The notes under the pieces are model-generated. The model made no database searches and had not been told where the DNA came from. It saw only the letters and a list, made by a program, of their open reading frames with translations. This document shows, piece by piece, positions 1-64,000 of a stretch of 64,000 bases of DNA. Each line of letters begins with the position of its first letter. The first letter of the stretch is position 1. This DNA comes from Fervidibacillus halotolerans (GTDB lineage Bacteria; Bacillota; Bacilli; Bacillales; Caldibacillaceae). Location of the stretch: positions 698,001 through 762,000 of the forward strand of contig NZ_CP106877.1 in the NCBI RefSeq assembly GCF_026547205.1. The letters run 5' to 3'. Position numbers and translations under genes: made by a program.

Positions 1-2
1 GT

Positions 3-635
3 GTTACACAAATTGGTGATACGTATTACATCCAATATAGCTCGATTTCTCCGAACGGAATTGGTGTTGGATTAATTTCTACGAAAGATTTTATCCAATT
101 CAAACGACTTGGAATGATGTTACATCCACAAAATAAAGATGTAGCAATTTTTCCTGAAAAAATCAACGGAAAATATTATGCTCTTCATCGCCCAGTTCCG
201 AAAGACATTGGAACACCGGATATATGGTTAGCTGAATCAGATAATTTAATCTATTGGGGGAACCATCAATTTTTGTATGGTGTTAATGAAAACTCATGGG
301 AAAATGGTAGGGTCGGCGGTGGAGCGGTACCGATTCGAACAGAAAAGGGCTGGTTAGCAATTTACCATGCTGCTGATCGAAATGACCGATATTGTTTAGG
401 AGCCTTGTTATTAGATTTAAATGATCCTTCGAAAATTTTGGCGAAAACAGATGAACCAATATTAGAACCTGAAGCTCCTTATGAAAAGGAAGGGTTTTTC
501 GGAAATGTCGTCTTTACTTGTGGGGTTACAAAAGACGGAGACGATTTAACGATTTATTACGGTGCAGCTGATGAATATATCGCAGGTGCAACGGTTAGTT
601 TGGAAGAAATCATGTCCAACTTAAATTATCGATAA
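3..635 (+). CDS. GH130 family glycoside phosphorylase/hydrolase (5' end missing)
   Basis: The reading frame is open from base 3, so the N-terminus lies outside the window; 210 codons are visible. The protein has GH130 features: an IGDTYYIQYS strand, the NKDVAIFPEKINGKYYALHRP block, then WENGRVGGGAVPIRT followed by KGWLAIYHAAD, which corresponds to the GAG(A/P)PPI-T-GWL-IYHG stretch of the five-bladed propeller around the phosphate/sugar site. GH130 enzymes phosphorolyse (a few hydrolyse) beta-mannosides such as mannosyl-glucose or beta-1,2-mannobiose. No signal peptide can be judged, but family members are usually cytoplasmic. It is the first visible gene of a sugar operon with an ABC importer and GH13 enzyme. 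The family is clear; the linkage specificity is not, because the N-terminal catalytic Asp region is missing. Confidence 0.85.
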   Translation, partial: VTQIGDTYYIQYSSISPNGIGVGLISTKDFIQFKRLGMMLHPQNKDVAIFPEKINGKYYALHRPVPKDIGTPDIWLAESDNLIYWGNHQFLYGVNENSWENGRVGGGAVPIRTEKGWLAIYHAADRNDRYCLGALLLDLNDPSKILAKTDEPILEPEAPYEKEGFFGNVVFTCGVTKDGDDLTIYYGAADEYIAGATVSLEEIMSNLNYR

Positions 636-1046
636 TTCATGAATATATGAAGAATTCGATTTAGTTAAATCCAAAAAGAACCGATCATCGTTTTGTCCGT
701 CCTACATTTCCGATTTTAATGAGGTCGGAATATGGGACGTTCAAAAATAAATAGCCCTTTACAATCATCTATTCATACAATGTGGATTAACGATTGATTT
801 TGTTGACGGACAAACGGCAATTGGGTGAAGACAATCACAAGTTGCTTTACAAGGGTTGATTGGCGTTTGTCTATCAACTGTATTCAGGGCTTAAAACGCT
901 TTCAATTGTTGTGCAATTTCAAAAAAGGAGTTGAAGGCAGTCACAAAATTCTTTGAATTCGTTTTCTTTAGCTATTGAATTGGTGTGAGCGGAATTGTGG
1001 TAGAAACAAAAGAAATTTCAATTAAAAAAGTAAGGGGGAAACAGTC
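636..1046. other. Intergenic leader between GH130 gene and ABC importer
   Basis: This 411-bp stretch has no convincing ORF. It contains the cre-like site described separately and, just before the next start, a TAAGGGGGA Shine-Dalgarno. A TTGACG hexamer at 802-807 lacks a good -10 at the right distance. Its length and the cre site suggest that the importer genes have their own catabolite-controlled promoter, but no promoter can be assigned with confidence. Confidence 0.5.
891..904 (-). promoter_or_regulatory. cre-like catabolite-responsive element
   Basis: Read on the minus strand the site is TGAAAGCGTTTTAA, which differs from the ideal cre palindrome TGAAAGCGTTTTCA only at position 13. It lies about 145 bp before the start of the binding-protein gene. 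CcpA with Ser46-phosphorylated HPr binds such sites in Bacillaceae. That the site represses this importer is inference from position and sequence. Confidence 0.65.
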
Positions 1047-2366
1047 GTGAAAGGATTAAAAAAATTATTTGCTGTAATGCTTGTTTTACTCATTCCCTTA
1101 ACAGGTTGCCAAGGCAGTGGTGATGAAGCATCGGACGATTCCGAAAATGAAAACGTTGTAGAATTTGAATTTTGGGCAGCACCGAACCCTACCCAAGAAG
1201 CTTTTTGGAAGGGCATGGCTGAAGAATATATGAAGGAAAATAAAAATGTGAAAATCAATGTTTCACCGATGCCTGAAAGTCCATCATCGGAAGCGGGAAT
1301 TCAAGCTGCGATCGCTTCTGGAAGTGCACCTGCTGCTTCCGAAAACATTTCCCGTGGATTTGCTGCTCAATTGTCAGATAGCCAAGCGATTGTACCTCTC
1401 GATGAATTTGAAGGGTATGATGATTTAATCGCTAATCGAAATATGGAAGGCTCGATTGCTGGTTGGGAATTTGCTGATGGACATCAATATGTTTTACCGA
1501 TCTATTCAAATGCGATGATGTTTGCTTGGCGTTTAGATATTTTAAAAGAATTAGGTTATAAAGAACCGCCGAAAACATATAGCGAAGTTATTGAAGTAGG
1601 ACAAAAATTGAAAGAAAAATATCCAGACAAGTTCCTTTGGGCACGTGCGGATTTAGTCCAACCGACATGGTGGGCAAGATGGTTTGACTTTTTCATGATT
1701 TATAATGCAGCATCTGGTGGTGCGAATTTCACATCTGGTTCCGATTTTGTAGCTGACCGTGACGCGGGAATCAAAACATTAACCTTCTTTAAAGATTTAA
1801 ATGATAATGAATTAGTTTTAACTCGCGAAGCAACGGATCCCTTTGAAACAGGTATGTCCATTATGATGGATATCGGTCCTTGGACGTTCCCTTATTGGGC
1901 TGAAAAATTCCCAGAACTAAAATATAATGAAACTTACACATTATCCATGCCGCCTGTTCCAGATGATGTAAATCCAGCAGATTCAAAAACTTTTGCTGAT
2001 ACGAAAGGAATTGTTATTTATTCCCAAGCATCGGAAGAACAACAAAAGGCTGCCTTTGACTTCTTAACTTGGGTTTACTCGAATCCGGAAAATGACTTAA
2101 CATGGTTTGAAAAAACAAACCTTCCTCCTGCAAGGGATGATTTATCGACGAATGAAGCGTTCCTTTCCTATTTGGAAGAAAGTCCACAATTGAATATGTT
2201 TGCGGAAAATATTCCGAATGCAACACCAGCAATCGACAATGAAAAATTTGTCGAAATCCAAGAGGAAATTGGTAAACAGGCGTTAAATCCCATTATGAAA
2301 GGTGATAAGGATCCTGAAAAAGCATGGGATGACATGGTTGACGCCATTAGTGGGGTGTTAAAGTAA
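1047..2366 (+). CDS. ABC transporter sugar-binding lipoprotein
   Basis: This is an extracellular solute-binding protein of the family-1 (MalE-like) type, 439 aa. The start is GTG with TAAGGGGGA eight bases upstream. The N-terminus is a lipoprotein signal: KGLKK, a hydrophobic run, then lipobox LTGC with the lipidated Cys at position 21, followed by a Gly/Ser/Asp-rich linker. The mature part begins VEFEFWAAPNPTQEAFW, typical of the first beta strand and helix of this fold. The stop codon abuts the start of the first permease gene, so the genes are co-transcribed. No ATPase gene is in the visible cluster; a shared MsmX/MalK-type ATPase encoded elsewhere is usual for this class. Substrate is probably an oligosaccharide cleaved by the flanking GH130 and GH13 enzymes (inference). 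Confidence 0.92.
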   Translation: MKGLKKLFAVMLVLLIPLTGCQGSGDEASDDSENENVVEFEFWAAPNPTQEAFWKGMAEEYMKENKNVKINVSPMPESPSSEAGIQAAIASGSAPAASENISRGFAAQLSDSQAIVPLDEFEGYDDLIANRNMEGSIAGWEFADGHQYVLPIYSNAMMFAWRLDILKELGYKEPPKTYSEVIEVGQKLKEKYPDKFLWARADLVQPTWWARWFDFFMIYNAASGGANFTSGSDFVADRDAGIKTLTFFKDLNDNELVLTREATDPFETGMSIMMDIGPWTFPYWAEKFPELKYNETYTLSMPPVPDDVNPADSKTFADTKGIVIYSQASEEQQKAAFDFLTWVYSNPENDLTWFEKTNLPPARDDLSTNEAFLSYLEESPQLNMFAENIPNATPAIDNEKFVEIQEEIGKQALNPIMKGDKDPEKAWDDMVDAISGVLK

Positions 2367-3242
2367 ATGCATAAACGAAATGAAAAATTGGGTTGGCTTT
2401 TCGCCAGCCCATACCTTATCTATACTTTAATCTTTTTTTTGTTTCCACTCCTTTGGGCTGTATACCTCGCTTTTACAAATTGGAACACGATTGCTCCTGA
2501 ATACGATTTTGTTGGGTTGGAAAATTTTTTTAGTGCATTGTCCAGTGAGACGGTCAAAGCCGCATTTTTCGTTACTTATAAATTCATGATCATGTTTGTT
2601 CCAATCGTGATCATCGGTTCTTTGTTATTAGCATTTTTAATCCATTCATTACCTAGATTTAAAGGTTTATTTTCCGTCGGTTTTTTCCTTCCTTATTTAG
2701 CATCCGGTGTTGCAACGGCTATCGTTGTAAACGGTGTTTTATCATATAATAGTCCATTTAATGAACAACTGAGAAATTTTGGCCTTGATATTGATTGGCT
2801 CGGATCACCGATTTTGGCGCCACTTATTATTGCACTAATGATGGCTTGGAAATTTGTTGGATATTACGCCCTATTATTTTTGTCAGGGTTAGAAAGTATT
2901 CCGAAAGAAATATATGAAGCAGCTGCCATCGATGGGGCTGTCGGTTGGAAACGATTTTGGCACGTAACAATTCCTATGCTCTACCCATCCTTTTACACCG
3001 TAACGATATTAGCCGTCGGGTTGATGTTTGGAATTTTTACCGAACCGTATGTGTTGACAGGAGGCGGACCGGAATATTCGACCCATACGTGGCAATTGGA
3101 AATATATAACCAAGCCTTTGAAAAGTTAAATGCCGGTTACGGAACTGCGGTTGCGATTATCAACTCGATCGTCACATTTGTTTCCATTTATATATTTAAA
3201 AAACTGTTAGAAAAGTGGGGTGCAAAACATGGGTGGGAATAA
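2367..3242 (+). CDS. ABC sugar permease, MalF-type
   Basis: A 291-aa inner-membrane permease of the binding-protein-dependent carbohydrate importers. It begins FASPYLIYTLIFFLFPLLWAV and has about six membrane segments. The cytoplasmic EAA loop that contacts the ATPase is YEAAAIDGAVGWKRFWHVTI, near residues 182-201. GGGPEYSTHTWQLEIYNQAF near the C-terminus is the conserved GGP...T signature of MalF-type subunits. The ATG follows the stop of the binding protein directly, and the 3' end overlaps the next permease gene, which implies translational coupling. It pairs with the following gene as the transmembrane heterodimer. Confidence 0.92.
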   Translation: MHKRNEKLGWLFASPYLIYTLIFFLFPLLWAVYLAFTNWNTIAPEYDFVGLENFFSALSSETVKAAFFVTYKFMIMFVPIVIIGSLLLAFLIHSLPRFKGLFSVGFFLPYLASGVATAIVVNGVLSYNSPFNEQLRNFGLDIDWLGSPILAPLIIALMMAWKFVGYYALLFLSGLESIPKEIYEAAAIDGAVGWKRFWHVTIPMLYPSFYTVTILAVGLMFGIFTEPYVLTGGGPEYSTHTWQLEIYNQAFEKLNAGYGTAVAIINSIVTFVSIYIFKKLLEKWGAKHGWE

Positions 3243-4062
3243 GAAAAAAATCAAAACCTTTTTTCTGTACCTTTTAGCCTTTGCTGTTTTATTTCTTATG
3301 GTATTCCCATATTTGTATATGGTGTTAAGTTCCCTTGCCCCGTGGGATGAAGTAGATAAACGGATTATTCCTACCGAACTCAGCTTACGTTCTTATGAAT
3401 GGCTTTTTGGTGGGGGAGAAAATATTTTACCAAGACCATGGCTACGGGCATTTTTCAATAGTATTTTTGTAACTTTAACATCGACTATTTTAATGATGGT
3501 GACAGCGATTTTAGTAGGTTATTCAATTACAAAACTACGGTTTAAAGGAAGCAATTTTATCAACAATGTCATTTTGTTCCAAATGTTTTACCCAGCTGTA
3601 ATTTTATTAATTCCCCTCTTTTTAATCATACGTTCATTAGGTATGTATGATACGTATTGGGCGATGATTTTGCCGAAAGCCGTAAGCTTATGGGCAATCT
3701 TTATGTACACAAACTTTTTCCGTAGTATTCCAAACGAAATGATTGAAGCGGCGAAAATCGATGGTGCTGGACAAATTAAAATTATCACGAAAATTGTAAT
3801 TCCTATGTCCAAATCAATTACGACGATTATCTTCCTCTTTTTATTTATGGAACGTTGGGTAGAATTGTTATGGGATATGCTCGTTGTTAAGGATGAAAAC
3901 ATGCTTACATTAAACGTTTTGTTAGCACAAATGTTTGGTCCATATGGGGGCTATCCAGGACCGATGTATGCAGCTTCCGTTCTTTTGACGTTACCGATTT
4001 TAATTTTATTTATCTTATTCAGTAAAAACTTTAAAAAGGGTATGGATTTTGTCTTAAAATAA
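3229..4062 (+). CDS. ABC sugar permease, MalG-type
   Basis: Second transmembrane subunit of the importer, 277 aa from ATG at 3229. This start is preferred over an in-frame GTG at 3220 because AGTGGGGTG then serves as ribosome binding site at normal spacing; the coding region overlaps the upstream permease by 14 bases. Six hydrophobic segments are visible, beginning FFLYLLAFAVLFLMVFPYLY. The EAA loop is IEAAKIDGAGQIKIITKIVI. The FSKNFKKGMDFVLK tail is the usual ending of MalG-type subunits (typically ..Y.KGL..GAVKG). Sequence class and order leave little doubt; only the substrate is unknown. Confidence 0.92.
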   Translation: MGGNKKKIKTFFLYLLAFAVLFLMVFPYLYMVLSSLAPWDEVDKRIIPTELSLRSYEWLFGGGENILPRPWLRAFFNSIFVTLTSTILMMVTAILVGYSITKLRFKGSNFINNVILFQMFYPAVILLIPLFLIIRSLGMYDTYWAMILPKAVSLWAIFMYTNFFRSIPNEMIEAAKIDGAGQIKIITKIVIPMSKSITTIIFLFLFMERWVELLWDMLVVKDENMLTLNVLLAQMFGPYGGYPGPMYAASVLLTLPILILFILFSKNFKKGMDFVLK

Positions 4063-4136
4063 AAGGTCAACCCATTAAAAAATATAAAACTACTGTTTAG
4101 TTGACATGATTAAGAAATTTCGTGGAGAAGAGGAAA

Positions 4137-5753
4137 ATGAATATACCGTGGTGGAAAAAAGCAGTTTTTTATGAAATTTATGTTCCAAGCTTTTGTGATG
4201 GAAATGGAGACGGAATCGGGGATTTTATCGGGATCATCTCCAAACTCGACTATTTAAAGGAATTAGGAGTCGATGGCATTTGGTTGACCCCCTTTTATCG
4301 TTCTCCAAAAGTGGACAATGGCTACGATATATCCGATTATTATGCGATTGATGAAGATTACGGTACAATGGAAGATTTTGAACGCTTTATATCAGAAGCC
4401 CATAAGCGGGACATAAAAGTGATTGCTGATCTCGTATTGAACCATACATCTTCAGAACATCCGTGGTTCCAAGAAGCAAAGTCATCGAAGGATTCCCCAA
4501 AAAGGGATTGGTATATTTGGAAAGACCCGGTTGATGGACATGCCCCGAACAATTGGGAATCGTTTTTTGGGGGATCTGCCTGGGAATATGACGAAAAAAC
4601 CGGTCAATATTATTACCACGCCTTTGCGAAAAGCCAAGTGGATTTGAACTGGAAAAACGAAGAAGTAAAGAAAGCGATGTTTTCAGTAATGGATTTTTGG
4701 CTCCAAAAAGGGGTCGATGGTTTTCGCTTAGATGTGATTAATTTTTTGAAAACAAGTGATCATTTTCCCGATAATCCGATAAATGAAAAGGGTGAACAAG
4801 ATCACGTTTTCGATAAGGATCAAGTAGGCATTTTAGAAACAATTGCAGAAATTTGTTCCTTCGTTCGCAAAACACCAGGGAAATTTTTAGTTGGAGAAGT
4901 CGGTTCAGAAGATTTAACCGTATTAAAACAGTATAGCGGAGGGCCCTTACTCGATGTCGTTTTCAATTTTAATTTAGGTAGTATAAAGGAGTTCGACGGA
5001 AAGCGGATTTTTTCCGAATTGAAAAGGATGGAAGAGGCGTATACATCTGATCAAATTCCCACATTATTTTTCAGTAGTCACGATATGTCTCGCCATATTT
5101 CCCGCTTTAGTAAGGGCAAAAATGAAGTGAAAATCGCCAAATTAATTAGTGTTTTGATGATGACGGCAAAAGGGATACCGTTTATATATTATGGTGATGA
5201 AATTGGCATCACTGATTTATATTTTGATCATGTGAAAAAAATGAGAGATGTACAAGGCTTAACCGCCTATCAGTTGGCCAAAAAGGTAGGAAAAGGGGAA
5301 GAAGAAGCAATTCGAATCGCCAATGAAGAGGGAAGGGATAAATCCCGTTCCCCAATGCAATGGAATGATTCGGAATATGCAGGTTTTTCCGATGTCGAAC
5401 CGTGGCTTCCCGTTTCCAACCATTCCACCAATGTGGAAAAGCAAAAGGGGGATCCCCATTCACTACTTTCCCACTATCAAAAGCTGATTCATTTGCGAAA
5501 AAGATTCCCTGCGTTGCATGCAGGTCAGTATAAATTGTTGGAAGAAAAGGATAATGTTATTTGTTATATTCGGGAAAGAAACGGAGAACAAATTTTAATT
5601 GTGTTAAATTTCAGTGCTAAAAAGGTTCCGTTTCCAATTGGAAAATTTGCATCAAATTCATCAACGGTACTCGTTTCTGAAATCGAACGAACGATTAGAA
5701 ATGGCCAATCGATTCAGTTAGAACCGTATGAATCATTGGTTATTCAAATATAG
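4137..5753 (+). CDS. GH13 alpha-glucosidase / oligo-1,6-glucosidase-like
   Basis: A cytoplasmic (no signal peptide) alpha-amylase-family enzyme, 538 aa. The ATG at 4137 is chosen over GTG 4122 because GGAGAAGAGG then lies just upstream. The (beta/alpha)8 barrel motifs are present in order: a DGNGDGIGD loop near residues 21-29, region I DLVLNHTS near 98-105, region II GFRLDVINF with nucleophile Asp199, region III VGEVG with acid/base Glu254, and region IV FSSHDMSR with Asp316 as stabiliser. Region IV differs from the NNHDQPR common in oligo-1,6-glucosidases, so specificity may be shifted. Length and the C-terminal beta domain fit the family. It sits between the importer and the DUF1861 gene, so it probably acts on the imported alpha-glucoside. 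Alternatives are trehalose-6-phosphate- or dextran-type glucosidase. Confidence 0.85.
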   Translation: MNIPWWKKAVFYEIYVPSFCDGNGDGIGDFIGIISKLDYLKELGVDGIWLTPFYRSPKVDNGYDISDYYAIDEDYGTMEDFERFISEAHKRDIKVIADLVLNHTSSEHPWFQEAKSSKDSPKRDWYIWKDPVDGHAPNNWESFFGGSAWEYDEKTGQYYYHAFAKSQVDLNWKNEEVKKAMFSVMDFWLQKGVDGFRLDVINFLKTSDHFPDNPINEKGEQDHVFDKDQVGILETIAEICSFVRKTPGKFLVGEVGSEDLTVLKQYSGGPLLDVVFNFNLGSIKEFDGKRIFSELKRMEEAYTSDQIPTLFFSSHDMSRHISRFSKGKNEVKIAKLISVLMMTAKGIPFIYYGDEIGITDLYFDHVKKMRDVQGLTAYQLAKKVGKGEEEAIRIANEEGRDKSRSPMQWNDSEYAGFSDVEPWLPVSNHSTNVEKQKGDPHSLLSHYQKLIHLRKRFPALHAGQYKLLEEKDNVICYIRERNGEQILIVLNFSAKKVPFPIGKFASNSSTVLVSEIERTIRNGQSIQLEPYESLVIQI

Positions 5754-5793
5754 TTAAAAATCATTCTAAAAGTAAGATGTTTAGGAGGATTTC

Positions 5794-6726
5794 ATGTTTA
5801 AAAAAATTGGTAGCAGACAAACTTGTGCCCAATTGTTAGAAAAATATCATAAAATGGTTTCCAAACCACGTCATCCTGAAAAGTTAATGTTCGATGGTGT
5901 CGGTGAAAAAGATGTGTATAATACGACGGCACCTTTTTTCGATGACGGGGAACTCGTCATTGCTGGAAGAGTAGAATCGAGAGATAATGAGTATTCCCAA
6001 GTGTATTTTTTCGTCGAAAAAAATGGCAAATGGGTACCACGAACAAATGCACCCATTTTTTCACTACAGGACCCATTCGTGACGAAAATTGGAGGAGAAA
6101 TGGTTTTCGGTGGAGTACAAATTTTCCCCCATCCTGTCCATAAAGGGCAGTTTGGGTGGCGAACGGTTTTTTATCGAGGTAAACGCATCGCTGAATTAAA
6201 AGAATTTGCAAAAGGTCCTGAAGGAATGAAGGATATTCGTCTCGTTGAAATTGGGAAGGATCGTATCGGTATTTTTACCCGGCCACAAGGCGAAAAAGGT
6301 GGACGGGGCACCATTGGCTATACGGAAATATCCCGTCTCGAACAATTGACGGCCGAAGTCATTGAACAAGCCGAACTTCTCGAAGGTCAATTTATTGAAG
6401 AAGAATGGGGAGGTGCAAACGAACTTCATCGATTACAAGATGGAACCATTGGAGTTTTAGGTCATATCGCATGTTTCGATGACAAAGGGGACCGCCATTA
6501 TTACCCGATGGTTTTCCTTTTTGATCCGGATACGAGGCAATTTTCTGATCTCCGTATTATTGCCACCAGATCTGACTTTATAGATGGGCCTGCAAAACGA
6601 CCGGATTTGAAAGATGTGGTTTTCAGCGGAGGATTAATCCGAAAAGAGGATGGTACGGCCGAACTGTATTGTGGAACGAGTGATGCAGAAACGCAAAAAA
6701 TCACCATCCCAGATCCATTTCTGTAA
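5794..6726 (+). CDS. DUF1861 family beta-propeller-type protein
   Basis: A 310-aa protein with no signal peptide or membrane segment; AGGAGG precedes the ATG. It matches the DUF1861 family by features such as YNTTAPFFDDGELVIAGRVE near the N-terminus, QDPFVTKIGGEMVFGGV, and the C-terminal FSGGLIRKEDGTAELYCGTSDAE. Repeats of short beta strands ending in charged turns fit a five-bladed propeller fold like GH32/43/130 proteins. Members are often found beside glycoside hydrolases and sugar ABC systems in Firmicutes; I know of no firmly established activity. It is the last gene of the sugar operon and a terminator follows. It may be a glycosidase, phosphorylase or sugar-binding accessory (inference). 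Confidence 0.75.
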   Translation: MFKKIGSRQTCAQLLEKYHKMVSKPRHPEKLMFDGVGEKDVYNTTAPFFDDGELVIAGRVESRDNEYSQVYFFVEKNGKWVPRTNAPIFSLQDPFVTKIGGEMVFGGVQIFPHPVHKGQFGWRTVFYRGKRIAELKEFAKGPEGMKDIRLVEIGKDRIGIFTRPQGEKGGRGTIGYTEISRLEQLTAEVIEQAELLEGQFIEEEWGGANELHRLQDGTIGVLGHIACFDDKGDRHYYPMVFLFDPDTRQFSDLRIIATRSDFIDGPAKRPDLKDVVFSGGLIRKEDGTAELYCGTSDAETQKITIPDPFL

Positions 6727-6795
6727 TTAATGTTTACAGTTGTCTTCAATCTCTATACGCCTAAATCCATTTAATAGTGGAAATAGGCTTATGAA

Positions 6796-6827
6796 AAGAG
6801 TCGAGGTTTCATCCCCTCGACTTTTTA
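6796..6827 (+). terminator. Terminator of the sugar operon
   Basis: AGTCGAGG at 6799-6806 pairs with CCTCGACT at 6815-6822 over an 8-base loop, followed by TTTT. It lies 73 bp past the DUF1861 stop codon. Confidence 0.85.
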
Positions 6828-7070
6828 AGTGCGAAAAACGATTAAAACGGTGAAACCTAATAAAGAGGTTACTTGAAAATCTTGAAAACTTCGATGACCA
6901 CATTAATATTTTAAAAGCGATGATGAAGCGTGCTTTCATATCGTTATCAAATTTTAATAACAATTGGAAGAGTAGCTGAATTGATTGGAAAAGGAAATTG
7001 ACTGAAACAATGGGCGATGAAATTAATGAGATCGATTCCCTATTATTCGAATTTCACTGTTCCTTTCTCT
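6828..7070. other. Intergenic stretch, possible short coding relic
   Basis: Between the operon terminator and the convergent gene pair no complete gene is visible. One plus-strand frame (about 6862-6978) reads RLLENLENFDDHINILKAMM and then stops; it has no start or ribosome binding site and I do not recognise it. It could be a gene relic or chance. Confidence 0.3.
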
Positions 7071-7646
7071 TTACATCTTCGCTTCAAGCCATCCATCAGG
7101 TGTTTTCCGGTAAGAAAAAAGCAAAAGGATAAATAAAATTTGCAGCACAATGTTTACCATGTATAATATGCTCAAGGTCATAACAAGCCATCCTTCTTGG
7201 ATATTCCATACAAAAGATTGTGTGGTCCCAATGATTAACCATACAATAAAAGATAGATAAAATAGTCGGATTGAATTTTTCAAAAGATTTTGTTCTTCTG
7301 CTCTCTTTGCGATATCGAATAGGAAATGAAACAAATAAAAGATAAAAATGAGAAAAGCGATATTCATTATGATTAAATAAACTTGTGTAAATAAAAACAT
7401 ATGAAAGATTTCTTGGTCAGTTGTTCTTGATATAAACACGGACGGAATGGATAAAAAGGCAAAGGTTATCGCCAAATTTTTTACGATGATTGCATTCGAT
7501 CCGAGGTTCCACCGTTTCGATAACTCTTTGATACCGGAGTGAATGAGGAAAAACCCGATAGGATCTGGCAACCAATCGATGAAAAAATGTATGTTCAAAA
7601 ATAGGAATAGCTGTCCAATGATAATTTTTGTAAAACCCTTTTTCAT
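7071..7646 (-). CDS. Polytopic membrane protein of unknown function
   Basis: A 191-aa protein with about five hydrophobic segments (for example IIIGQLFLFLNIHFFIDWL at the N-terminus and VNIVLQILFILLLFSY near the C-terminus). No family was recognised. Its ATG overlaps the stop of the upstream gene in an ATGA arrangement, and AAGGTGAT serves as Shine-Dalgarno, so the two are translated as a coupled pair. The partner is an exported protein, which suggests a joint envelope function, but nothing in the sequence says which. Confidence is in the gene being real. Confidence 0.7.
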   Translation of the reverse strand: MKKGFTKIIIGQLFLFLNIHFFIDWLPDPIGFFLIHSGIKELSKRWNLGSNAIIVKNLAITFAFLSIPSVFISRTTDQEIFHMFLFTQVYLIIMNIAFLIFIFYLFHFLFDIAKRAEEQNLLKNSIRLFYLSFIVWLIIGTTQSFVWNIQEGWLVMTLSILYMVNIVLQILFILLLFSYRKTPDGWLEAKM

Positions 7647-8494
7647 TGTTTATCACCTTCTTTAATTAATTCGTTCACCTTCTTTTGATCGATAGTTGGC
7701 TGACTACTAACAAATGTGGGGGTCACAAATGGTTTACCTGTTTCTGTTGTACCGATCAAATACAGTTCCACTTCGAAAGCATTGGAAAGGGAATCGATTT
7801 TCCACTGGATTTCGATTAGGTCATCTTCTTTTAAATTAGCGGAACCAATCTCCTCGTTGTTTGATAGTGATACCTTTTGTCCATTGATTCTCAAATCGAT
7901 ATCGTTTTTCAATTTTTCATCCAAAAGGGTTTCGATCTTTTCAATTTGTAACGATTCAGTGGTATAACCTTTGAATTTACCTAAACCGTCTGAATTGCTT
8001 TCGGATATTGTAAAATCAATCGCTTCAGAATTGTCATTTTCCATTTTATCCTTAAATACGACTTTGCCGATATCCGTAGTAATATAATCACCATCGGTAA
8101 AATAAACGGAAATTTCCTGAAACGACCATGTCCCGTCTTCGTCAAAGGGGATGGAATCATAGGAAAAGGAAATATAATCACTTAATAAATATTGATGATT
8201 GTATTCATCTACCGGATGAATATCACTCGTATTAGAAACAAGGTCTTGTGTCGTCTGATTATTAGGATAGGCCGCCACATTGTCTGCTACAATATACTTA
8301 ATTTTCTTCGGATTAGCTTTGTTCGTTAAATAAAAAAATGGAAAAGAATATTCATCGTTTTGGTAGAAGGAGTGGGAATAAAAATGTTTCAGAAAGATGG
8401 GATGTTCTAATTGCTGTGATTGGTAATACAAATAATTGCCGATGTTACTAATTATGATTCCAATAATACCAATCCATAATAAACCTTTTTTCAC
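7643..8494 (-). CDS. Membrane-anchored extracytoplasmic protein, unknown
   Basis: 283 aa starting at GTG with GAGGGGAT upstream. The N-terminus KKGLLWIGIIGIIISNIGNYLYY is a signal anchor; the rest is hydrophilic and rich in Asp, Ser and Tyr, so it should lie outside the membrane. Beta-strand-like segments alternate with acidic loops (for example FDEDGTWSFQEISVYFTDGD). No catalytic motif or known domain was recognised. It is the first gene of a two-gene unit with the following polytopic protein and is divergent from the DNA glycosylase gene. Confidence 0.7.
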   Translation of the reverse strand: MKKGLLWIGIIGIIISNIGNYLYYQSQQLEHPIFLKHFYSHSFYQNDEYSFPFFYLTNKANPKKIKYIVADNVAAYPNNQTTQDLVSNTSDIHPVDEYNHQYLLSDYISFSYDSIPFDEDGTWSFQEISVYFTDGDYITTDIGKVVFKDKMENDNSEAIDFTISESNSDGLGKFKGYTTESLQIEKIETLLDEKLKNDIDLRINGQKVSLSNNEEIGSANLKEDDLIEIQWKIDSLSNAFEVELYLIGTTETGKPFVTPTFVSSQPTIDQKKVNELIKEGDKQ

Positions 8495-8687
8495 ATTATC
8501 CCCTCGTTTTCATTACATTTTCAAACAGTCTTCATATAGTAGTGGACTGATTGAATGAATTCATGTGAATATTATTGAAAAATCAGAATTCTACTTAATT
8601 TATGATACAAAAAAAAACGGGTAAAAGGAAGGGAAAAAAACACTATTTTTAAAAAATTTATATAACGGATTTGAGGGTAGAAAAGGT

Positions 8688-9353
8688 ATGAAAAATTGGA
8701 AGAAAAACAAGGATAATCGATATATTAACCTTTTTGAAAAATTATATGATGTCTACGGTCCGCAAAAATGGTGGCCAGCAGACACTCCCTTTGAAGTGGT
8801 CATAGGTGCCATTCTCGTTCAAAATACGAGTTGGAAAAATGTTGAGCGATCTATAAAACGATTAAAACCGTATCTTAGTCATCCAAAAAAACTTGCCCAA
8901 TTGCCGGAAGAAACCCTTGCTCAACTTATTCGATCCAGTGGATTTTATCGTGTGAAAGCGAAAAGAATCAGTGCGTTTTTACGTTGGTTTCAACAATATG
9001 ATTACGAGTTTGATCGGGTAAAAAAAGACGGTGAAAAATTACGAAACGAGTTGCTAGAAATTAACGGCATAGGAAATGAAACGGCTGATGTTATTTTATT
9101 ATATGTATTTCATGTTCCGGTATTTATTGCCGATCGATATGCTCGAACGATTTTCCAACGATTCGGAATCCATGTACCACCTACGTATGAAGAATTCCGC
9201 AAACAAGTTGAATTCCATTTTCCGAAGGATGCGATTTTGTTAAATGAATTCCATGCGTTATTGGTAACACATGGGAAAACGTATTGTAAAAAGAAGCCGA
9301 TTTGTGAAAAATGTCCGATTCAGAATATTTGTCAACGTCGTTTTACGTCATAA
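8688..9353 (+). CDS. HhH-GPD DNA glycosylase with FeS cluster, MagIII-like
   Basis: A 221-aa base-excision repair enzyme of the endonuclease III superfamily. The helix-hairpin-helix and catalytic region reads INGIGNETADVILLY followed by FIADRYARTIF. The catalytic Asp is Asp149, but the Lys of bifunctional endonuclease III (GxGxKTA) is replaced by Glu131, as in the monofunctional MagIII/alkylbase glycosylases. The C-terminus holds four cysteines in CKKKPICEKCPIQNIC, the ligands of a [4Fe-4S] cluster with C-x5-C-x2-C-x5-C spacing. It most likely removes alkylated bases such as 3-methyladenine and lacks AP-lyase activity; that substrate is an inference from the missing Lys. It stands alone, divergent from the envelope gene pair. 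Confidence 0.85.
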   Translation: MKNWKKNKDNRYINLFEKLYDVYGPQKWWPADTPFEVVIGAILVQNTSWKNVERSIKRLKPYLSHPKKLAQLPEETLAQLIRSSGFYRVKAKRISAFLRWFQQYDYEFDRVKKDGEKLRNELLEINGIGNETADVILLYVFHVPVFIADRYARTIFQRFGIHVPPTYEEFRKQVEFHFPKDAILLNEFHALLVTHGKTYCKKKPICEKCPIQNICQRRFTS

Positions 9354-9572
9354 AAAGGACCAAAAAATATGGAATATCCTTTGCATCCTAAATGGAAAAA
9401 TCCACGAAAATACCTATATTATACCCGTATACAATCAAAAAAAGAGACCAAAAATTCGGGTTCTTTGTCAAATCGTGTTGGTGAATAATTTCGTGACTTT
9501 GTTCAGTAAAATGTAATCGGATCAGATTGTCCATTCATCCAAAATCGATTGGAAGTGATTCGTTCCAATCCA

Positions 9573-9649
9573 GTGGCACGGCCCCGCCTCCTCGTCACAA
9601 CGTTTCCACGGGGTCTTAAGGCTCGTGCTTTCCCCGCAGGAGTCGCCAC
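9573..9649 (-). repeat. GC-rich Bacillaceae-type interspersed repeat
   Basis: This 77-bp segment is far more GC-rich than its surroundings and begins GTGGC and ends GCCAC, so its ends are inverted. Read on the minus strand it starts TGGCGACTCCTGCGGGGAAA and continues with GCACGAGCC...AAGACCCCG. I recognise this pattern as a short repeat scattered between genes in many Bacillaceae genomes. Its function is unknown to me. Only one copy occurs in this window. Confidence 0.55.
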
Positions 9650-9670
9650 CAATGAAACTTCAATAATGAT

Positions 9671-9740
9671 GAGACAAGTGACAGTACTCCTTTAAATGGG
9701 GTTTGGCGATTCCATTTACTAAGGGAGTGTCACTTGTCTC
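9671..9740. repeat. Long imperfect inverted repeat
   Basis: GAGACAAGTGACAGTACTCC begins the left arm and GGGAGTGTCACTTGTCTC ends the right arm; with the ATGG/CCAT inner ends the arms span about 28 bases around a short loop. TTTT follows on the plus strand. It could be a terminator for the glycosylase transcript or the end of a lost insertion element; the gene stop is more than 300 bp upstream. No gene is visible from here to the MCP stop at 10038. Confidence 0.6.
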
Positions 9741-10037
9741 TTTTGATCAAAAAAGTGCTGGTTTTTAGTCACCAATACCAAAAATTATAGAGGCAAAATT
9801 CGTCCCTTTATCGTTGTTTGAGGAAGTAAAAAGGATGTCATCGTCCTATGCATTTTCCTGTAAGTAAGGATCATTTTTCTTTTAACTGAAGTTCCAAGCT
9901 CAACTAGAAGGAAAACATTCTCCTGTTTGTTAAACAAAAAATTTGATCAATAAAATATACTCACGGAATCATTTGCATATCGTTATCTTTATACGAATAA
10001 ACATTGTGAAGTTAAACATTTTAAAAAACATATATTT

Positions 10038-11771
10038 TTACGAAACCTGTTTGATTAGTTCATCGATTTTTTGAATCATCAATTCGGATACTTCCACTAA
10101 CTGATTGTACATTTCCTCCGCACTTTGTAAGTCGTTATTTTTATAATAATCTATCGCCCCTTTGGCATATTCATGTACTTTTTTATGCGGCTCTTCAATT
10201 TCCTGAAAAGCCATATTATTTTTCACTTGTTCCAGTTCATGTCCGTAATACCACTTTCCTAACCGGCAATCTTTGTGAGAAATGACTTCCTTGGAATCCA
10301 TCTCTTCCACTCCGAGAAGGACATTGTATACTTTCCATTTCCAAAGGAGGTGATCGGTTTTTGCCATTTGTAAAATATCTTTTTCAGTTAAGTATAAATT
10401 GAGTCGTAAGAATAGATTTCGATAATCTTCCATATCCTTACTTAATTCGTAAAATAGTTTTCCCGTTTCTTTCGCGATTTGTTGTGTTTCTGTACTTTGA
10501 TTAAAAATATTCGTCATCCTCGAGGAAATATCTTGAATGGCTGCCGTTTGTGCTTCACCCATCGCTGCAATTTGTGAGGTGGATTCGGTAATGGTTTTCA
10601 TATTTTCCACGATTTGATCTAACGCTTGCTCCGCATAACCTGATTCGGTTACACTTTTTTCAACAAGTTCTCCCGTTTGGACGATTTTTTCCGTTACATT
10701 GTTTGAACCTTCCAGCAAATGATTTAAACTCGTCGTAATTTGTTCAATTTGCATATTCGTATTTTCCGACAGTTTCCGAATTTCAGAGGCAACAACGGCA
10801 AATCCCTTTCCATGTTCCCCGACACGAGCAGCCTCGATACTTGCATTTAATGCGAGCAAATTCGTTTGATCAGCAATTTCTTTGATCATCGTGATAAATG
10901 TTTCCGCATTTTTAATTTCTTTTGTTAATCGGTTAACATGATCTTGAAGGGTATGGAAAACATCACCCATTTGATGGATGTTTGTAAGGGATTGTTGGAT
11001 CGTACCTTTACTTTTTTCGGCAGATTGAAGCGCATCATTCGTTTCTTCGGCTACTTTTTCAATATTATTGGAAATATCTTCAATACTTGCTGAGATTTCT
11101 TCAGAGTTAGCAGTCACATTATGAATTTCATCGATTTGCTTTTCCATACTAAAAATTAATTGTTTTGTCTTTTCCGATCGACAAATACGGTTTAGCATAT
11201 CGGACATCCGTTTTAAAAAATCCGCTTCCGTACGATCGACATAGGTTTGTACAATCAACTGCAAATCGTACGTTGCTAATTTTTGAATCGCACTTAAATA
11301 ATCCATCAATTGTTTCGGCTTATTTGTTAATTTCTCGATTAATATTCCTGTAATCAATTGGACGAATATTTGATAAGCTGGGATAAATAATTCAGGTGTA
11401 ATATGAATTTTACTTTTTACTTTCCCAATGGAAATTCGGGAATCGATATATTGTTGATTTACCTTTGCCTCAAAAAACTCCTCGATATATTTTGAAAGTA
11501 AACGTTGAAAATGTTCTTCATTGGAATAGGTAAGAGCAATTTCTTTTAATTGGCCATCACTTGTAAAGTAACGGAACAATTTTTCACAAATTTTGGATTT
11601 ATAGGGAAGGATGAGTTCCCCAGCTTCCCGAACGAATGTTAACGTTTCCTTATCAATACATGAAAAACCTAATCGTTTTTTTGCTCGTTCATTAATTTGT
11701 TCAATGTCGGTTTCCGTTGGTGAGTCGATCAGCTCATTCCAGTTTTTTGCTTTTTGTAAGATAATTTGCAT
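10038..11771 (-). CDS. Soluble chemoreceptor: protoglobin sensor - MCP - CZB domain
   Basis: A 577-aa cytoplasmic methyl-accepting chemotaxis protein without membrane segments, starting at ATG with AAAGGAG upstream. Residues about 35-185 align without gaps to the HemAT globin sensor ([14 protein letters not shown] against IEKRNRIASIHLRI). The proximal haem His of HemAT is Lys119 here, the distal Tyr is Phe66 and the following Trp is Leu128, so haem binding is doubtful. The middle is the signalling hairpin with [20 protein letters not shown] and [12 protein letters not shown], which contacts CheA/CheW. The C-terminal 95 residues are a CZB zinc-binding domain: [22 protein letters not shown] and [10 protein letters not shown] supply the three His and one Cys. 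It may report oxygen-unrelated cytoplasmic signals plus zinc or hypochlorite. No other chemotaxis gene is nearby. Confidence 0.85.
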
Positions 11772-12094
11772 GTTCCTTACTCCTTTCGTTGGAATATTTT
11801 ATTTTCTTATAATAATAGACGGTGTTAGAAGAAAGTTGGAATAAAGATACTTTATTTGTTCTGTCGTTATTCTTTCAATTATATAAAAGATTGGGACAAT
11901 TTTCGTTTTGGACCGATTTTTCCTTTTGATGTAGCACTATTCCTGCTTTAAAAAATGTCGGAAATGTTATTTTATTTTTATATTACTATAAATGTATGAA
12001 GGAAAGAAGTAGTTTTGGACAGATATTTTATCTTATCTTTAATCGATTATTGATTTATCAATGAAAGTAATATGGAAAGGAAGGAGTGGTACCA
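11772..12094. other. Intergenic region between MCP and gene relic
   Basis: An AT-rich 323-bp stretch upstream of the MCP gene. It should hold the MCP promoter, but several AT-rich hexamers compete and none stands out. No ORF or stable hairpin is evident. Confidence 0.35.
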
Positions 12095-12244
12095 GTGAAA
12101 AAAGCGATGATTTTATTTGCTAATGGTTATGAAGAAATCGAGGCATTGACCGTGGTCGATTATTTAAGGAGAGCGGAAATCCCCATCGATATGGTAACGA
12201 TTACTGGAAAATTACATGTTTATTTTCGGTTTAACGGCAGATGA
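12095..12244 (+). pseudogene. 5' fragment of a DJ-1/PfpI family gene
   Basis: A GTG start with a good GGAAGGAG Shine-Dalgarno opens a frame that encodes KKAMILFANGYEEIEALTVV and continues DYLRRAEIPIDMVTITGK. This is the first beta-alpha unit of DJ-1/PfpI proteins, including the conserved Glu of the FANG-EEIE motif. After about 40 residues similarity ends and a stop follows; the nucleophilic Cys region is absent. The sequence continues directly into a fragment of glycogen phosphorylase in another frame, so this is a deletion or fusion scar rather than a short functional protein. Confidence 0.8.
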
Positions 12245-12374
12245 AGTGTTAAATTATTACAAAAACGGTGTGTACAATTTGAGGGATATATACAATACAG
12301 ACGAACGGGTTCGGATCGTACTTGAACAGTTGAATCGAGGGGAATTCTGTGAATATGTGATCAAAGGGTTTTGA
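12216..12374 (+). pseudogene. C-terminal fragment of glycogen phosphorylase (GlgP)
   Basis: This frame reads MFIFGLTADEVLNYYKNG and then VYNLRDIYNTDERVRIVLEQLNRG. It matches the segment near the C-terminus of bacterial alpha-glucan phosphorylases (FGLT-EEV---Y and R-YY--D-RI--V-DQL--G). The catalytic and pyridoxal-phosphate regions are absent. The reading frame degenerates after EFCEYVIKGF, and a further frame near 12375-12440 (FPFERDDELYKIY) may be the continuation. There is no separate start signal. The fragment is fused out of frame to the DJ-1 fragment around 12205-12216. Confidence 0.75.
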
Positions 12375-12774
12375 GTTGGATTCGAAGATGGTTTCCATTT
12401 GAAAGAGACGATGAGTTGTATAAAATATACGAATGTACTAATTTCCTCATTATTAGGTAATTTTCTTTTTTTCATAGTTTTTATCATTTAGCCCATTTTG
12501 AACGGGTTTAAATCATCTGTGTCACCTATTGTATTTACCCGTGTTTAATTTTTGGGGATTTCTCGTACAATTAGAGAACCGTTTCAGACCGATTCAAAAG
12601 TGACCAATTTAGTATTTGAAACATCCATAGTATATTCCCTGTGATAAACAGCTGTTTGCCAAAAGAGCTTAATAATAGGGACTTCTCGTACAACGCATTC
12701 ATATTTGATGAAAATAAGAAACCATTAAAATGAATTGAGATTCGTACATATGAGAACCGATCCTACTGTCGGAA
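12375..12774. other. Non-coding stretch with a spaced direct repeat
   Basis: No gene is recognised. GGGATTTCTCGTACAA at 12555-12570 recurs as GGGACTTCTCGTACAA at 12677-12692, identical at 15 of 16 positions. The first 80 bases probably carry the decayed end of the glgP fragment. Confidence 0.45.
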
Positions 12775-12806
12775 AATAAAAAGCCTAGTCATTGAACGAC
12801 TAGACT
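12775..12806 (-). terminator. Terminator of the aldo/keto reductase gene
   Basis: On the minus strand AGTCTAGTC pairs with GACTAGGCT (one G-U pair) over a 7-base loop and is followed by TTTT. It lies 27 bp beyond the stop codon. Confidence 0.85.
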
Positions 12807-12832
12807 TTGGAAAAAGTTTGAGAGATGATGTT

Positions 12833-13657
12833 TTATCTTCTATGAAATTCGGAAGGAACCGCATTGATGCGCTCGTTTCGATCTAACTGGGCGATTTTTT
12901 CCACGTCCTCACTGGACAGTTCAAAATCAAATACGTCAAAGTTTTCTTCAATTCGCGATGGTGTGACCGATTTTGGAATCACGATTGTATTTCGCTCAAT
13001 ATGCCAACGGAGGATGACTTGGGCCGGTGTTTTTTCGTATTTTTCAGCGATCCCCTTAATCACTTCATCTTGTAACACATCCCGTCCGTTCATCAGTGGA
13101 CTATAGCTTTCCAAAATGATTCCGTGGGATTCACAAAATTCTTTTAATTCCTTCTGTTGTAAGTATGGATGGCATTCCACTTGGTTGACGACCGGAACGA
13201 TTTCACATTCATCCAAAACCCGTTGTAAATGATCAATGTCAAAGTTACATACTCCGATTGCTCTTACCCGTCCATCTTTATAAAGCTTTTCCAATGCTTT
13301 ATAAGTATCGATGTATTGGTCATATTTTGGCATCGGCCAATGAATTAAATACATATCGACGTAATCGAGACCTAATCGTTCTAGACTTGCATCGAATGCT
13401 TTTAAAGTCGAATCATATCCTTGATCGGCATTCCAAACTTTTGTTGTTAAAAAAATCTCTTCACGGAGAACGTCTGTTTCTCGTAATGCCTTTCCGACAC
13501 CTTCCTCATTTCGATAGATCATCGCTGTGTCAATCGATCGATAACCGGTTTCCAACGCTTTTTTTACAACGACATCTGCCGTTTCATTTGGCACTTGCCA
13601 AACACCAAACCCGAGTTGGGGAATTTTGACACCGTTGTTTAAAGTTAAATAATTCAT
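12833..13657 (-). CDS. Aldo/keto reductase, YvgN/YtbE type
   Basis: An NADPH-dependent aldo/keto reductase of 274 aa, the usual family length. The ATG at 13657 is preferred because AAAGGAAGG lies just upstream; an in-frame TTG further up would include it. The catalytic tetrad is Asp43 and Tyr48 (SIDTAMIYRNEEGVG), Lys73 (TTKVWNADQG) and His106 (YLIHWP). The NADPH phosphate loop is IPKSVTPSRIEEN. Similarity is close to Bacillus YvgN and YtbE, which reduce methylglyoxal and other small aldehydes, and to 2,5-diketogluconate reductases. It is a single-gene unit with its own terminator. The natural substrate cannot be told from sequence. Confidence 0.9.
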   Translation of the reverse strand: MNYLTLNNGVKIPQLGFGVWQVPNETADVVVKKALETGYRSIDTAMIYRNEEGVGKALRETDVLREEIFLTTKVWNADQGYDSTLKAFDASLERLGLDYVDMYLIHWPMPKYDQYIDTYKALEKLYKDGRVRAIGVCNFDIDHLQRVLDECEIVPVVNQVECHPYLQQKELKEFCESHGIILESYSPLMNGRDVLQDEVIKGIAEKYEKTPAQVILRWHIERNTIVIPKSVTPSRIEENFDVFDFELSSEDVEKIAQLDRNERINAVPSEFHRR

Positions 13658-13893
13658 TGCATTCCTTCCTTTCAAAGAATATTGTCTGTCAATTGGTTGA
13701 ATGAAAGCGTCAACGCGGAAACATTCTGTAATTTATATTATATCATAGGGAATTCCTTCAAAAAACAACATCCGTTTTAAACCGACCAATTTGCCATTCT
13801 GTTTTAAAACACTGCACCTCATTTGATTCAAAAGTTGAAAAGGTGGGGACTTCACAAACTATAAAAAAATTTAAAGAATCTTTTCAAATCCTG

Positions 13894-13922
13894 TTGACAA
13901 ATAGTAGAAAAGGGAGTAGATT
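13894..13922 (+). promoter_or_regulatory. Candidate sigma-A promoter of K+ transporter gene
   Basis: TTGACA at 13894-13899, a 17-bp spacer and TAGATT at 13917-13922. Transcription from here would give a leader of about 235 nt before the Ktr start. I looked for a c-di-AMP (ydaO-type) riboswitch, which precedes ktr genes in some bacilli, and did not see its conserved sequences. Confidence 0.55.
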
Positions 13923-14167
13923 ATAGCTGTTTAAATGGTCGATTCGATCGATCGTTCTGTACAAGCCGATTATACTAGCGATAGATTTTACAAGTTAGAA
14001 GGTTTAATGGAGTAAAAACAGTTCTATGGAGACAGTTTCGATTTCCACCAAATCGGGTTACTTCCATTTTAAAAAAAGAAGTCGATGGAAATGGTTTATT
14101 TATATTTCCGTTATTCGTTCATTAAATCACAAAATATGATAACGTCATTTAAAAGAGGATGGGAAAA

Positions 14168-15505
14168 ATGAATAAGCTCATTACTTGGATGTTAATGCAT
14201 ATGAATTTGAATCCGACGAGAAAATTAGCGTTTAGTTTTTTCATTGTCATCGTTGCCGGAGCGTTGTTACTGAAATTGCCTATTTCCCATCAATACCCGA
14301 TATCTTGGAGCGATGCTTTTTTTACCGCAACTTCAGCGACGACTGTAACCGGTTTAGCGGTAGTTGATATAGGAGAGGCTTTTACCATTTTCGGACAAAT
14401 CGTCATTATGCTTTTAATTCAATTTGGTGGAACGGGAACGATGGTTTTCGCGATCTTTTTATTAATGATGTTTGGCAAAAAAATCGGATTAAAGGAAAGA
14501 TTGTTAGTTCAAAATTCCTTAAATCAAAATCACTTAGGTGGTATCATTCCACTCGTTCGTTCCTTACTCCTTTATACGTTTATCATCGAAGGAATTGGCT
14601 TTTTATTTTTGTCCTTTCGATGGGTGCCCGAATTTGGATGGAAAACCGGTTTATTTGTCAGTTTATTCCATTCTGTGTCTGCCTTTAATAACGCGGGTTT
14701 TTCCTTATGGAAGGATAATCTGTCCGCATTTGTCGGGGACCCGATTGTCAATATCGTTATTTCCATTCTTTTTATTATCGGTGGAATTGGATTTATCGTC
14801 ATGAAAGATATTTGGAAAAGGAAAAGGTTTCAAAAATTATCCCTTCATTCAAAATTGATGATTGTTGGAACCTTATTGATTAATGTGATTGCAACATTGA
14901 TGATCTTTTTTCTGGAATATGGAAATGGGGATACAATTGGAAATCTATCAATCTCTGAAAAGTGGTTCGGCAGTTATTTTCAAGCTGTAACAACCCGTAC
15001 GGCAGGATTTAATACGTTAGACATCGGTGCAATGACCCCTGCTTCCTTGTTTTTTATGATGGGCTTAATGTTTATCGGCGCAGGGAGTGCATCAACGGCA
15101 GGGGGAATAAAATTAACGACCTTTATTATTTTAATCTTTTCGATGGTTACGTATTTAACGTATAAAAAAGAAACGGTTTTATACCATCGGGCAATTAAAA
15201 AAGCGACCATTTTCCGTTCGTTGACAATTGTAACGGTCAGTTTATTATTGATCTTTGTTGCGATTTTTATTTTAACCATTACAGAAAAATTCCCTTTTAT
15301 CCAAATTGCATTTGAAGTCTTTTCCTCATTTGGAACCGTTGGATTATCTACAGGGATCACGGGGGATTTATCTCTCATCGGAAAAATTGTGATTATCGTC
15401 ATGATGTTTATCGGAAGAATTGGGCCTTTAACTTTTGCATTCCTATTTACAAAGAAACTCAATACACCGATTCGTTATCCGGAAGAGGAAGTGTTTACAG
15501 GATAA
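14168..15505 (+). CDS. KtrB/KtrD-type potassium uptake membrane subunit
   Basis: A 445-aa Trk/Ktr/HKT superfamily channel subunit; the ATG at 14168 gives AGAGGATGGG as Shine-Dalgarno. Four pore repeats are visible through their filter segments: TTVTGLAVVD, FNNAGFSLW, TRTAGFNTLD and GTVGLSTGI, each contributing the conserved glycine. GAGSASTAGGIKLTT is the intramembrane-loop region and the protein ends TPIRYPEEEVFTG like Bacillus KtrB/KtrD. It needs a cytoplasmic RCK subunit (KtrA or KtrC) for gating; none is encoded beside it or in the window. A second paralogue lies at 49.4 kb. It should import K+ coupled to Na+ under osmotic stress. KtrB versus KtrD cannot be decided without comparison. Confidence 0.92.
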   Translation: MNKLITWMLMHMNLNPTRKLAFSFFIVIVAGALLLKLPISHQYPISWSDAFFTATSATTVTGLAVVDIGEAFTIFGQIVIMLLIQFGGTGTMVFAIFLLMMFGKKIGLKERLLVQNSLNQNHLGGIIPLVRSLLLYTFIIEGIGFLFLSFRWVPEFGWKTGLFVSLFHSVSAFNNAGFSLWKDNLSAFVGDPIVNIVISILFIIGGIGFIVMKDIWKRKRFQKLSLHSKLMIVGTLLINVIATLMIFFLEYGNGDTIGNLSISEKWFGSYFQAVTTRTAGFNTLDIGAMTPASLFFMMGLMFIGAGSASTAGGIKLTTFIILIFSMVTYLTYKKETVLYHRAIKKATIFRSLTIVTVSLLLIFVAIFILTITEKFPFIQIAFEVFSSFGTVGLSTGITGDLSLIGKIVIIVMMFIGRIGPLTFAFLFTKKLNTPIRYPEEEVFTG

Positions 15506-15871
15506 AATCTTTACTTTTCTTTTATTTGTTGTTTGAAATAACTTGCCAATATTCCGTTTCAATGGACAAATCTATGAAAGATTATGCTTACTGCCATTTT
15601 TTCTTTACGAAAGTGGATGCAACCGTATAGTCAAATCCTGCTCGGTTACTGGCTGAACTCGTTATACAATTTCTTTGCTTTTATTATGTGAAGTTTTATC
15701 ATTTTTTTCTCGAACTATATAACATTGTGCTGCTTTGGTGGAATTGGTTTTGCATCTTTTGAAGGATCCGTTAAAGTACTTCGAATTCGCACCATAAAAA
15801 GCGCTCTAGACGTAGGATGAGAGCAATCGCTATTGGGAAGTAATAGAGGGAATAACAAAGGGGAGATTTCT
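15506..15871. other. Intergenic region before lipoate ligase gene
   Basis: This 366-bp stretch has no ORF with a ribosome binding site. A modest hairpin, GCTCT/AGAGC, lies around 15802-15824. The composition shifts from AT-rich to more balanced close to the lipoate ligase start, which fits the atypical composition of that gene. Confidence 0.35.
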
Positions 15872-16861
15872 ATGAAGTACATCGATAATCATGACGTTAT
15901 GGATGCGACGCTGAATTTGGCAATCGAAGAATATGCGCTCACGGAATTGGACATCAATGAAACGTATTTGTTGTTCTACAGTATGACGCCGACGGTCATT
16001 GTCGGTAAAAATCAGAACACAGTCGAGGAAATCAACATGGATTTTGTTCGAGAACATAACGTGACCGTAACACGGCGCCTGTCCGGAGGCGGAGCGGTTT
16101 ATAATGATGAAGGGGACTTAAGCTTCAGTTTCATTACGAAAGATGACGGGAATAGTTTTCATAACTATGAGAAATTTACGAAACCGGTCGTACGTGCTTT
16201 GCGGCAAATGGGTGTATATGCCGAACTTCAAGGGCGGAACGACCTTGTCGTAGATGGTAAAAAGATTAGCGGTAACGCTCAGTTCTTTACACGCGGCCGT
16301 ATGTTCAGTCACGGCACGCTTCTATATGACGTGAATCTGGAAAACGTCGCGCGCGCCCTCAATCCGGATGCGGAAAAGTATTTATCAAAAGGTGTCAAGT
16401 CTGTGCGTAGCCGGGTGACCAATATCCGCGAATATTTAAAAGAAGATATGGACATCAAGACGTTCAAAAGGAAGCTTTTAGAGCACATTTTCGAAGGGAA
16501 AAACGACATTCCCGAATACAAGTTGACGGAAAAAGACTGGAAAAGGATCCAAGAGATTGCCGATAAGCGTTATCGCAATTGGAATTGGGTGTACGGCCGT
16601 TCTCCAAAATTTAACGTGCAGTACAAACATCGATTTCCCGCTGGAACAGTCGACATTCGCCTAAAAGTTAAAAACGGCATGATTAACGAAGTTGCGATTT
16701 TTGGCGATTTCTTCGGTATTGGTGACGTGAAGGATATCGAGGCTCTTCTCATCGGAACACGCTACGATCGGGATGCGGTGAACGACAAACTGGAAACGGT
16801 CGACATCGGTCACTATTTCGGTAAAATCACGAGAGAAGATTTGTTGAGCCTCATGTTTTAA
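15872..16861 (+). CDS. lplJ: Lipoate--protein ligase
   Basis: A 329-aa LplA/LplJ-family enzyme that activates lipoate with ATP and transfers it to lysines of lipoyl domains in 2-oxoacid dehydrogenases and GcvH. The ATG at 15872 has AAAGGGGAG nine bases upstream. Diagnostic motifs are RRLSGGGAVYNDEGDLSFSF (lipoyl-AMP binding), KISGNAQF and SHGTLLYDVNL, and the C-terminal accessory domain is present from about residue 245. Length matches Bacillus LplJ. Base composition is richer in G and C than the neighbours (many CGC, GCG, GAC and GTC codons), which suggests acquisition from a different genome or retention from a higher-GC relative. It is a single-gene unit with a strong terminator. Confidence 0.92.
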   Translation: MKYIDNHDVMDATLNLAIEEYALTELDINETYLLFYSMTPTVIVGKNQNTVEEINMDFVREHNVTVTRRLSGGGAVYNDEGDLSFSFITKDDGNSFHNYEKFTKPVVRALRQMGVYAELQGRNDLVVDGKKISGNAQFFTRGRMFSHGTLLYDVNLENVARALNPDAEKYLSKGVKSVRSRVTNIREYLKEDMDIKTFKRKLLEHIFEGKNDIPEYKLTEKDWKRIQEIADKRYRNWNWVYGRSPKFNVQYKHRFPAGTVDIRLKVKNGMINEVAIFGDFFGIGDVKDIEALLIGTRYDRDAVNDKLETVDIGHYFGKITREDLLSLMF

Positions 16862-16873
16862 TACCGATGTGAG

Positions 16874-16898
16874 AAAGGGTGCGGTCGACGCACCTTTT
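16874..16898 (+). terminator. Terminator of lplJ
   Basis: GGTGCG at 16878-16883 pairs with CGCACC at 16889-16894 over the loop GTCGA, extended by AAA/TTT and followed by TTTT. Confidence 0.9.
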
Positions 16899-17238
16899 CA
16901 TGCTTCTACAATGATTCTTAGTATTTTAAAATTTCTATGATTTCTTCGCTACAAAAAACATTCAATAATCCTCTTTAATCTTTTTCCTTTATACATCGTT
17001 ACTAAAGGCATTCGTTAAGGTGTCAATGAAATACGCGGGTTTCGAAAGGGTCAGTTTGTGAAAAATTGACTGACTACATCTTTCCGAAAGTTGTTCTTTT
17101 GAATATTTCAAAGTCTGAATCGATTTATTAATTCAAATAATTCTTATCGCCCAAGTTGTGAAAGTTTCCATTCAGTAAATCATTGAATTGATGACTTTGT
17201 AATATGAAAAGGAACAACATTGGAATGGTTAACTATTT
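16899..17238. other. Intergenic stretch without recognised features
   Basis: AT-rich sequence between the lplJ terminator and the end of the convergent frameshifted gene. I see no ORF with a start signal and no clear hairpin. Confidence 0.35.
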
Positions 17239-18161
17239 CTATTTTGGTGATGCACTTTCAAATAGATGAAAACAAATACCAAAGGGATCTTGAACGATTA
17301 TATCTTTTTCGCCATACTCTTTCTTAATTTGGCACCCTTTTTCCAATAGCATCTGTTTTACTTGTAAGAAGTTGTCGACGGCCAATTTTAGACAAATCGT
17401 TGAACAATCCGATTTCCGTTCTTCCACAAAAAAGTTGTGTCCATCAAAGGATAGGCGGGATTCGCCCTCTGAAAAATGTTCAACGGTCATTCCAATAATT
17501 TGTTCGTAAAATTGGATGGCCGCCTTCGCATTTTAGCATTTTTTACTTGAACTGTTATATCGTTTGTAAAATGAAAAGGGCTTTGTTCGTGTATTTTCTT
17601 CTTTGGAATAAAATCTTTGGAACCGGACGGGAGAAGGTCAAATAACGGATAAACCGGGCAAAAATCATCCCAAGGACCGAAATATGCATCGGTAACGTGA
17701 TAAATTTTACCTTCCTCATCCTTTTTAAAAGAAGATACGCCTGGATATTGAGAGCCATCTTTTACAAAACCGAAATCTTCTTTAAATGTCGTTCCCATCG
17801 TTGAGATCATTGGAAATTGCCATCTTCGCTCCGCTTTAAAGGCCCTTTGAACTTCCGGAGGATCCGGTGTTGCGACGACAAAAGCACTTTTTGTTGTTAT
17901 ATGATGGTAAAGTCCATTAAACCCATCGGCCCACATTGTACAATAGGCACATGATTTTCCCATGTTTTGAATGACGAGCAATTCATTTTTATCACCGAAT
18001 AATTGGGAAAGGGTGACCGGCTTCCCAAAGGAATCGGTAAATTGATAGTTTTTCACCGGTCTATTTGGGAGAGATTGTTTCAGTTCAACTAATCGTTGCT
18101 TTTTTTCCTTAATTTCCTGTTCCAATTTTTCGATTTCTTTTTGTATTTCCGATATGTTCAA
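17239..18161 (-). pseudogene. DUF899 thioredoxin-like / glyoxalase (VOC) fusion, frameshifted
   Basis: Two consecutive minus-strand frames form one gene. The N-terminal part has a coiled-coil start (EIQKEIEKLEQEIKEKKQRL) and the DUF899 thioredoxin-like domain, with GKSCAYCTMWADGFNG in the redox-site position and TDAYFGPWDDFCPVYPLFDLLP. It runs into NDITVQVKNAK, the beginning of a VOC (glyoxalase/bleomycin-resistance) domain, then derails. The second frame contains the rest of that domain, GMTVEHFSEGESRLSFDGHN to VQDPFGICFHLFES. At the junction (about 17525-17545) AAAATGCT is followed by AAAATGCG; removing one 8-base unit restores KAAIQFYEQIIG and joins the frames. The true start is uncertain; TTG 18161 has AGGAG at 11 bases. 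The DUF899 part could still be made. Confidence 0.75.
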
Positions 18162-18419
18162 TGAATGATTCACTCCTATTTTTAATATTTTCCGTTCGTA
18201 CAATTCACGAGTTTAAACATATTTTATCAAAAAATAGCCGATTAATGATTGAAATCTAAAAAAATGATTTGAATGATTGTACGATCTTCGTTGGATGAAT
18301 AATAATAAATTGTTGAAAAAATATGTTTGAAAATGTATTGTCATCATCCATTTATGGAAAACGCCTCTTTTCTTAGATTTTTTTACCGTCATGAAACTTG
18401 CTTTGTAAGAAAAGGTGTG

Positions 18420-18425
18420 TATAAT
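18420..18425 (+). promoter_or_regulatory. Promoter -10 of the guanidine-riboswitch transcript
   Basis: TATAAT at 18420-18425 is preceded by a weak -35 (TTGCTT at 18398-18403, spacing 16). It lies about 25 bp before the riboswitch aptamer, as expected. Confidence 0.6.
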
Positions 18426-18449
18426 TGATTAAAAAAGAATACTTAAAGT

Positions 18450-18576
18450 TTTCTAGGGTTCCGCAAATGATGAATTGGTCTGGTCCGAGAGAAAACTCAC
18501 AGCGAAATCGCTGTGCCACGGAGGGATAAAAGCCCGGGAGATTCTGTGTATTTCAAACAGTATCTCTTGGGTTTTT
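18450..18576 (+). ncRNA. Guanidine-I (ykkC) riboswitch with terminator
   Basis: The conserved ykkC blocks occur in order: TTCTAGGGTTCCG at 18451-18463, GGTCTGGTCCGAGAG at 18478-18492, then ACGGAGGGATAAAAGCCCGG at 18518-18537. A hairpin (ACTCACAGCG/CGCTGTG region) sits between. The aptamer is followed by an expression platform in which CCCGGGAGAT (18533-18542) pairs with ATCTCTTGGG (18562-18571), then six T residues: an intrinsic terminator that overlaps the aptamer 3' strand. Guanidine binding would prevent terminator formation and turn on the ykkCD exporter genes directly downstream. Identification rests on near-perfect consensus and on context. Confidence 0.96.
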
Positions 18577-18600
18577 TAAGTTTTGGGAGGTGTAAAGAGA

Positions 18601-18938
18601 TGAATCGCCAATGGCAAAAAGTGTTGATTGCCGCTTTGTTAGAAGTGTTTTGGGTAATGGGGTTAGCCCACGCCTACGATGTTTTCACATGGGCTGGAAC
18701 GATTGTTGCGTTATTGATTAGTAATTATTTGATGATTACGGCGGCACAAGTTCTACCGGCTGGCACCGTTTATTCCGTTTTTGTCGGATTAGGGACAGCG
18801 GGTACGGTGATTGCCGATATTCTTCTGTTTGGAGAACCGTTCGAATGGTTAAAAATGTTGTTCATTTTATTCATCTTAGTCGGTGTTGTCGGATTGAAGT
18901 TAATTACAGATGAGAAACAAGAAGCGAGGAATGAGTAG
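18601..18938 (+). CDS. ykkC: Guanidinium exporter SMR subunit, YkkC
   Basis: A 112-aa small multidrug resistance family protein with four membrane helices. The ATG at 18601 follows GGGAGGTG. The essential membrane-embedded acid is Glu15 in AALLEVFWVMGL, which binds guanidinium and protons in turn. LPAGTVYSVFVGLGTAGTV is the conserved helix-3 region. Together with the next gene it forms the YkkCD pair, heteromeric proton-coupled exporters. The guanidine-I riboswitch in front confirms the physiological substrate class. A hydrophilic tail TDEKQEARNE ends the protein, and the next gene begins two bases after the stop codon. Confidence 0.93.
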
Positions 18939-18940
18939 AA

Positions 18941-19255
18941 ATGGCGTGGATTGCATTAATTTTGGCCGGATTATTTGAATCTTTCGGTGTTGCGATGATG
19001 AATCAAGTACAGAAAACGAAAAACTTTTTTACTATATTTTTATTAATTAGTAGTTTTGGTACTAGTTTTTTTCTATTAGGGTATGCCTTACGATTTTTGC
19101 CGATGGGAACGGCCTATGCGATTTGGACAGGAATCGGAGTCGTTGGTGGTACAATTTTCGGTATGATTTTTTATGGGGAATCAAAAGACGGGATTCGAAT
19201 TTTCCTCATCGGCATTATTTTAAGTTCGGTCATTGGATTAAAGCTTTTATCGTAA
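18941..19255 (+). CDS. ykkD: Guanidinium exporter SMR subunit, YkkD
   Basis: A 104-aa partner of YkkC, four helices. Glu13 in AGLFESFGVAMMN is the counterpart of the ion-binding glutamate. LPMGTAYAIWTGIGVVGGTI is the standard SMR helix-3 motif. Start ATG lies two bases past the ykkC stop with GAGGAATGAG upstream, so translation is coupled. The two proteins probably insert with opposite topology to form one antiparallel transporter, as shown for paired SMR proteins. Guanidine produced in metabolism would be expelled from the cytoplasm. Confidence 0.93.
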   Translation: MAWIALILAGLFESFGVAMMNQVQKTKNFFTIFLLISSFGTSFFLLGYALRFLPMGTAYAIWTGIGVVGGTIFGMIFYGESKDGIRIFLIGIILSSVIGLKLLS

Positions 19256-19275
19256 TCGAGAGGAAAAAGAAAATA

Positions 19276-19298
19276 GGCAAGGGAAATAGTCCCCTGCC
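19276..19298 (-). terminator. Terminator of the flavin reductase gene (possibly bidirectional)
   Basis: GGCAAGGGA and TCCCCTGCC form a 9-bp stem with one mismatch around AATAG. On the minus strand TATTTTCTTTTT follows, so it mainly serves the flavin reductase gene; it also lies just past ykkD. Confidence 0.7.
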
Positions 19299-19307
19299 GA
19301 TCATGAA

Positions 19308-19787
19308 TTATCCCCCATAGTAAAACCCTGTTTCTTTTAACGTCATCGGATCGCCTTCCCGATGGACACCGGCGTTAATCACTTCTCCTACGTAAATGAA
19401 GTGATCCCCCTTTTCGATTTTATCGACAACTTTACATTCAAAAAAGCTGAGGGCATCGTTAAAAATTGGGCATCCCGTTTCTTCCGTATAAAATTCATAT
19501 CCTGCAAGCTTATTACCATCCGGTTCGACGGATTTGAAAAAGGCGGTTGCCATATCTTTTTTTCCCGTTTCCAAAATATTCACGCTAAACACACCTGCTT
19601 TTGCAATCTGTTCTTGGGAACGGGTACCAGCTTTCACTGCGAGGGCAACGAGAGGGGGTTCAAAAGAAGTTTGTGTTAACCAGTTACCTGTAAACCCATT
19701 GACGACTCCCTTATCATCTTTCGTACCGACGATATATAAACCGTATGAAATTCCTCGTAAAGCGGTTTTTTTCGCCTTCTGATCCAT
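19308..19787 (-). CDS. Flavin reductase-like FMN-binding split-barrel protein
   Basis: 159 aa, family of NAD(P)H:flavin oxidoreductases (flavin_reductase domain). The N-terminus has LRGISYGLYIVGTK followed by NGFTGNWLTQTSFEPPLVAL, the conserved strand and FMN-phosphate loop of the split barrel; EKGDHFIYVGEVINAGVH is the C-terminal strand pair with the metal/FMN-proximal His. The Shine-Dalgarno is GGAGGAACG before ATG. Such proteins supply reduced FMN to monooxygenases or act with flavodoxin/rubredoxin partners. No partner lies next to it. It is a single-gene unit convergent with ykkCD. Confidence 0.85.
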   Translation of the reverse strand: MDQKAKKTALRGISYGLYIVGTKDDKGVVNGFTGNWLTQTSFEPPLVALAVKAGTRSQEQIAKAGVFSVNILETGKKDMATAFFKSVEPDGNKLAGYEFYTEETGCPIFNDALSFFECKVVDKIEKGDHFIYVGEVINAGVHREGDPMTLKETGFYYGG

Positions 19788-20111
19788 ATTCGTTCCTCCT
19801 TCATTTATTCACAATCTACTATTACTGTAGACAATGGAAAAGGGATTTGTCCAGTAGAAAGCATATGTCAAAAAGGGTGGTTTAACGTGAAGTCTTTTCA
19901 GTGAGCCTGTGAAAATTAGTAGGAAAGTTCGTTTTTCGTCCGATTGTGGAGGACTATTTGTACCATCACTCCATTTTTGGTGAATAATGATTTTTACTAT
20001 TTGAAGGGTTCATTTGTGAAGTATCCCGATGTTGTCTTTTTGCAAAGGTCGTTTCCTTTTTATAAAATTGGTATCGGGATAGGTATATATTTTTTTAAAA
20101 GGAGAATGAAA
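19788..20111. other. Intergenic region before small conserved gene
   Basis: 324 bp between divergent genes. It must hold promoters for both, but no hexamer pair is convincing. A plus-strand open frame through this region lacks a start with a ribosome binding site; the true start of the next gene is at 20112. Confidence 0.35.
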
Positions 20112-20363
20112 ATGGATAAAGCCACATTGGAGAAGGAAGAGATGATTATTCAAGCTTTACGCATCCAATATTCTGTTTTACAATTGATGGATCGTACCTT
20201 GCATGAAACGTATTTGTACGAAAAGGGTTTGCCGGAAAAGTTGCAAAACGAAGAAGTGATTCATTTGACAGAAAGAATGCGAAAAATTATCGGACGAAAG
20301 CCAAAATTAAAGGAAATATATCGGAAATTGGAAGAAGAGTATCATATTAAACTGTCAAATTAA
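20112..20363 (+). CDS. Small charged helical protein, unknown
   Basis: An 83-aa protein rich in Glu and Lys, predicted almost wholly helical (DKATLEKEEMIIQALRIQYS; LKEIYRKLEEEYHIKL). The ATG at 20112 is chosen because AAAAGGAGA lies seven bases before it; another ATG six bases upstream is too close. No known domain was recognised. A strong terminator follows, which supports it as a true single-gene transcription unit. Function unknown. Confidence 0.65.
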   Translation: MDKATLEKEEMIIQALRIQYSVLQLMDRTLHETYLYEKGLPEKLQNEEVIHLTERMRKIIGRKPKLKEIYRKLEEEYHIKLSN

Positions 20364-20370
20364 AAGAAAT

Positions 20371-20408
20371 TGCCCGCACCAGTCTTTACTGGAGTGGGCA
20401 TTTTTTTC
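20371..20408 (+). terminator. Terminator of the small helical-protein gene
   Basis: TGCCCGCACCAGT pairs with ACTGGAGTGGGCA (two mismatches) over CTTT, followed by seven T residues. Confidence 0.92.
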
Positions 20409-20969
20409 CATATTAATTTTAATTATTCGTTTGTACGAATGAAATCCGTTCGGTTCATCTCAAGATCTACAACGTCGTTTCTATCGGTTTTTTCGTATGA
20501 AGTGAAGTCGGTTTTTTCACTTGAACAGTGAAGATGACAATCAAGTTTTTCTTCGTTTCCATTACCGTAAAAAAAGAAGTTACACCGTTTAAAATCTAAA
20601 AATGATAAGATGTCCCAATTTATTCATTTGATATTTAAAATTTACTAATTTTGTTCATACGATTTGATCGGTTTGTAACAATTTCCAAATCGAAATCAGT
20701 TCCCTCCAGGCCGATTAGGGTAAACTGTAAAAATTTTCGGAAGTAGGTCTCAAAAAACCGATTACCTTTCCACGAATTTTGTACATTCTTAAAGATGGGT
20801 GCTTTCTCCCTTCCTGAAAAATAAAAAATTTGAAGTGTTTTTTCCACTTGATTATGAATTTTTCAATTCCCTTATTATATGTGATTAGTCATTGGATTCT
20901 GGAAGTCAAAAGGCAATAAACGAATTGAGGGATCAGTACTAGAGTACTATATTTTATTTATTTAAAATA
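20409..20969. other. Non-coding stretch upstream of cstA
   Basis: About 560 bp without a credible gene. A minus-strand open frame of 70 codons at 20635-20847 starts at GTG without a Shine-Dalgarno and has no family features, so it is not called. Confidence 0.4.
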
Positions 20970-21024
20970 TTTACACAATAATATTTGTATTATAAAATGA
21001 ATAGAGGATGAAGCGTTTTCATCC
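20970..21024 (+). promoter_or_regulatory. cstA promoter with operator at the start site
   Basis: -35 TTTACA at 20970-20975 and -10 TAAAAT at 20993-20998 are 17 bp apart. Directly after, at the expected start site, lies the inverted repeat GGATGAA-GCGTT-TTCATCC (21006-21024). Its core TGAAGCGTTTTCA resembles a cre site one base short. Its place suggests repression by CcpA or another regulator; cstA is catabolite-controlled in related bacteria. Confidence 0.65.
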
Positions 21025-21050
21025 GTGAAATCTTTGGGGAGGGAGATAAT

Positions 21051-22793
21051 TTGAGTGCAATTATTGTTGCATTGCTAGGATTTTTCGTATTTCTTTTAGG
21101 GTATCGGTATTATTCCAAGTTTATTGCAGAGAAAATTTACAAACTAGATCCGAACTATGTGACACCAGCACATCAGTACAACGACGGGGTAGATTACGTT
21201 CCAACGAATAAATTCGTCCTATGGGGTCATCACTTCACATCGGTTGCGGGAGCTGCTCCGATTCTTGGACCTGCCATTGCCTTATATTGGGGATGGTTGC
21301 CTGCATTTTTATGGGTAATTTTAGGCACGGTTTTTGCAGCAGGGGTCCATGATTTCGGAACATTGGTTCTTTCCGTCCGACATAAAGGCCAGTCGGTAGG
21401 AACGATTGCCGACCGTTTGATCGGTAGAAGTGGGAAATTATTGTTTTTATTTATTATTTTAATTCTTGTATTAATGGTGAATGCGGTATTTGCTTGGGTT
21501 ATTGCCAACTTGTTTATTAGCTATCCATCCAGCGTTTTTCCGGTTTTATTGCAAATTCCATTGGCCATTGCGATCGGTTACATGGTTTATAAACGGAAAA
21601 CGAAAATGCTCGTTCCATCTCTAATCGTTTTAGCAATTATGTATATTGCTGCCATCGCGTCCGCCCAATTTGAGTTTTTGCAAATCGACCTTGTTAAGTA
21701 CATGGGTGGTGAAGAAGGAGAAGGGCTTTTCGGATTAGGGGTCGTGTCGACGGCATTTTTCATTTGGATTATATTTTTAATGGTGTATTCCTACATCGCT
21801 TCCATATTACCCGTTTGGAAATTGTTACAACCGAGGGATTTTATTAATTCCCATCAACTTGTTGTCGGTTTAGCGATTTTGTACTTAGGGTTATTTTTCA
21901 CAAATCCGGAGTTAACAGCACCGATTGTGAATGAAAATCCCGATCGTTCTTGGTTGCCCCTATTGTTTATTACCGTTGCTTGCGGTGCCATCTCCGGTTT
22001 TCACGGTTTAGTTTCATCAGGTACATCGGCGAAGCAATTAGATAAGGAAACGGATGCCCGCTTCGTAGGGTATTTCGGTGCTGTCGGAGAAGGATTATTG
22101 GCCCTTGTTTCCATTCTTACGGTTGCAACATTCTTTTCAAATACGGATGCCTTTTTTGCCACCTATGCAAGTTATAATGATGCCAATGCAGCTGGTTTGA
22201 ATACGTTTGTCGAAGGCGCTTCCGTTTTAGCTGGTGGATTAGGAATCCCATCCAGTATTGCTATTACGATCGTTTCCATTATCGTCGTCAGTTTTGCTGC
22301 TACGACATTAGATACGTCTGTTCGTCTAATGCGCTACATTATTAGTGAATTAGGAACGGAATATAAAATTCCAACATTGTCGAAAACCCATGTTGCTACA
22401 TCGATTGCTGTTCTTTCCAGTGCAGCACTCGTATTGCTACCAGAAGGTCCAAAAGGGTTTGGCTCTGGAGGATACTTAATTTGGCCTTTGTTCGGAACAT
22501 CCAATCAATTATTAGCAGGTATTAGTTTAATGTTAATTTCCATATGGCTGAAACGGTTAGGAAGAAATTATGCGTTTACTTTAATTCCAATGATATTCCT
22601 TTTATTCATGACGATGTACGCCATGTTTCAACAAGTATTTTTCCAATGGGCAGCTTGGGGGACGAATACGAACATGCTTCTATTCGTATTAGGTGCAATA
22701 ATTTTCGCCTTTGCCCTTTGGATTGCAATTACAGCTTTCCGAATGTTAACGAAAAAGTATGGAGACCCGATTGACCAGAACAAAGCAATGTAG
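21051..22793 (+). CDS. cstA: Carbon starvation protein CstA-type transporter
   Basis: A 580-aa polytopic membrane protein with about 16 hydrophobic segments. The start is TTG with GGGGAGGGAG upstream. CstA family motifs include FLLGYRYYSKFIAEKIYKLD, a GHHFTSVAGAAPILGPAIA block, GTVFAAGVHDFGTLVLSVRH and SGFHGLVSSGTSAKQL. CstA and YjiY/BtsT proteins take up pyruvate and have been linked to peptide use when preferred carbon is absent. It is a single-gene unit between a well-formed promoter with a cre-like operator and a terminator. Family assignment is firm; pyruvate as substrate is inferred from characterised relatives. Confidence 0.9.
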   Translation: MSAIIVALLGFFVFLLGYRYYSKFIAEKIYKLDPNYVTPAHQYNDGVDYVPTNKFVLWGHHFTSVAGAAPILGPAIALYWGWLPAFLWVILGTVFAAGVHDFGTLVLSVRHKGQSVGTIADRLIGRSGKLLFLFIILILVLMVNAVFAWVIANLFISYPSSVFPVLLQIPLAIAIGYMVYKRKTKMLVPSLIVLAIMYIAAIASAQFEFLQIDLVKYMGGEEGEGLFGLGVVSTAFFIWIIFLMVYSYIASILPVWKLLQPRDFINSHQLVVGLAILYLGLFFTNPELTAPIVNENPDRSWLPLLFITVACGAISGFHGLVSSGTSAKQLDKETDARFVGYFGAVGEGLLALVSILTVATFFSNTDAFFATYASYNDANAAGLNTFVEGASVLAGGLGIPSSIAITIVSIIVVSFAATTLDTSVRLMRYIISELGTEYKIPTLSKTHVATSIAVLSSAALVLLPEGPKGFGSGGYLIWPLFGTSNQLLAGISLMLISIWLKRLGRNYAFTLIPMIFLLFMTMYAMFQQVFFQWAAWGTNTNMLLFVLGAIIFAFALWIAITAFRMLTKKYGDPIDQNKAM

Positions 22794-22806
22794 CAAAAAG
22801 CGAGTT

Positions 22807-22838
22807 GAAAGGGATCGATGGACTTGATCCCTTTTCCT
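22807..22838 (+). terminator. Terminator of cstA
   Basis: AAAGGGATC at 22808-22816 pairs with GATCCCTTT at 22826-22834 over a 9-base loop, followed by T-rich sequence, just after the cstA stop. Confidence 0.88.
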
Positions 22839-22943
22839 TTTCACGGTTCCAAAGGGTTATAAAAGATTCCTAGTGAATCATCCATCGACCGGTTTCGTAC
22901 TGTTAAAACAGTAATATTTTTTCTCGAGAAAGAAGGGAGTCAT

Positions 22944-23201
22944 ATGTTGGAAAAATTGAAAAAGATTATTCAATTTTATGAAGAAGTGCTTTCCCTTCCC
23001 CACCGTACGGAAGTGGCTAGGGAATTGCGGGAAGAAGAGGATGTTTTTTTCCTTTTGTTGTTCTCCGAAATGGTAGGTATTCCGAATCCAGCTTACTATT
23101 ATACATTAGAGTTGTATCCATACATGATTGAAAAATTTCATGATTGGCATTTACGGATGGGGATGGAAAAGTCCCCGTTATCCGGGATTCGTTGCTGCTA
23201 A
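22944..23201 (+). CDS. Small CC-terminal protein (cory-CC-star type)
   Basis: An 85-aa protein ending in Cys-Cys directly before the stop (GIRCC). I recognise the type as the 'cory-CC-star' proteins, named for that C-terminal pair and typically encoded next to an ArsA-family ATPase, as here (17 bases downstream). It starts at ATG with AGAAGGGAG upstream. The sequence has a helical N-terminus (LEKLKKIIQFYEEVLSLPHR), an acidic EEED stretch, a short hydrophobic VFFLLLFSEMVGIPNP, and a YYYTLELYPYM motif. The vicinal cysteines could bind a metal or metalloid or form a redox pair. The biochemical role is not known to me. Confidence 0.75.
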   Translation: MLEKLKKIIQFYEEVLSLPHRTEVARELREEEDVFFLLLFSEMVGIPNPAYYYTLELYPYMIEKFHDWHLRMGMEKSPLSGIRCC

Positions 23202-23218
23202 GAAAAGGGGAAGATTTG

Positions 23219-24142
23219 ATGGAAGAATTAAAAAAGACGATCATTTTTGTCGGTGGTAAAGGTGGAGTGGGAAAAACAACAATCGCTGCAGCCATTTCGA
23301 TGAAACTTTCTGATGAAGGGAATAAAACGTTGCTTATTTCCACGGATCCTGCCCATAATTTAGGAGATCTTTTTGGTCAACGAATAGGTGGAAAGATCAA
23401 TCAAGTAAAAGAAAACCTATATGCATTGGAGATCGATCCGGAATTAGAAACGACAAACTATATTAATCAAGTAAAGGAAAACGTACAAGGTTTAGTGAAT
23501 CCGACGATGATGGAAGAAGTATATCGAATGCTTGATACAGCAAAGGCATCGCCTGGGGCCGACGAAGCAGCGCTTTTCGATCGAATCATCTCCATTATCC
23601 TCGATGAAAAACCAAATTTTGATAAGATTATATTCGATACGGCACCGACTGGACATACGATTCGCCTATTAACGTTACCAGAGTTAATGAATGTTTGGAT
23701 TGAAGGTTTATTAATGCGGAGGAAAAAGACGAGGGATAATTATGTTCAATTATTAAATGATGGCGAACCGATAGAAGATCCGATTTATGACGTGCTCAGG
23801 AAGAGAAGGGACCGTTTCCGAGAGGCGAGATCCATTTTATTAAACCACGATGAAACAGCATTTTTATTTGTTTTGAATCCGGAACGATTGCCGATTATGG
23901 AAACGGAAAAGGCTACCCGTTTACTCGATCAATATCATTTGCACGTAAAAACATTGGTCGTCAATAAAGTATTGCCAGAACAGGTTGAGGGAGACTTTTT
24001 GCAGGAACGAAAAAAACATGAGAAAGTACATTTGGAATGGATTAATCGAACATTTCAAAATAAGCAACTCATTTTCATCCCATTTTTTTCAAAGGATATA
24101 ACGACTAAGGAACAATTAAGATTGGTTAGTGAGTATTTATAA
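23219..24142 (+). CDS. ArsA/Get3 family ATPase
   Basis: A 307-aa single-domain ATPase of the ArsA/TRC40 group; ATG at 23219 with AAAAGGGGAAG upstream. The deviant Walker A loop is GGKGGVGKTTIAAAI near residue 12. Switch I is STDPAHNLGDLF and switch II region is FDTAPTGHTIRLLTLPELM, all diagnostic. Only one ATPase domain is present, so it should work as a homodimer. The Cys ligands for arsenite of true ArsA and the CxxC zinc site of Get3 are absent. It forms an operon with the CC-tail small protein. Proposed work ranges from tail-anchored protein targeting to metalloid handling; neither is shown by sequence here. Confidence 0.88.
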   Translation: MEELKKTIIFVGGKGGVGKTTIAAAISMKLSDEGNKTLLISTDPAHNLGDLFGQRIGGKINQVKENLYALEIDPELETTNYINQVKENVQGLVNPTMMEEVYRMLDTAKASPGADEAALFDRIISIILDEKPNFDKIIFDTAPTGHTIRLLTLPELMNVWIEGLLMRRKKTRDNYVQLLNDGEPIEDPIYDVLRKRRDRFREARSILLNHDETAFLFVLNPERLPIMETEKATRLLDQYHLHVKTLVVNKVLPEQVEGDFLQERKKHEKVHLEWINRTFQNKQLIFIPFFSKDITTKEQLRLVSEYL

Positions 24143-24157
24143 AGTGAATGAAAAAAT

Positions 24158-24192
24158 CCCCCCTTCGATGGAATGTACCATTGAAGTGGGGG
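24158..24192 (-). terminator. Terminator of the DHA2 efflux gene
   Basis: On the minus strand CCCCCACTTCAATGG pairs with CCATCGAAGGGGGG (one mismatch and an offset) and is followed by ATTTTTT. It separates the convergent ArsA and efflux genes. Confidence 0.85.
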
Positions 24193-24203
24193 AATGATCT
24201 TTA

Positions 24204-25841
24204 TTAGGATGTGAACCCTTGATTTGATTTGACTAATCGTTTTTTACGAATCGGAGCGAGGATGAACGTGACAATAATCGCTAAAATCGCCAATATAACG
24301 GCAGAATAAAAGAGTCCACCAAATCCGTCCTGTGCAGCCATATGAGTGACTTGTTCCACACTCGATTGAATAACCTCTTTTAAGTTTGGATCTTTGATTT
24401 GATTAAAAGCTTCCATCATCATATCTTCCGAAACATCTCCAGATTGGGAGGAGAATTTTCCTGCCAGTTGGGAAAACTCTTGCATCGCTTCTGGACTTAA
24501 ATTAACTTCGGACATCTTTTCCTTCAGGATTGACGGGAATTCCGATTTGAATAGATCCGGTATTTGATTAAATCCTCTGGCAATAAAACCGGCATAAATT
24601 GTCGGTGCAAGGGTCATCCCGATTTGTCGACTGAGGGACAAAGTAGAAAGGGCGGAACCTTTATCCGATTTCAATGTTTCGGTAGCCAAAATATTTAATG
24701 GGGCACCGAGAATAATTCCCATACCTAAACCGGCGATGGATGAGGAAATTAAAAATTGCCATTTTGTATCGACCCATGTGGGAAATAAAACAAAACCGAT
24801 GGCAGTAATTACTCCTGATAAAAGCACCGCTGTAATTGGTCCCCTTTTATCAACGAAAGCACCACCCAACGATGCGCCAATTCCTGCCATTAGGGCAAGG
24901 GGAGTTAACCAGTATCCGGAATTTTCCGCTGCAATTCCGAGTACTTGTTCAGTAAAAGCCGGAACAAAGATCATCGCTGCTAGCAATGCGCCGGAGAATG
25001 CCCCGATTAGTAATGTTAACAAATAGGGAGGTTGTTTAAGCAAACGGTATGGAAGAACCGGATCGCCACCTCGTTTTTCAAGTTTACTTTCATGGAAAAT
25101 TAATGCGATGAAAAGAACAAGCCCAGTTAAAATAAATCCATACACATTTGGATTTAATACGCTATCCCAAAATTCTACTCCTTCAATATTCGTCAATCCA
25201 TACATAATTCCTAATACGGACAAGGATAATAAAATCGTTCCGAACAAGTCGAGACGCCCTGTAGCTGGATCCTTCGTTTCTTCCAGTTTTAACCATCCAA
25301 AAATAATTAAAAGAATGGCGATGGGTACATTGATTAAAAATAAAACATGCCACGACCCCGTCAAATCCAAGAGCATACTTCCAATATTTGGACCTAAAAC
25401 GGCAGCGATCCCATTCATTCCACCAAGCATTCCAAGGGCCCTTCCTTGTTTTTCGGCAGGCATCGTACTTAACACGTGGGAACTACCGATAATAAAAATG
25501 CCCCCTCCACCGAGGGCTTGCAAAAATCGTGCACTTAAATAAAAAACAAAGTTTGGACTTAACGCGACGAGAAAAGAACCTAATCCAAATAGGGCGATTT
25601 CGATGATAAATAATTTCTTCCGTCCGTACCGATCTGATAATTTTCCAATGATCGGAACACTAATCGCTAATCCTAATGTATAAAGGGTGACGCCCCATGC
25701 GCCCCAGTTAGCTGACACTTCAAAGGAGCTGTTAATCGTTGTAAGTGCAGCACTGATAATCCCGTTGTCAAGAGCTGCCATAAATACGCCAATTGCAAAT
25801 AAAGTCAAAGCCCATGTTTGACCAGATGTTTTTTCCTTCAA
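24204..25841 (-). CDS. MFS drug efflux transporter, DHA2 (EmrB/QacA) family
   Basis: A 545-aa, 14-helix major facilitator protein. TTG 25841 is taken as start because the in-frame GTG three codons upstream sits directly on the AAGGAG ribosome binding site. Helix 1 contains FMAALDNGIISAALTTI (the LD-TIVN-ALP equivalent with membrane Asp), and the loop after helix 2 has GKLSDRYGRKKLF, the MFS motif A. Motif C-like LGGMNGIAAVLGPNIGSML is in helix 5. A large extracellular segment near the C-terminus (about residues 425-500) precedes the last helix. It should expel hydrophobic drugs or lipophilic compounds using the proton gradient. No regulator gene is adjacent. Confidence 0.9.
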   Translation of the reverse strand: MKEKTSGQTWALTLFAIGVFMAALDNGIISAALTTINSSFEVSANWGAWGVTLYTLGLAISVPIIGKLSDRYGRKKLFIIEIALFGLGSFLVALSPNFVFYLSARFLQALGGGGIFIIGSSHVLSTMPAEKQGRALGMLGGMNGIAAVLGPNIGSMLLDLTGSWHVLFLINVPIAILLIIFGWLKLEETKDPATGRLDLFGTILLSLSVLGIMYGLTNIEGVEFWDSVLNPNVYGFILTGLVLFIALIFHESKLEKRGGDPVLPYRLLKQPPYLLTLLIGAFSGALLAAMIFVPAFTEQVLGIAAENSGYWLTPLALMAGIGASLGGAFVDKRGPITAVLLSGVITAIGFVLFPTWVDTKWQFLISSSIAGLGMGIILGAPLNILATETLKSDKGSALSTLSLSRQIGMTLAPTIYAGFIARGFNQIPDLFKSEFPSILKEKMSEVNLSPEAMQEFSQLAGKFSSQSGDVSEDMMMEAFNQIKDPNLKEVIQSSVEQVTHMAAQDGFGGLFYSAVILAILAIIVTFILAPIRKKRLVKSNQGFTS

Positions 25842-25999
25842 CCCTACCACTCCTTATTTTGGGAAAATACAAATGACAAATCGAATGTATTCATTATATA
25901 TAAATATATGAAAGTTGCACAAGTGTAACTAATGAAAAATCAAATATTTTTTCCATTAAAAAAAAGTGATGGTTACCCTGTCCCTTTAAACGCTTTTTA

Positions 26000-26554
26000 T
26001 TAAAATGAAATTTTGCTTTTTAATATTAAATTTAATGCTTTTGCCACATGAATTGCATATCGATCGTTTCTAACATCACCAGGTTTATTCCCTTGACCGA
26101 TTACATAATCTGAAAAGGAGAGGCCGATAAAATCGAAGGCGTATTGGAATTGTTGGATGAGGGGAAGTCCTTTTATTCTTGGATGGTCACCTCCGCATAA
26201 AACGACAAACGCTTCTTTATTTTCCATTTCTTTTTTCATTTGAAATTGCGAGTCACGTAACGTTTGACTCCAACGATCGATAAAATTTTTCATGATTCCC
26301 GTCATACCATACCAATAAATTGGTGTGGAGAAGATGAGGATATCATGTTTGAAAACTTCTTTCATAATCGCATCATGATCATCATCAACTTTAGAAAAAC
26401 CTTCTTTATCATGCCGTTTATCGACAATTGGTACGATTGTTTTTTCCCGAAGATAAATCGTCTTCCGGTCAATTCCTTCCAACATTTCATTCGTTAACCT
26501 TTCCGTATTTCCTCCTGGTCGAGAACTACCTTCCAAAACGAGTACAGTTTTCAT
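26000..26554 (-). CDS. NADPH-dependent FMN reductase / flavodoxin-fold oxidoreductase
   Basis: 184 aa from ATG 26554 (Shine-Dalgarno AAAGGTTGGGG). The flavodoxin-fold phosphate loop is LEGSSRPGGNTERLT at residues 6-20, and STPIYWYGMTGIMKNFIDRW is the isoalloxazine-binding loop of NAD(P)H-dependent FMN reductases. A shorter relative of WrbA/YwqN-type proteins. It lies downstream of the Rgg-type regulator gene on the same strand with a 54-bp gap, so it may belong to the same unit. Likely reduces quinones, azo or nitro compounds; the physiological substrate is unknown. Confidence 0.85.
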   Translation of the reverse strand: MKTVLVLEGSSRPGGNTERLTNEMLEGIDRKTIYLREKTIVPIVDKRHDKEGFSKVDDDHDAIMKEVFKHDILIFSTPIYWYGMTGIMKNFIDRWSQTLRDSQFQMKKEMENKEAFVVLCGGDHPRIKGLPLIQQFQYAFDFIGLSFSDYVIGQGNKPGDVRNDRYAIHVAKALNLILKSKISF

Positions 26555-26608
26555 AAACCCCAACCTTTCTAAAAAATTACTTTTTAACACCAATCCATTT
26601 GAACGAAT

Positions 26609-27466
26609 TTATTTTTTTGAATGGGCTATTTCATTATAATATTCGCGATAAAATCTTTCTAAATTATAAGATCCTGCTAATTTCATTGCCAATAAGGCCT
26701 CTTTTGCCATTTTTTCTCCTCTTTTTCGCTCTTCTTTTTCAATCAAATATAATCCTTTAAAAAATTTTACAATAACCCGTTCTAACAAGTCACTTTCATC
26801 CAAATGAAAATTTTCAAGTATTTTTATAAATTCACCTGCATCTTTTAAACGTTCGTGTTTTAAACATACAAAAACCATGTTTTCTATGATATTAATAATG
26901 GTCTCAAAACTTTGCCTATTTTTATAAAAAATTTCTGATTTTTTTACAAGTTCCTTGGAAATAACAATTGACGTTTCAACGGGAATGTATCCCATAGCAT
27001 TTCCAAATAATACAAGATCAAACTGTGTCCATAACTCACAACGAAAAAAATAATCGGTCAAAAATGTCAGATGATCATCGTATTTTACATTTTTTTCTGT
27101 CAAATTTTTATAATGTGTCTCCAGAACAATAGCAGTAAGTTTAGCATAAAGATCAGCTGTATTTTTGTATTTTTTCCATTCGTCTTCGACTAATTGTTTT
27201 AGCATCTGTAGATCATTTGAAAGAATCGCTTTAGGTAATAGCTCTAGAGCATGCGCCTTCGGATTTTTTTTCAATGAAAGATAAAAAAATTCATTCATGG
27301 AAATCTTCAATTTTTCAAGGAGATGAATCAACTTTTCAAATGTTATATCAGATTCCGACCGTTCAAACCTAGAAATCGTGGATTTGGACACGACATCATC
27401 GGCTAAACTTTCAATGGAGTAACCTCTGCTAAGTCTAATTTCTCGGAAAATTTCCCCAAATGCCAA
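26609..27466 (-). CDS. Rgg-type transcriptional regulator (XRE HTH plus TPR-like domain)
   Basis: 285 aa, the usual Rgg/GadR/MutR length. TTG 27466 is the likely start, with AGGAG eight bases upstream. The N-terminal HTH reads FREIRLSRGYSIESLADDVV then SKSTISRFERSESDITFEKL, an XRE domain; the rest is helical repeats ending RFYREYYNEIAHSK, as in Rgg peptide-sensing regulators (RRNPP group). In streptococci such proteins bind short secreted peptides. I searched the flanks for a small peptide gene and found no convincing one. A divergent gene of unknown function starts 278 bp away and could be the target; the FMN reductase gene follows on the same strand. Confidence 0.82.
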   Translation of the reverse strand: MAFGEIFREIRLSRGYSIESLADDVVSKSTISRFERSESDITFEKLIHLLEKLKISMNEFFYLSLKKNPKAHALELLPKAILSNDLQMLKQLVEDEWKKYKNTADLYAKLTAIVLETHYKNLTEKNVKYDDHLTFLTDYFFRCELWTQFDLVLFGNAMGYIPVETSIVISKELVKKSEIFYKNRQSFETIINIIENMVFVCLKHERLKDAGEFIKILENFHLDESDLLERVIVKFFKGLYLIEKEERKRGEKMAKEALLAMKLAGSYNLERFYREYYNEIAHSKK

Positions 27467-27647
27467 ACATACCACTCCTATTTTCGATTTTATGTATTTG
27501 CACATATATAGTATAACTTCTGATAATTAGCATTCAACAACCTTAATAATGATCTTCACCTTTTCATCTTACGTACATTTAAAAAAGTTTTTAAATTTAG
27601 TATTTGCGTTTATTAATTTTAGATTTCAACATTGACAAGAAACAAAT

Positions 27648-27663
27648 TTCCCGTTTTCGGGAA
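27648..27663. repeat. Inverted repeat in the Rgg divergent region
   Basis: TTCCCG-TTTT-CGGGAA lies between the Rgg-type gene and the divergent small gene, 15 bp downstream of a TTGACA (27633-27638). It may be an operator or a small attenuator hairpin (AATTTTTA follows). Confidence 0.45.
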
Positions 27664-27744
27664 TTTTTAAAAATGTTTTGATAAGCTATGAGAACATTAA
27701 GATAACGGTACGAATCATGAAAAAAGTTTAAAGGAGGAATTTAA

Positions 27745-28047
27745 ATGAGTAAAGTATTGGAGTCCTTTTTCAGTTACTTGCTATCGAATGCCCGAATTAT
27801 TAAACCTGAAAATGTTTCGAAGGAGGAAGTGATCCAAGAAATAAAAGCGGAGATTTCAGAGATTGTTTCAGAATGGAAAAGAATACAAAAAGAAAATGAA
27901 AATGAAATCAAGAATAGCACTGATTTCCATCCTCTCTTAACACAGTATATAGCGTTCCGTATATGGTCATTCAAATATTTTTCAGGCGGTTCGGATAGTA
28001 ATCAACATGTTGACCTAAAATTTGTCATTAGCCCCCCGATTACTTGA
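27745..28047 (+). CDS. Hypothetical protein divergent from the Rgg regulator
   Basis: 100 aa, ATG with a perfect AAAGGAGG Shine-Dalgarno. The sequence is charged and mostly helical (VLESFFSYLLSNARIIKPEN; VIQEIKAEISEIVSEWKRIQ). No family was recognised. Its last residues (GGSDSNQHVDLKFVISPPIT) differ in character and the gene ends near an IS256 remnant, so its 3' end may be truncated or replaced. It might be the target of the neighbouring Rgg-type regulator (inference from divergent arrangement). Confidence 0.55.
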   Translation: MSKVLESFFSYLLSNARIIKPENVSKEEVIQEIKAEISEIVSEWKRIQKENENEIKNSTDFHPLLTQYIAFRIWSFKYFSGGSDSNQHVDLKFVISPPIT

Positions 28048-28202
28048 CGACGGCAAAGAAATAGCTTTTAAGTTCATATAGCGTTATAGACTATTTATAA
28101 ACAACATTTTGGAGGAGAAATCATTATAGAGTGAACTAGGTGAAGCCGTGGCAAATTTCACTTTGAGAAGCAAAATCCATATAAGCCTTAGAGCGGATGC
28201 AG

Positions 28203-28640
28203 AGCAAGTGGGATAAGTCTGATCCACGTGTCATTGAATCAGTGATGAACAATGAACAGATTCTAACATTTTATGATTTTCCAGCTTCCATACGTCGCAG
28301 TATCTACTCAACAAACTTGATTGAAGCTTTTAACAAAGGAATCAAACGATATGTTAAATGTAAATAACAATTCCCGAACGAAGAATCGTTAGAACGCTTT
28401 CTCGCAAAACGGTTTCTAGATTATAATCAAAAATTTGGCATACGTTGTCATCGGGGGGTAAAAAGGCGAAATCAGAATTGATACAGATGTTTGAAACACT
28501 AGAAGGTTAAAGTGTAGCACTAATCCGCCATCCTTGACCTTGTTTACGGTCGCGGTGGAATTGGCGGATGGGAAAAATAATGCCTTGTGCAACCTATCTA
28601 CTGGAACAGGGTCATTTACACAAAATTATTGACACACCCA
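28203..28640 (+). pseudogene. IS256-family transposase remnant with right end
   Basis: The plus strand encodes WDKSDPRVIESVMNNEQILT, then FYDFPASIRRSIYSTNLIEA and FNKGIKRYVKCK, a stop codon (TAA near 28367), and, in the same frame, QFPNEESLERFLAKRFLDYN. This is the C-terminal part of IS256-type (MULE-like) transposases, where the stop replaces a Glu codon; a further frameshift follows at the GGGGGG run near 28453. The N-terminal two thirds are missing. Downstream GGTCATTTACACAAAATTAT at 28609-28628 with TGACAC looks like the right terminal repeat. It is an inactive relic. Confidence 0.8.
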
Positions 28641-28667
28641 TGACATTTTCACTGACGCTTGACACAT

Positions 28668-29174
28668 TTACTTTGAGATAATCTTTAATAGTTCTCTAAA
28701 TTCTTCTTTCACAGGTAACAAATGAGGAGTTTCTTTTCTTACAAAAATATATGTGTTCTCCCCATCTGGCGAATAAATGAAATCAAATTTTGAAATACTA
28801 TCATCTTCATGAACAGGTAGCAAAGAGATTTGATCTTCTTCCACTTTATAAATGTTCATAGAATAATAAATTTCATCATTAATTAAAAATTTTACTTCAT
28901 AGACTGGACCGTTTTTTAACAATTTTCTTCTTTCCGACCAGTTCAATTTAATATAGAATACAGAGTAAATTTGTCTGAAAAAAATTGGATCTGAATTTGT
29001 GAGAGTCAGGATTTCCTTTGATGTTTTCCCGTCCTTTACGATCACTGTATTAATATCATCCACTGGATAGTCTAATGCTTTTCCTATTAGTAATAGCTCT
29101 CTTCGATCCTGCCAATCCAAAAACAAAATGACTCCCACAATAACAATGGGAATAATAATTTTCCATCGTTTCAT
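28668..29174 (-). CDS. Signal-anchored protein of unknown function
   Basis: 168 aa; N-terminus KRWKIIIPIVIVGVILFLDW is a single membrane anchor, the rest is soluble and presumably extracytoplasmic. GGTAAGGGAAC precedes the ATG. Beta strands and charged turns (IVKDGKTSKEILTLTNSDPI; YEVKFLINDEIYYSMNIYKV) resemble small lipoprotein-like domains, but no lipobox or known domain is seen. Lies between the IS256 remnant and a stretch of debris. Confidence 0.6.
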   Translation of the reverse strand: MKRWKIIIPIVIVGVILFLDWQDRRELLLIGKALDYPVDDINTVIVKDGKTSKEILTLTNSDPIFFRQIYSVFYIKLNWSERRKLLKNGPVYEVKFLINDEIYYSMNIYKVEEDQISLLPVHEDDSISKFDFIYSPDGENTYIFVRKETPHLLPVKEEFRELLKIISK

Positions 29175-29493
29175 ATATGTTCCCTTACCTTCCTTTTGTT
29201 GAACTTAATGGTAAGCGGTAGTTAATAAAAATAAAAAATTTTCTTATTTTTTATACTCTTATTATAAAAATTATCTATAGTCAATGCAATATAAACTTTA
29301 TTGTCATCCATACAGAAAGGGTATGAATAGATTATAAAAGATGCTAACGTAATATAAAGACATAATCGGGCAAGTACCGTCCGAATAAACGTCTCATGAT
29401 GACGAGAAGTACCGGAAACATTTTGGGAGATCGCTTTTTGATTATCTAAAATAGCCAATTTTCACAGAAGGTGAAAGTTTAACTCTCGGATCT
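29175..29493. other. Intergenic debris
   Basis: About 320 bp with no intact gene. A plus-strand fragment near 29395-29450 (DDEKYRKHFGRSLFDYLK) is open for about 18 codons without a start signal; I cannot assign it. Confidence 0.3.
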
Positions 29494-29640
29494 TTACTTA
29501 TCAATTAAAGTTGTTTTTCCACTTCCATTTGGACCAATAATCGCCAACTTATCATACCACGTATTTGGAAGCTTATGTTTAATATTGGACTTTTTATTAC
29601 CGTGGGAATAACGTTTAACATTCGATATACCATATAAAAT
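29494..29640 (-). pseudogene. ABC ATPase Walker-A shard
   Basis: A minus-strand frame of about 48 codons ends WYDKLAIIGPNGSGKTTLID and then stops. GPNGSGKTT is a Walker A motif of an ABC-type ATPase. There is no start signal, and Q-loop, signature and Walker B are missing, so only a fragment remains. Confidence 0.65.
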
Positions 29641-29688
29641 AGGAAAAGGATTTAGACTTCGTTTTTTTGAAAGTCAAATCCTTTTCCC
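29641..29688. terminator. Long bidirectional terminator hairpin near fsa
   Basis: GGAAAAGGATTTAGACTTC pairs with GAAAGTCAAATCCTTTTCC (small internal mismatch) around GTTTTTTT. T-rich tracts lie at the plus-strand end. It sits 60 bp past the fsa stop codon. Confidence 0.75.
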
Positions 29689-29747
29689 TTTTTGTACAAT
29701 AAGATTTCAACAAACGGATCGAATAGAAAACAGATTGTTCGTTTTTG

Positions 29748-30428
29748 TTACAGATTCAAAAAAGAAGCCCCTTTTCCATATACACTTTCCCAATCTTCTT
29801 TAAAGCGGTCGATCGCCCCTTGAATCGCGGGCATTTTCAACGAGTCTGCAAGTAAAGATGGGTCGACAGTTGCACTATGGGCACCACATTCAAAGGCACT
29901 CATCACTTGTCCCATATTTTTAAAGCTGGCTGCAACAATTTTTGTCTCCTTATGAAATGCTTGAATTACATGGGAAAAATGGCGAATAACGGCCTTTGCG
30001 TCGATATTAATATTTTCCATTCGGTTAAAATAAGGCGCGATATAATCGGCACCTGCCAAGATTGCATAATCCCCTTGAGCCATTGTATATATGGCAGTGG
30101 CAGTAATATGAAAGTCCTCTGTTTTCAAAAATTGAATCGCTTGCAAGCCTTCGATCGTAACAGGAATTTTAATATATGTTTCTTTCCCCAATTGTTGAAC
30201 GATTTTGTAAGCCTCTTTAATTATTTCATCTGAACGGTCCGTTGTAACTTGCACGTGTAAAGATTTTTCTGGACCGATAATGTTACGTATTTCACGTAAA
30301 TGATCCCAAATATTTACTTTGCCTTCCTTTTTCAAAATACTCGGATTCGTCGTAACCCCACTAAAAGGGAACACGTTCGCATAGGTTTTAATCTGACTAA
30401 TATTCCCCGTATCAAACATTAACTCCAT
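29748..30428 (-). CDS. fsa: Fructose-6-phosphate aldolase / transaldolase-like
   Basis: 226 aa, the short TalC/FSA class of the transaldolase family. The Schiff-base Lys is Lys87 in YIKIPVT; other family marks are MFDTGNISQIKTY, GVTTNPSIL and VAASFKNMGQVM. AAAGGAGG stands before the ATG. It catalyses aldol cleavage or formation of fructose-6-phosphate, or acts as a small transaldolase, in sugar-phosphate interconversion. No partner gene is adjacent. It is an intact gene inside a zone of IS elements and gene relics. Confidence 0.9.
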   Translation of the reverse strand: MELMFDTGNISQIKTYANVFPFSGVTTNPSILKKEGKVNIWDHLREIRNIIGPEKSLHVQVTTDRSDEIIKEAYKIVQQLGKETYIKIPVTIEGLQAIQFLKTEDFHITATAIYTMAQGDYAILAGADYIAPYFNRMENINIDAKAVIRHFSHVIQAFHKETKIVAASFKNMGQVMSAFECGAHSATVDPSLLADSLKMPAIQGAIDRFKEDWESVYGKGASFLNL

Positions 30429-30773
30429 TGAAGATCCTCCTTTACTGTTGATTGTTTTATTTTTTTCCTTTTATACTGAACGAATGGCCTTTGAAACGGT
30501 TTGGAGAAAGTTGGTTAGAAGGGAACCATGGATTAATTGCATACCTGGAGGGTTTCAAAGGTTCGAACAGGACAAATATTTGTCATTTATTTCCATTCGG
30601 TGACTTTAATTACATTAATAAGGAAAACGATTTCAAAACGATGATTTACGATGATGGTTCCATTAGAAAATATAAAGGGGTTTCTAAACCGATTCAGAAT
30701 CGGACGTATAATGATTTTATCATACTTGCTTTTTCGATAAAAGGCGAGTTTGATTTTCGTTTGAGTCAAGTAT
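30429..30773. other. Stretch between fsa and the ISLre2-type element
   Basis: Overlapping frames of 121 codons (plus) and 84 codons (minus) exist here, but neither has a ribosome binding site or recognisable family features, so no gene is called. Confidence 0.35.
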
Positions 30774-30880
30774 TTGTAGGCAATTTTTTTCAGGTCAGTT
30801 TTTGTCTGTTTTTTTAGGCCAAAATATGTAAGCGTATTCAACTGTTTAGGGTCCTTCCTTGGTTGAATTTTCCTCTTTTT

Positions 30881-32224
30881 TTAAATACCGCGGATTTCTT
30901 TTAATGCTTGATACATTGGAATACTTGCCCTTCCTTTGAGGTACGCAATATTATCTCTCGTTACTTTCGTGACAACACTTTTCACCTTTTTTAAAATCCG
31001 TTGGGCTGGCTTCTTCTCTTCTTTTTCCTCATTCCACTGTTCGACTCGACCAAACATCGTTTTTAAAGGTAATTGGTCCAAAATGGCCACCATGCCGGTC
31101 ATCATGGCACTAATTCCTTCATCACTCCAACTTCGGCCATTTTTTAATCGATTCGCAAAAACATGCATCATTGCTTCCGCACTACCCATTAGTCGCATCC
31201 CTTTTGTATCGATTCCCTGCTCCCTCAGCCATTCCCGATAATCCCTGAGTGCTTCTGGATACATTTCCAATTGATGAATCAATGCTTCCAATTCTTTTTC
31301 TTTTTCTTCGTCCTCCAATGTTCCAACGGCACTATTTAATTCCGTCAGAAGAGTTTCACGATCAAAGGAAGCGAGGGCCACCCGCATTTTTCGGTACCGG
31401 GGATGCTTACGAAAAAGGCTACGAATCGCTTTTGCCACATGGAAGCGATCGATGGTATAGAAAGCCCGGTCTTTGAAATAAGCTCGACAAGCAGTAATCC
31501 AACTGGCCCCGTCCCCATTAATAATGAGCTTATGAACCATCGGATCGTATTCAAAATTTTCCACGAGAAACTCCTCAAATGCTTCCCAAAAAGGAAGCTT
31601 CCCATCGTGAACAAAATGACGCTTATTTTTTAATTGCGTGCGTTTCCCATTCTTTTCCCATCCTTGATGAACGGCGGCAATTTTTTCTTCTTTTCCCTTT
31701 TTCCCTTGTCCTTGCCTTTTCGTATACAAGCCATCGACTTCCACAAATAGAACGGGACTCTGTACAGATTCCTTTTCTTTCTGGAAAATTTCCGCTTGTA
31801 ACAGGTGTTGACGGATCGTTTCATGACTGATGACTGAATATCCAAATAGGGTTTCAAATGTTTGAGCCGCCTTTCGAAAAGAGGGACCTTTTACAGCCAG
31901 CACAATGGCTGCTTCCTCCACTAACGGACTAAAAGATCCAGCTCCCTCAAAACCTAAATAACGATCCAATAAAAAGACATATTTCCCCGCTTTACGATCT
32001 TTATAATAGTTCCGTTTAAAGCTTATTTGTCCGAAAAGACTATCCAGGTGAAACGTTCGTTTTCCCATCATTCGATATCGTTTTTTATCACGCTTTTCGG
32101 CAATGATTTGATCAAACGCTTCTAACAACTGTTTCATAACCACCGAATACGTTTCCTGCAATTGTCGCCAAACCAATAGCTCAATCTCTTTTAAGGTTGG
32201 ATATTTTGTGGTATTCTTGTTCAT
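30881..32224 (-). CDS. ISLre2 family transposase (UPF0236 type)
   Basis: 447 aa, full-length, starting at ATG 32224 with AAAGGAG upstream. Characteristic parts are FKRNYYKDRKAGKYVFLLD near the N-terminus, SPVLFVEVDGLYTKRQGQ, LIINGDGASWITACRAYF, FYTIDRFHVAKAIRS, and the C-terminal GMRLMGSAEAMMHVFANRLK and GRSWSDEGISAMM. The Asp and Glu residues in these motifs form the presumed DDE active site. No stop or frameshift interrupts it, so it should be functional. Confidence 0.92.
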   Translation of the reverse strand: MNKNTTKYPTLKEIELLVWRQLQETYSVVMKQLLEAFDQIIAEKRDKKRYRMMGKRTFHLDSLFGQISFKRNYYKDRKAGKYVFLLDRYLGFEGAGSFSPLVEEAAIVLAVKGPSFRKAAQTFETLFGYSVISHETIRQHLLQAEIFQKEKESVQSPVLFVEVDGLYTKRQGQGKKGKEEKIAAVHQGWEKNGKRTQLKNKRHFVHDGKLPFWEAFEEFLVENFEYDPMVHKLIINGDGASWITACRAYFKDRAFYTIDRFHVAKAIRSLFRKHPRYRKMRVALASFDRETLLTELNSAVGTLEDEEKEKELEALIHQLEMYPEALRDYREWLREQGIDTKGMRLMGSAEAMMHVFANRLKNGRSWSDEGISAMMTGMVAILDQLPLKTMFGRVEQWNEEKEEKKPAQRILKKVKSVVTKVTRDNIAYLKGRASIPMYQALKEIRGI

Positions 32225-32332
32225 GAGGGATTCTCCTTTCTGTAGGGTTTTTTTCAACAATTATTCTAACAAGGAGGATCCCTCATTTGCATGAATGATG
32301 CTTACACACCTACCGCGCTATCGCTTGGTTTC

Positions 32333-32380
32333 CCCCCACCTTTTGAGAGCGATCTATGGATCACTCACAAAAGGTGGGGG
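32333..32380. repeat. Hairpin at the outer edge of the ISLre2-type element
   Basis: CCCCCACCTTTTGAGAG... pairs with ...CTCACAAAAGGTGGGGG over about 22 bases with two mismatches. It lies just inside the right end, upstream of the transposase start, where a hairpin can block read-through transcription or translation from outside, as in IS10/IS200-type controls. Confidence 0.7.
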
Positions 32381-32398
32381 TTCAATTTTGCCTACAAT

Positions 32399-32783
32399 AA
32401 TTTTACTCATACTTGATTTTCGATGGATTGTAGGAAGGACATTATTTATCATATGTCACTCCTGTCACGCCTTTTATTTACTGTTCATATATGTGAATAG
32501 GAACGATACAATTTTAATATGTAAAAAAGATTGATAATTTTTTTACATCTTGATCGATCCATTCCATGATAACCATCGATATCGATGGAAAACGATTGAC
32601 TAAACCCTAGTAAGCATATAGGATATATTTTATTAATGAAACAGGTTCTCGGGAAATTTCTTGTAATTGAAAAACGATGATGATTGATCGTTACGATACA
32701 AAGTATAGAAATCGGAAGAATTTAGCTATAGCCGACGAAATGAGTGATTCAAGAGCTCCTGTTTTTATTAATAAATAAATGTC
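32399..32783. other. Stretch between ISLre2-type element and GlnQ fragment
   Basis: 385 bp of AT-rich sequence without a gene. It may include unrecognisable remains of the amino-acid transporter operon whose ATPase tail follows. Confidence 0.35.
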
Positions 32784-32906
32784 GCCGATCGTATTTTATT
32801 TATGGCAGATGGTGTCGTCGTTGAAGATGCAGAACCGGAAACATTTTTCCAACATCCTCAAACGGAACAGGCACAAAAATTTTTGCAGAAAGTAACAACG
32901 TTTTAA
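32784..32906 (+). pseudogene. C-terminal fragment of a GlnQ-type ABC ATPase
   Basis: The frame reads ADRILFMADGVVVEDAEPET then FFQHPQTEQAQKFLQKVTTF and a stop. This is the end of polar amino-acid ABC transporter ATPases (VADRV-FM-DG-IVE-G-P--FF-NP---R---FL). The Walker motifs and signature are gone and stop codons lie just upstream, so this is the tail of a deleted gene. Confidence 0.85.
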
Positions 32907-32983
32907 AAAGATAAATAGTCGAAATAGGACGTTCATTAATTGAACATATATTTTTTAATTCTTATATCGGAATTGAAATTTTA

Positions 32984-33018
32984 TAACCACGGTCATTTGT
33001 ACGGATCGTGGTTTTTTT
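32984..33018 (+). terminator. Terminator downstream of the glnQ relic
   Basis: AACCACG at 32985-32991 pairs with CGTGGTT at 33007-33013, followed by T residues. It is probably the original terminator of the lost amino-acid transporter operon. Confidence 0.75.
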
Positions 33019-33234
33019 GTTGATGAAAAAAGGAATGCATGAAAAACAGACAGATTAAGCAAAGAAAGAGCTTCTTTACTTGCTAATTGTATTCATCAGC
33101 TTGAATTTTTTTATAATGAATACTATATGAAGATTGGAACGAAAGAAAAAATATTTTTTATTTAAGCATGCATCGGATAATTGGAATAATTTCTAGGAGA
33201 AAATAACATTTAATAAAAGAATAGTACTTAAATA

Positions 33235-34716
33235 GAGCATTTTGCAGATTTTTTAACCCAAGAGTTACAAGGTTTTTAACGAAATAAAAAAGGACTTCAC
33301 CCCTTATTTATAGAATTTTGAAGTGACCCAAAAACAAAATTCATAAGGAGGAAGTCACTTTGTATATTCTACAAGAAAGTCTATTTTCCTTTGAAGAATT
33401 GCAAATTTTAGAGTCAAAAGAGAAATTACCGATCTTTTTTAGTGCTCTAGATTTGCGTCCTTATGCTAAACAATTGAAAAGTTCTTCACCCCAAGGGGCT
33501 GAAGGCTATTGTAGAGAGGGGATATTAAGGGCTCTTATCGCCGCCCCATTAGAAAAAATTGATACCTTCACTGAACTTCACAATCGTTTAAAAAATGATG
33601 TGCGCTTTCGATACCAATGTGGATTAGATATTAGTCGTCCTGCACCGTCTATTTCTACGCTAAGTCGGGTGTTTTCAGATCTAACTCGAAAAGGTCTGGC
33701 AAAACAGATTTTTCATGATCTCGTCTCAATTGCTCAAGATGAAGGAATAATCGATGGAAGCCATCAAGCCATTGATAGTGCTGCCATCGATGCTTATGAA
33801 AAGAAACGACCTAAGAAAAGATGTGAGCATACAGGCAATGCAAATTGGGGTGCTAAGTTTGATTCATTTGGCAATAAAATTACTTGGTTTGGTTATAAGA
33901 TGCACCTTTCAGTTGATACCAAAAGCGAATTGCCGATGGCAATTGAAGTAACCCCCGCTCATATGAATGACGGAGATGTTGCCCCACAATTAATTGAGCA
34001 AGTCAACCAATGTGTAAAAACGAAAATCGAATATTTGATTATGGATGCAGGCTATGACCAACTGAAAAATTACGAATCCGCCAAGAACATTGGGGCACAA
34101 GCAATTATCCCATTGAATTTGCGTAATGAAAAAGAACCTCCAGCAGGAATCGCTTCAAATGGAACCCCACGTTGTTCTATGGGATATCATATGACTTATT
34201 GGGGATCCGAAAAGAATCAACTTAAGTTTAGGTGTCCCCATGCTACTGGAAAAGTTGATTGCCCTTTGGGCATGACTGCATGTTCTTCTTCCAACTATGG
34301 GATGGTTGTAAAAGTAAACACTCTTAAAGATTTACGAAGATATTCGATTCCTCATCGTGATACAAAGCGTTGGAAAGAACTATATAATGAACGAACGAGT
34401 GTAGAACGCTGTAATTCAAGAATGAAAAGTTATTTAACCGCAAATTCTTTACACATAAGAGGAATTGAAAAAGTAAAAACCCATATCTATTTAAATGCAA
34501 TTGTGTTAATAGCTTCAGCACTAGCAATGAACAAGCAAAGTAGAAAGCAAATTGCTATTTAAAAATAATAAAAATTCATAAATTCTGTAAGTATGCTCAA
34601 ATTTGTGGATTGATCCCTTTCTAAACTTTATCAAAATTATTGTAATAAAACATCTGATTATAATCAGCATTTTTTAAACGCTTTTTTTGTAGAAAATCAA
34701 ATTTTGCAAAACACTC
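33235..34716 (+). mobile_element. IS4-type insertion sequence with 5-bp target duplication
   Basis: The left end GAGCATTTTGCAGATTTT (from 33235) matches the inverted right end GAGTGTTTTGCAAAATTT (ending at 34716) at most positions. AAATA flanks the element on both sides (33230-33234 and 34717-34721), a likely target-site duplication. The element is 1,482 bp and carries one transposase gene. Confidence 0.75.
33360..34562 (+). CDS. DDE transposase, IS4-like
   Basis: 400 aa, uninterrupted; GGAGG lies upstream. The catalytic Asp residues are in HQAIDSAAID and LIMDAGYD; the C-terminal signature YNERTSVERCNSRMK fits the IS4-type Y-(2)-R-(3)-E-(6)-K pattern exactly. The N-terminal region KSSSPQGAEGYCREGILRAL is the DNA-binding part. 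A Cys-containing insert (FRCPHATGKVDCPLGM) lies before the last catalytic motif. The start codon is TTG or GTG-like at the beginning of the frame (33360). Family placement between IS4 and IS1182-like groups is not certain, but the gene seems intact. Confidence 0.88.
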   Translation: MYILQESLFSFEELQILESKEKLPIFFSALDLRPYAKQLKSSSPQGAEGYCREGILRALIAAPLEKIDTFTELHNRLKNDVRFRYQCGLDISRPAPSISTLSRVFSDLTRKGLAKQIFHDLVSIAQDEGIIDGSHQAIDSAAIDAYEKKRPKKRCEHTGNANWGAKFDSFGNKITWFGYKMHLSVDTKSELPMAIEVTPAHMNDGDVAPQLIEQVNQCVKTKIEYLIMDAGYDQLKNYESAKNIGAQAIIPLNLRNEKEPPAGIASNGTPRCSMGYHMTYWGSEKNQLKFRCPHATGKVDCPLGMTACSSSNYGMVVKVNTLKDLRRYSIPHRDTKRWKELYNERTSVERCNSRMKSYLTANSLHIRGIEKVKTHIYLNAIVLIASALAMNKQSRKQIAI

Positions 34717-34748
34717 AAATAATGAATTATATTCAAATAATGATATAC

Positions 34749-34754
34749 TATAAT
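34749..34754 (+). promoter_or_regulatory. Possible -10 of mqo
   Basis: TATAAT at 34749-34754, about 95 bp before the mqo start, with no good -35. It lies 32 bp beyond the end of the IS4-type element, so the insertion may have replaced upstream control sequences. Confidence 0.35.
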
Positions 34755-34844
34755 ATAGAAAAAAATGTAGAAAAGAATCTAGATAGAGAAAAGACAGTTA
34801 ACTAGATTTTTTCTACAGAAAATAGGGGATAAGGATGGAGAAAA

Positions 34845-36356
34845 ATGAGTAACAGTAAAGAAACGACAGATGTGGTATTAATTGGTGCTGGAATCATGAG
34901 TGCAACGTTAGGCACACTTTTGAAAGAATTAGCACCGGATTGGGAAATCAAAGTGTTTGAGAAGCTAGACAAGCCTGGGGAAGAAAGTTCAAATGAGTGG
35001 AATAATGCAGGAACGGGTCATTCAGCATTATGTGAATTGAACTACACTCCAGAGAAATCCGATGGAACGATCGATACGACGAAAGCGGTTAAAATTTATG
35101 AACAATTCCAAGTATCTAAACAATTTTGGACCTACCTTGTGAAAACGAAACGAATACAAGATCCGGAAGAATTTATTCGACCTTTACCTCACATGAGTTT
35201 TGTGGAAGGGGAAAAGAATGTAACCTATTTAAGGAAACGGTACGAAGCGTTGAAAAACCATCCTTTTTTTGAAGGAATGGAATTTACAGATGACCCGGAA
35301 AAATTAAAGGAATGGATTCCCCTCATAATGGAAGGGCGTACATCGAATGAACCGATTGCTGCAACGAAAATCGATTCCGGCACCGATGTAAACTTTGGAG
35401 CTTTAACGCGTAAGTTATTTGATTATTTAAAAGAACATCGTGTTGAAATTAACTACAACCATAGTGTAAAAGATGTGAAACGGACAAATAATGGCTTATG
35501 GGAATTGAAAGTAAAGGATCTTCGTACAGGTTCTATCAAACATGTGAAATCGAAATTTGTATTTATCGGTGCTGGTGGAGGTAGCCTACATTTATTACAA
35601 AAATCCGGCATACCAGAAGGCAAACATATCGGTGGTTTCCCTGTAAGCGGATTATTTTTAGTATGTAACAATCCGGAAGTGGTTGAACGACATCATGCTA
35701 AAGTATATAGTAAGGCTAAAATTGGTGCACCACCGATGTCCGTACCACATCTTGATACGCGGTATATCGATGGGAAAAAATCACTACTTTTCGGACCCTT
35801 TGCTGGTTTCACACCGAAATTTTTAAAGACCGGTTCGAATTGGGATTTGTTTGCTTCGGTAAAATCCCATAATATTACGACATTATTGGCGTCTGCTTTT
35901 AAAAACTTTCCTTTAGAAAAATATTTAATTCAGCAGCTTCTTTTGACGAAGGAAAAACGTATACAAGAGTTGCGTGGATTTGTACCAACTGCTAAATCTG
36001 AAGATTGGGAGATTGTTATCGCAGGTCAACGGGTACAAATTATTAAAGATACGAAAGCGGGTGGAAAAGGTACAATTCAATTCGGAACGGAAGTTGTTAC
36101 GTCAAAAGATGGTACGATTGCAGCGTTGCTTGGAGCTTCTCCCGGTGCTTCCACAGCTGTACAAGTAATGATTGAAGTAATTGAAAAAAGCTTCCCTGAA
36201 CATTTAAAAGAATGGGAACCAAAAATAAAAGAAATGATTCCTTCATATGGTATGACTCATCAAGATCACCCAGAACTGTTCCGTGAAATTCAAACATCGG
36301 CTTCGAAAGTGCTCGGTTTAACCGCCCAAAGTGAAAAGGAACCGGTTTACCAGTAA
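34845..36356 (+). CDS. mqo: Malate:quinone oxidoreductase
   Basis: A 503-aa FAD-dependent peripheral membrane enzyme that oxidises malate to oxaloacetate and passes electrons to quinone. ATG is preceded by AAGGATGGAG. The dinucleotide-binding loop is [20 protein letters not shown] near residues 10-29, followed by the family motifs [20 protein letters not shown] and [20 protein letters not shown], and near the C-terminus [18 protein letters not shown]. Full length for the family. It stands as a single gene between the IS4-type element and a terminator, and complements or replaces malate dehydrogenase in the TCA cycle. Confidence 0.95.
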
Positions 36357-36440
36357 TGTTTCGATAATTATTGTATAGCAATATTCAATACAATTTTCAA
36401 ATTTATTAATCTACTTATCGTTTCAAATTGGAATCTATGT

Positions 36441-36476
36441 ATAAAGGCATATTTCCATATGGGTTATGCCTTTATT
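36441..36476 (+). terminator. Terminator of mqo
   Basis: TAAAGGCATA at 36442-36451 pairs with TATGCCTTTA at 36465-36474, then T-rich sequence, 85 bp past the stop. The remaining 280 bp up to the ClC gene show nothing else. Confidence 0.82.
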
Positions 36477-36756
36477 TACATTTTTCCTTTAATGTTCTAA
36501 AATAAAAAAGTGTTCATATTCTTTATTAGACTTGTTTTGAACCATAGATCGCCCCGGCTTTTGTATTTCATTCTTTTGAAAATTCGGGGCTGTCTACGGT
36601 TCTCTATTTTTTCTAATTCATATTTTCAAATGATCAGTATGTATTTATTGTTATTTTTCTAGAATGGAGGAATTCACTTGAATCGTTTAACTCATTTTGA
36701 AAGGAATTTTTTCAGGTGAACAATAGAAAATTTTACCAACTTGGAGTTGACAGAAA

Positions 36757-37542
36757 GTGAATGAGAAAGTTTTGAAATGGCATTTACCAGTTAAACCGAT
36801 TGGGTATGTCATTCGTGGAGGGATTGTCGGCATTTTTGCTGGACTAATTGTTAGTCTGTTTCGGTTGTCCATAGAAAAGGCAATTCAACTCGTAAAACAA
36901 TTTTTTCAATATACCCATGACAAATCCATTTTGTTTATTTATGCAGTGATCTTTGTTTTTATCATTATGTTCATTTTAGGTCATCTAACTAAAAGGAAAC
37001 CAAATATTAAAGGGAGTGGGATTCCACAAGTTGAAGGACAAATTCGGTGGGTTATTGATCTCAAACGGAGATCTGTACTTTTCGGAAAATTTTTTGGAGG
37101 GATTTTGTCTATTGGTTCAGGAAGTTTTCTTGGTAGAGAAGGGCCTTCTATTCAATTAGGAGCCGCAATTGGGCAAGGGGTAAATGAATATTTACGTGGA
37201 GATAAAACAGAAGAAAAAATTATGATCACAAGCGGCGCAAGTGCCGGACTTTCCGCTGCGTTCAATGCGCCGGTTGCTGGTTTACTTTTCGGATTAGAAG
37301 AGGTTCATCACCACTTTAGCTCGGTCCTTTTAATTACTTGTTTTTCGGCTTCCATAACAGCCAATTTTGTTTCATTAAATATTTTTGGTATGACGCCTGT
37401 ACTCTATTTAGGTGAATTATCGATTTTTCCTTTGAAAGAGTATTTATGGTTAATTGCTTTAGGGATGATATTAGGAATTTTTGGTTATATTTACCAACTA
37501 ATTTTGTTTAAAGTGTCGGATTGGTATCGATTTATACCTTAA
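36757..37542 (+). pseudogene. Truncated ClC-type chloride channel/antiporter
   Basis: The frame (GTG start, TTGGAG upstream) encodes the first 250 or so residues of a ClC protein: GSGIPQVEGQIRW (first Cl- binding motif), GSFLGREGPSIQLGAAIGQG (second motif) and SGASAGLSAAFNAPVAGLLF. Family members have 400-500 residues with a second inverted half that holds the GxFxP motif and the gating Tyr. Here it ends DWYRFIP* at the junction with the tail of a convergent ABC permease fragment. The second half is deleted, so a functional channel is unlikely. Confidence 0.85.
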
Positions 37543-37899
37543 ATTCGGTTGACCGTAAATAATCGACCGCATCGCCATGATTTGATATGTTAATGGATTA
37601 AAGCTAGCAATGAAATTGATATAATTCGGAACCGCGTCGATAACATAAAAGGTTGGTGCTGAAAATCCAATGGGCATGATCGACATGGCAATGATGGTAT
37701 CTCTTTTCTGGTAGTCATTAATAAACACAGTTAGTAGGACGCCAAGGGATGTCCAAAAAATTAATGAAACGATGCCTAACAAAACGCCTAAAAAGAAATC
37801 GAATAAGTGGACATTCAAAGTAAAAATAACAGATAGAAAATACAAAATAATGGATTGGGTGACAAAACCGATGATTGGAAATGTAGACATTCCGAGAAT
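37540..37899 (-). pseudogene. Fragment of an ABC-2 type permease
   Basis: The minus-strand frame contains FTLNVHLFDFFLGVLLGIVS and SIMPIGFSAPTFYVIDAVPN, then FNPLTYQIMAMRSIIYGQ, the C-terminal half of an ABC-2 exporter permease (drug/antibiotic type). The N-terminal membrane helices are missing; upstream it joins the ATPase fragment, downstream it joins the ClC fragment. Confidence 0.75.
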
Positions 37900-38288
37900 A
37901 TATTTTGTTGTAAATTCACTTTATTCAATGCCTTTAATGTCATTTCTTCAGATCTTTTTTTATCAAAACCTGCCAATAAAGGTCCAAGTAATACATTATC
38001 AAAAACATTAAGATACCAATCAATCACTTGATTTTGTGGACTAAACCCTAAAATGCGATAAGGGTTCTTGGGATTGATATATTGATCATGATATATGATT
38101 GTACCTTCAGTAATTTCTTGAATTCCTGAAAGCCCATTTAAAAGTGTTGATTTACCTGCTCCGTTTGATCCTACTAATGCAACAAAATCTCCGGGATAAA
38201 TATTAAAGTTGATATTCTTTATTCCTGCACCATTATTGTAGGTAACTGAAAGGTTCTTTACCAATAATATCGGTTTTTCATTATTCAT
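37900..38288 (-). pseudogene. Truncated ABC ATPase of a drug-type exporter
   Basis: Starts at ATG 38288 and shows Walker A (VGSNGAGKSTLLNGLSG, residues 39-55) and the Q-loop region GFSPQNQVIDWYLNVFDNVL. Similarity stops near residue 126 (LKALNKVNL); signature, Walker B and H-loop are missing. The sequence then enters the permease fragment in another frame. A deletion has fused the two genes. Confidence 0.82.
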
Positions 38289-38311
38289 TTGTGTTCACGC
38301 TCCTAGTTTTT

Positions 38312-38374
38312 AAATCTACCAATAATGGTTACTTTAGAAATCTAAAATTTCTGAAAACTCAAAATGGTAGATTT
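38312..38374. repeat. Nested inverted repeats upstream of the ABC exporter relic
   Basis: AAATCTACCA at 38312-38321 is the exact inverse of TGGTAGATTT at 38365-38374. Between them AGAAAT (38336-38341) and ATTTCT (38347-38352) form a second hairpin. Such nested dyads are typical of regulator sites or leader structures; the exporter they preceded is now broken. Confidence 0.6.
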
Positions 38375-38592
38375 CCTTAGCTTATCGAACATCTATATGA
38401 CACCACCTTTTTCAATCGGTTGAAACTTGACATGTTCTTATATATAGTAGTACAAAATATCAAAAAATAGTATAATTTTGGAAAAAAACATGGCTTTGTT
38501 AGTATTATAAGTAATGAAATATTCTTATAAAATTCTTAGTCAAAAACATATATAATATAGAATTTAAGAGGAAATAAGGTGCAGAAACAAGT

Positions 38593-38904
38593 ATGCATTC
38601 TAGTAAAGTTATCAGTTTTCCGGAATTGAAAGTAGCTGATCATGATTTTGAGGTTGAATTTGACGTAGAACTGGTTAGTTTCGTTAATGAAGATGCTGGG
38701 CAGTTCAAAGATTTTAAAGAGCAAGTTATACATGTGATATTGGAAAAATATTATTTGGTCAACCTCCACGGAAGTGAGCAAAATCATTGGAGAGTATTTC
38801 ATCGTTGTATGAGACGAATTGGTGACCAAATGCTAAAGTTTCTCTTGTTTGGAATGGGAGACAAAAGAAAAAAGCCCTTGGATATCAAGGACTTTTGTTT
38901 ATGA
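38593..38904 (+). CDS. Hypothetical acidic protein, doubtful
   Basis: 103 codons starting ATG; the nearest purine-rich sequence (AAGAGGAAATAAGG) is too far upstream for a standard ribosome binding site. The first 70 residues look protein-like (ISFPELKVADHDFEVEFDVE; AGQFKDFKEQVIHVILEKYY), but the last 20 are encoded by the terminator and 3' end of the convergent tRNA gene, so the original end is probably lost. No family recognised. It may be a relic. Confidence 0.35.
   Translation: MHSSKVISFPELKVADHDFEVEFDVELVSFVNEDAGQFKDFKEQVIHVILEKYYLVNLHGSEQNHWRVFHRCMRRIGDQMLKFLLFGMGDKRKKPLDIKDFCL
38868..38896 (-). terminator. Terminator of tRNA-Val
   Basis: On the minus strand AAAAGTCCTTG pairs with CAAGGGCTTTTTT over ATATC (one mismatch), immediately after the tRNA. 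Confidence 0.9.
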
Positions 38905-38974
38905 TTCCGACTGGGCTCGAACCAGCGACCCCCACCCTGTCAAGGTGGTGCTCTCCCAGCTGAGCTACGGAATC
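38902..38974 (-). tRNA. trnV: tRNA-Val (anticodon GAC)
   Basis: On the minus strand the 73-nt cloverleaf begins GATTCCGTAGCTCAGCTGGG. Acceptor arm GATTCCG/CGGAATC, D arm GCTC/GAGC, anticodon arm CCACC-TTGACAG-GGTGG with anticodon GAC, and T arm with TTCGAGC are all regular; discriminator base A, no encoded CCA. It reads GUC/GUU valine codons. It has its own promoter and terminator. Confidence 0.97.
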
Positions 38975-39000
38975 GCAATCAAATAAGTAAGACATGTATT

Positions 39001-39029
39001 AATATAATATACACTTCATCCAATGTCAA
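39001..39029 (-). promoter_or_regulatory. Promoter of tRNA-Val
   Basis: On the minus strand TTGACA (39029-39024), a 17-bp spacer and TATATT (39006-39001). Predicted start is about 20 bases before the mature tRNA 5' end. Confidence 0.82.
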
Positions 39030-39405
39030 CTATTTTTTGTAAAGTTTTTTTGCAAAAACTAAAATACATATTTTTTGTAGGCAAATTTATAAAAAACACC
39101 AGTTCTTATCTTTTGGAAGGCTTTATTTTCAAAAGGTAGAAAAAACGGCCAATCGTTCAATTTCCTGTTCTATCCAATATGAATGCGCCTTTAATGCTTA
39201 TAATCCATTAATATTAACGGATTTTTTCCTTTACGAAGAAAATGGAAGAATCTATATCTCTGGATATTAAAAATTTGTTCAGTTGACTTCTGCCTCCTTT
39301 AACGAAAAAGGAGTGATGACACTTTGTTTGATGGTTGATTTTTTTTGTGAAATTCGAAAAAATAGAATTAAAATAATTTTGAAAAGAACAAAGGGGTTGG
39401 GAAAT
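39030..39405. other. Intergenic region before acyl-CoA synthetase gene
   Basis: 376 bp, AT-rich. The reading frame of the synthetase is open upstream to about 39283 but has no start with a ribosome binding site there. No promoter could be assigned. Confidence 0.35.
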
Positions 39406-41406
<2,001 letters not shown>

Positions 41407-41639
41407 GTTCTTTTAAACCTGTATAAAATTACGACTGTTTATTTTATTCAACGGAATCTTTGATGAAAATTTAAAGGTTCGACCGATGATTATATAAAAA
41501 ATGATTTGTTCGAATTTGATGTTTTCCATAGAAAATCGTTGCATTCTCTCCCGATGACGAGTAATATTTTTCATGTGTGTAAAAGGAATATAGGTTTAGA
41601 ACGATGTTTAGGAAGATTACAGGTTAGGATGGTTCATTT

Positions 41640-43205
41640 ATGAAAACATATACAGAAGAAGTAAAATCTCGTCGGACCTTTGCGATTATTTCCCACCCGG
41701 ATGCGGGAAAAACGACTTTGACGGAACAACTGTTACTATTTGGTGGAGCAATTCGGGCAGCGGGTACGGTGAAAGGGAAAAAGTCGGGGAAGTTTGCAAC
41801 GAGCGATTGGATGGAGATTGAAAAGCAACGGGGAATTTCGGTCACATCCAGTGTGATGCAATTTGACTACAACGGTTATCGGGTGAATATTTTAGATACC
41901 CCTGGTCACGAAGATTTTAGCGAAGATACGTACCGAACATTGACCGCTGTCGATAGCGCGGTCATGGTGATCGATTCAGCAAAAGGAATCGAGCCTCAAA
42001 CAATTAAATTATTTAAAGTTTGTCGTATGCGTGGGATTCCGATTTTTACATTTATGAATAAATTGGATCGGGTAGGGAAAGCACCCCTTGAATTGATTGC
42101 AGAATTGGAAGAAGTTCTCGGAATCGAAGCGTATCCGATGAATTGGCCAATTGGTATGGGAAAAGAATTTCTCGGTATTTACGATCGTTTTTATCATCGA
42201 ATTGAAACTTTCCGTGCTGAAGAAGGAGACCGATTTTTGCCATTGGATGATCGGGGAGAATTAGCCGTTAATCACCCGATGAAAGAATCCGCTTTATATA
42301 CTCAAGTTTTAGAAGAAGTGGAACTACTAAATGAGGCAGGGAATGAATTTTCCGAAGAAAAAATTCGCAATGGATTACTTACCCCAGTATTTTTTGGTAG
42401 TGCATTAACGAACTTCGGTGTACAAACATTTTTAGAAACGTTTTTACAATTTGCCCCCGAACCTCAACCGAGACATTCCGATCAAGGAGACATTGACCCA
42501 TTGGATGAACAATTCTCTGGATTCATATTTAAAATTCAAGCGAATATGAATCCGAAACATCGGGATCGGATTGCATTCGTTCGCGTATGTTCGGGTAAAT
42601 TTGAACGGGGAATGTCGGTTACGCTCGCACGAACGGGAAAGACGAGTAAGTTAAGCCAATCGACCCAATTTCTCGCCGATGATCGAAGTACTGTTGAAGA
42701 AGCGGTAAGTGGAGATATTATCGGATTGTACGATACGGGTACGTACCAAATTGGTGATACGATTGTCGATGGAAAAAAAGTGTTCCAATACGATCCATTG
42801 CCTGTTTTTACACCGGAATTATTCGCACGGGTTACTGCGAAAAACGTTATGAAGCAAAAACAATTTCACAAAGGCATTCATCAACTTGTTCAAGAAGGGG
42901 CAGTCCAATTATTTAAAACAAAATATGAAGATTACATCCTTGGGGCTGTCGGTCAACTCCAATTTGACGTTTTTGTAAACCGGATGAAAAATGAATACAA
43001 TGTGGATGTCGTAATGGAACATATCGGTTCAAAAATTGCCCGATGGATTGAAGATGATAGTGTGGATGAAAGGTTGAATAGTTCACGAAATATGCTCGTA
43101 CGGGATCGTAACGATCGGAATGTCTTTTTATTTGAAAATAATTTCGCCCTACGTTGGTTTCAAGAAAAACATCCAAATATTAAGCTGTACAACCCGATGG
43201 ATTAA
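41640..43205 (+). CDS. prfC: Peptide chain release factor 3
   Basis: A 521-aa translational GTPase that recycles RF1/RF2 after termination. The G-domain motifs are G1 [19 protein letters not shown] (residues 18-36), switch [22 protein letters not shown]3 [16 protein letters not shown] and G4 FMNKLDR. Domain II and the RF3-specific C-terminal domain ([20 protein letters not shown]) are present and length is typical. AGGATGG stands before the ATG. RF3 is absent from some bacilli such as B. subtilis, so its presence is a lineage marker. A terminator follows. Confidence 0.95.
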
Positions 43206-43236
43206 CAGATAGGACGATAATTTTCGAAAAATCGAT

Positions 43237-43283
43237 GGGACTTCCTATGTAACAAAAGGGATGGTTAGGAAGTCCTTTCATTT
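43237..43283 (+). terminator. Terminator of prfC
   Basis: GGACTTCCTA at 43238-43247 pairs exactly with TAGGAAGTCC at 43266-43275, followed by T-rich sequence (TTTCATTTTTTT). Confidence 0.9.
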
Positions 43284-43469
43284 TTTTACAGATTCATTGT
43301 TAAACTGACGTATTCAATCGACATTGAAATTAGTTTTTGTTGAATCGTTAATAGAACTCTCCGTTTCATTTGGAAATTTTATATTTACATTTATCCACTC
43401 GTACAAGAAACGCTCCATTTCCCAATACGTTGGGAAAAAGGTTCGAAATTCGTATTATCATTCGGGACT

Positions 43470-43498
43470 TTGCATTTTCTATGTAATTTTTTTATAAT
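43470..43498 (+). promoter_or_regulatory. Promoter of the RND efflux gene
   Basis: -35 TTGCAT at 43470-43475 and a perfect -10 TATAAT at 43493-43498 are 17 bp apart. The predicted start near 43505 lies 20 bp before the palindromic operator. Confidence 0.8.
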
Positions 43499-43525
43499 TA
43501 AGTGAAAATATATTGTTTGTACATA

Positions 43526-43543
43526 TGACTGACCAGTCAGTCA
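43526..43543. promoter_or_regulatory. TetR-type operator of the RND efflux gene
   Basis: TGACTGAC-CA-GTCAGTCA is a perfect 8+8 palindrome. This TGAC(T)GACT class of site is bound by many TetR-family repressors of efflux genes. It lies between the transcription start and the ribosome binding site. The TetR gene downstream of the pump is the likely ligand-responsive repressor (inference). Confidence 0.82.
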
Positions 43544-43587
43544 AACGGCTTATTGAAATTGAACAACAGAAAAAAGGAGTGAATCAA

Positions 43588-46500
43588 TTGAAAATTAGTA
43601 ATTTCTCCATAAAGAGACCCGTCTTTACCCTCGTAACGATGTTATTGGTTATTATTTTAGGAGTCGTGTCCTTTACTCGAATTCCATTAAAGCTTATTCC
43701 CGAAATCAATCCCCCGGTGGCTGTTGTTGTAACAAGTTATCCTGGGGCAGGGCCTCAAGAAGTTCTCGACAAAGTTTCCAAGCCTTTAGAGCAAAATTTA
43801 TCTACTGTCCCCGGTTTAAATAATATTACATCCACCTCTCAAGAGGGTGCTAGTTTAATTTTGATGGAATTTTCTTGGGATACAGATGTGGATGAAATTC
43901 AAACGGATGTGATGCAACGAATCGACCAAACGTCACTACCTGATGATGCGGGTAATCCCCGATATTTGAAATTTGATCCTTCTCAATTTCCCATCATTCA
44001 ATTGAGTTTAAGAGGGGAAGAGGATGAAGACGAATTACAAAAATTGGCATCTGATTTGGAAACGGAATTGTCAAGGGTTGAAGGTATTGCTAGTGTGTCC
44101 GTTTACGGTTCTCCGATTAAAGATGTGTTCGTCAGCCTCGATCAAGAGAAATTAAAGGAATATCGTCTCACCCAAGATGATATCGTCAATGTTATAGCTG
44201 CAAATGATATCTCCTTACCTGGTGAAACGGTGATATCCGGTGAAAAGCAACTGACGACTCGAGTAATCAGTACAATTGATTCAATCGATACGTTAAAAGC
44301 ACTCGTCATCACGAAAAATCCGATGAGCGGGGAAGATATTACGATTGCCGATGTGGCAGATGTCCAAATCGAAAAACGGGATCAACAAACGATAACGAGA
44401 ACAAATGAAACTCCTTCTGTCATTTTAAGCATTTTACAAAAATCCGATTCCAATACTGTTCAAGTGTCCAATGCTTTTAAAAATACGTTAGATGATTTGT
44501 TAAATCAAGATAAATACAAAAATATAACGGCTGATATTATCCTTGATCAAGGGGAATATATCCAAACGGTAATCGATAATATTCTTCAGTCCCTAGTTCT
44601 TGGTGGAATCTTCGCTATGCTCGTTCTGTTCTTTTTCTTAAGAGGATTGCGGAGCCCGATTATTATTGCGGTTGCGATTCCTTATTCCGTAATCGTATCA
44701 TTCGTCTTGATTTATTTTGCAGATTTTACGTTAAATATTATGACCCTCGGTGGATTAGCCCTTGGAATAGGGATGCTTGTGGATAACTCCATCGTTGTTA
44801 TCGAAAATATTTATCGACACCTTTCGATGGGCAAAGATCCGAAACAAGCCTCCCGTGATGCAACTAAGGAAGTAGGAAGTGCGATTATTGCATCCACTTT
44901 GACGACAATTGCGGTCTTTTTCCCCGTCGTGTTTATCGAAGGGTTGATCGGTGATTTATTTAAGGAATTCTCCTTTACCATCGCCTTTAGTTTGTTGGCA
45001 TCCTTATTTGTCGCGCTAACGGTTGTACCGATGATGGCAAGTAGAATGTTGAAAACACCGAAGGAAAATATAGAAGAAAAAAGACAACGTTCACGCTTTT
45101 TAACGAGTGTTGAACGATTAGTGAAGTGGAGTCTTGCCCACCGATTGGCTGTGTTAACTATTGCATTCCTATTTGTCGTCGGTAGTTTATTCGGATTAAC
45201 GAAGGTTGGAACCCAATTTCTTCCGAATAGTGACGAAGGCTATTTTACGATACAAGTACAATTAGAAAATGGAACATCCCTTGCCGAGACAGAATCGGTT
45301 GTTGAAGCAATTGAAAAGGAGCTGAAAGATGAGGATGCTGTCGATGTATACGTCAGTATGATCGGTTCCACTCAAATGCAAGCTGCACAAGGGACGACGA
45401 CAGCGAATACGGCCGAAATTTATGTGAAGATGAAGGATTTATCGGAACGGGATGTATCTGTATTCGAGTTTACGGAAGAAAAACAAAAGGATTTTGAACG
45501 GGCTGCACAAAAGGAAAATTCGTCTGCTGAATTAACAATGGGTATGCAGTCATCTACCGGTTTGGATCCGAATACGCTATCTTTCACCGTAACTGATTCC
45601 AATCCAAGTCGATTAGAAGAATCCGCTGAATTAATTTACGAAGAGTTAAAGGATATGAAACATGTTACAGAAATTACTACGGATTTAACGGAAACAGTGG
45701 AAGAAATCCAAATTTCGATCGATCGGGAAAAAGCATTCGAAAACGGATTTGTACCTTCCCAAATCGCCATGATTGTCAACAATGTTACAAGGGGAGTTAC
45801 GGCAACGAACATGGTGGATGACCAATCAGATATTTTTGAAGTAAAGGTTGAATATGATGAAGAAATTACCCGTGATATCGACCAATTGAAAAATTTACTA
45901 ATCAGAAAAAATGATGGTACCTTTGTGAAACTTTCGGATTTAGCGGAAATCAAAATTGGGGAAAGTCCGGTCAACATCCAAAGAATGAATCAACAAAGTG
46001 TGGTTTCCTTTACGTTAAAATATAGTACAGACGTGAGCCTTGGAAAAATTTCTAAAGAAGTGGATGGAAAAATTGCTGATCTCGATCTGCCGGATGAAAC
46101 GCAAATATCCTATTCCGGAGAACGGGAATATCTCGATTCCGCTTTAAACGATTTGTTTTTAGCCTTAGCTTTGGCCATTTTATTCGTGTATATCGTTATG
46201 GCTGCCCAATTTGAATCCTTCAAATATCCTTTTGTGATTATGTTTACGGTACCGTTAATGGTCGTAGGTGTTGCCATCGCCTTAATCATCACGAATACAC
46301 CGGTAAGTATTATGGCATTTGTCGGTATAATCGTTTTAGCTGGAATCGTCGTCAACAATGCGATTGTTATTGTCGACTACATTAATAAATTAAAACAACG
46401 GGGAATGAAATCGTACGATGCAATCGTCCAAGCAGTAAAAGACCGATTACGACCCGTACTTATGACCGCATTGACCACGATTTTAGGATTAATTCCTTTA

Positions 46501-46860
46501 TCCCTTGGACTTGGAGAAGGTACGGAAATGACCCAACCGCTCGGAATTGCGGTTATCGGAGGTTTATTAAGTAGTACGTTATTAACCCTAGTGGTTATCC
46601 CTGTCATTTATAGTCTATTCGATAAAGAAACGAGGCATTTAAATCGTAAATATCGAATGCCTGACGGACAAATTATCCCTGCCTATTTGTTAGAAGATCG
46701 GGTCGTTAAAGAAGAGGAAGAGAAACATACAGAATCGAATCTTGCTGTAAAGAAAAATGTACAAAAAGAAGATTTAATTTTCATGTTAGAACACTTAGCG
46801 AACTTGTTAAAAGATGAAAATCAAAAAAAGGATGAGGATGGAGAAGAAAATAGACAATAG
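43588..46860 (+). CDS. swrC: RND efflux transporter, SwrC/AcrB (HAE1) family
   Basis: About 1,090 aa. TTG 43588 is the likely start: AAAAAAGGAGTG lies eight bases before it, and the protein then begins KISNFSIKRPVFTLVTMLLV, the standard RND N-terminus. An upstream open frame runs through the operator and lacks a start signal. Twelve membrane helices surround two large extracytoplasmic domains; LALGIGMLVDNSIVVIENIY (helix 4 with the proton-relay Asp) and the repeated half with GIVVNNAIVIVDYINKLKQR are clear. The cytoplasmic C-terminal tail is Glu/Lys-rich. In Gram-positive bacteria such pumps work without an outer-membrane partner; SwrC of B. subtilis exports surfactin. Gene order with TetR resembles yerP-yerO, hence the symbol. 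Confidence 0.85.
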   Translation: MKISNFSIKRPVFTLVTMLLVIILGVVSFTRIPLKLIPEINPPVAVVVTSYPGAGPQEVLDKVSKPLEQNLSTVPGLNNITSTSQEGASLILMEFSWDTDVDEIQTDVMQRIDQTSLPDDAGNPRYLKFDPSQFPIIQLSLRGEEDEDELQKLASDLETELSRVEGIASVSVYGSPIKDVFVSLDQEKLKEYRLTQDDIVNVIAANDISLPGETVISGEKQLTTRVISTIDSIDTLKALVITKNPMSGEDITIADVADVQIEKRDQQTITRTNETPSVILSILQKSDSNTVQVSNAFKNTLDDLLNQDKYKNITADIILDQGEYIQTVIDNILQSLVLGGIFAMLVLFFFLRGLRSPIIIAVAIPYSVIVSFVLIYFADFTLNIMTLGGLALGIGMLVDNSIVVIENIYRHLSMGKDPKQASRDATKEVGSAIIASTLTTIAVFFPVVFIEGLIGDLFKEFSFTIAFSLLASLFVALTVVPMMASRMLKTPKENIEEKRQRSRFLTSVERLVKWSLAHRLAVLTIAFLFVVGSLFGLTKVGTQFLPNSDEGYFTIQVQLENGTSLAETESVVEAIEKELKDEDAVDVYVSMIGSTQMQAAQGTTTANTAEIYVKMKDLSERDVSVFEFTEEKQKDFERAAQKENSSAELTMGMQSSTGLDPNTLSFTVTDSNPSRLEESAELIYEELKDMKHVTEITTDLTETVEEIQISIDREKAFENGFVPSQIAMIVNNVTRGVTATNMVDDQSDIFEVKVEYDEEITRDIDQLKNLLIRKNDGTFVKLSDLAEIKIGESPVNIQRMNQQSVVSFTLKYSTDVSLGKISKEVDGKIADLDLPDETQISYSGEREYLDSALNDLFLALALAILFVYIVMAAQFESFKYPFVIMFTVPLMVVGVAIALIITNTPVSIMAFVGIIVLAGIVVNNAIVIVDYINKLKQRGMKSYDAIVQAVKDRLRPVLMTALTTILGLIPLSLGLGEGTEMTQPLGIAVIGGLLSSTLLTLVVIPVIYSLFDKETRHLNRKYRMPDGQIIPAYLLEDRVVKEEEEKHTESNLAVKKNVQKEDLIFMLEHLANLLKDENQKKDEDGEENRQ

Positions 46861-46955
46861 GTGTTTATGGATCCAAAAAAGTCCGTTTTGTACCCGTACG
46901 TGTAATCAAATAGAAAATAAGGATAATCTATGCTTAGAAAAAAAGGTGGGAGGAT

Positions 46956-46979
46956 AAAAGCCAGATCTTTGGCTTTTTC
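46956..46979 (+). terminator. Terminator/attenuator between RND and TetR genes
   Basis: AAAGCCA at 46957-46963 pairs with TGGCTTT at 46970-46976 over GATCTT, followed by TTTT. The TetR gene begins 22 bp later, so partial read-through may set regulator level. Confidence 0.75.
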
Positions 46980-47000
46980 CTTCCAATAGGTGGTGATGAT

Positions 47001-47882
47001 ATGCAAGAGAAAAAAGATTTGATTTTACGTACCGCCTTAACGTTATTTGCACAAAAAGGTCATCATTCAACTTCGATGCAGGAAATCGCAGAAGCTTCCG
47101 GAGTGGCTAAGGGGACATTGTATACGTATTTTCAATCCAAGGATGATTTGTTGTTTACTATTTTTAAAACATATTACCAATATTTTAGTGATAAAATTCA
47201 ATCGATTGAAAAACGGTCCGATCTTTCCGAGAAGGAAAAATTTTATAAGCAAATATATACATTATTGTCTGAAATGATGGACCTTCGAGAGTTTATTATC
47301 GTCTATTTTCGAGAACAATTTCTCCCGAATGAAAGCAATTTTCAACAGTTTTACATGCAATCCTTTCAAGAAAGTTTTACATGGTTGAGGGAAAAAATGG
47401 TTAAAGTATATGGGGAAAAAGTTCGTTCCCATGCGTCGGACTTGGCTATTTTTTTCAAAGCGGTTGTTCAACACTTTTTCTTTTATCCGTTATGCTTATC
47501 CCGTTCGGTTACGGTAAAGGATGTATGTGATTTTGCCTTTCATCGATTGGAAGATGCCATCGATGGTTCGATCCTTCAGGAAAAGCCGTTAACAACCGAT
47601 TCTCTACATTTTCATACGATCGACCATATATTTACGAAATCGGAAAATAAAATATACACCTTGGTTCAAAAATTGAAGGTAAAACTGTTCAAAACGAATG
47701 TATCACCTGAAAAAAGAGATGTTCTTTTCCAAACGGTGGATGCGATTTTCCATGAATGGAAAAAAATAGATCCAGATACGATCATTCTTTCTGGATTGTT
47801 TCTCTATTTAAAACAACAATGTCCGGATTCGATCAAAAAAGAAGTGGAAGCACTGGAACAATTTGTTCGCTCCAATATGTAA
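47001..47882 (+). CDS. TetR family transcriptional regulator
   Basis: 293 aa, long for TetR proteins. The N-terminal HTH domain is ILRTALTLFAQKGHHSTSMQ then EIAEASGVAKGTLYTYFQSK, with the rest an all-helical ligand and dimer domain. Start ATG with GGTGGTGAT upstream. It follows the RND gene directly and is probably its repressor, acting at the palindrome 43526-43543; this matches the yerO-swrC arrangement in B. subtilis. Ligand unknown. Confidence 0.88.
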   Translation: MQEKKDLILRTALTLFAQKGHHSTSMQEIAEASGVAKGTLYTYFQSKDDLLFTIFKTYYQYFSDKIQSIEKRSDLSEKEKFYKQIYTLLSEMMDLREFIIVYFREQFLPNESNFQQFYMQSFQESFTWLREKMVKVYGEKVRSHASDLAIFFKAVVQHFFFYPLCLSRSVTVKDVCDFAFHRLEDAIDGSILQEKPLTTDSLHFHTIDHIFTKSENKIYTLVQKLKVKLFKTNVSPEKRDVLFQTVDAIFHEWKKIDPDTIILSGLFLYLKQQCPDSIKKEVEALEQFVRSNM

Positions 47883-47906
47883 AATAGAAAAAAAAACGTT
47901 TTCCTG

Positions 47907-47935
47907 TTGTCAATATGTAAATAAACATATATAAT
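47907..47935 (+). promoter_or_regulatory. Promoter of the manganese-riboswitch transcript
   Basis: -35 TTGTCA at 47907-47912 and -10 TATAAT at 47930-47935, spacer 17 bp. The riboswitch aptamer begins about 30 bp downstream. Confidence 0.85.
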
Positions 47936-47967
47936 TAGAATTGTTCAAATAAAATATAAGCGACCTG

Positions 47968-48093
47968 TAAAGGGGAGTAGCGTCAGGAATCATTCCTGAA
48001 GCAAAGTCGTCACTTCGTGGTCGTACCACCGGCTTTGTTGGCATAAACGAATGCTACGCAAGACCTTTGCCTTTTTGGTGAAGGTCTTTTTTA
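47968..48093 (+). ncRNA. Manganese (yybP-ykoY) riboswitch with terminator
   Basis: The family hallmark AAAGGGGAGTAGCGTC occurs at 47969-47984 and the closing AATGCTACGCAAGACC at 48050-48065, with two helices between (for example the GGAATCATTCC hairpin and the GGTCGTACCACC arm). The expression platform follows: AAGACCTT at 48060-48067 pairs with AAGGTCTT at 48081-48088 and TTTT. Mn2+ binding stabilises the aptamer and frees the downstream TerC-family exporter gene from termination. Consensus, platform and gene context agree. Confidence 0.93.
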
Positions 48094-48185
48094 TGTGCAC
48101 TTTTTTGTTCGATGGCTTTAGGGAATGTGTTTTTCCTGTGAAAATTTGCGCATAAAAAGATAAATCTATTTCGGGAGGGGTCATA

Positions 48186-48983
48186 TTGGATTTTTCCATA
48201 ATGATTGAGTACGCTTGGGTTTTACTCGTTTTAATTGGATTGGAAGGAATTTTAGCTGCAGACAATGCCGTTGTGATGGCAGTGATGGTGAAACATTTGC
48301 CAAAGCATCAACAGAAAAGGGCATTGTTTTATGGCTTGCTTGGGGCATTTATCTTTCGATTTGGTACGTTATTTATGATTTCATTTTTAGTCGATGTATG
48401 GTATGTTCAAGCGATTGGTGCGGCCTATTTATTATATATAGCCGTTAATCATATATTGAAAAAAAATCATTACTTTGATCATCAAAGAAAAAAAGGAAAA
48501 AAACTGGTTGGCTCTTCCTTTTGGATGACGGTGATTAAGGTGGAAATTGCCGATATTGCATTTGCCGTCGACTCCATGTTAGCGGCGGTAGCTTTAGCGG
48601 TAACTCTTCCAAAAATGGGTAGTTTTACGATTGGTGGCTTGGATGGGGGACAATTCATCGTAATGTTTTTAGGTGGGTTCATCGGCATTGTTATTATTCG
48701 TTTTGCTGCCACCTGGTTTGTTAAATTATTGAACGACTATCCTTCTTTAGAGTCCGCGGCCTTTTTAATCGTTGGTTGGGTAGGGGTCAAGTTGGCCATC
48801 TATACATTGTCCCATCCGAGTGTTTCTGTTTTGAATGAACATTTTCCAGAATCGGCTCCTTGGAAAGTAACCTTTTGGCTCGTTTTATTAGGGATCGCCT
48901 TTGGTGGGTATTGGAGCTCGAAAAGAGAAAACAAAAGGACCGTCATTGAAAGTAAAGAAAGAAGGGTGGAGAAGCAATCATAA
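48186..48983 (+). CDS. ykoY: TerC family Mn2+ exporter (YkoY/MeeY type)
   Basis: 265 aa with seven membrane segments; TTG start with GGGAGGGG five bases upstream. The two TerC metal-site motifs are visible: LEGILAADNAVVMAVMVKHL in helix 1-2 and KVEIADIAFAVDSMLAAVAL in the centre, each with conserved Glu and Asp. It follows the manganese riboswitch directly. TerC proteins YkoY and YceF (MeeY/MeeF) load or export Mn2+ for secreted metalloenzymes in B. subtilis. A Lys/Glu-rich tail ends the protein. Role in Mn2+ efflux is inferred from family and riboswitch together. Confidence 0.92.
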   Translation: MDFSIMIEYAWVLLVLIGLEGILAADNAVVMAVMVKHLPKHQQKRALFYGLLGAFIFRFGTLFMISFLVDVWYVQAIGAAYLLYIAVNHILKKNHYFDHQRKKGKKLVGSSFWMTVIKVEIADIAFAVDSMLAAVALAVTLPKMGSFTIGGLDGGQFIVMFLGGFIGIVIIRFAATWFVKLLNDYPSLESAAFLIVGWVGVKLAIYTLSHPSVSVLNEHFPESAPWKVTFWLVLLGIAFGGYWSSKRENKRTVIESKERRVEKQS

Positions 48984-49064
48984 CATCGAGTAGCTATATG
49001 GGGGATTCTACATGTAGAAGGGTGCACAGGAATGATGTATGTACACCCTAAGTAGTAAACCGTG

Positions 49065-49259
49065 TCAATTTTTATTTGAAAGTTGCGATTGGGCTTGTCG
49101 AATGAGTCGTTTTGTCATTTCTCCTCCGACGGAACCGTTCTCTCTCGATTTTGTATTCCCATTCAAATGTACCCCGAATTCTTGGGCAATTTCATATTTG
49201 TATTCATTTAAAAATTTTTCTACACCTGGTACAATTAAAGAATTGGCTCGCTTTGCCAC
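49065..49259 (-). CDS. Alpha/beta-type small acid-soluble spore protein
   Basis: 64 aa. The second GTG (49259) is the start, since AAAGGAGG lies eight bases before it; the first GTG touches the ribosome binding site. The sequence has the SASP blocks NSLIVPGVEKFLNEYKYEIA, then QEFGV with the Gpr protease cleavage region, and SRENGSVGGEMTKRLIRQAQ. Such proteins coat and protect spore DNA and are expressed in the forespore from sigma-G promoters. It marks the organism as an endospore former. Confidence 0.93.
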   Translation of the reverse strand: MAKRANSLIVPGVEKFLNEYKYEIAQEFGVHLNGNTKSRENGSVGGEMTKRLIRQAQSQLSNKN

Positions 49260-49431
49260 GGTTTCCACCTCCTTTAGTAAGGATTATTCTTTTGATAGTA
49301 TGGTTAAAAAGGTCCTGTTTCAAGATGGAAAGTTTTTTCATTGAAACCCGTAACAATTTTTGAATGCATCTTTCCAATTGTTATCTTTTCTACTATGATA
49401 ATTATTGTATACCATTGGGAAAGGATTTATT

Positions 49432-50793
49432 TTGACGATGTGGGAAAAAATAAAGGAAAAAACGAACAAATTAACTCCAGCCCAAGTAATTGTCGGATAT
49501 TATTTTATAGCTGTTACCATTTCCGCCATGTTACTTAGCCTGCCTATTTCGAGGAAATCGGACGCGCCTTGGTCGCTGATTGATGCGATTTTTACAGCAG
49601 TAAGTGCAGTAAGCGTCACTGGTTTAAGTACAGTGAACATTTCTGAAACATTTACGACATTCGGTATTTTTATCCTTATTCTTGTTTTACAAGTGGGCGG
49701 AATCGGTATTATGACGATCGGTACGTTTTTTTGGCTAATATTTCGGAAACGGATCGGGTTTCGCGAACGAAGATTAATTATGATAGACCAAAACCAAATT
49801 AATTTTGCTGGGCTCGTCAAGTTACTCAAACAATTAGTCGTTATATTTATTGGTATCGAAATCTTCGGATCTTTAATTCTCGGTACATATTTTTTACATT
49901 ATTATTCCGATTGGAAGGATGCGTACTTACAAGGTATTTTTGCTGCGGTCAGTGCGATGACGAATGCTGGGTTTGATATCACAGGTGCCTCGATGAAACC
50001 TTTTGCCACGGATTATTTTGTTCAATTTATTATAATGATGTTAATCATTTTAGGTGCAATTGGATTTCCCGTTTTAGTCGAGGTGAAAAATTTTCTGTTT
50101 CATCGAGGAAGTACAGAACGGCCAAGTTTTTCCTTATTTACGAAAATCACGACGTTTATGTATTTCATTCTTGTTGTCGTAGGCGTGTTCCTTTTTTTAC
50201 TATTTGAATGGAACGGTATTGTGAAGGAACATGTTTGGCACGAGTCTTTCTTATATTCTTTATTTCAATCGGTATCTGCAAGAAGCGCTGGACTTGTAAC
50301 GATCGATATTACCGAATTGTCCGAGGCAACCCAATTTTTATTGGCTAGTCTTATGTTTATTGGTGCTTCTCCGTCCTCAGTGGGAGGAGGGATTCGAACA
50401 ACGACCCTCGCATTAAATATTTTGTTTTTATACAATTTTGCCAAGGGAAATCCATCCATAAAATTATTTCATCGGGAAATATATGAGCAAGACGTTCGAA
50501 AAGCATTGCTAGTTTTCGTTTTCGCGACGATGATTTGTTCCACATCGATCCTTTTTCTAACTTTTACAGAGGAGCACTCGTTAATGGCAATTATTTTCGA
50601 AGTGATGTCCGCCTTTGGTACTTCGGGGATGTCGATGGGCATTACAGGGGATTTATCCGTTTTTGGGAAAATTGTTATCATGTTGTTAATGTTTATCGGT
50701 CGTGTCGGTATTTTATCCTTCGTGTTTATGATCGGAGGAAAGGAGAAAAAAGAAAACTACCATTTTCCAAAGGAAAGAATTATTATTGGATAA
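49432..50793 (+). CDS. KtrB/KtrD-type potassium uptake membrane subunit (second copy)
   Basis: About 453 aa; TTG 49432 is favoured (AAGGA six bases upstream), with ATG 49438 as alternative. Pore filter segments are VSVTGLSTVN, MTNAGFDITG, SARSAGLVTID and FGTSGMSMGI. The third differs from the TAGF form of the copy at 14.2 kb (SAGL), and the C-terminus HFPKERIIIG differs from the VFTG ending. GASPSSVGGGIRTTT is the intramembrane-loop region. It should transport K+ with an RCK partner encoded elsewhere. Two diverged Ktr subunits, as in KtrAB/KtrCD, fit Bacillus physiology. Confidence 0.9.
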   Translation: MTMWEKIKEKTNKLTPAQVIVGYYFIAVTISAMLLSLPISRKSDAPWSLIDAIFTAVSAVSVTGLSTVNISETFTTFGIFILILVLQVGGIGIMTIGTFFWLIFRKRIGFRERRLIMIDQNQINFAGLVKLLKQLVVIFIGIEIFGSLILGTYFLHYYSDWKDAYLQGIFAAVSAMTNAGFDITGASMKPFATDYFVQFIIMMLIILGAIGFPVLVEVKNFLFHRGSTERPSFSLFTKITTFMYFILVVVGVFLFLLFEWNGIVKEHVWHESFLYSLFQSVSARSAGLVTIDITELSEATQFLLASLMFIGASPSSVGGGIRTTTLALNILFLYNFAKGNPSIKLFHREIYEQDVRKALLVFVFATMICSTSILFLTFTEEHSLMAIIFEVMSAFGTSGMSMGITGDLSVFGKIVIMLLMFIGRVGILSFVFMIGGKEKKENYHFPKERIIIG

Positions 50794-50814
50794 AAAACTC
50801 GAAAAAAGGGAATT

Positions 50815-50858
50815 CACCCCAAAGTTTAGATAAAACATCTAACGTTTGGGGTGTTTTT
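50815..50858 (+). terminator. Terminator of the second Ktr gene
   Basis: CACCCCAAAGTTTAGA pairs with TCTAACGTTTGGGGTG (one mismatched pair of bases) over a 7-base loop, followed by TTTTT. The rest of the gap to 51083 shows only a weak cre-like sequence at 50879. Confidence 0.95.
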
Positions 50859-51082
50859 ATATAGTGAAGTTTAACTGTATGAAAACGTTTCTGCTTGTGA
50901 AGGAAGATTTGAAAAGTCTCTTAGGGAGATGTTTATAGGCACATAGTAAAACATGGATAATTATGTAAAATCAAAAAAATAGTGGAAGTGATTCATTTCA
51001 GGAAAGGATGCTTCACGAAGAGGGAGTGGTCAAGGCGTAAAAAAATCAAGATCCGATTGAAATACGTACTTTTTAAAAGGTA

Positions 51083-51105
51083 AACGGGGGTTAGTGTCCC
51101 CCGTT
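51083..51105 (-). terminator. Terminator overlapping the stop codon of the radical SAM gene
   Basis: AACGGGGG pairs exactly with CCCCCGTT. On the minus strand the 5' arm encodes the last residues Asn-Gly-Gly, and the loop contains His and the TAA stop codon. TACCTTTT follows. Confidence 0.8.
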
Positions 51106-52824
51106 AATTTGTACATATTCGCAGTTTCCTTTTCCATCAAAATAAAACAGGATATAATGATCTTTCCAGATGATGTTTTTCGTTCGTAAATAATAATATA
51201 AATCAAATGGTGTCCTGATTGCATACCCTTTTTTCATCCAGTCCCGTTCTGTTAAATTCTTAAACGGTTCTTGTAAATCCCATCGACGGAACTGTTCATA
51301 AATCGTAACCCGTTCCTCCTTCGTCGTTCCATCTTCCCACCATATTTTACGGGGTTTTAGTTTTAATCGGGATAAATAATCGAACTTCATTAGGGAAAGG
51401 GCAATGGGATGGTGTTCTTTTTTATCCTTTTGTAAAAATTGGGCGAGTCTCGTAAATAAATCTTCTAATTGATGGCCAATTTTCGACCACCCTTTGGATT
51501 CCCAAAATGTCCCAAACTGTTGAAAAAAGTCAAAAGGTGTCTCAAATACTTGGGTCACTAAATATTCGATGGTTGCATCCATCCGATGTTGATTCCAATA
51601 TTTATCCAGCACATCTTCCACTTGTTTAATTCGGATGATTTCGTCAAAGGTCATAACGTTGTTTTGTAAAATTTCATAAGGCGCATCATCTCGATATACA
51701 TAGTCCCATTTTTTTGCATCATTTCTTAATCCAGTGCCACGGAGCATTTTTAAAAATCCAAGTTGCAGCTCCTCTGGTCGTAAAGCGAATACATCATTGA
51801 ACGTTTTACGGAAAGATTTATAGTCTTCTTCAGGAAGTCCTGCGATTAAATCGAGATGTTGAACGATTTTTCCACCGGATTTTATTAATGTAACCGTACG
51901 AGATAATTTCTCAAAATCCTGTTTCCGCTTGACTAATTCGTTTGTCCATTCATTCGTCGATTGTACGCCAATTTCAAAACGGATGAGACCAGGGGGAGCG
52001 TTTTTATTTAAAAAATCGATTACTTCCGGTCGCATAATATCCGCTGTAATCTCAAATTGGAAAACTGTTCCTGGTGTATGTTCATCGATGATAAATTGGA
52101 ATAGATCCATTGCATATTTTCGACTAATGTTAAATGTCCGGTCGACAAACTTAATATTTTTGGCTCCCTTTGCCATTATGTATCGTAAATCATTTTTAAT
52201 TTTTTCCCTATCAAAAAACCGGACGCCTACTTCGATTGATGAAAGGCAAAATTGGCACTGAAAGGGACATCCTCGACTCGTTTCAATATAGACGGTTCGA
52301 TTCGGAAATTGGTCAATATCTTCTTTAAAACGGAAGGGGGAAGGATGATCCTTCAATTTTAAATACGGTCTTGGAGGATTGATTTTTATCGATCCGTCTT
52401 TTCGATAGGCGATCCCTTGAATTTGATCAATCGGCTCATGATTATGGAAGGCAAACAGCAAATCTTTAAAAGTTCCTTCCCCTTCACCGCGTACAATGAC
52501 ATCCACTTCTTTTAATCGTTGAAGCCAATAGGTGGATTCATAGGAAACTTCCGGTCCACCGAGAACAATTTTTACGTTGGGCTTTACTTTTTTCAACATT
52601 TGAATGACTTTGATCGTTTCTTCTATATTCCAAATGTAACAGCTAAAACCGATGACATCTGGGTTTCGTTGGTAAAGATTGATGACGACGTTTTCAATCG
52701 GATCCTTAATCGTAAACTCTACCATCTCTACAGAAAATTCCGGTTCCGCATATGCTTTCAAATAGCGGAGAGCCAAATTCATATGAATATATTTCGCATT
52801 TAATGTTGTAACGATAGTTTTCAT
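51091..52824 (-). CDS. B12-binding domain radical SAM enzyme (DUF4080 type)
   Basis: 577 aa. Residues 1-135 form a cobalamin-binding Rossmann-like domain (NAKYIHMNLALRYLKAYAEP; VIGFSCYIWNIEETIKVIQM; KIVLGGPEVSYES). The radical SAM cluster motif is ETSRGCPFQCQFC with Cys186, Cys190 and Cys193, followed by the barrel with FEIGVQSTNEWTNELVKRKQ. The C-terminal 200 residues fit the DUF4080 region of this family. It lacks the DxHxxG motif, so cobalamin would bind base-off without the His ligand. Members are broadly found in Firmicutes; the substrate (methylation or ring chemistry) is unknown. ATG start; single-gene unit. Confidence 0.87.
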   Translation of the reverse strand: MKTIVTTLNAKYIHMNLALRYLKAYAEPEFSVEMVEFTIKDPIENVVINLYQRNPDVIGFSCYIWNIEETIKVIQMLKKVKPNVKIVLGGPEVSYESTYWLQRLKEVDVIVRGEGEGTFKDLLFAFHNHEPIDQIQGIAYRKDGSIKINPPRPYLKLKDHPSPFRFKEDIDQFPNRTVYIETSRGCPFQCQFCLSSIEVGVRFFDREKIKNDLRYIMAKGAKNIKFVDRTFNISRKYAMDLFQFIIDEHTPGTVFQFEITADIMRPEVIDFLNKNAPPGLIRFEIGVQSTNEWTNELVKRKQDFEKLSRTVTLIKSGGKIVQHLDLIAGLPEEDYKSFRKTFNDVFALRPEELQLGFLKMLRGTGLRNDAKKWDYVYRDDAPYEILQNNVMTFDEIIRIKQVEDVLDKYWNQHRMDATIEYLVTQVFETPFDFFQQFGTFWESKGWSKIGHQLEDLFTRLAQFLQKDKKEHHPIALSLMKFDYLSRLKLKPRKIWWEDGTTKEERVTIYEQFRRWDLQEPFKNLTERDWMKKGYAIRTPFDLYYYLRTKNIIWKDHYILFYFDGKGNCEYVQINGGH

Positions 52825-52952
52825 TGATTGTTTCGGCTCCTTAGTTTAATGGTGTCTTTGACAACATTGTACCTATTAAAGAAGATTTTTCAAGTTTTCC
52901 CAGTAATCCTATTTCGAATTAATGAAAACGGATAAAGGAATTTTATGATTTT

Positions 52953-52959
52953 TGTCGAA
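52953..52959 (+). promoter_or_regulatory. 0A-box-like motif upstream of histidine kinase gene
   Basis: TGTCGAA, the core of the Spo0A~P binding site, lies 38 bp before the kinase start. Seven-base matches occur by chance; the support is that the same motif stands before the Spo0E-like gene. Confidence 0.4.
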
Positions 52960-52996
52960 CTTTTCTTTGAGAGGTTAATGGGGGGGAGAAAAATAA

Positions 52997-54868
52997 TTGA
53001 ATCAAGATTTAAAAGTTTTACGAAAAAAAATCGCGGATTTGGAAGAAGAGAACAAACGATTAAAAAGCGATTTGAATGTTTTTAAAACCATTTATTTTCG
53101 TGCGCCGGAACCGATGATTATGCTAAACAGCCAAAAACGTTTCGTCCATGCGAATCTTGCTGCACGTGAATTTTTCGAAATGGATTTATCAAATTTATAT
53201 GGAAAAACCTTTGATGATTTTTTATACATGTCTCCCTATCAAGTGCTAGAACAACAAGATGAAAAATATATGAGTGGAGGATTTTTCAAAGAAGAACGAT
53301 TCATCGAATTAAAAAATGGGAAAATCAAACAGGTAGAGTTATATTTTTTTAAAGACATATTCCCAAATACCAGTATCGTTATTTTGAAAAATGTGACCTC
53401 TCATAAACTATTGGAATGCGAACGATCGATGCATTTGGAATTATTTAATAAAATATTCAACCAAATTATTGACGGGTTACTATTATTTGACGAAAAAGGA
53501 TCCATAGTTAATGCCAATCCGTCCTTCTGCAAACTTATGGGAATTACCCAAGAAAAACTGGTCGGCTTATCCTTTCGTCAATTATTTTCGCAAGAGGACC
53601 AGGGAGATTATCGACATTTCTGGAAAAAATTATTCGAGACTGGATCTTTTTTTGGAGAAGTTCATTTGGCATGGAAAAACATTCGTAAATCCTTTGAAAT
53701 GTCGACGAGTTCCAATGTTTTTAACGGCTTATACATGTCTATTTTACGGGATATTACCGAAAAATCGAATATGGAACGGGAAAAAAAGAAAAGCGATGAA
53801 AAGTTTCGAAAAGTGTTCCACGGTACTTTGGATGGGATGTTGCTATGGAAAGAAGAGGAGACAAAAGAGGATGGACAGAAGAAACAAATATCTATCGTGG
53901 ATATGAATGATACCGGCCTTTCAATATTAAATATAAAAAGTTGTACCGATTTGCAAAATGGAAATGTTCGACTTTACGTGTACGATCAAGACGGAAAGCA
54001 TGATTTTTTATCGTATATACAAAACCATTTACTTAAATCCGAGGAAGAAACGATCGTTCGAATCGAAATGGATAATCAAATCAAGAATATTGAATTTTAT
54101 TCGAAAAAAAACATTTTTCAAGATGTCCATTTAACGATTTTTCGGGATGTGACGGAAAGGTTGAAGATGGAAGATCAGTTGCGCAAATCGGATATGTTGA
54201 ATGTTATCGGAGAACTGGCGGCTGGCATCGCCCATGAGATTCGAAATCCGATGACGTCACTAAAGGGTTTTATCCAACTGTTAAAGGGTAGTATCGATGG
54301 ATATTCGATGTATTTTAATATCATAATGGCTGAATTAGAACGAATCGAATCGATCGTCAATGAATTTCTCGTTTTATCAAAACCGCAAGTGGTTCATTTT
54401 AAAATGTTTAATGTTGTTCAAATTATGAAAGAAACGATTGAATTACTCCATGCTCAAGCAATGATGGATAATATTCAATTCCGAACCAATTACGAAGAAA
54501 AAGATATTCCGATATATTGTGAACCGAATCAAATTAAACAAGTATTTATTAATATTATAAAAAATGCCATCGAAGTAATGCCAAAGGGAAAATTTATAAC
54601 AATTACCATTGCAAAAGATAATTCGCAGTTTGTCAAAGTTTCCATAAAGGATGAGGGAACGGGGATTCCGAAAGAAAAATTGAAAAAACTAGGCCAACCC
54701 TTTTATACGACGAAAGAACGGGGAACTGGATTAGGGTTAATGATCAGTTATAAAATTATTAAAGAACATGGTGGGAAAATCGAAGTAGAAAGTGAATTGG
54801 GGAAAGGAACGGTATTTCATGTCATTCTTCCGATCGACAAGCGAAAGTCCAACAACATAAATCAATGA
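52997..54868 (+). CDS. Soluble multi-PAS sensor histidine kinase, sporulation-kinase type
   Basis: 623 aa, TTG start with GGGGGGGAGAA upstream. There is no membrane segment. A short coiled coil (VLRKKIADLEEENKRLKSDL) is followed by three PAS-like domains (about 28-130, 145-260 and 265-385). The H-box is GELAAGIAHEIRNPMTSLKG with phospho-acceptor His413, followed by the N box IIKNAIEVM, G1 DEGTGIPKE and G2 RGTGLGLMISYKII. This layout matches KinA/KinE-like phosphorelay kinases that feed Spo0F. No response regulator is adjacent, as is usual for orphan sporulation kinases. The following genes ogt and a Spo0E-like gene are on the same strand. The exact Kin orthologue cannot be assigned. Confidence 0.88.
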   Translation: MNQDLKVLRKKIADLEEENKRLKSDLNVFKTIYFRAPEPMIMLNSQKRFVHANLAAREFFEMDLSNLYGKTFDDFLYMSPYQVLEQQDEKYMSGGFFKEERFIELKNGKIKQVELYFFKDIFPNTSIVILKNVTSHKLLECERSMHLELFNKIFNQIIDGLLLFDEKGSIVNANPSFCKLMGITQEKLVGLSFRQLFSQEDQGDYRHFWKKLFETGSFFGEVHLAWKNIRKSFEMSTSSNVFNGLYMSILRDITEKSNMEREKKKSDEKFRKVFHGTLDGMLLWKEEETKEDGQKKQISIVDMNDTGLSILNIKSCTDLQNGNVRLYVYDQDGKHDFLSYIQNHLLKSEEETIVRIEMDNQIKNIEFYSKKNIFQDVHLTIFRDVTERLKMEDQLRKSDMLNVIGELAAGIAHEIRNPMTSLKGFIQLLKGSIDGYSMYFNIIMAELERIESIVNEFLVLSKPQVVHFKMFNVVQIMKETIELLHAQAMMDNIQFRTNYEEKDIPIYCEPNQIKQVFINIIKNAIEVMPKGKFITITIAKDNSQFVKVSIKDEGTGIPKEKLKKLGQPFYTTKERGTGLGLMISYKIIKEHGGKIEVESELGKGTVFHVILPIDKRKSNNINQ

Positions 54869-54935
54869 ATGATTATACAGGCAGATGATAGGATATTTGA
54901 ATGAAAGGTAGAAATCTTTGCAAAGGAGTACGCAT

Positions 54936-55439
54936 ATGTCATATGAATATATTTCATTCCAAACAATGGTTGGGAATTTATTTCTAGTCGCCGAAAAAAA
55001 TACAGTGAGGCGATTATTTTTCTGTAAAAAACAAATGTTCGACTGGGTTGGAAGAGAGCAAATGAGTGAAAATCCGAATCACCCAATTTTAAGTCTTGGA
55101 AAAAAGCAGTTGGAAGAATATATGGACGGGAAACGAAGGGAATTTCAACTTCCCTTTACAATTAACGAGGGGACAAGCTTCCAAGGAACTGTTTGGCGTT
55201 CCTTAATGAACATTCCCTATGGCGAAACGGTGAGTTATCAGCAGATTGCCCAATCAATTGGTAATGAAAAGGCAGTTAGAGCCGTTGGACAGGCAAATCG
55301 AAAAAACCCTTTACCAATTATTATTCCTTGTCATCGAGTGATTGGAAAGGACGGTTCGTTGACGGGGTATGCAGGAAATCGACTGGAAATAAAGAAAAGA
55401 TTGCTTTTATTGGAAAAAAGAGTAGTAAAAAATAACTAG
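54936..55439 (+). CDS. ogt: Methylated-DNA--protein-cysteine methyltransferase
   Basis: 167 aa; ATG 54936 with AAAGGAG seven bases upstream. The suicide cysteine is Cys132 in IPCHRVIGKDG, and GTVWRSLMNIPYGETVSYQQ plus VRAVGQANRKNPLP form the DNA-binding winged helix and Asn hinge. It removes O6-methylguanine and O4-methylthymine lesions. There is no Ada-type regulatory domain. It lies 67 bp downstream of the kinase gene on the same strand and might be co-transcribed. Confidence 0.93.
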   Translation: MSYEYISFQTMVGNLFLVAEKNTVRRLFFCKKQMFDWVGREQMSENPNHPILSLGKKQLEEYMDGKRREFQLPFTINEGTSFQGTVWRSLMNIPYGETVSYQQIAQSIGNEKAVRAVGQANRKNPLPIIIPCHRVIGKDGSLTGYAGNRLEIKKRLLLLEKRVVKNN

Positions 55440-55461
55440 TTGAAAACTAAACTGAGAAAAC

Positions 55462-55468
55462 TGTCGAA
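55462..55468 (+). promoter_or_regulatory. 0A-box-like motif upstream of the Spo0E-like gene
   Basis: TGTCGAA lies about 150 bp before the Spo0E-like start, in the gap after ogt. Confidence 0.35.
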
Positions 55469-55615
55469 AAACGATAATTTATCACAATCCCCCTCAATTT
55501 TTTAAATATTTTGTCTACTTTTATCGATTCTATTTACAATAGAATCGTTCTTTGTCATAATGACTTGCGTAAGCGGTATAAATCTAGTATTTGATTTCAA
55601 AGTAGGGGGATTGAA

Positions 55616-55867
55616 GTGAAAAGGGAAAAATACCGGAAAAATATGGAAATTAAAATTAAGAAAAAAAGGGAGGAAATGATTGAATGTGCTAGAAATTTTG
55701 GGTTCACAGCGGAAGAGACGTTGCGGCAAAGTCGTGAGTTAGATGAATTGATGAACGAATATATACGACTTTTTCTTAGACCCAGGAAAAAAATCAACAT
55801 TTTAATTCCGATCTTTTTTTTGTTTAAATCTCTGTTTAGTCGCATACTAATTACACATCATACATAG
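55616..55867 (+). CDS. Spo0E-like aspartyl-phosphate phosphatase
   Basis: 83 aa; GTG start with GGGGGATTGAA upstream. The core helical hairpin IKKKREEMIECARNFGFTAE and SRELDELMNEY (residues 39-49) matches the Spo0E signature S-x-E-L-D, with Arg in place of the usual Gln at the second position. Spo0E-type proteins dephosphorylate Spo0A~P and delay sporulation. An unusual feature is a hydrophobic C-terminal extension (INILIPIFFLFKSLF), which could tether it to the membrane. The neighbouring sporulation-type kinase suggests a local pair of opposing activities. Confidence 0.85.
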   Translation: MKREKYRKNMEIKIKKKREEMIECARNFGFTAEETLRQSRELDELMNEYIRLFLRPRKKINILIPIFFLFKSLFSRILITHHT

Positions 55868-55979
55868 TCCAAAATACATGAATCGATCGATTTCATAACA
55901 ACGTTAGTATAGCGCGTAGCTAATTGGAATAAGGTGATCGAAGGTGGAATTTTACCCGTTACAAAGATCCGATATGAAA

Positions 55980-56017
55980 GGTTGCCGCTTGGAAAGAAGG
56001 AAAACTAGGCGGCAACC
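55980..56017. repeat. Inverted repeat downstream of clpE
   Basis: GGTTGCCGC at 55980-55988 is the exact inverse of GCGGCAACC at 56009-56017. It lies 50 bp past the clpE stop (minus strand); the T tract is weak, so it may be the clpE terminator or a general hairpin. Confidence 0.55.
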
Positions 56018-56066
56018 ATAAATTAATTTTTATTAAAAGGGAGACTTGCAACTTTTTCAAAAGGGT

Positions 56067-58208
56067 TTAGGCTGAAATTGAGATTTTATCGTCCACTAAT
56101 GTTGCCTTCAACTGTTTTGTTTCAGGATGATCGAGAATATAGTCGGCGATTCGATCTTCCAACTGTTCTTGGATCGTTCTACGAAGGGGACGAGCTCCAA
56201 AATCCCGATTATATCCGATTTCCACAAGTTTTTCTTTAACATTGTCATCTACAGTAAGTTCGATGTGTTCTTCATTCAAATGCATTTTTACTTCATTTAA
56301 CATCAAGTCGACAATTTGTAGTAAATGTTCCTTATCTAAATGATGGAAGCGAATGATGTCATCAAAACGATTCAAAAATTCGGGTTTAAAGTATTGGCGT
56401 AATTGTTCCATCAACGAGGTTTTATCATGATCCTCTCGTTTATCAAAGCCTACTTGTATTAGTTTTCTTTCAGTACCCGCATTGCTTGTCATAATAATAA
56501 CCGTGTCCTTAAAGCTAACCGTTCGACCTTGGCTGTCGGTCAATCGTCCGTCATCTAAGATTTGTAAGAACATATGCATAACATCTGGATGAGCCTTTTC
56601 GATTTCGTCTAACAAGATTAAACTGTATGGATTTCGGCGAACCTTTTCCGTCAATTGTCCGGCTTCTTCATGACCGACATATCCTGGCGGTGAACCGATT
56701 AATTTCGAAACGCTATGTTTTTCCATATATTCGCTCATATCAAGACGAATTAACGAATCACGCGTTCCATACAATTCCTCCGCTAATGTTTTTGCTAATT
56801 CGGTTTTTCCCACACCTGTAGGACCGACGAAAAGGAAGGATCCGATCGGTCGGTTTTTCGCTTTTAATCCAGCTCGACCACGACGAATGGCCTTTGCCAC
56901 GGCGCGAACTGCATCGCTTTGGCCGATTACTTTTTTCGCCAAATTTTGTTCTAAATTTTTTAGTTTTTGTTGTTCATCTGCTTGAATTTTACCGACAGGG
57001 ATTCCTGTTTTTTCTTCTAAAATATCATGGATGACTTGAATATCCACAACGGGTAAGTCATTTCCTGCATCATTTTTCCTACGGTTTTTCAATTCATTTT
57101 CTTCATCCCGTAGTTTTGCAGCCCATTCGTAATTTTCCTCTTGTAACGCCTTTTTCTTTTCTACAGTGATTTGTTGCAAACGTTCTTCCACTTGTTTGCT
57201 AGTGAAGTTCGGTGATTTTAAATTTACCTTTGAGCCAGCTTCATCCATCAAATCGATCGCTTTGTCAGGTAAAAACCGATCCTGGATATAACGATGGGAT
57301 AAGTTGACACAAGCACGGATCGCTTCATCGGTATATTTCACTTGATGGTATTTTTCGTATCGCTCTTTTAACCCCATTAAAATATGGATAGATGCATCGA
57401 TCGATGGTTCTTGGATGAGAACCGGTTGGAAACGGCGTTCTAACGCAGCGTCTTTTTCAATTTGACGATATTCTTTTATCGTTGTTGCTCCGATTATTTG
57501 GATATCTCCACGAGCCAAGGCAGGCTTTAATATATTTCCCGCATCCATCGATCCTTCTGCGGAACCAGCTCCGACAATTAAATGAATTTCGTCGATAAAC
57601 AAGATCACGTCTTGGCGATTTTGTAATTCATGAATTAATTGTTTCATCCGTTCCTCAAATTGTCCCCGAATCCCTGTATTTGCCACGAGGGATGCGACAT
57701 CCAAAACATACACTTCTTTGTTCCGAAGTTTCATCGGGACGTTCCCTGATACAATTTTTAATGCTAAGCCTTCTACAACAGCGGTTTTCCCAACCCCAGG
57801 TTCCCCGATTAAAACCGGATTATTTTTATTGCGACGATTCAAGATTTCCATTACCTTTTGAATTTCATCATCCCGTCCGATTACTGGATCGATTTTTCCA
57901 CGTCGAGCCTCATCGGTTACATTTTTTCCAAAATGGTCGAGGAAGCCATTTCGCTTACCTCCAGTTGTTTGTACCTTTTGGGTAACATTCGATCCGAATG
58001 GTTCAGAACTAAAAGACCCGTTTGAAAAGTTGTTAAAGAATTGTTCAAAGGGACTTCCGGAAGAAAAGAAAGCTTGAAATTCAGAAGAAAACGATTCTTG
58101 TTGTTGACGATAACATTGTTGGCATAAATGGTATGTGGTTTGTTCACCGTTTATTTCATAACGAAGGTGGACCGTTGCTTCATTTTGTTGACATTTTTGA
58201 CAAAGCAT
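56067..58208 (-). CDS. clpE: ATP-dependent Clp protease ATPase subunit ClpE
   Basis: 713 aa. N-terminal zinc finger [16 protein letters not shown]...LCQQCYRQQ (two CxxC pairs), a linker with Ser/Phe repeats, then two AAA+ modules: [20 protein letters not shown] with [12 protein letters not shown], a UVR-type coiled segment ([20 protein letters not shown]), and [20 protein letters not shown] with [20 protein letters not shown]. This is the ClpE layout; ClpC lacks the zinc finger. ATG 58208 is taken as start (GGAGG nine bases upstream); a GTG precedes it. With ClpP it unfolds and degrades damaged proteins under heat stress. Its promoter carries three CtsR boxes. Confidence 0.95.
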
Positions 58209-58251
58209 CACAATGAACCTCCTTTTTACAAATCCTTTTAACTAATTTGAC

Positions 58252-58268
58252 TTTAACTTTCTTTGACC
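58252..58268 (-). promoter_or_regulatory. CtsR box 3 of clpE
   Basis: On the minus strand GGTCAAA-GAA-AGTTAAA, one mismatch to the CtsR heptad repeat (GGTCAAANANRGTCAAA), with an overlapping extra half-site at 58246-58252. Confidence 0.75.
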
Positions 58269-58328
58269 AATAAGATGGAATTCATCTTACTTCTATGTTG
58301 AAAAATCATTAACAAGATTACTTTGACT

Positions 58329-58345
58329 TTGACTATCTTTGATTA
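58329..58345 (-). promoter_or_regulatory. CtsR box 2 of clpE
   Basis: On the minus strand AATCAAA-GAT-AGTCAAA, with a further AGTCAAA half-site at 58323-58329. It lies just downstream of the predicted start site. Confidence 0.82.
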
Positions 58346-58360
58346 TTTGATCTAGTTTTA

Positions 58361-58389
58361 TTATACTTTGACCTTTTTTGACTTTCAAG
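58361..58389 (-). promoter_or_regulatory. clpE promoter with embedded CtsR box 1
   Basis: On the minus strand -35 TTGAAA (58389-58384) and -10 TATAAT (58366-58361) are 17 bp apart. The spacer carries AGTCAAA-AAA-GGTCAAA (58384-58368), a perfect CtsR operator, so bound CtsR would exclude RNA polymerase. Confidence 0.93.
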
Positions 58390-58600
58390 GGTTTTGCTTC
58401 ATCATACCATTTTTAAATTTACATTTTACGACGGTTTTGTCGTTCTTAATCCGAATTTTACTCATAAATATGTCATTGAGGGGACAAGGAGTTGAGGAAA
58501 GGTCCGATGAGGTCCGAGTTCAGGGATGCGTGGAATCGTAACAATTTTAGAACCGATAGAATGAGTCGCTGACATCATGGAAAGGTGGTAAAACATTGTC

Positions 58601-59614
58601 ATGGATTGGAAAAGAGCTTTCCAATTAGCTTTTATTTATGTTGGAACAGTCGTTGGAGCCGGATTTGCAACAGGGAGGGAGATTGTCGAATTTTTTTCAA
58701 AGTTCGGTAGTTTAGGGATTGTTGGGATTGCTATTTCAGGACTTTGTTTTATATATTTTGGAAGTAAAATGATGTTGTTGACGTTAAAGATTCGGGCAAA
58801 AAGTTATTATCAACTGAACCAGTATGTATTTGGACCCGTTTTTGCCCCTTTTGTGAATGTGATTATGTCCATCATGTTAGTCGGTGTAACGGGAGTCATG
58901 TTATCTGGAGCGGGGAGTCTGTTTGAAGAACAATTACAATTATCGAAGCTTCTTGGAATTTTTTTGACCATTTTTTTCGGTTTAATTGTCCTTAGAGTTG
59001 GAACGAAAGGACTCGTCTTTGTAAATATGCTAGTCGTTCCCATATTAATTATTTGTAGTTTACTATTGTCCATCCATTCCAGTCAGTTTCCAGATTTTGT
59101 CGAAAGGATCAAATGGATGGATTCATTCAATTGGCAATTTATTATTTCCGCTTTGGCCTATGCTGGGTTCAATGTAACGATGGTTCAAGCGGTTTTAGTC
59201 CCAGCAGCATTAGAAATCGATGATGAAAAAATCGTGAAGCTAGGCGGTGTCATCGGTGGGTTTATTTTAATGCTCGTCTTGTTATCAAGCCATTTTACTC
59301 TTGTGCAATTGGATGATATGGTAACGTTCCATATTCCGATGGCGGTAATCGTGAATAAGTTCGCTCCTTCTTTCTTTTTTCTATTTATCGTTATGGTTTA
59401 CGGAGAAATCTTTAGTTCGATTATCGGAAATATTTTCGGACTCGGGCGTTTTATCGAAAGGTCGATCAACATTCATCCCTTTTGGATTGGTTTTATGATT
59501 TTTTTCATTACTTTTTTTATTAGTCAAATCGATTACAGTGTTCTATTAAGTGCATTGTATCCTGCCTTTGGCTATGTAAGCCTCTTTTTTCTTTTATTAC
59601 TGTTCATCAAGTAA
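58601..59614 (+). CDS. YkvI-like membrane transporter
   Basis: 337 aa with about ten membrane segments, beginning FQLAFIYVGTVVGAGFATGR, a helix-break-helix segment (VGAGFATG) typical of APC-superfamily (amino acid/polyamine) transporters. FGSLGIVGIAISGLCFIYFG follows. It resembles the YkvI family of Bacillus, whose substrate is not known to me. GGAAAGGTGG lies upstream at a rather long spacing of 12. Followed by a shared terminator; convergent with the CPBP gene. Confidence 0.8.
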   Translation: MDWKRAFQLAFIYVGTVVGAGFATGREIVEFFSKFGSLGIVGIAISGLCFIYFGSKMMLLTLKIRAKSYYQLNQYVFGPVFAPFVNVIMSIMLVGVTGVMLSGAGSLFEEQLQLSKLLGIFLTIFFGLIVLRVGTKGLVFVNMLVVPILIICSLLLSIHSSQFPDFVERIKWMDSFNWQFIISALAYAGFNVTMVQAVLVPAALEIDDEKIVKLGGVIGGFILMLVLLSSHFTLVQLDDMVTFHIPMAVIVNKFAPSFFFLFIVMVYGEIFSSIIGNIFGLGRFIERSINIHPFWIGFMIFFITFFISQIDYSVLLSALYPAFGYVSLFFLLLLFIK

Positions 59615-59636
59615 TCTCACATAAATTTGTATAAAG

Positions 59637-59666
59637 AAAAAGCATCCGAACGGTTTTGGATGCTTT
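59637..59666. terminator. Terminator between YkvI-like and CPBP genes
   Basis: AAAGCATCC at 59639-59647 pairs with GGATGCTTT at 59658-59666. The minus-strand side is followed by TTCTTTATAC, so it mainly serves the CPBP gene and may work in both directions. Confidence 0.78.
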
Positions 59667-59703
59667 GAATAATCAAATCCTTTTCGAATAAAGGGCGATT
59701 TGC

Positions 59704-60318
59704 TTAAATCAGTGGAAGGAATACAAACAATAATAAATCAAAGGTTAAATGGGAAATGATCACAAGGGGAATACTTCTTTTCCAAACATACAGAAGACCC
59801 CAGATCAAGCCAGATATGACAGCTGCTAAAACTAATACAAAATAGCCGGAATAAATATATACTGAAGCATATAAGACGCTAGATAACAGAATGCTCGTCC
59901 AATTTGCCATATATTTCGAAAGCCGCTTTAAAATAAATCCCCGCCAAAAAATTTCTTCTCCGGGAATGATTACGAGAACTAAAACAATATAGTGCCAGAT
60001 GGAATCGGGAGAGAATTTTTCGTACAATGATACAACTTGATTTTGTAACGATGACCAATTTAACAAATCGAACAAACTATTGCCAGCCCAAAATAGGCTG
60101 TACAAAAACAAACCGGAAATAAATCCGAAAAATAAATAAGAAAGAACGGACAGTTGATCATCAAGGTCTTCATTCATTATCGTATAAGAAATTAAGAATA
60201 AAGTGGTTCCTGTAAGTATATACCAAAAAACTTTGGATTGATCAAATGTGAAAAACAAAAGTATATGTGCAATAATAATGCCGATGATTATTTTCCAATC
60301 AAGTTGAACTTTTTTCAT
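59704..60318 (-). CDS. CPBP family intramembrane metalloprotease
   Basis: 204 aa with six to eight membrane helices. ATG 60318 is the start (AAAGGAG with eight bases spacing). The CPBP motifs are PGEEIFWRGFILKRL (EExxxR), a following region with FxxxH-like residues, and SHLTFDLLLF near the C-terminus, which carry the Glu and His ligands of the metal. These proteases cleave within membranes; family members process CAAX-type or bacteriocin-immunity-type substrates. No substrate gene is adjacent. Confidence 0.85.
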   Translation of the reverse strand: MKKVQLDWKIIIGIIIAHILLFFTFDQSKVFWYILTGTTLFLISYTIMNEDLDDQLSVLSYLFFGFISGLFLYSLFWAGNSLFDLLNWSSLQNQVVSLYEKFSPDSIWHYIVLVLVIIPGEEIFWRGFILKRLSKYMANWTSILLSSVLYASVYIYSGYFVLVLAAVISGLIWGLLYVWKRSIPLVIISHLTFDLLLFVFLPLI

Positions 60319-60404
60319 ATAACAAACTCCTTTCAAAACCAGTTACATTGTAGCATACCAAAGAAAGGGAAAAAAGTTAAAAAAACAATCCGAAATTTAT
60401 GCAA

Positions 60405-60516
60405 TAGACAAATCATTTGTATTCATATATAATATAGGGAAAATTTTGAGGGTTTGGAGAAAGAAATACCTTTATATGGAGAAGGGGAAAAGGGTGTACA
60501 AGTGACACCCTATATT
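60405..60516 (+). ncRNA. Candidate short orphan transcript (promoter to terminator)
   Basis: TAGACA at 60405-60410, a 17-bp spacer and TATAAT at 60428-60433 form a strong promoter. About 60 bp after the start the hairpin AGGGTGT-ACAAGTG-ACACCCT (60491-60511) with ATATTTTTG ends the unit, giving an RNA of roughly 75-80 nt. A short frame starting TTG 60454 would encode EKEIPLYGEGEKGVQVTPYI and stop soon after, but its Shine-Dalgarno is poor. The hairpin may also end the minus-strand DUF2187 gene. An RNA product has not been shown. Confidence 0.45.
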
Positions 60517-60556
60517 TTTGTGTAGATCGATAATTGGAGGAAGTGGAAGGAATTGA

Positions 60557-60742
60557 CTATTCGTTTTCATCGATAATTCGATAATTTTTATGGTTAACGA
60601 CGGTTTTTTCTTCCAATTCTAATTCTCGATAATTTTCCATATATGTTAAATCAACGATGACGGAGTTTTCATAAACTTTCTCGACAATACCTTTTAATCC
60701 ATCTTTGAATTCGATTACATTTCCAACTTCTGCCTTTTTCAA
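60557..60742 (-). CDS. ykvS: DUF2187 family protein YkvS
   Basis: 61 aa, matching the YkvS type: KKAEVGNVIEFKDGLKGIVE then KVYENSVIVDLTYMENYREL and TVVNHKNYRII. It looks like a small KOW-like beta barrel. Function is not known. The start ATG is preceded by GGGGCGATGTG. A hairpin at 60491-60511 can serve as terminator in this direction. Confidence 0.85.
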   Translation of the reverse strand: MKKAEVGNVIEFKDGLKGIVEKVYENSVIVDLTYMENYRELELEEKTVVNHKNYRIIDENE

Positions 60743-60879
60743 ACCACATCGCCCCTTTATGACATTTAATTATATTTAGTTTGCAATAAAATGTTCGAAT
60801 TGTAAAGATTATTTTTAACTTTTTTATAGGTCTTTTTTATTATTTTTCCATCAATTTCCTAATTGACGGAGGGATTTAT

Positions 60880-61074
60880 ATGGATGAAAAAACTGCACGT
60901 GAATGGATTGAAAAGTTGGCTTCTGGACAATGGAGCGAATGTCGAGTAGAAAAAAACGATTTTCTAGTTTTCCGAAGTGTATTGACGAAAAGGGCGGATT
61001 TTAAACATTTCCACGGTTCAGCTCAAAGGGGAGGAGCAGTCATTTTTACGTATTTAAAAGAACCAAGAAATTAG
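60880..61074 (+). CDS. Small conserved-looking protein, unknown
   Basis: 64 aa; ATG with a strong GACGGAGGGA Shine-Dalgarno. It begins DEKTAREWIEKLASGQWSEC and continues VEKNDFLVFRSVLTKRADFK, then FHGSAQRGGAVIFTYLKE. An alpha helix followed by beta strands. No family recognised. It lies between ykvS and the SleB-type hydrolase gene, all small Bacillus-type genes. Confidence 0.65.
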   Translation: MDEKTAREWIEKLASGQWSECRVEKNDFLVFRSVLTKRADFKHFHGSAQRGGAVIFTYLKEPRN

Positions 61075-61189
61075 TATTCTATTAATGGAAGAGTTGGAAA
61101 AGCTATACTTAGAATCCAACTCTCTACTAATGAAAGAATGTTCATCACCTGATAGCCTAGTAGTGTACTAATTTTGGAGGTGCAGGTGA

Positions 61190-61771
61190 ATGATTTGGAA
61201 GAAATTAATAATCGCAGCAATCATGATGTTCTTTGGAACAGGGTTAGCCGTCGATGCAGCAACCATTTATACCGTAAAATCTGGAGATTCACTTTATAAA
61301 ATTGGAAAAACATACGGAGTTTCTGTTCAAGCCATTCAATCGGCAAACCAGATCTATACTTCATTGATTTATCCAGGACAACAGCTAACGATTCCGACTG
61401 CTATTACTACATCAGATAAAGATCTTCTTGCTAGACTCGTCTACGCCGAAGCGAAGGGTGAGCCGTATGCAGGAAAGGTAGCTGTAGCACTTGTTGTATT
61501 AAATCGAGTAGACCATCCACAATTTCCAAATACGATTCAAGATGTCATCTATTCGATGGACGGCGGGTATTACGCTTTTACGCCGGTTGCAAATGGTCAG
61601 ATTAATATACCAGCTGATAGTGAGGCGAAACGGGCTGTTGAAGAGGCTTTGGCCTTTCGAGGACAAGGGTCCGGTTCATTATATTTTTACAATCCGGCTA
61701 AAACGACGAGTAAGTGGATATTATCGAGACCGGTTACGATTACGATCGGAAACCATGTTTTTGCAAAATAA
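61190..61771 (+). CDS. LysM-SleB type cell wall hydrolase (YkvT-like)
   Basis: 193 aa. A signal peptide (IWKKLIIAAIMMFFGTGLAV, cleavage near DAA) is followed by one LysM domain (YTVKSGDSLYKIGKTYGVSV...YPGQQLTIP) and a Hydrolase_2/SleB catalytic domain: ARLVYAEAKGEPYAGKVAVA with the catalytic Glu, FPNTIQDVIY, and SLYFYNPAKTTSKWI. SleB-like lytic transglycosylases act on spore cortex or cell wall. GGAGGTGCAGGTGA precedes the ATG. The neighbour YkvS and the type of protein match the B. subtilis ykvS-ykvT order. Terminator follows. Confidence 0.9.
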   Translation: MIWKKLIIAAIMMFFGTGLAVDAATIYTVKSGDSLYKIGKTYGVSVQAIQSANQIYTSLIYPGQQLTIPTAITTSDKDLLARLVYAEAKGEPYAGKVAVALVVLNRVDHPQFPNTIQDVIYSMDGGYYAFTPVANGQINIPADSEAKRAVEEALAFRGQGSGSLYFYNPAKTTSKWILSRPVTITIGNHVFAK

Positions 61772-61782
61772 TGAGAGGTGTT

Positions 61783-61812
61783 AGGCAGATTGGGAAAAGG
61801 ATCTGCCTTTTT
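61783..61812 (+). terminator. Terminator of the SleB-type gene
   Basis: AGGCAGAT at 61783-61790 pairs with ATCTGCCT at 61801-61808, followed by TTTT. Confidence 0.9.
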
Positions 61813-61936
61813 CAATTTTGTCATTTTTTGAATTTGGTATGGTGAAGGAAATCTTATATAATGGGTTTGAAATAGCAAATTTTGCTTAAAAATGGCATTT
61901 CCATTGAAATGGGATTAGGAAACAAGGGGATTGGTC

Positions 61937-62674
61937 ATGTTTACGAATCGAACGATTATCGTCACAGGTGGAGCCAATGGAATCGGGAAAGAAATTGCCA
62001 TTCAATTTGCCAATCACGGAGGAAATGTGGTAATCGCCGATCGAGATACCATGAATGGAAAAAAACTTGAAGCGGATTTAGCGAACTCTGGGAAAAAATG
62101 TTTATTTGTAGAAACAGATGTAAAAAAAGAAAGGGATATCATACGGCTTGTGGAAACCACCCTTCAAGTTTATGGGACCATCGATGTGCTTGTAAATAAT
62201 GCCGGTATTTCCAAATTCCATTCCTTTTTTGATTTGTCTGTAGCCGAATGGGATGAGGTTATTCAAACGAATTTACGAAGTGTGTTCCTCTGTTCCCGAG
62301 AAGCAGCGAAAAGAATGAAATCAAAAGGTGGGTGTATTATTAATATTGCATCTACCCGCGCCTTTATGTCAGAAGCGAATACAGAAGGTTACTCTGCTTC
62401 AAAGGGAGGAATTCTTTCCCTTACCCATGCGATGGCCGCAAGTCTCCATCCGTATAGGATTCGGGTAAATTCTGTAAGTCCCGGTTGGATTCATACGGGA
62501 AACTCCGAGGAGTTATCGGAACAAGACCATTTACAACATTGGTCGGGTCGCGTCGGTAAACCGGAAGATATCGCCCGAGCATGTCTTTTTTTAGCTGATT
62601 CGAAAAATGACTTTATCACCGGCCAAAATATAACGATCGATGGTGGAATGACAAGGAAAATGATTTACGAGTAA
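61937..62674 (+). CDS. Short-chain dehydrogenase/reductase
   Basis: 245 aa, ATG 61937 with AAGGGGA upstream. Classical SDR: cofactor loop TGGANGIGK near residues 10-18, structural NNAG, catalytic Ser in INIAST and YSASK with catalytic Tyr and Lys. The Arg at VIADRDTMNG leaves open NAD or NADP preference (an Asp at the end of beta 2 would favour NAD). The C-terminal ITGQNITIDGGMTRKM is standard. Substrate is not predictable. It stands alone before ptsHI. Confidence 0.88.
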   Translation: MFTNRTIIVTGGANGIGKEIAIQFANHGGNVVIADRDTMNGKKLEADLANSGKKCLFVETDVKKERDIIRLVETTLQVYGTIDVLVNNAGISKFHSFFDLSVAEWDEVIQTNLRSVFLCSREAAKRMKSKGGCIINIASTRAFMSEANTEGYSASKGGILSLTHAMAASLHPYRIRVNSVSPGWIHTGNSEELSEQDHLQHWSGRVGKPEDIARACLFLADSKNDFITGQNITIDGGMTRKMIYE

Positions 62675-62815
62675 CTATTTTTCGATGAAATATTGAAAAA
62701 AGCTTTTCATTGGCATGCCAATTTTGTAAAAATAAAAAGTCATTTTTAATTCATTTTTTCAAATTACGTGCCAATTTTTCGAATTAAAAAATTAACTTTT
62801 TCCTTAAGATAATCA

Positions 62816-62844
62816 TTGTATGTTGCCAGTAAAAATGGTATCTT
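62816..62844 (+). promoter_or_regulatory. Candidate ptsHI promoter
   Basis: TTGTAT at 62816-62821, 17-bp spacer and TATCTT at 62839-62844. It places the start site just before the long inverted repeat in the ptsH leader. Confidence 0.5.
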
Positions 62845-62860
62845 AAAGATTATGAAGAGA

Positions 62861-62935
62861 TTGTTTCTACTTTAACAAACTTTGATCGAATGACGATTAA
62901 ATTGCTTTTTTTAACCATGAATAAAGTAGAAACAA
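62861..62935 (+). repeat. Long-range inverted repeat in the ptsH leader
   Basis: TTGTTTCTACTTTA at 62861-62874 is the exact inverse of TAAAGTAGAAACAA at 62922-62935, with 47 bases between. In RNA it would make a 14-bp stem ending 36 bases before the ptsH start. Confidence 0.75.
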
Positions 62936-62971
62936 CAATAGAAAAACAAAGGTAAAAAGGAGAGTTGGAAG

Positions 62972-63238
62972 ATGTTAGAAAAATCATACAAAGTTATCGC
63001 AGATACAGGAATTCATGCTCGACCTGCAACCCTTCTCGTTCAAACGGCAGGGAAATTCGATTCGGAAATTCAACTGGAGTATAAAGATAAAAAGGTAAAT
63101 TTAAAATCGATCATGGGTGTCATGTCCCTCGGAATCGGAAAAGATGCGGAGATTAAAATTATTGCTGAAGGTTCCGATGAAGAAAGTGCAATGAAAGCCA
63201 TTGCCGATTTAATGGAAAAAGAAGGTTTGGCTGAATAA
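62972..63238 (+). CDS. ptsH: Phosphocarrier protein HPr
   Basis: 88 aa. Active-site His15 in [12 protein letters not shown] takes phosphate from enzyme I and passes it to PTS permeases; Ser46 in [13 protein letters not shown] is the site of HPr kinase, and the Ser46-phosphorylated form is the CcpA corepressor. AAAAAGGAGAG stands before the ATG. The stop codon overlaps the ptsI start by one base (TAATG), so translation is coupled. This protein links to the cre-like sites at 891 and 21006 in this window. Confidence 0.97.
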
Positions 63239-64000
63239 TGGCAACGATGATAAAAGGAATAGCCGCCTCGAGTGGGATATCGATTGCAAAGGCTTATCGG
63301 CTGGTGGAACCGGATTTGTCGTTTGAAAAGAAAACGATTGAGAATGAATCCGAAGAGATAAAAAGACTTCATCGTGCGTTGGATGAGGCAAAATCCCAGT
63401 TGCAAACGATTCGGGAGCATGCCGAAAAAAATCTCGGCTCGGATAAAGCAGCCATTTTTGACGCCCATTTACTCGTTTTAAATGATCCGGAATTAATTCA
63501 GCCAATTGAAGAAAAAATAAAAACGGAGAAAGTGAATGCGGAATTTGCTTTGAAAGAAACGACGGATATGTTTATATCCATTTTCGAGCAAATGGATAAT
63601 GAATATATGCGGGAAAGGGCTGCAGATATTCGGGATGTGAGAAAGCGCATTTTAGCTGGACTGTTAAATGTAACAATCCCAAATCCGAGTACCATTTCAG
63701 AAGAAGTCATCGTCGTTGCTGAAGACTTGACTCCATCGGATACGGCGCAACTAAACCGTACGTTTGTTAAAGGTTTCACGACGGATATTGGTGGAAGAAC
63801 ATCCCATTCTGCAATCATGGCTCGTTCTTTGGAAATCCCTGCTGTCGTTGGGACGAAAACCGCAACGAAAGATATCCAAAATGGCGATTTATTAATTTTG
63901 GATGGGTTGACAGGGGAAGTGCATATTAATCCATCTGAAGAGCTTTTAGAAACGTACAGAAAAAAACAACAAGAATATGAAGCGCAGCTTGCTGAATGGG
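63238..64000 (+). CDS. ptsI: PTS enzyme I (3' end missing)
   Basis: The first 254 codons of phosphoenolpyruvate--protein phosphotransferase are visible; the gene runs off the right edge. The N-terminus [19 protein letters not shown], the HPr-binding helical domain and the phosphorylated His190 in [21 protein letters not shown] are present. The PEP-binding barrel is outside the window. It starts at the ATG overlapping the ptsH stop. It is the general first enzyme of sugar uptake by the PTS. Confidence 0.97.

Follow-up and report, generated by a model that had tools for sequence, protein, structure and literature searches.

The window, a 64,000-nucleotide stretch of the Fervidibacillus halotolerans genome (contig NZ_CP106877.1, positions 698,001 to 762,000), carries a locus of three same-strand genes that encode a CstA-family transporter, a small protein ending in two cysteines and an ATPase of the ArsA/Get3 type. 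In window coordinates, its features are as follows.

21051 to 22793, plus strand: gene of the CstA-family transporter (580 aa, Cory-type CstA subtype; PF02554, 492.8 bits)
22807 to 22835, plus strand: terminator-like hairpin of 12 bp followed by a T-rich stretch, between cstA and the small-protein/ATPase pair
22944 to 23201, plus strand: gene of the small protein, Cory-CC-star (putative CstX; ATG start, 85 aa; NF041419 match)
23193 to 23198, plus strand: codons of the terminal C84 and C85, followed by TAA, as read in the sequence
23219 to 24142, plus strand: gene of the single-domain ArsA/Get3-type ATPase (ATG start, 307 aa, cysteine-free; TIGR00345, PF02374)
23252 to 23278, plus strand: codons of GGKGGVGKT, the deviant Walker A motif in the ATPase, as read in the sequence

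The first-pass annotation had singled out the small gene and the ATPase gene, and its description of both was accurate. The 85-aa product ends in SGIRCC followed by the stop codon, its ORF stops 17 bp before the ATG of the ATPase gene, and the ATPase, said to lack arsenite-site and zinc-site cysteines, contains no cysteine at all among its 307 residues. The cstA gene directly 5' of the pair had been left out. The hairpin downstream of cstA folds with −15.8 kcal/mol (z −1.56); its support is modest because 16 of 200 shuffled sequences fold as well, and a pattern scan did not list it. Given this hairpin, the pair may be transcribed partly apart from cstA. Elsewhere in the window, a Guanidine-I riboswitch (89.1 bits) lies 5' of two small ORFs, 141 and 104 aa long (18442 to 19255), presumably a paired SMR-type guanidine exporter, and two short ORFs at 27745 to 28367 resemble, as a sequence impression, fragments of a broken transposase.

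With 127.6 bits against a cut-off of 80, the small protein falls in the NCBIfam family NF041419, 'cory-CC-star', and is called Cory below; a Pfam search gave no match. Profile searches of the window's genome returned one Cory match and none to the Sel_put family described below, and Haloferax appeared as a weak control match in the Cory search. We assembled 194 Cory proteins from 111 loci of the window's order, the best 80 of at least 537 named loci, the window and two plasmid loci. All 194 (160 distinct sequences) end in RCC, and cysteine accounts for 0.37% of the residues outside the tail. The invariance of the ending, together with the scarcity of cysteine elsewhere, therefore argues that the tail is not there by chance. 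An AlphaFold2 model (mean pLDDT 61.5, pTM 0.38) consists of three long helices, one short helix and an unstructured tail, and was too weak for a fold search. A search of solved structures gave no convincing relative of Cory (best E 0.23), and PADLOC, used to look for a defence role, gave no match for it. We found no publication under the name 'cory-CC-star' and no published test of the role of the cysteine tail, which is predicted to form a reactive end with redox or metal-binding chemistry.

The arrangement of the three genes was followed in 299 genomes of the window's order. Cory is present in 112 of them, and all 112 loci were read (30 from the search, 81 fetched, and the window). A second set consisted of the best 80 of at least 537 named matches; because species overlap, the two sets are not independent. 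All 111 non-window order loci have a CstA gene upstream of cory in the same orientation, as do 79 of the best 80 of at least 537 named loci. The ArsA-type gene lies downstream of the small gene in 111/111 and 80/80 of the same two sets. The sole exception is Salinicoccus albus, among those best 80 of at least 537, where a gene for 444 aa takes the position of cstA. Median gaps are about 100 bp between cstA and cory and 20 to 26 bp between cory and arsA, with outliers of up to about 1.1 kb. The same gene order, with genes overlapping or nearly touching, is found on alphaproteobacterial plasmids of Pseudochrobactrum and Paracoccus (two loci read out of five records found). This survey bears out the proposed co-occurrence of the small gene and the ATPase gene. 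The notion of a two-part system stands as far as their linkage goes, but not in its number of parts, since CstA is the third member.

The first-pass annotation knew of no established function for the pair. The pair itself is not new; apart from the NCBIfam entry for the small protein, the three-gene set has been published. In the portions available of their paper, Castillo and Saier (2010; PMC2963123) described a CstA-CstX-ArsA operon, counted 26 CstA-ArsA associations across bacteria and archaea, 24 of them including CstX, and found that the CstA, CstX and ArsA trees largely match, as expected of co-evolving proteins. They proposed that CstX couples ArsA to CstA, and reported that CstX never occurs without CstA. 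From its size, position and partners, we infer that Cory is the published CstX. The module is thus already known, and the observation made in the window is real and very highly conserved. The portions examined of PMC2963123 do not mention the CC tail, and YbdD has no occurrence in its main text.

The E. coli proteins YbdD and YjiX, small partners of CstA and BtsT, both belong to PF04328 (Sel_put) and end in ARCC and MRCC, respectively. The ybdD gene lies 3' of cstA; yjiX lies 3' of btsT and is followed by yjiA, which encodes a CobW-type P-loop GTPase, so that a nucleotide-switch protein recurs at this locus. According to the portions available of PMC5847655, pyruvate uptake relative to the wild type was 20% on loss of ybdD, 13% on loss of cstA and 25% in the double mutant, and full CstA-dependent pyruvate uptake requires ybdD. 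We found no published explanation of how YbdD works. Among the 299 order genomes, 273 have a CstA of some subtype and 46 have Sel_put, which lies directly downstream of a CstA subtype of about 700 aa in 46 of 46. No genome has both Cory (112) and Sel_put (46), where 17.2 would be expected to (P 4e-11 if genomes are independent); this mutual exclusion may come partly from shared descent. In one genus, four species have Cory and four others Sel_put, and the choice of small partner can therefore differ between close relatives.

Homology between Cory and Sel_put was considered and is unproven. Comparison with the PF04328 profile gave an hhalign probability of 1.9%. The local alignment covers 12 columns, and shuffled controls scored as high in 3 of 60 cases with a narrow profile and 4 of 60 with a wide one; for the global alignment, column-shuffled controls scored as high in 1 of 60 (narrow) and 50 of 60 (wide). 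The window protein does not match PF04328 in the Pfam search, and a search of solved structures gave no convincing relative of Sel_put (best E 0.66). What is new is an RCC ending common to Cory and YbdD/YjiX, two families that exclude one another and go each with its own CstA subtype; in the literature as far as it was accessible, we found nothing that links CC tails of different families. This common tail is what makes the module worth following. CstA-family carriers are common and E. coli CstA needs YbdD. That another family of different build, also with the RCC end, stands in for YbdD elsewhere makes the tail a specific suspect that experiments can address.

Two further CstA subtypes occur in these genomes. 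Among five listed loci of the subtype of about 600 aa, none shows a small partner, and four have a neighbouring gene for what we take to be a LytTR-like regulator. The subtype of about 540 aa adjoins a conserved protein of about 175 aa, of no recognised family, in 5 of 5 listed loci (L238, L239, L241, L243 and L244), and NF041239, a 'CC/Se motif' protein, is encoded nearby in 3 of 3 loci tested. The protein of about 175 aa was also seen with a CstA near a CstX-like-ArsA pair (L311). No ArsA-like or YjiA-like gene was detected near 30 Bacillales Sel_put loci (1.5 kb on each side), 8 loci of the 600-aa subtype or 10 of the 540-aa subtype, in a search that recovered YjiA at the E. coli locus as a control. 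Going by the 30 Sel_put loci, such an NTPase is therefore not needed by every CC-tail partner.

Residue C311 of CstA, conserved in 161 of 163 sequences, was examined as a possible partner of the tail and rejected. All CstA subtypes in the alignment have it, among them the 600-aa subtype without a recognised small partner, and it is therefore not specific to CC-tail systems. A sequence pattern for C311 missed 1 of 81 Cory-type CstA proteins and caught 2 of 7 from tail-less systems; alignment settled those cases. A solved-structure search with the window CstA gave no E-value below 0.1. Against NF033934, 'KCU-star family selenoprotein' (cut-off 85), YbdD reaches 70 bits and YjiX 61.9 bits; both align to its last position, where the KCU-star name implies selenocysteine at the C-terminal place. 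A search for KCU-star in 199 genomes of the phylum gave no match, and no selenocysteine was observed in this analysis.

The ATPase was assigned by two profiles that span nearly its whole length, TIGR00345 GET3_arsA_TRC40 (277 bits, cut-off 135) and PF02374 (272.4 bits). Its best solved relatives are 5zme (ARSA1), followed by 3zq6 and 3ug6, and PADLOC gave two weak matches (22.5 and 18.7 bits). Among 193 ArsA partner proteins, residues 12 to 19 are at least 98% conserved, 132 proteins are free of cysteine and no alignment column exceeds 20% cysteine; CxxC occurs in 0 of 178 distinct partners.

Samples of the phylum revealed more distant relatives of Cory. One sample of 199 genomes contained 15 with a match, including two with Cory proper; a wider profile matched 20 of 348, which comprise two with Cory proper, seven with relatives ending in DWCC, ten with tail-less relatives and one (G605) whose tail was not read. 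Six distant relatives scanned against NF041419 reached only 21 to 54 bits. A single-domain ArsA-type gene lies within about 0.6 kb of the Cory relative in 19 of the 19 genomes with a readable contig, G586 being cut off; six of the seven DWCC genomes have it, and the remaining one ends at the contig edge. A same-strand cstA adjoins the pair in both Cory genomes and in 10 of the 11 other non-DWCC genomes (G605 included); in G592, cstA lies about 1 kb off in the opposite orientation. Tail-less relatives thus occur in CstA-ArsA operons that are otherwise similar. CstA was not present in the stretch read of any of the seven DWCC genomes (up to 1.5 kb on each side in three, about 2 to 7 kb in four). 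All four DWCC genomes checked have CstA genes elsewhere, and the six of these CstA loci that were read, a part of the total, have no adjoining Cory-like gene. The pair may therefore have work beyond CstA. The link between the small protein and the ATPase is thus the steadiest one, and both the transporter and the CC tail are variable. A gene for a predicted metal-binding DUF2284 protein was seen 5' of the DWCC-ArsA pair at two loci (L270 and L272). In one family (f57), four genomes have an additional copy that is tail-less and lacks an ArsA gene within 1.5 kb. At two loci of this family (L274 and L275), of the order cstA-cstX-arsA-arsA, a second Cory-like protein with the ending HAPHIH is encoded a few kb away.

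We give about even credence to the reading that Cory is an accessory subunit of the CstA transporter, that the Get3-like ATPase handles it, and that its CC tail is an end that reacts or binds metal. CstA would be a secondary transporter from the family through which E. coli takes up pyruvate, and Cory would be a dedicated soluble subunit whose role at this CstA subtype is that of YbdD at E. coli CstA. The ATPase, probably a dimer, would act on Cory as an ATP switch rather than serve as the motor of an arsenic pump; most likely, it would load Cory onto CstA or cycle it off. This takes in the other suggestion of the first-pass annotation, that the small protein is the client of the ATPase. The two terminal cysteines would give Cory a reactive end with redox or metal-binding chemistry. 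The reading builds on the genes themselves, the invariant tail, the strict linkage, the match of small protein to CstA subtype and the mutual exclusion of the two CC-tail families, and on the parallel with YbdD and YjiX. Speaking against it are the failure of profile comparison to connect Cory with Sel_put, the Sel_put loci with no ArsA- or YjiA-like gene, the DWCC genomes where no CstA was seen in the stretch read, the tail-less relatives beside CstA and ArsA, and the share that common descent may have in the mutual exclusion. Protein contact, the direction of ATPase action and the tail chemistry are all predicted here, and PMC5847655, in the portions available, itself calls for an interaction test. 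If the reading holds, a group of bacterial Get3-like ATPases gains a likely client beyond arsenic resistance.

Castillo and Saier (2010) saw the module differently, with ArsA energising transport by CstA and CstX as the coupling linker. This agrees with the single operon and the co-evolving trees in the portions available of PMC2963123, and with the strict linkage of the three genes in the loci counted here. However, protonophores inhibit uptake by E. coli CstA, which was taken as driven by the proton motive force (portions available of PMC7730263), and direct ATP-driven transport is less likely on that account. The CstA loci of the Sel_put (30), 600-aa (8) and 540-aa (10) types that have no ArsA-like gene also speak against it, as do the seven relatives without an adjacent CstA in the stretch read. 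We regard ATP coupling as possible but rather unlikely.

In another reading, the CC tail would sense redox state or metal and turn CstA on or off, and the ATPase would only build or recycle the complex. Such a thiol switch fits the invariant CC at the very end of Cory and the alignment of YbdD/YjiX with the end of the KCU-star selenoprotein model, which lies below the cut-off and hints at a reactive end. The 'CC/Se motif' protein near another CstA subtype (three loci tested) also suits it. In the portions available of the respective sources, YjiA prefers zinc (PMC7895991) and COG0523 proteins carry CXCC (PMC2770081). Against these points, we found no metal or redox data on Cory, tail-less relatives occupy otherwise similar CstA-ArsA operons, KCU-star is absent from the 199 phylum genomes, and C311 is common to the aligned CstA subtypes with or without a CC partner. 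Overall, we hold the switch to be improbable. A more far-reaching idea, to which we assign quite a low probability, would make Cory and YbdD/YjiX interchangeable partners of CstA subtypes. Their C-terminal dithiol (Cys-Sec in KCU-star, by its name) would work in transport itself, for example by binding the imported keto acid in a thio-adduct or by carrying a metal, and a nucleotide-switch protein would load or reset the tail, a part played by the ArsA/Get3-like ATPase in this module and by YjiA in E. coli.

The first-pass annotation had offered that the small protein supplies the thiol site of the ATPase. If so, ATPases of systems that lack the tail should have cysteines of their own. We aligned 24 ATPases (that of the window, 17 and a further 6) from tail-bearing and tail-less systems to look for such compensating cysteines. 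None of the 24 has CxxC, and a common cysteine pair did not emerge, which weakens the thiol-lending idea and goes against its simple form. Subsets have single cysteine positions in common: one near residue 22 of the window ATPase in 9 of the 24 (six tail-bearing DWCC, three tail-less), one near residue 70 in 3 and one beyond the C-terminus of the window ATPase in 4, the last two groups all tail-less. Arsenic-related neighbours were sought with one probe each for what we take to be ArsD-, ArsR- and Acr3-like proteins, drawn from one arsenic-type locus in these genomes; both control loci were recovered, and no match was found in the 80 named Cory loci (best 80 of at least 537). The two loci of two-domain-type ArsA that were read have arsenic-type neighbours and are not located with a Cory gene. 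An arsenic role for the Cory-ArsA module is thus unlikely. Defence against arsenite, antimonite or oxidants, with Cory giving the ATPase its missing thiol site, would explain the pairing of a cysteine-free ArsA-family ATPase with a dithiol protein, but is very improbable in view of the constant CstA partner, the empty probes at those best 80 of at least 537 loci, the two arsenic-type ArsA loci away from Cory genes and the lack of a common cysteine pair in the ATPases of tail-less systems.

We also compared the module with known systems. The ArsA arsenical pump ATPase shares its superfamily with the window ATPase, but has two domains and the cysteines C113, C172 and C422, in contrast to the window ATPase with its one domain and no cysteine; the window ATPase falls short of TIGR04291 (163.8 bits, cut-off 650), and the probes found no arsenic neighbours at the Cory loci (best 80 of at least 537). 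Get3/TRC40, including archaeal Get3-type proteins, has in common with the window ATPase a single ArsA domain, a KGGVGKT P-loop, a conserved DTAPTGHT stretch and close solved structures. Get3/TRC40 has a CxxC zinc site at its dimer interface. This motif is missing from the window ATPase, which sits with CstA, and, unlike for Get3/TRC40, we know of no tail-anchored client for the Cory-linked ATPase.

YbdD/YjiX resembles Cory as a small gene after a CstA-family transporter with an RCC end, followed in the case of YjiX by a P-loop NTPase; it differs in being shorter, in going with another CstA subtype without ArsA, and in showing no significant homology to Cory. The published CstA-CstX-ArsA operon has the same three kinds of gene as the window locus, with Cory as the putative CstX. 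In contrast to the rule that CstX never occurs without CstA, as stated in the portions available of that paper, seven of our genomes carry a CC-tail relative whose surroundings, as far as they were read, contain no CstA. In the window, CstA adjoins the pair on the same strand, and the ATPase and small protein of 307 and 85 aa correspond to the published single-domain ArsA of about 300 to 330 aa and small protein of about 90 aa.
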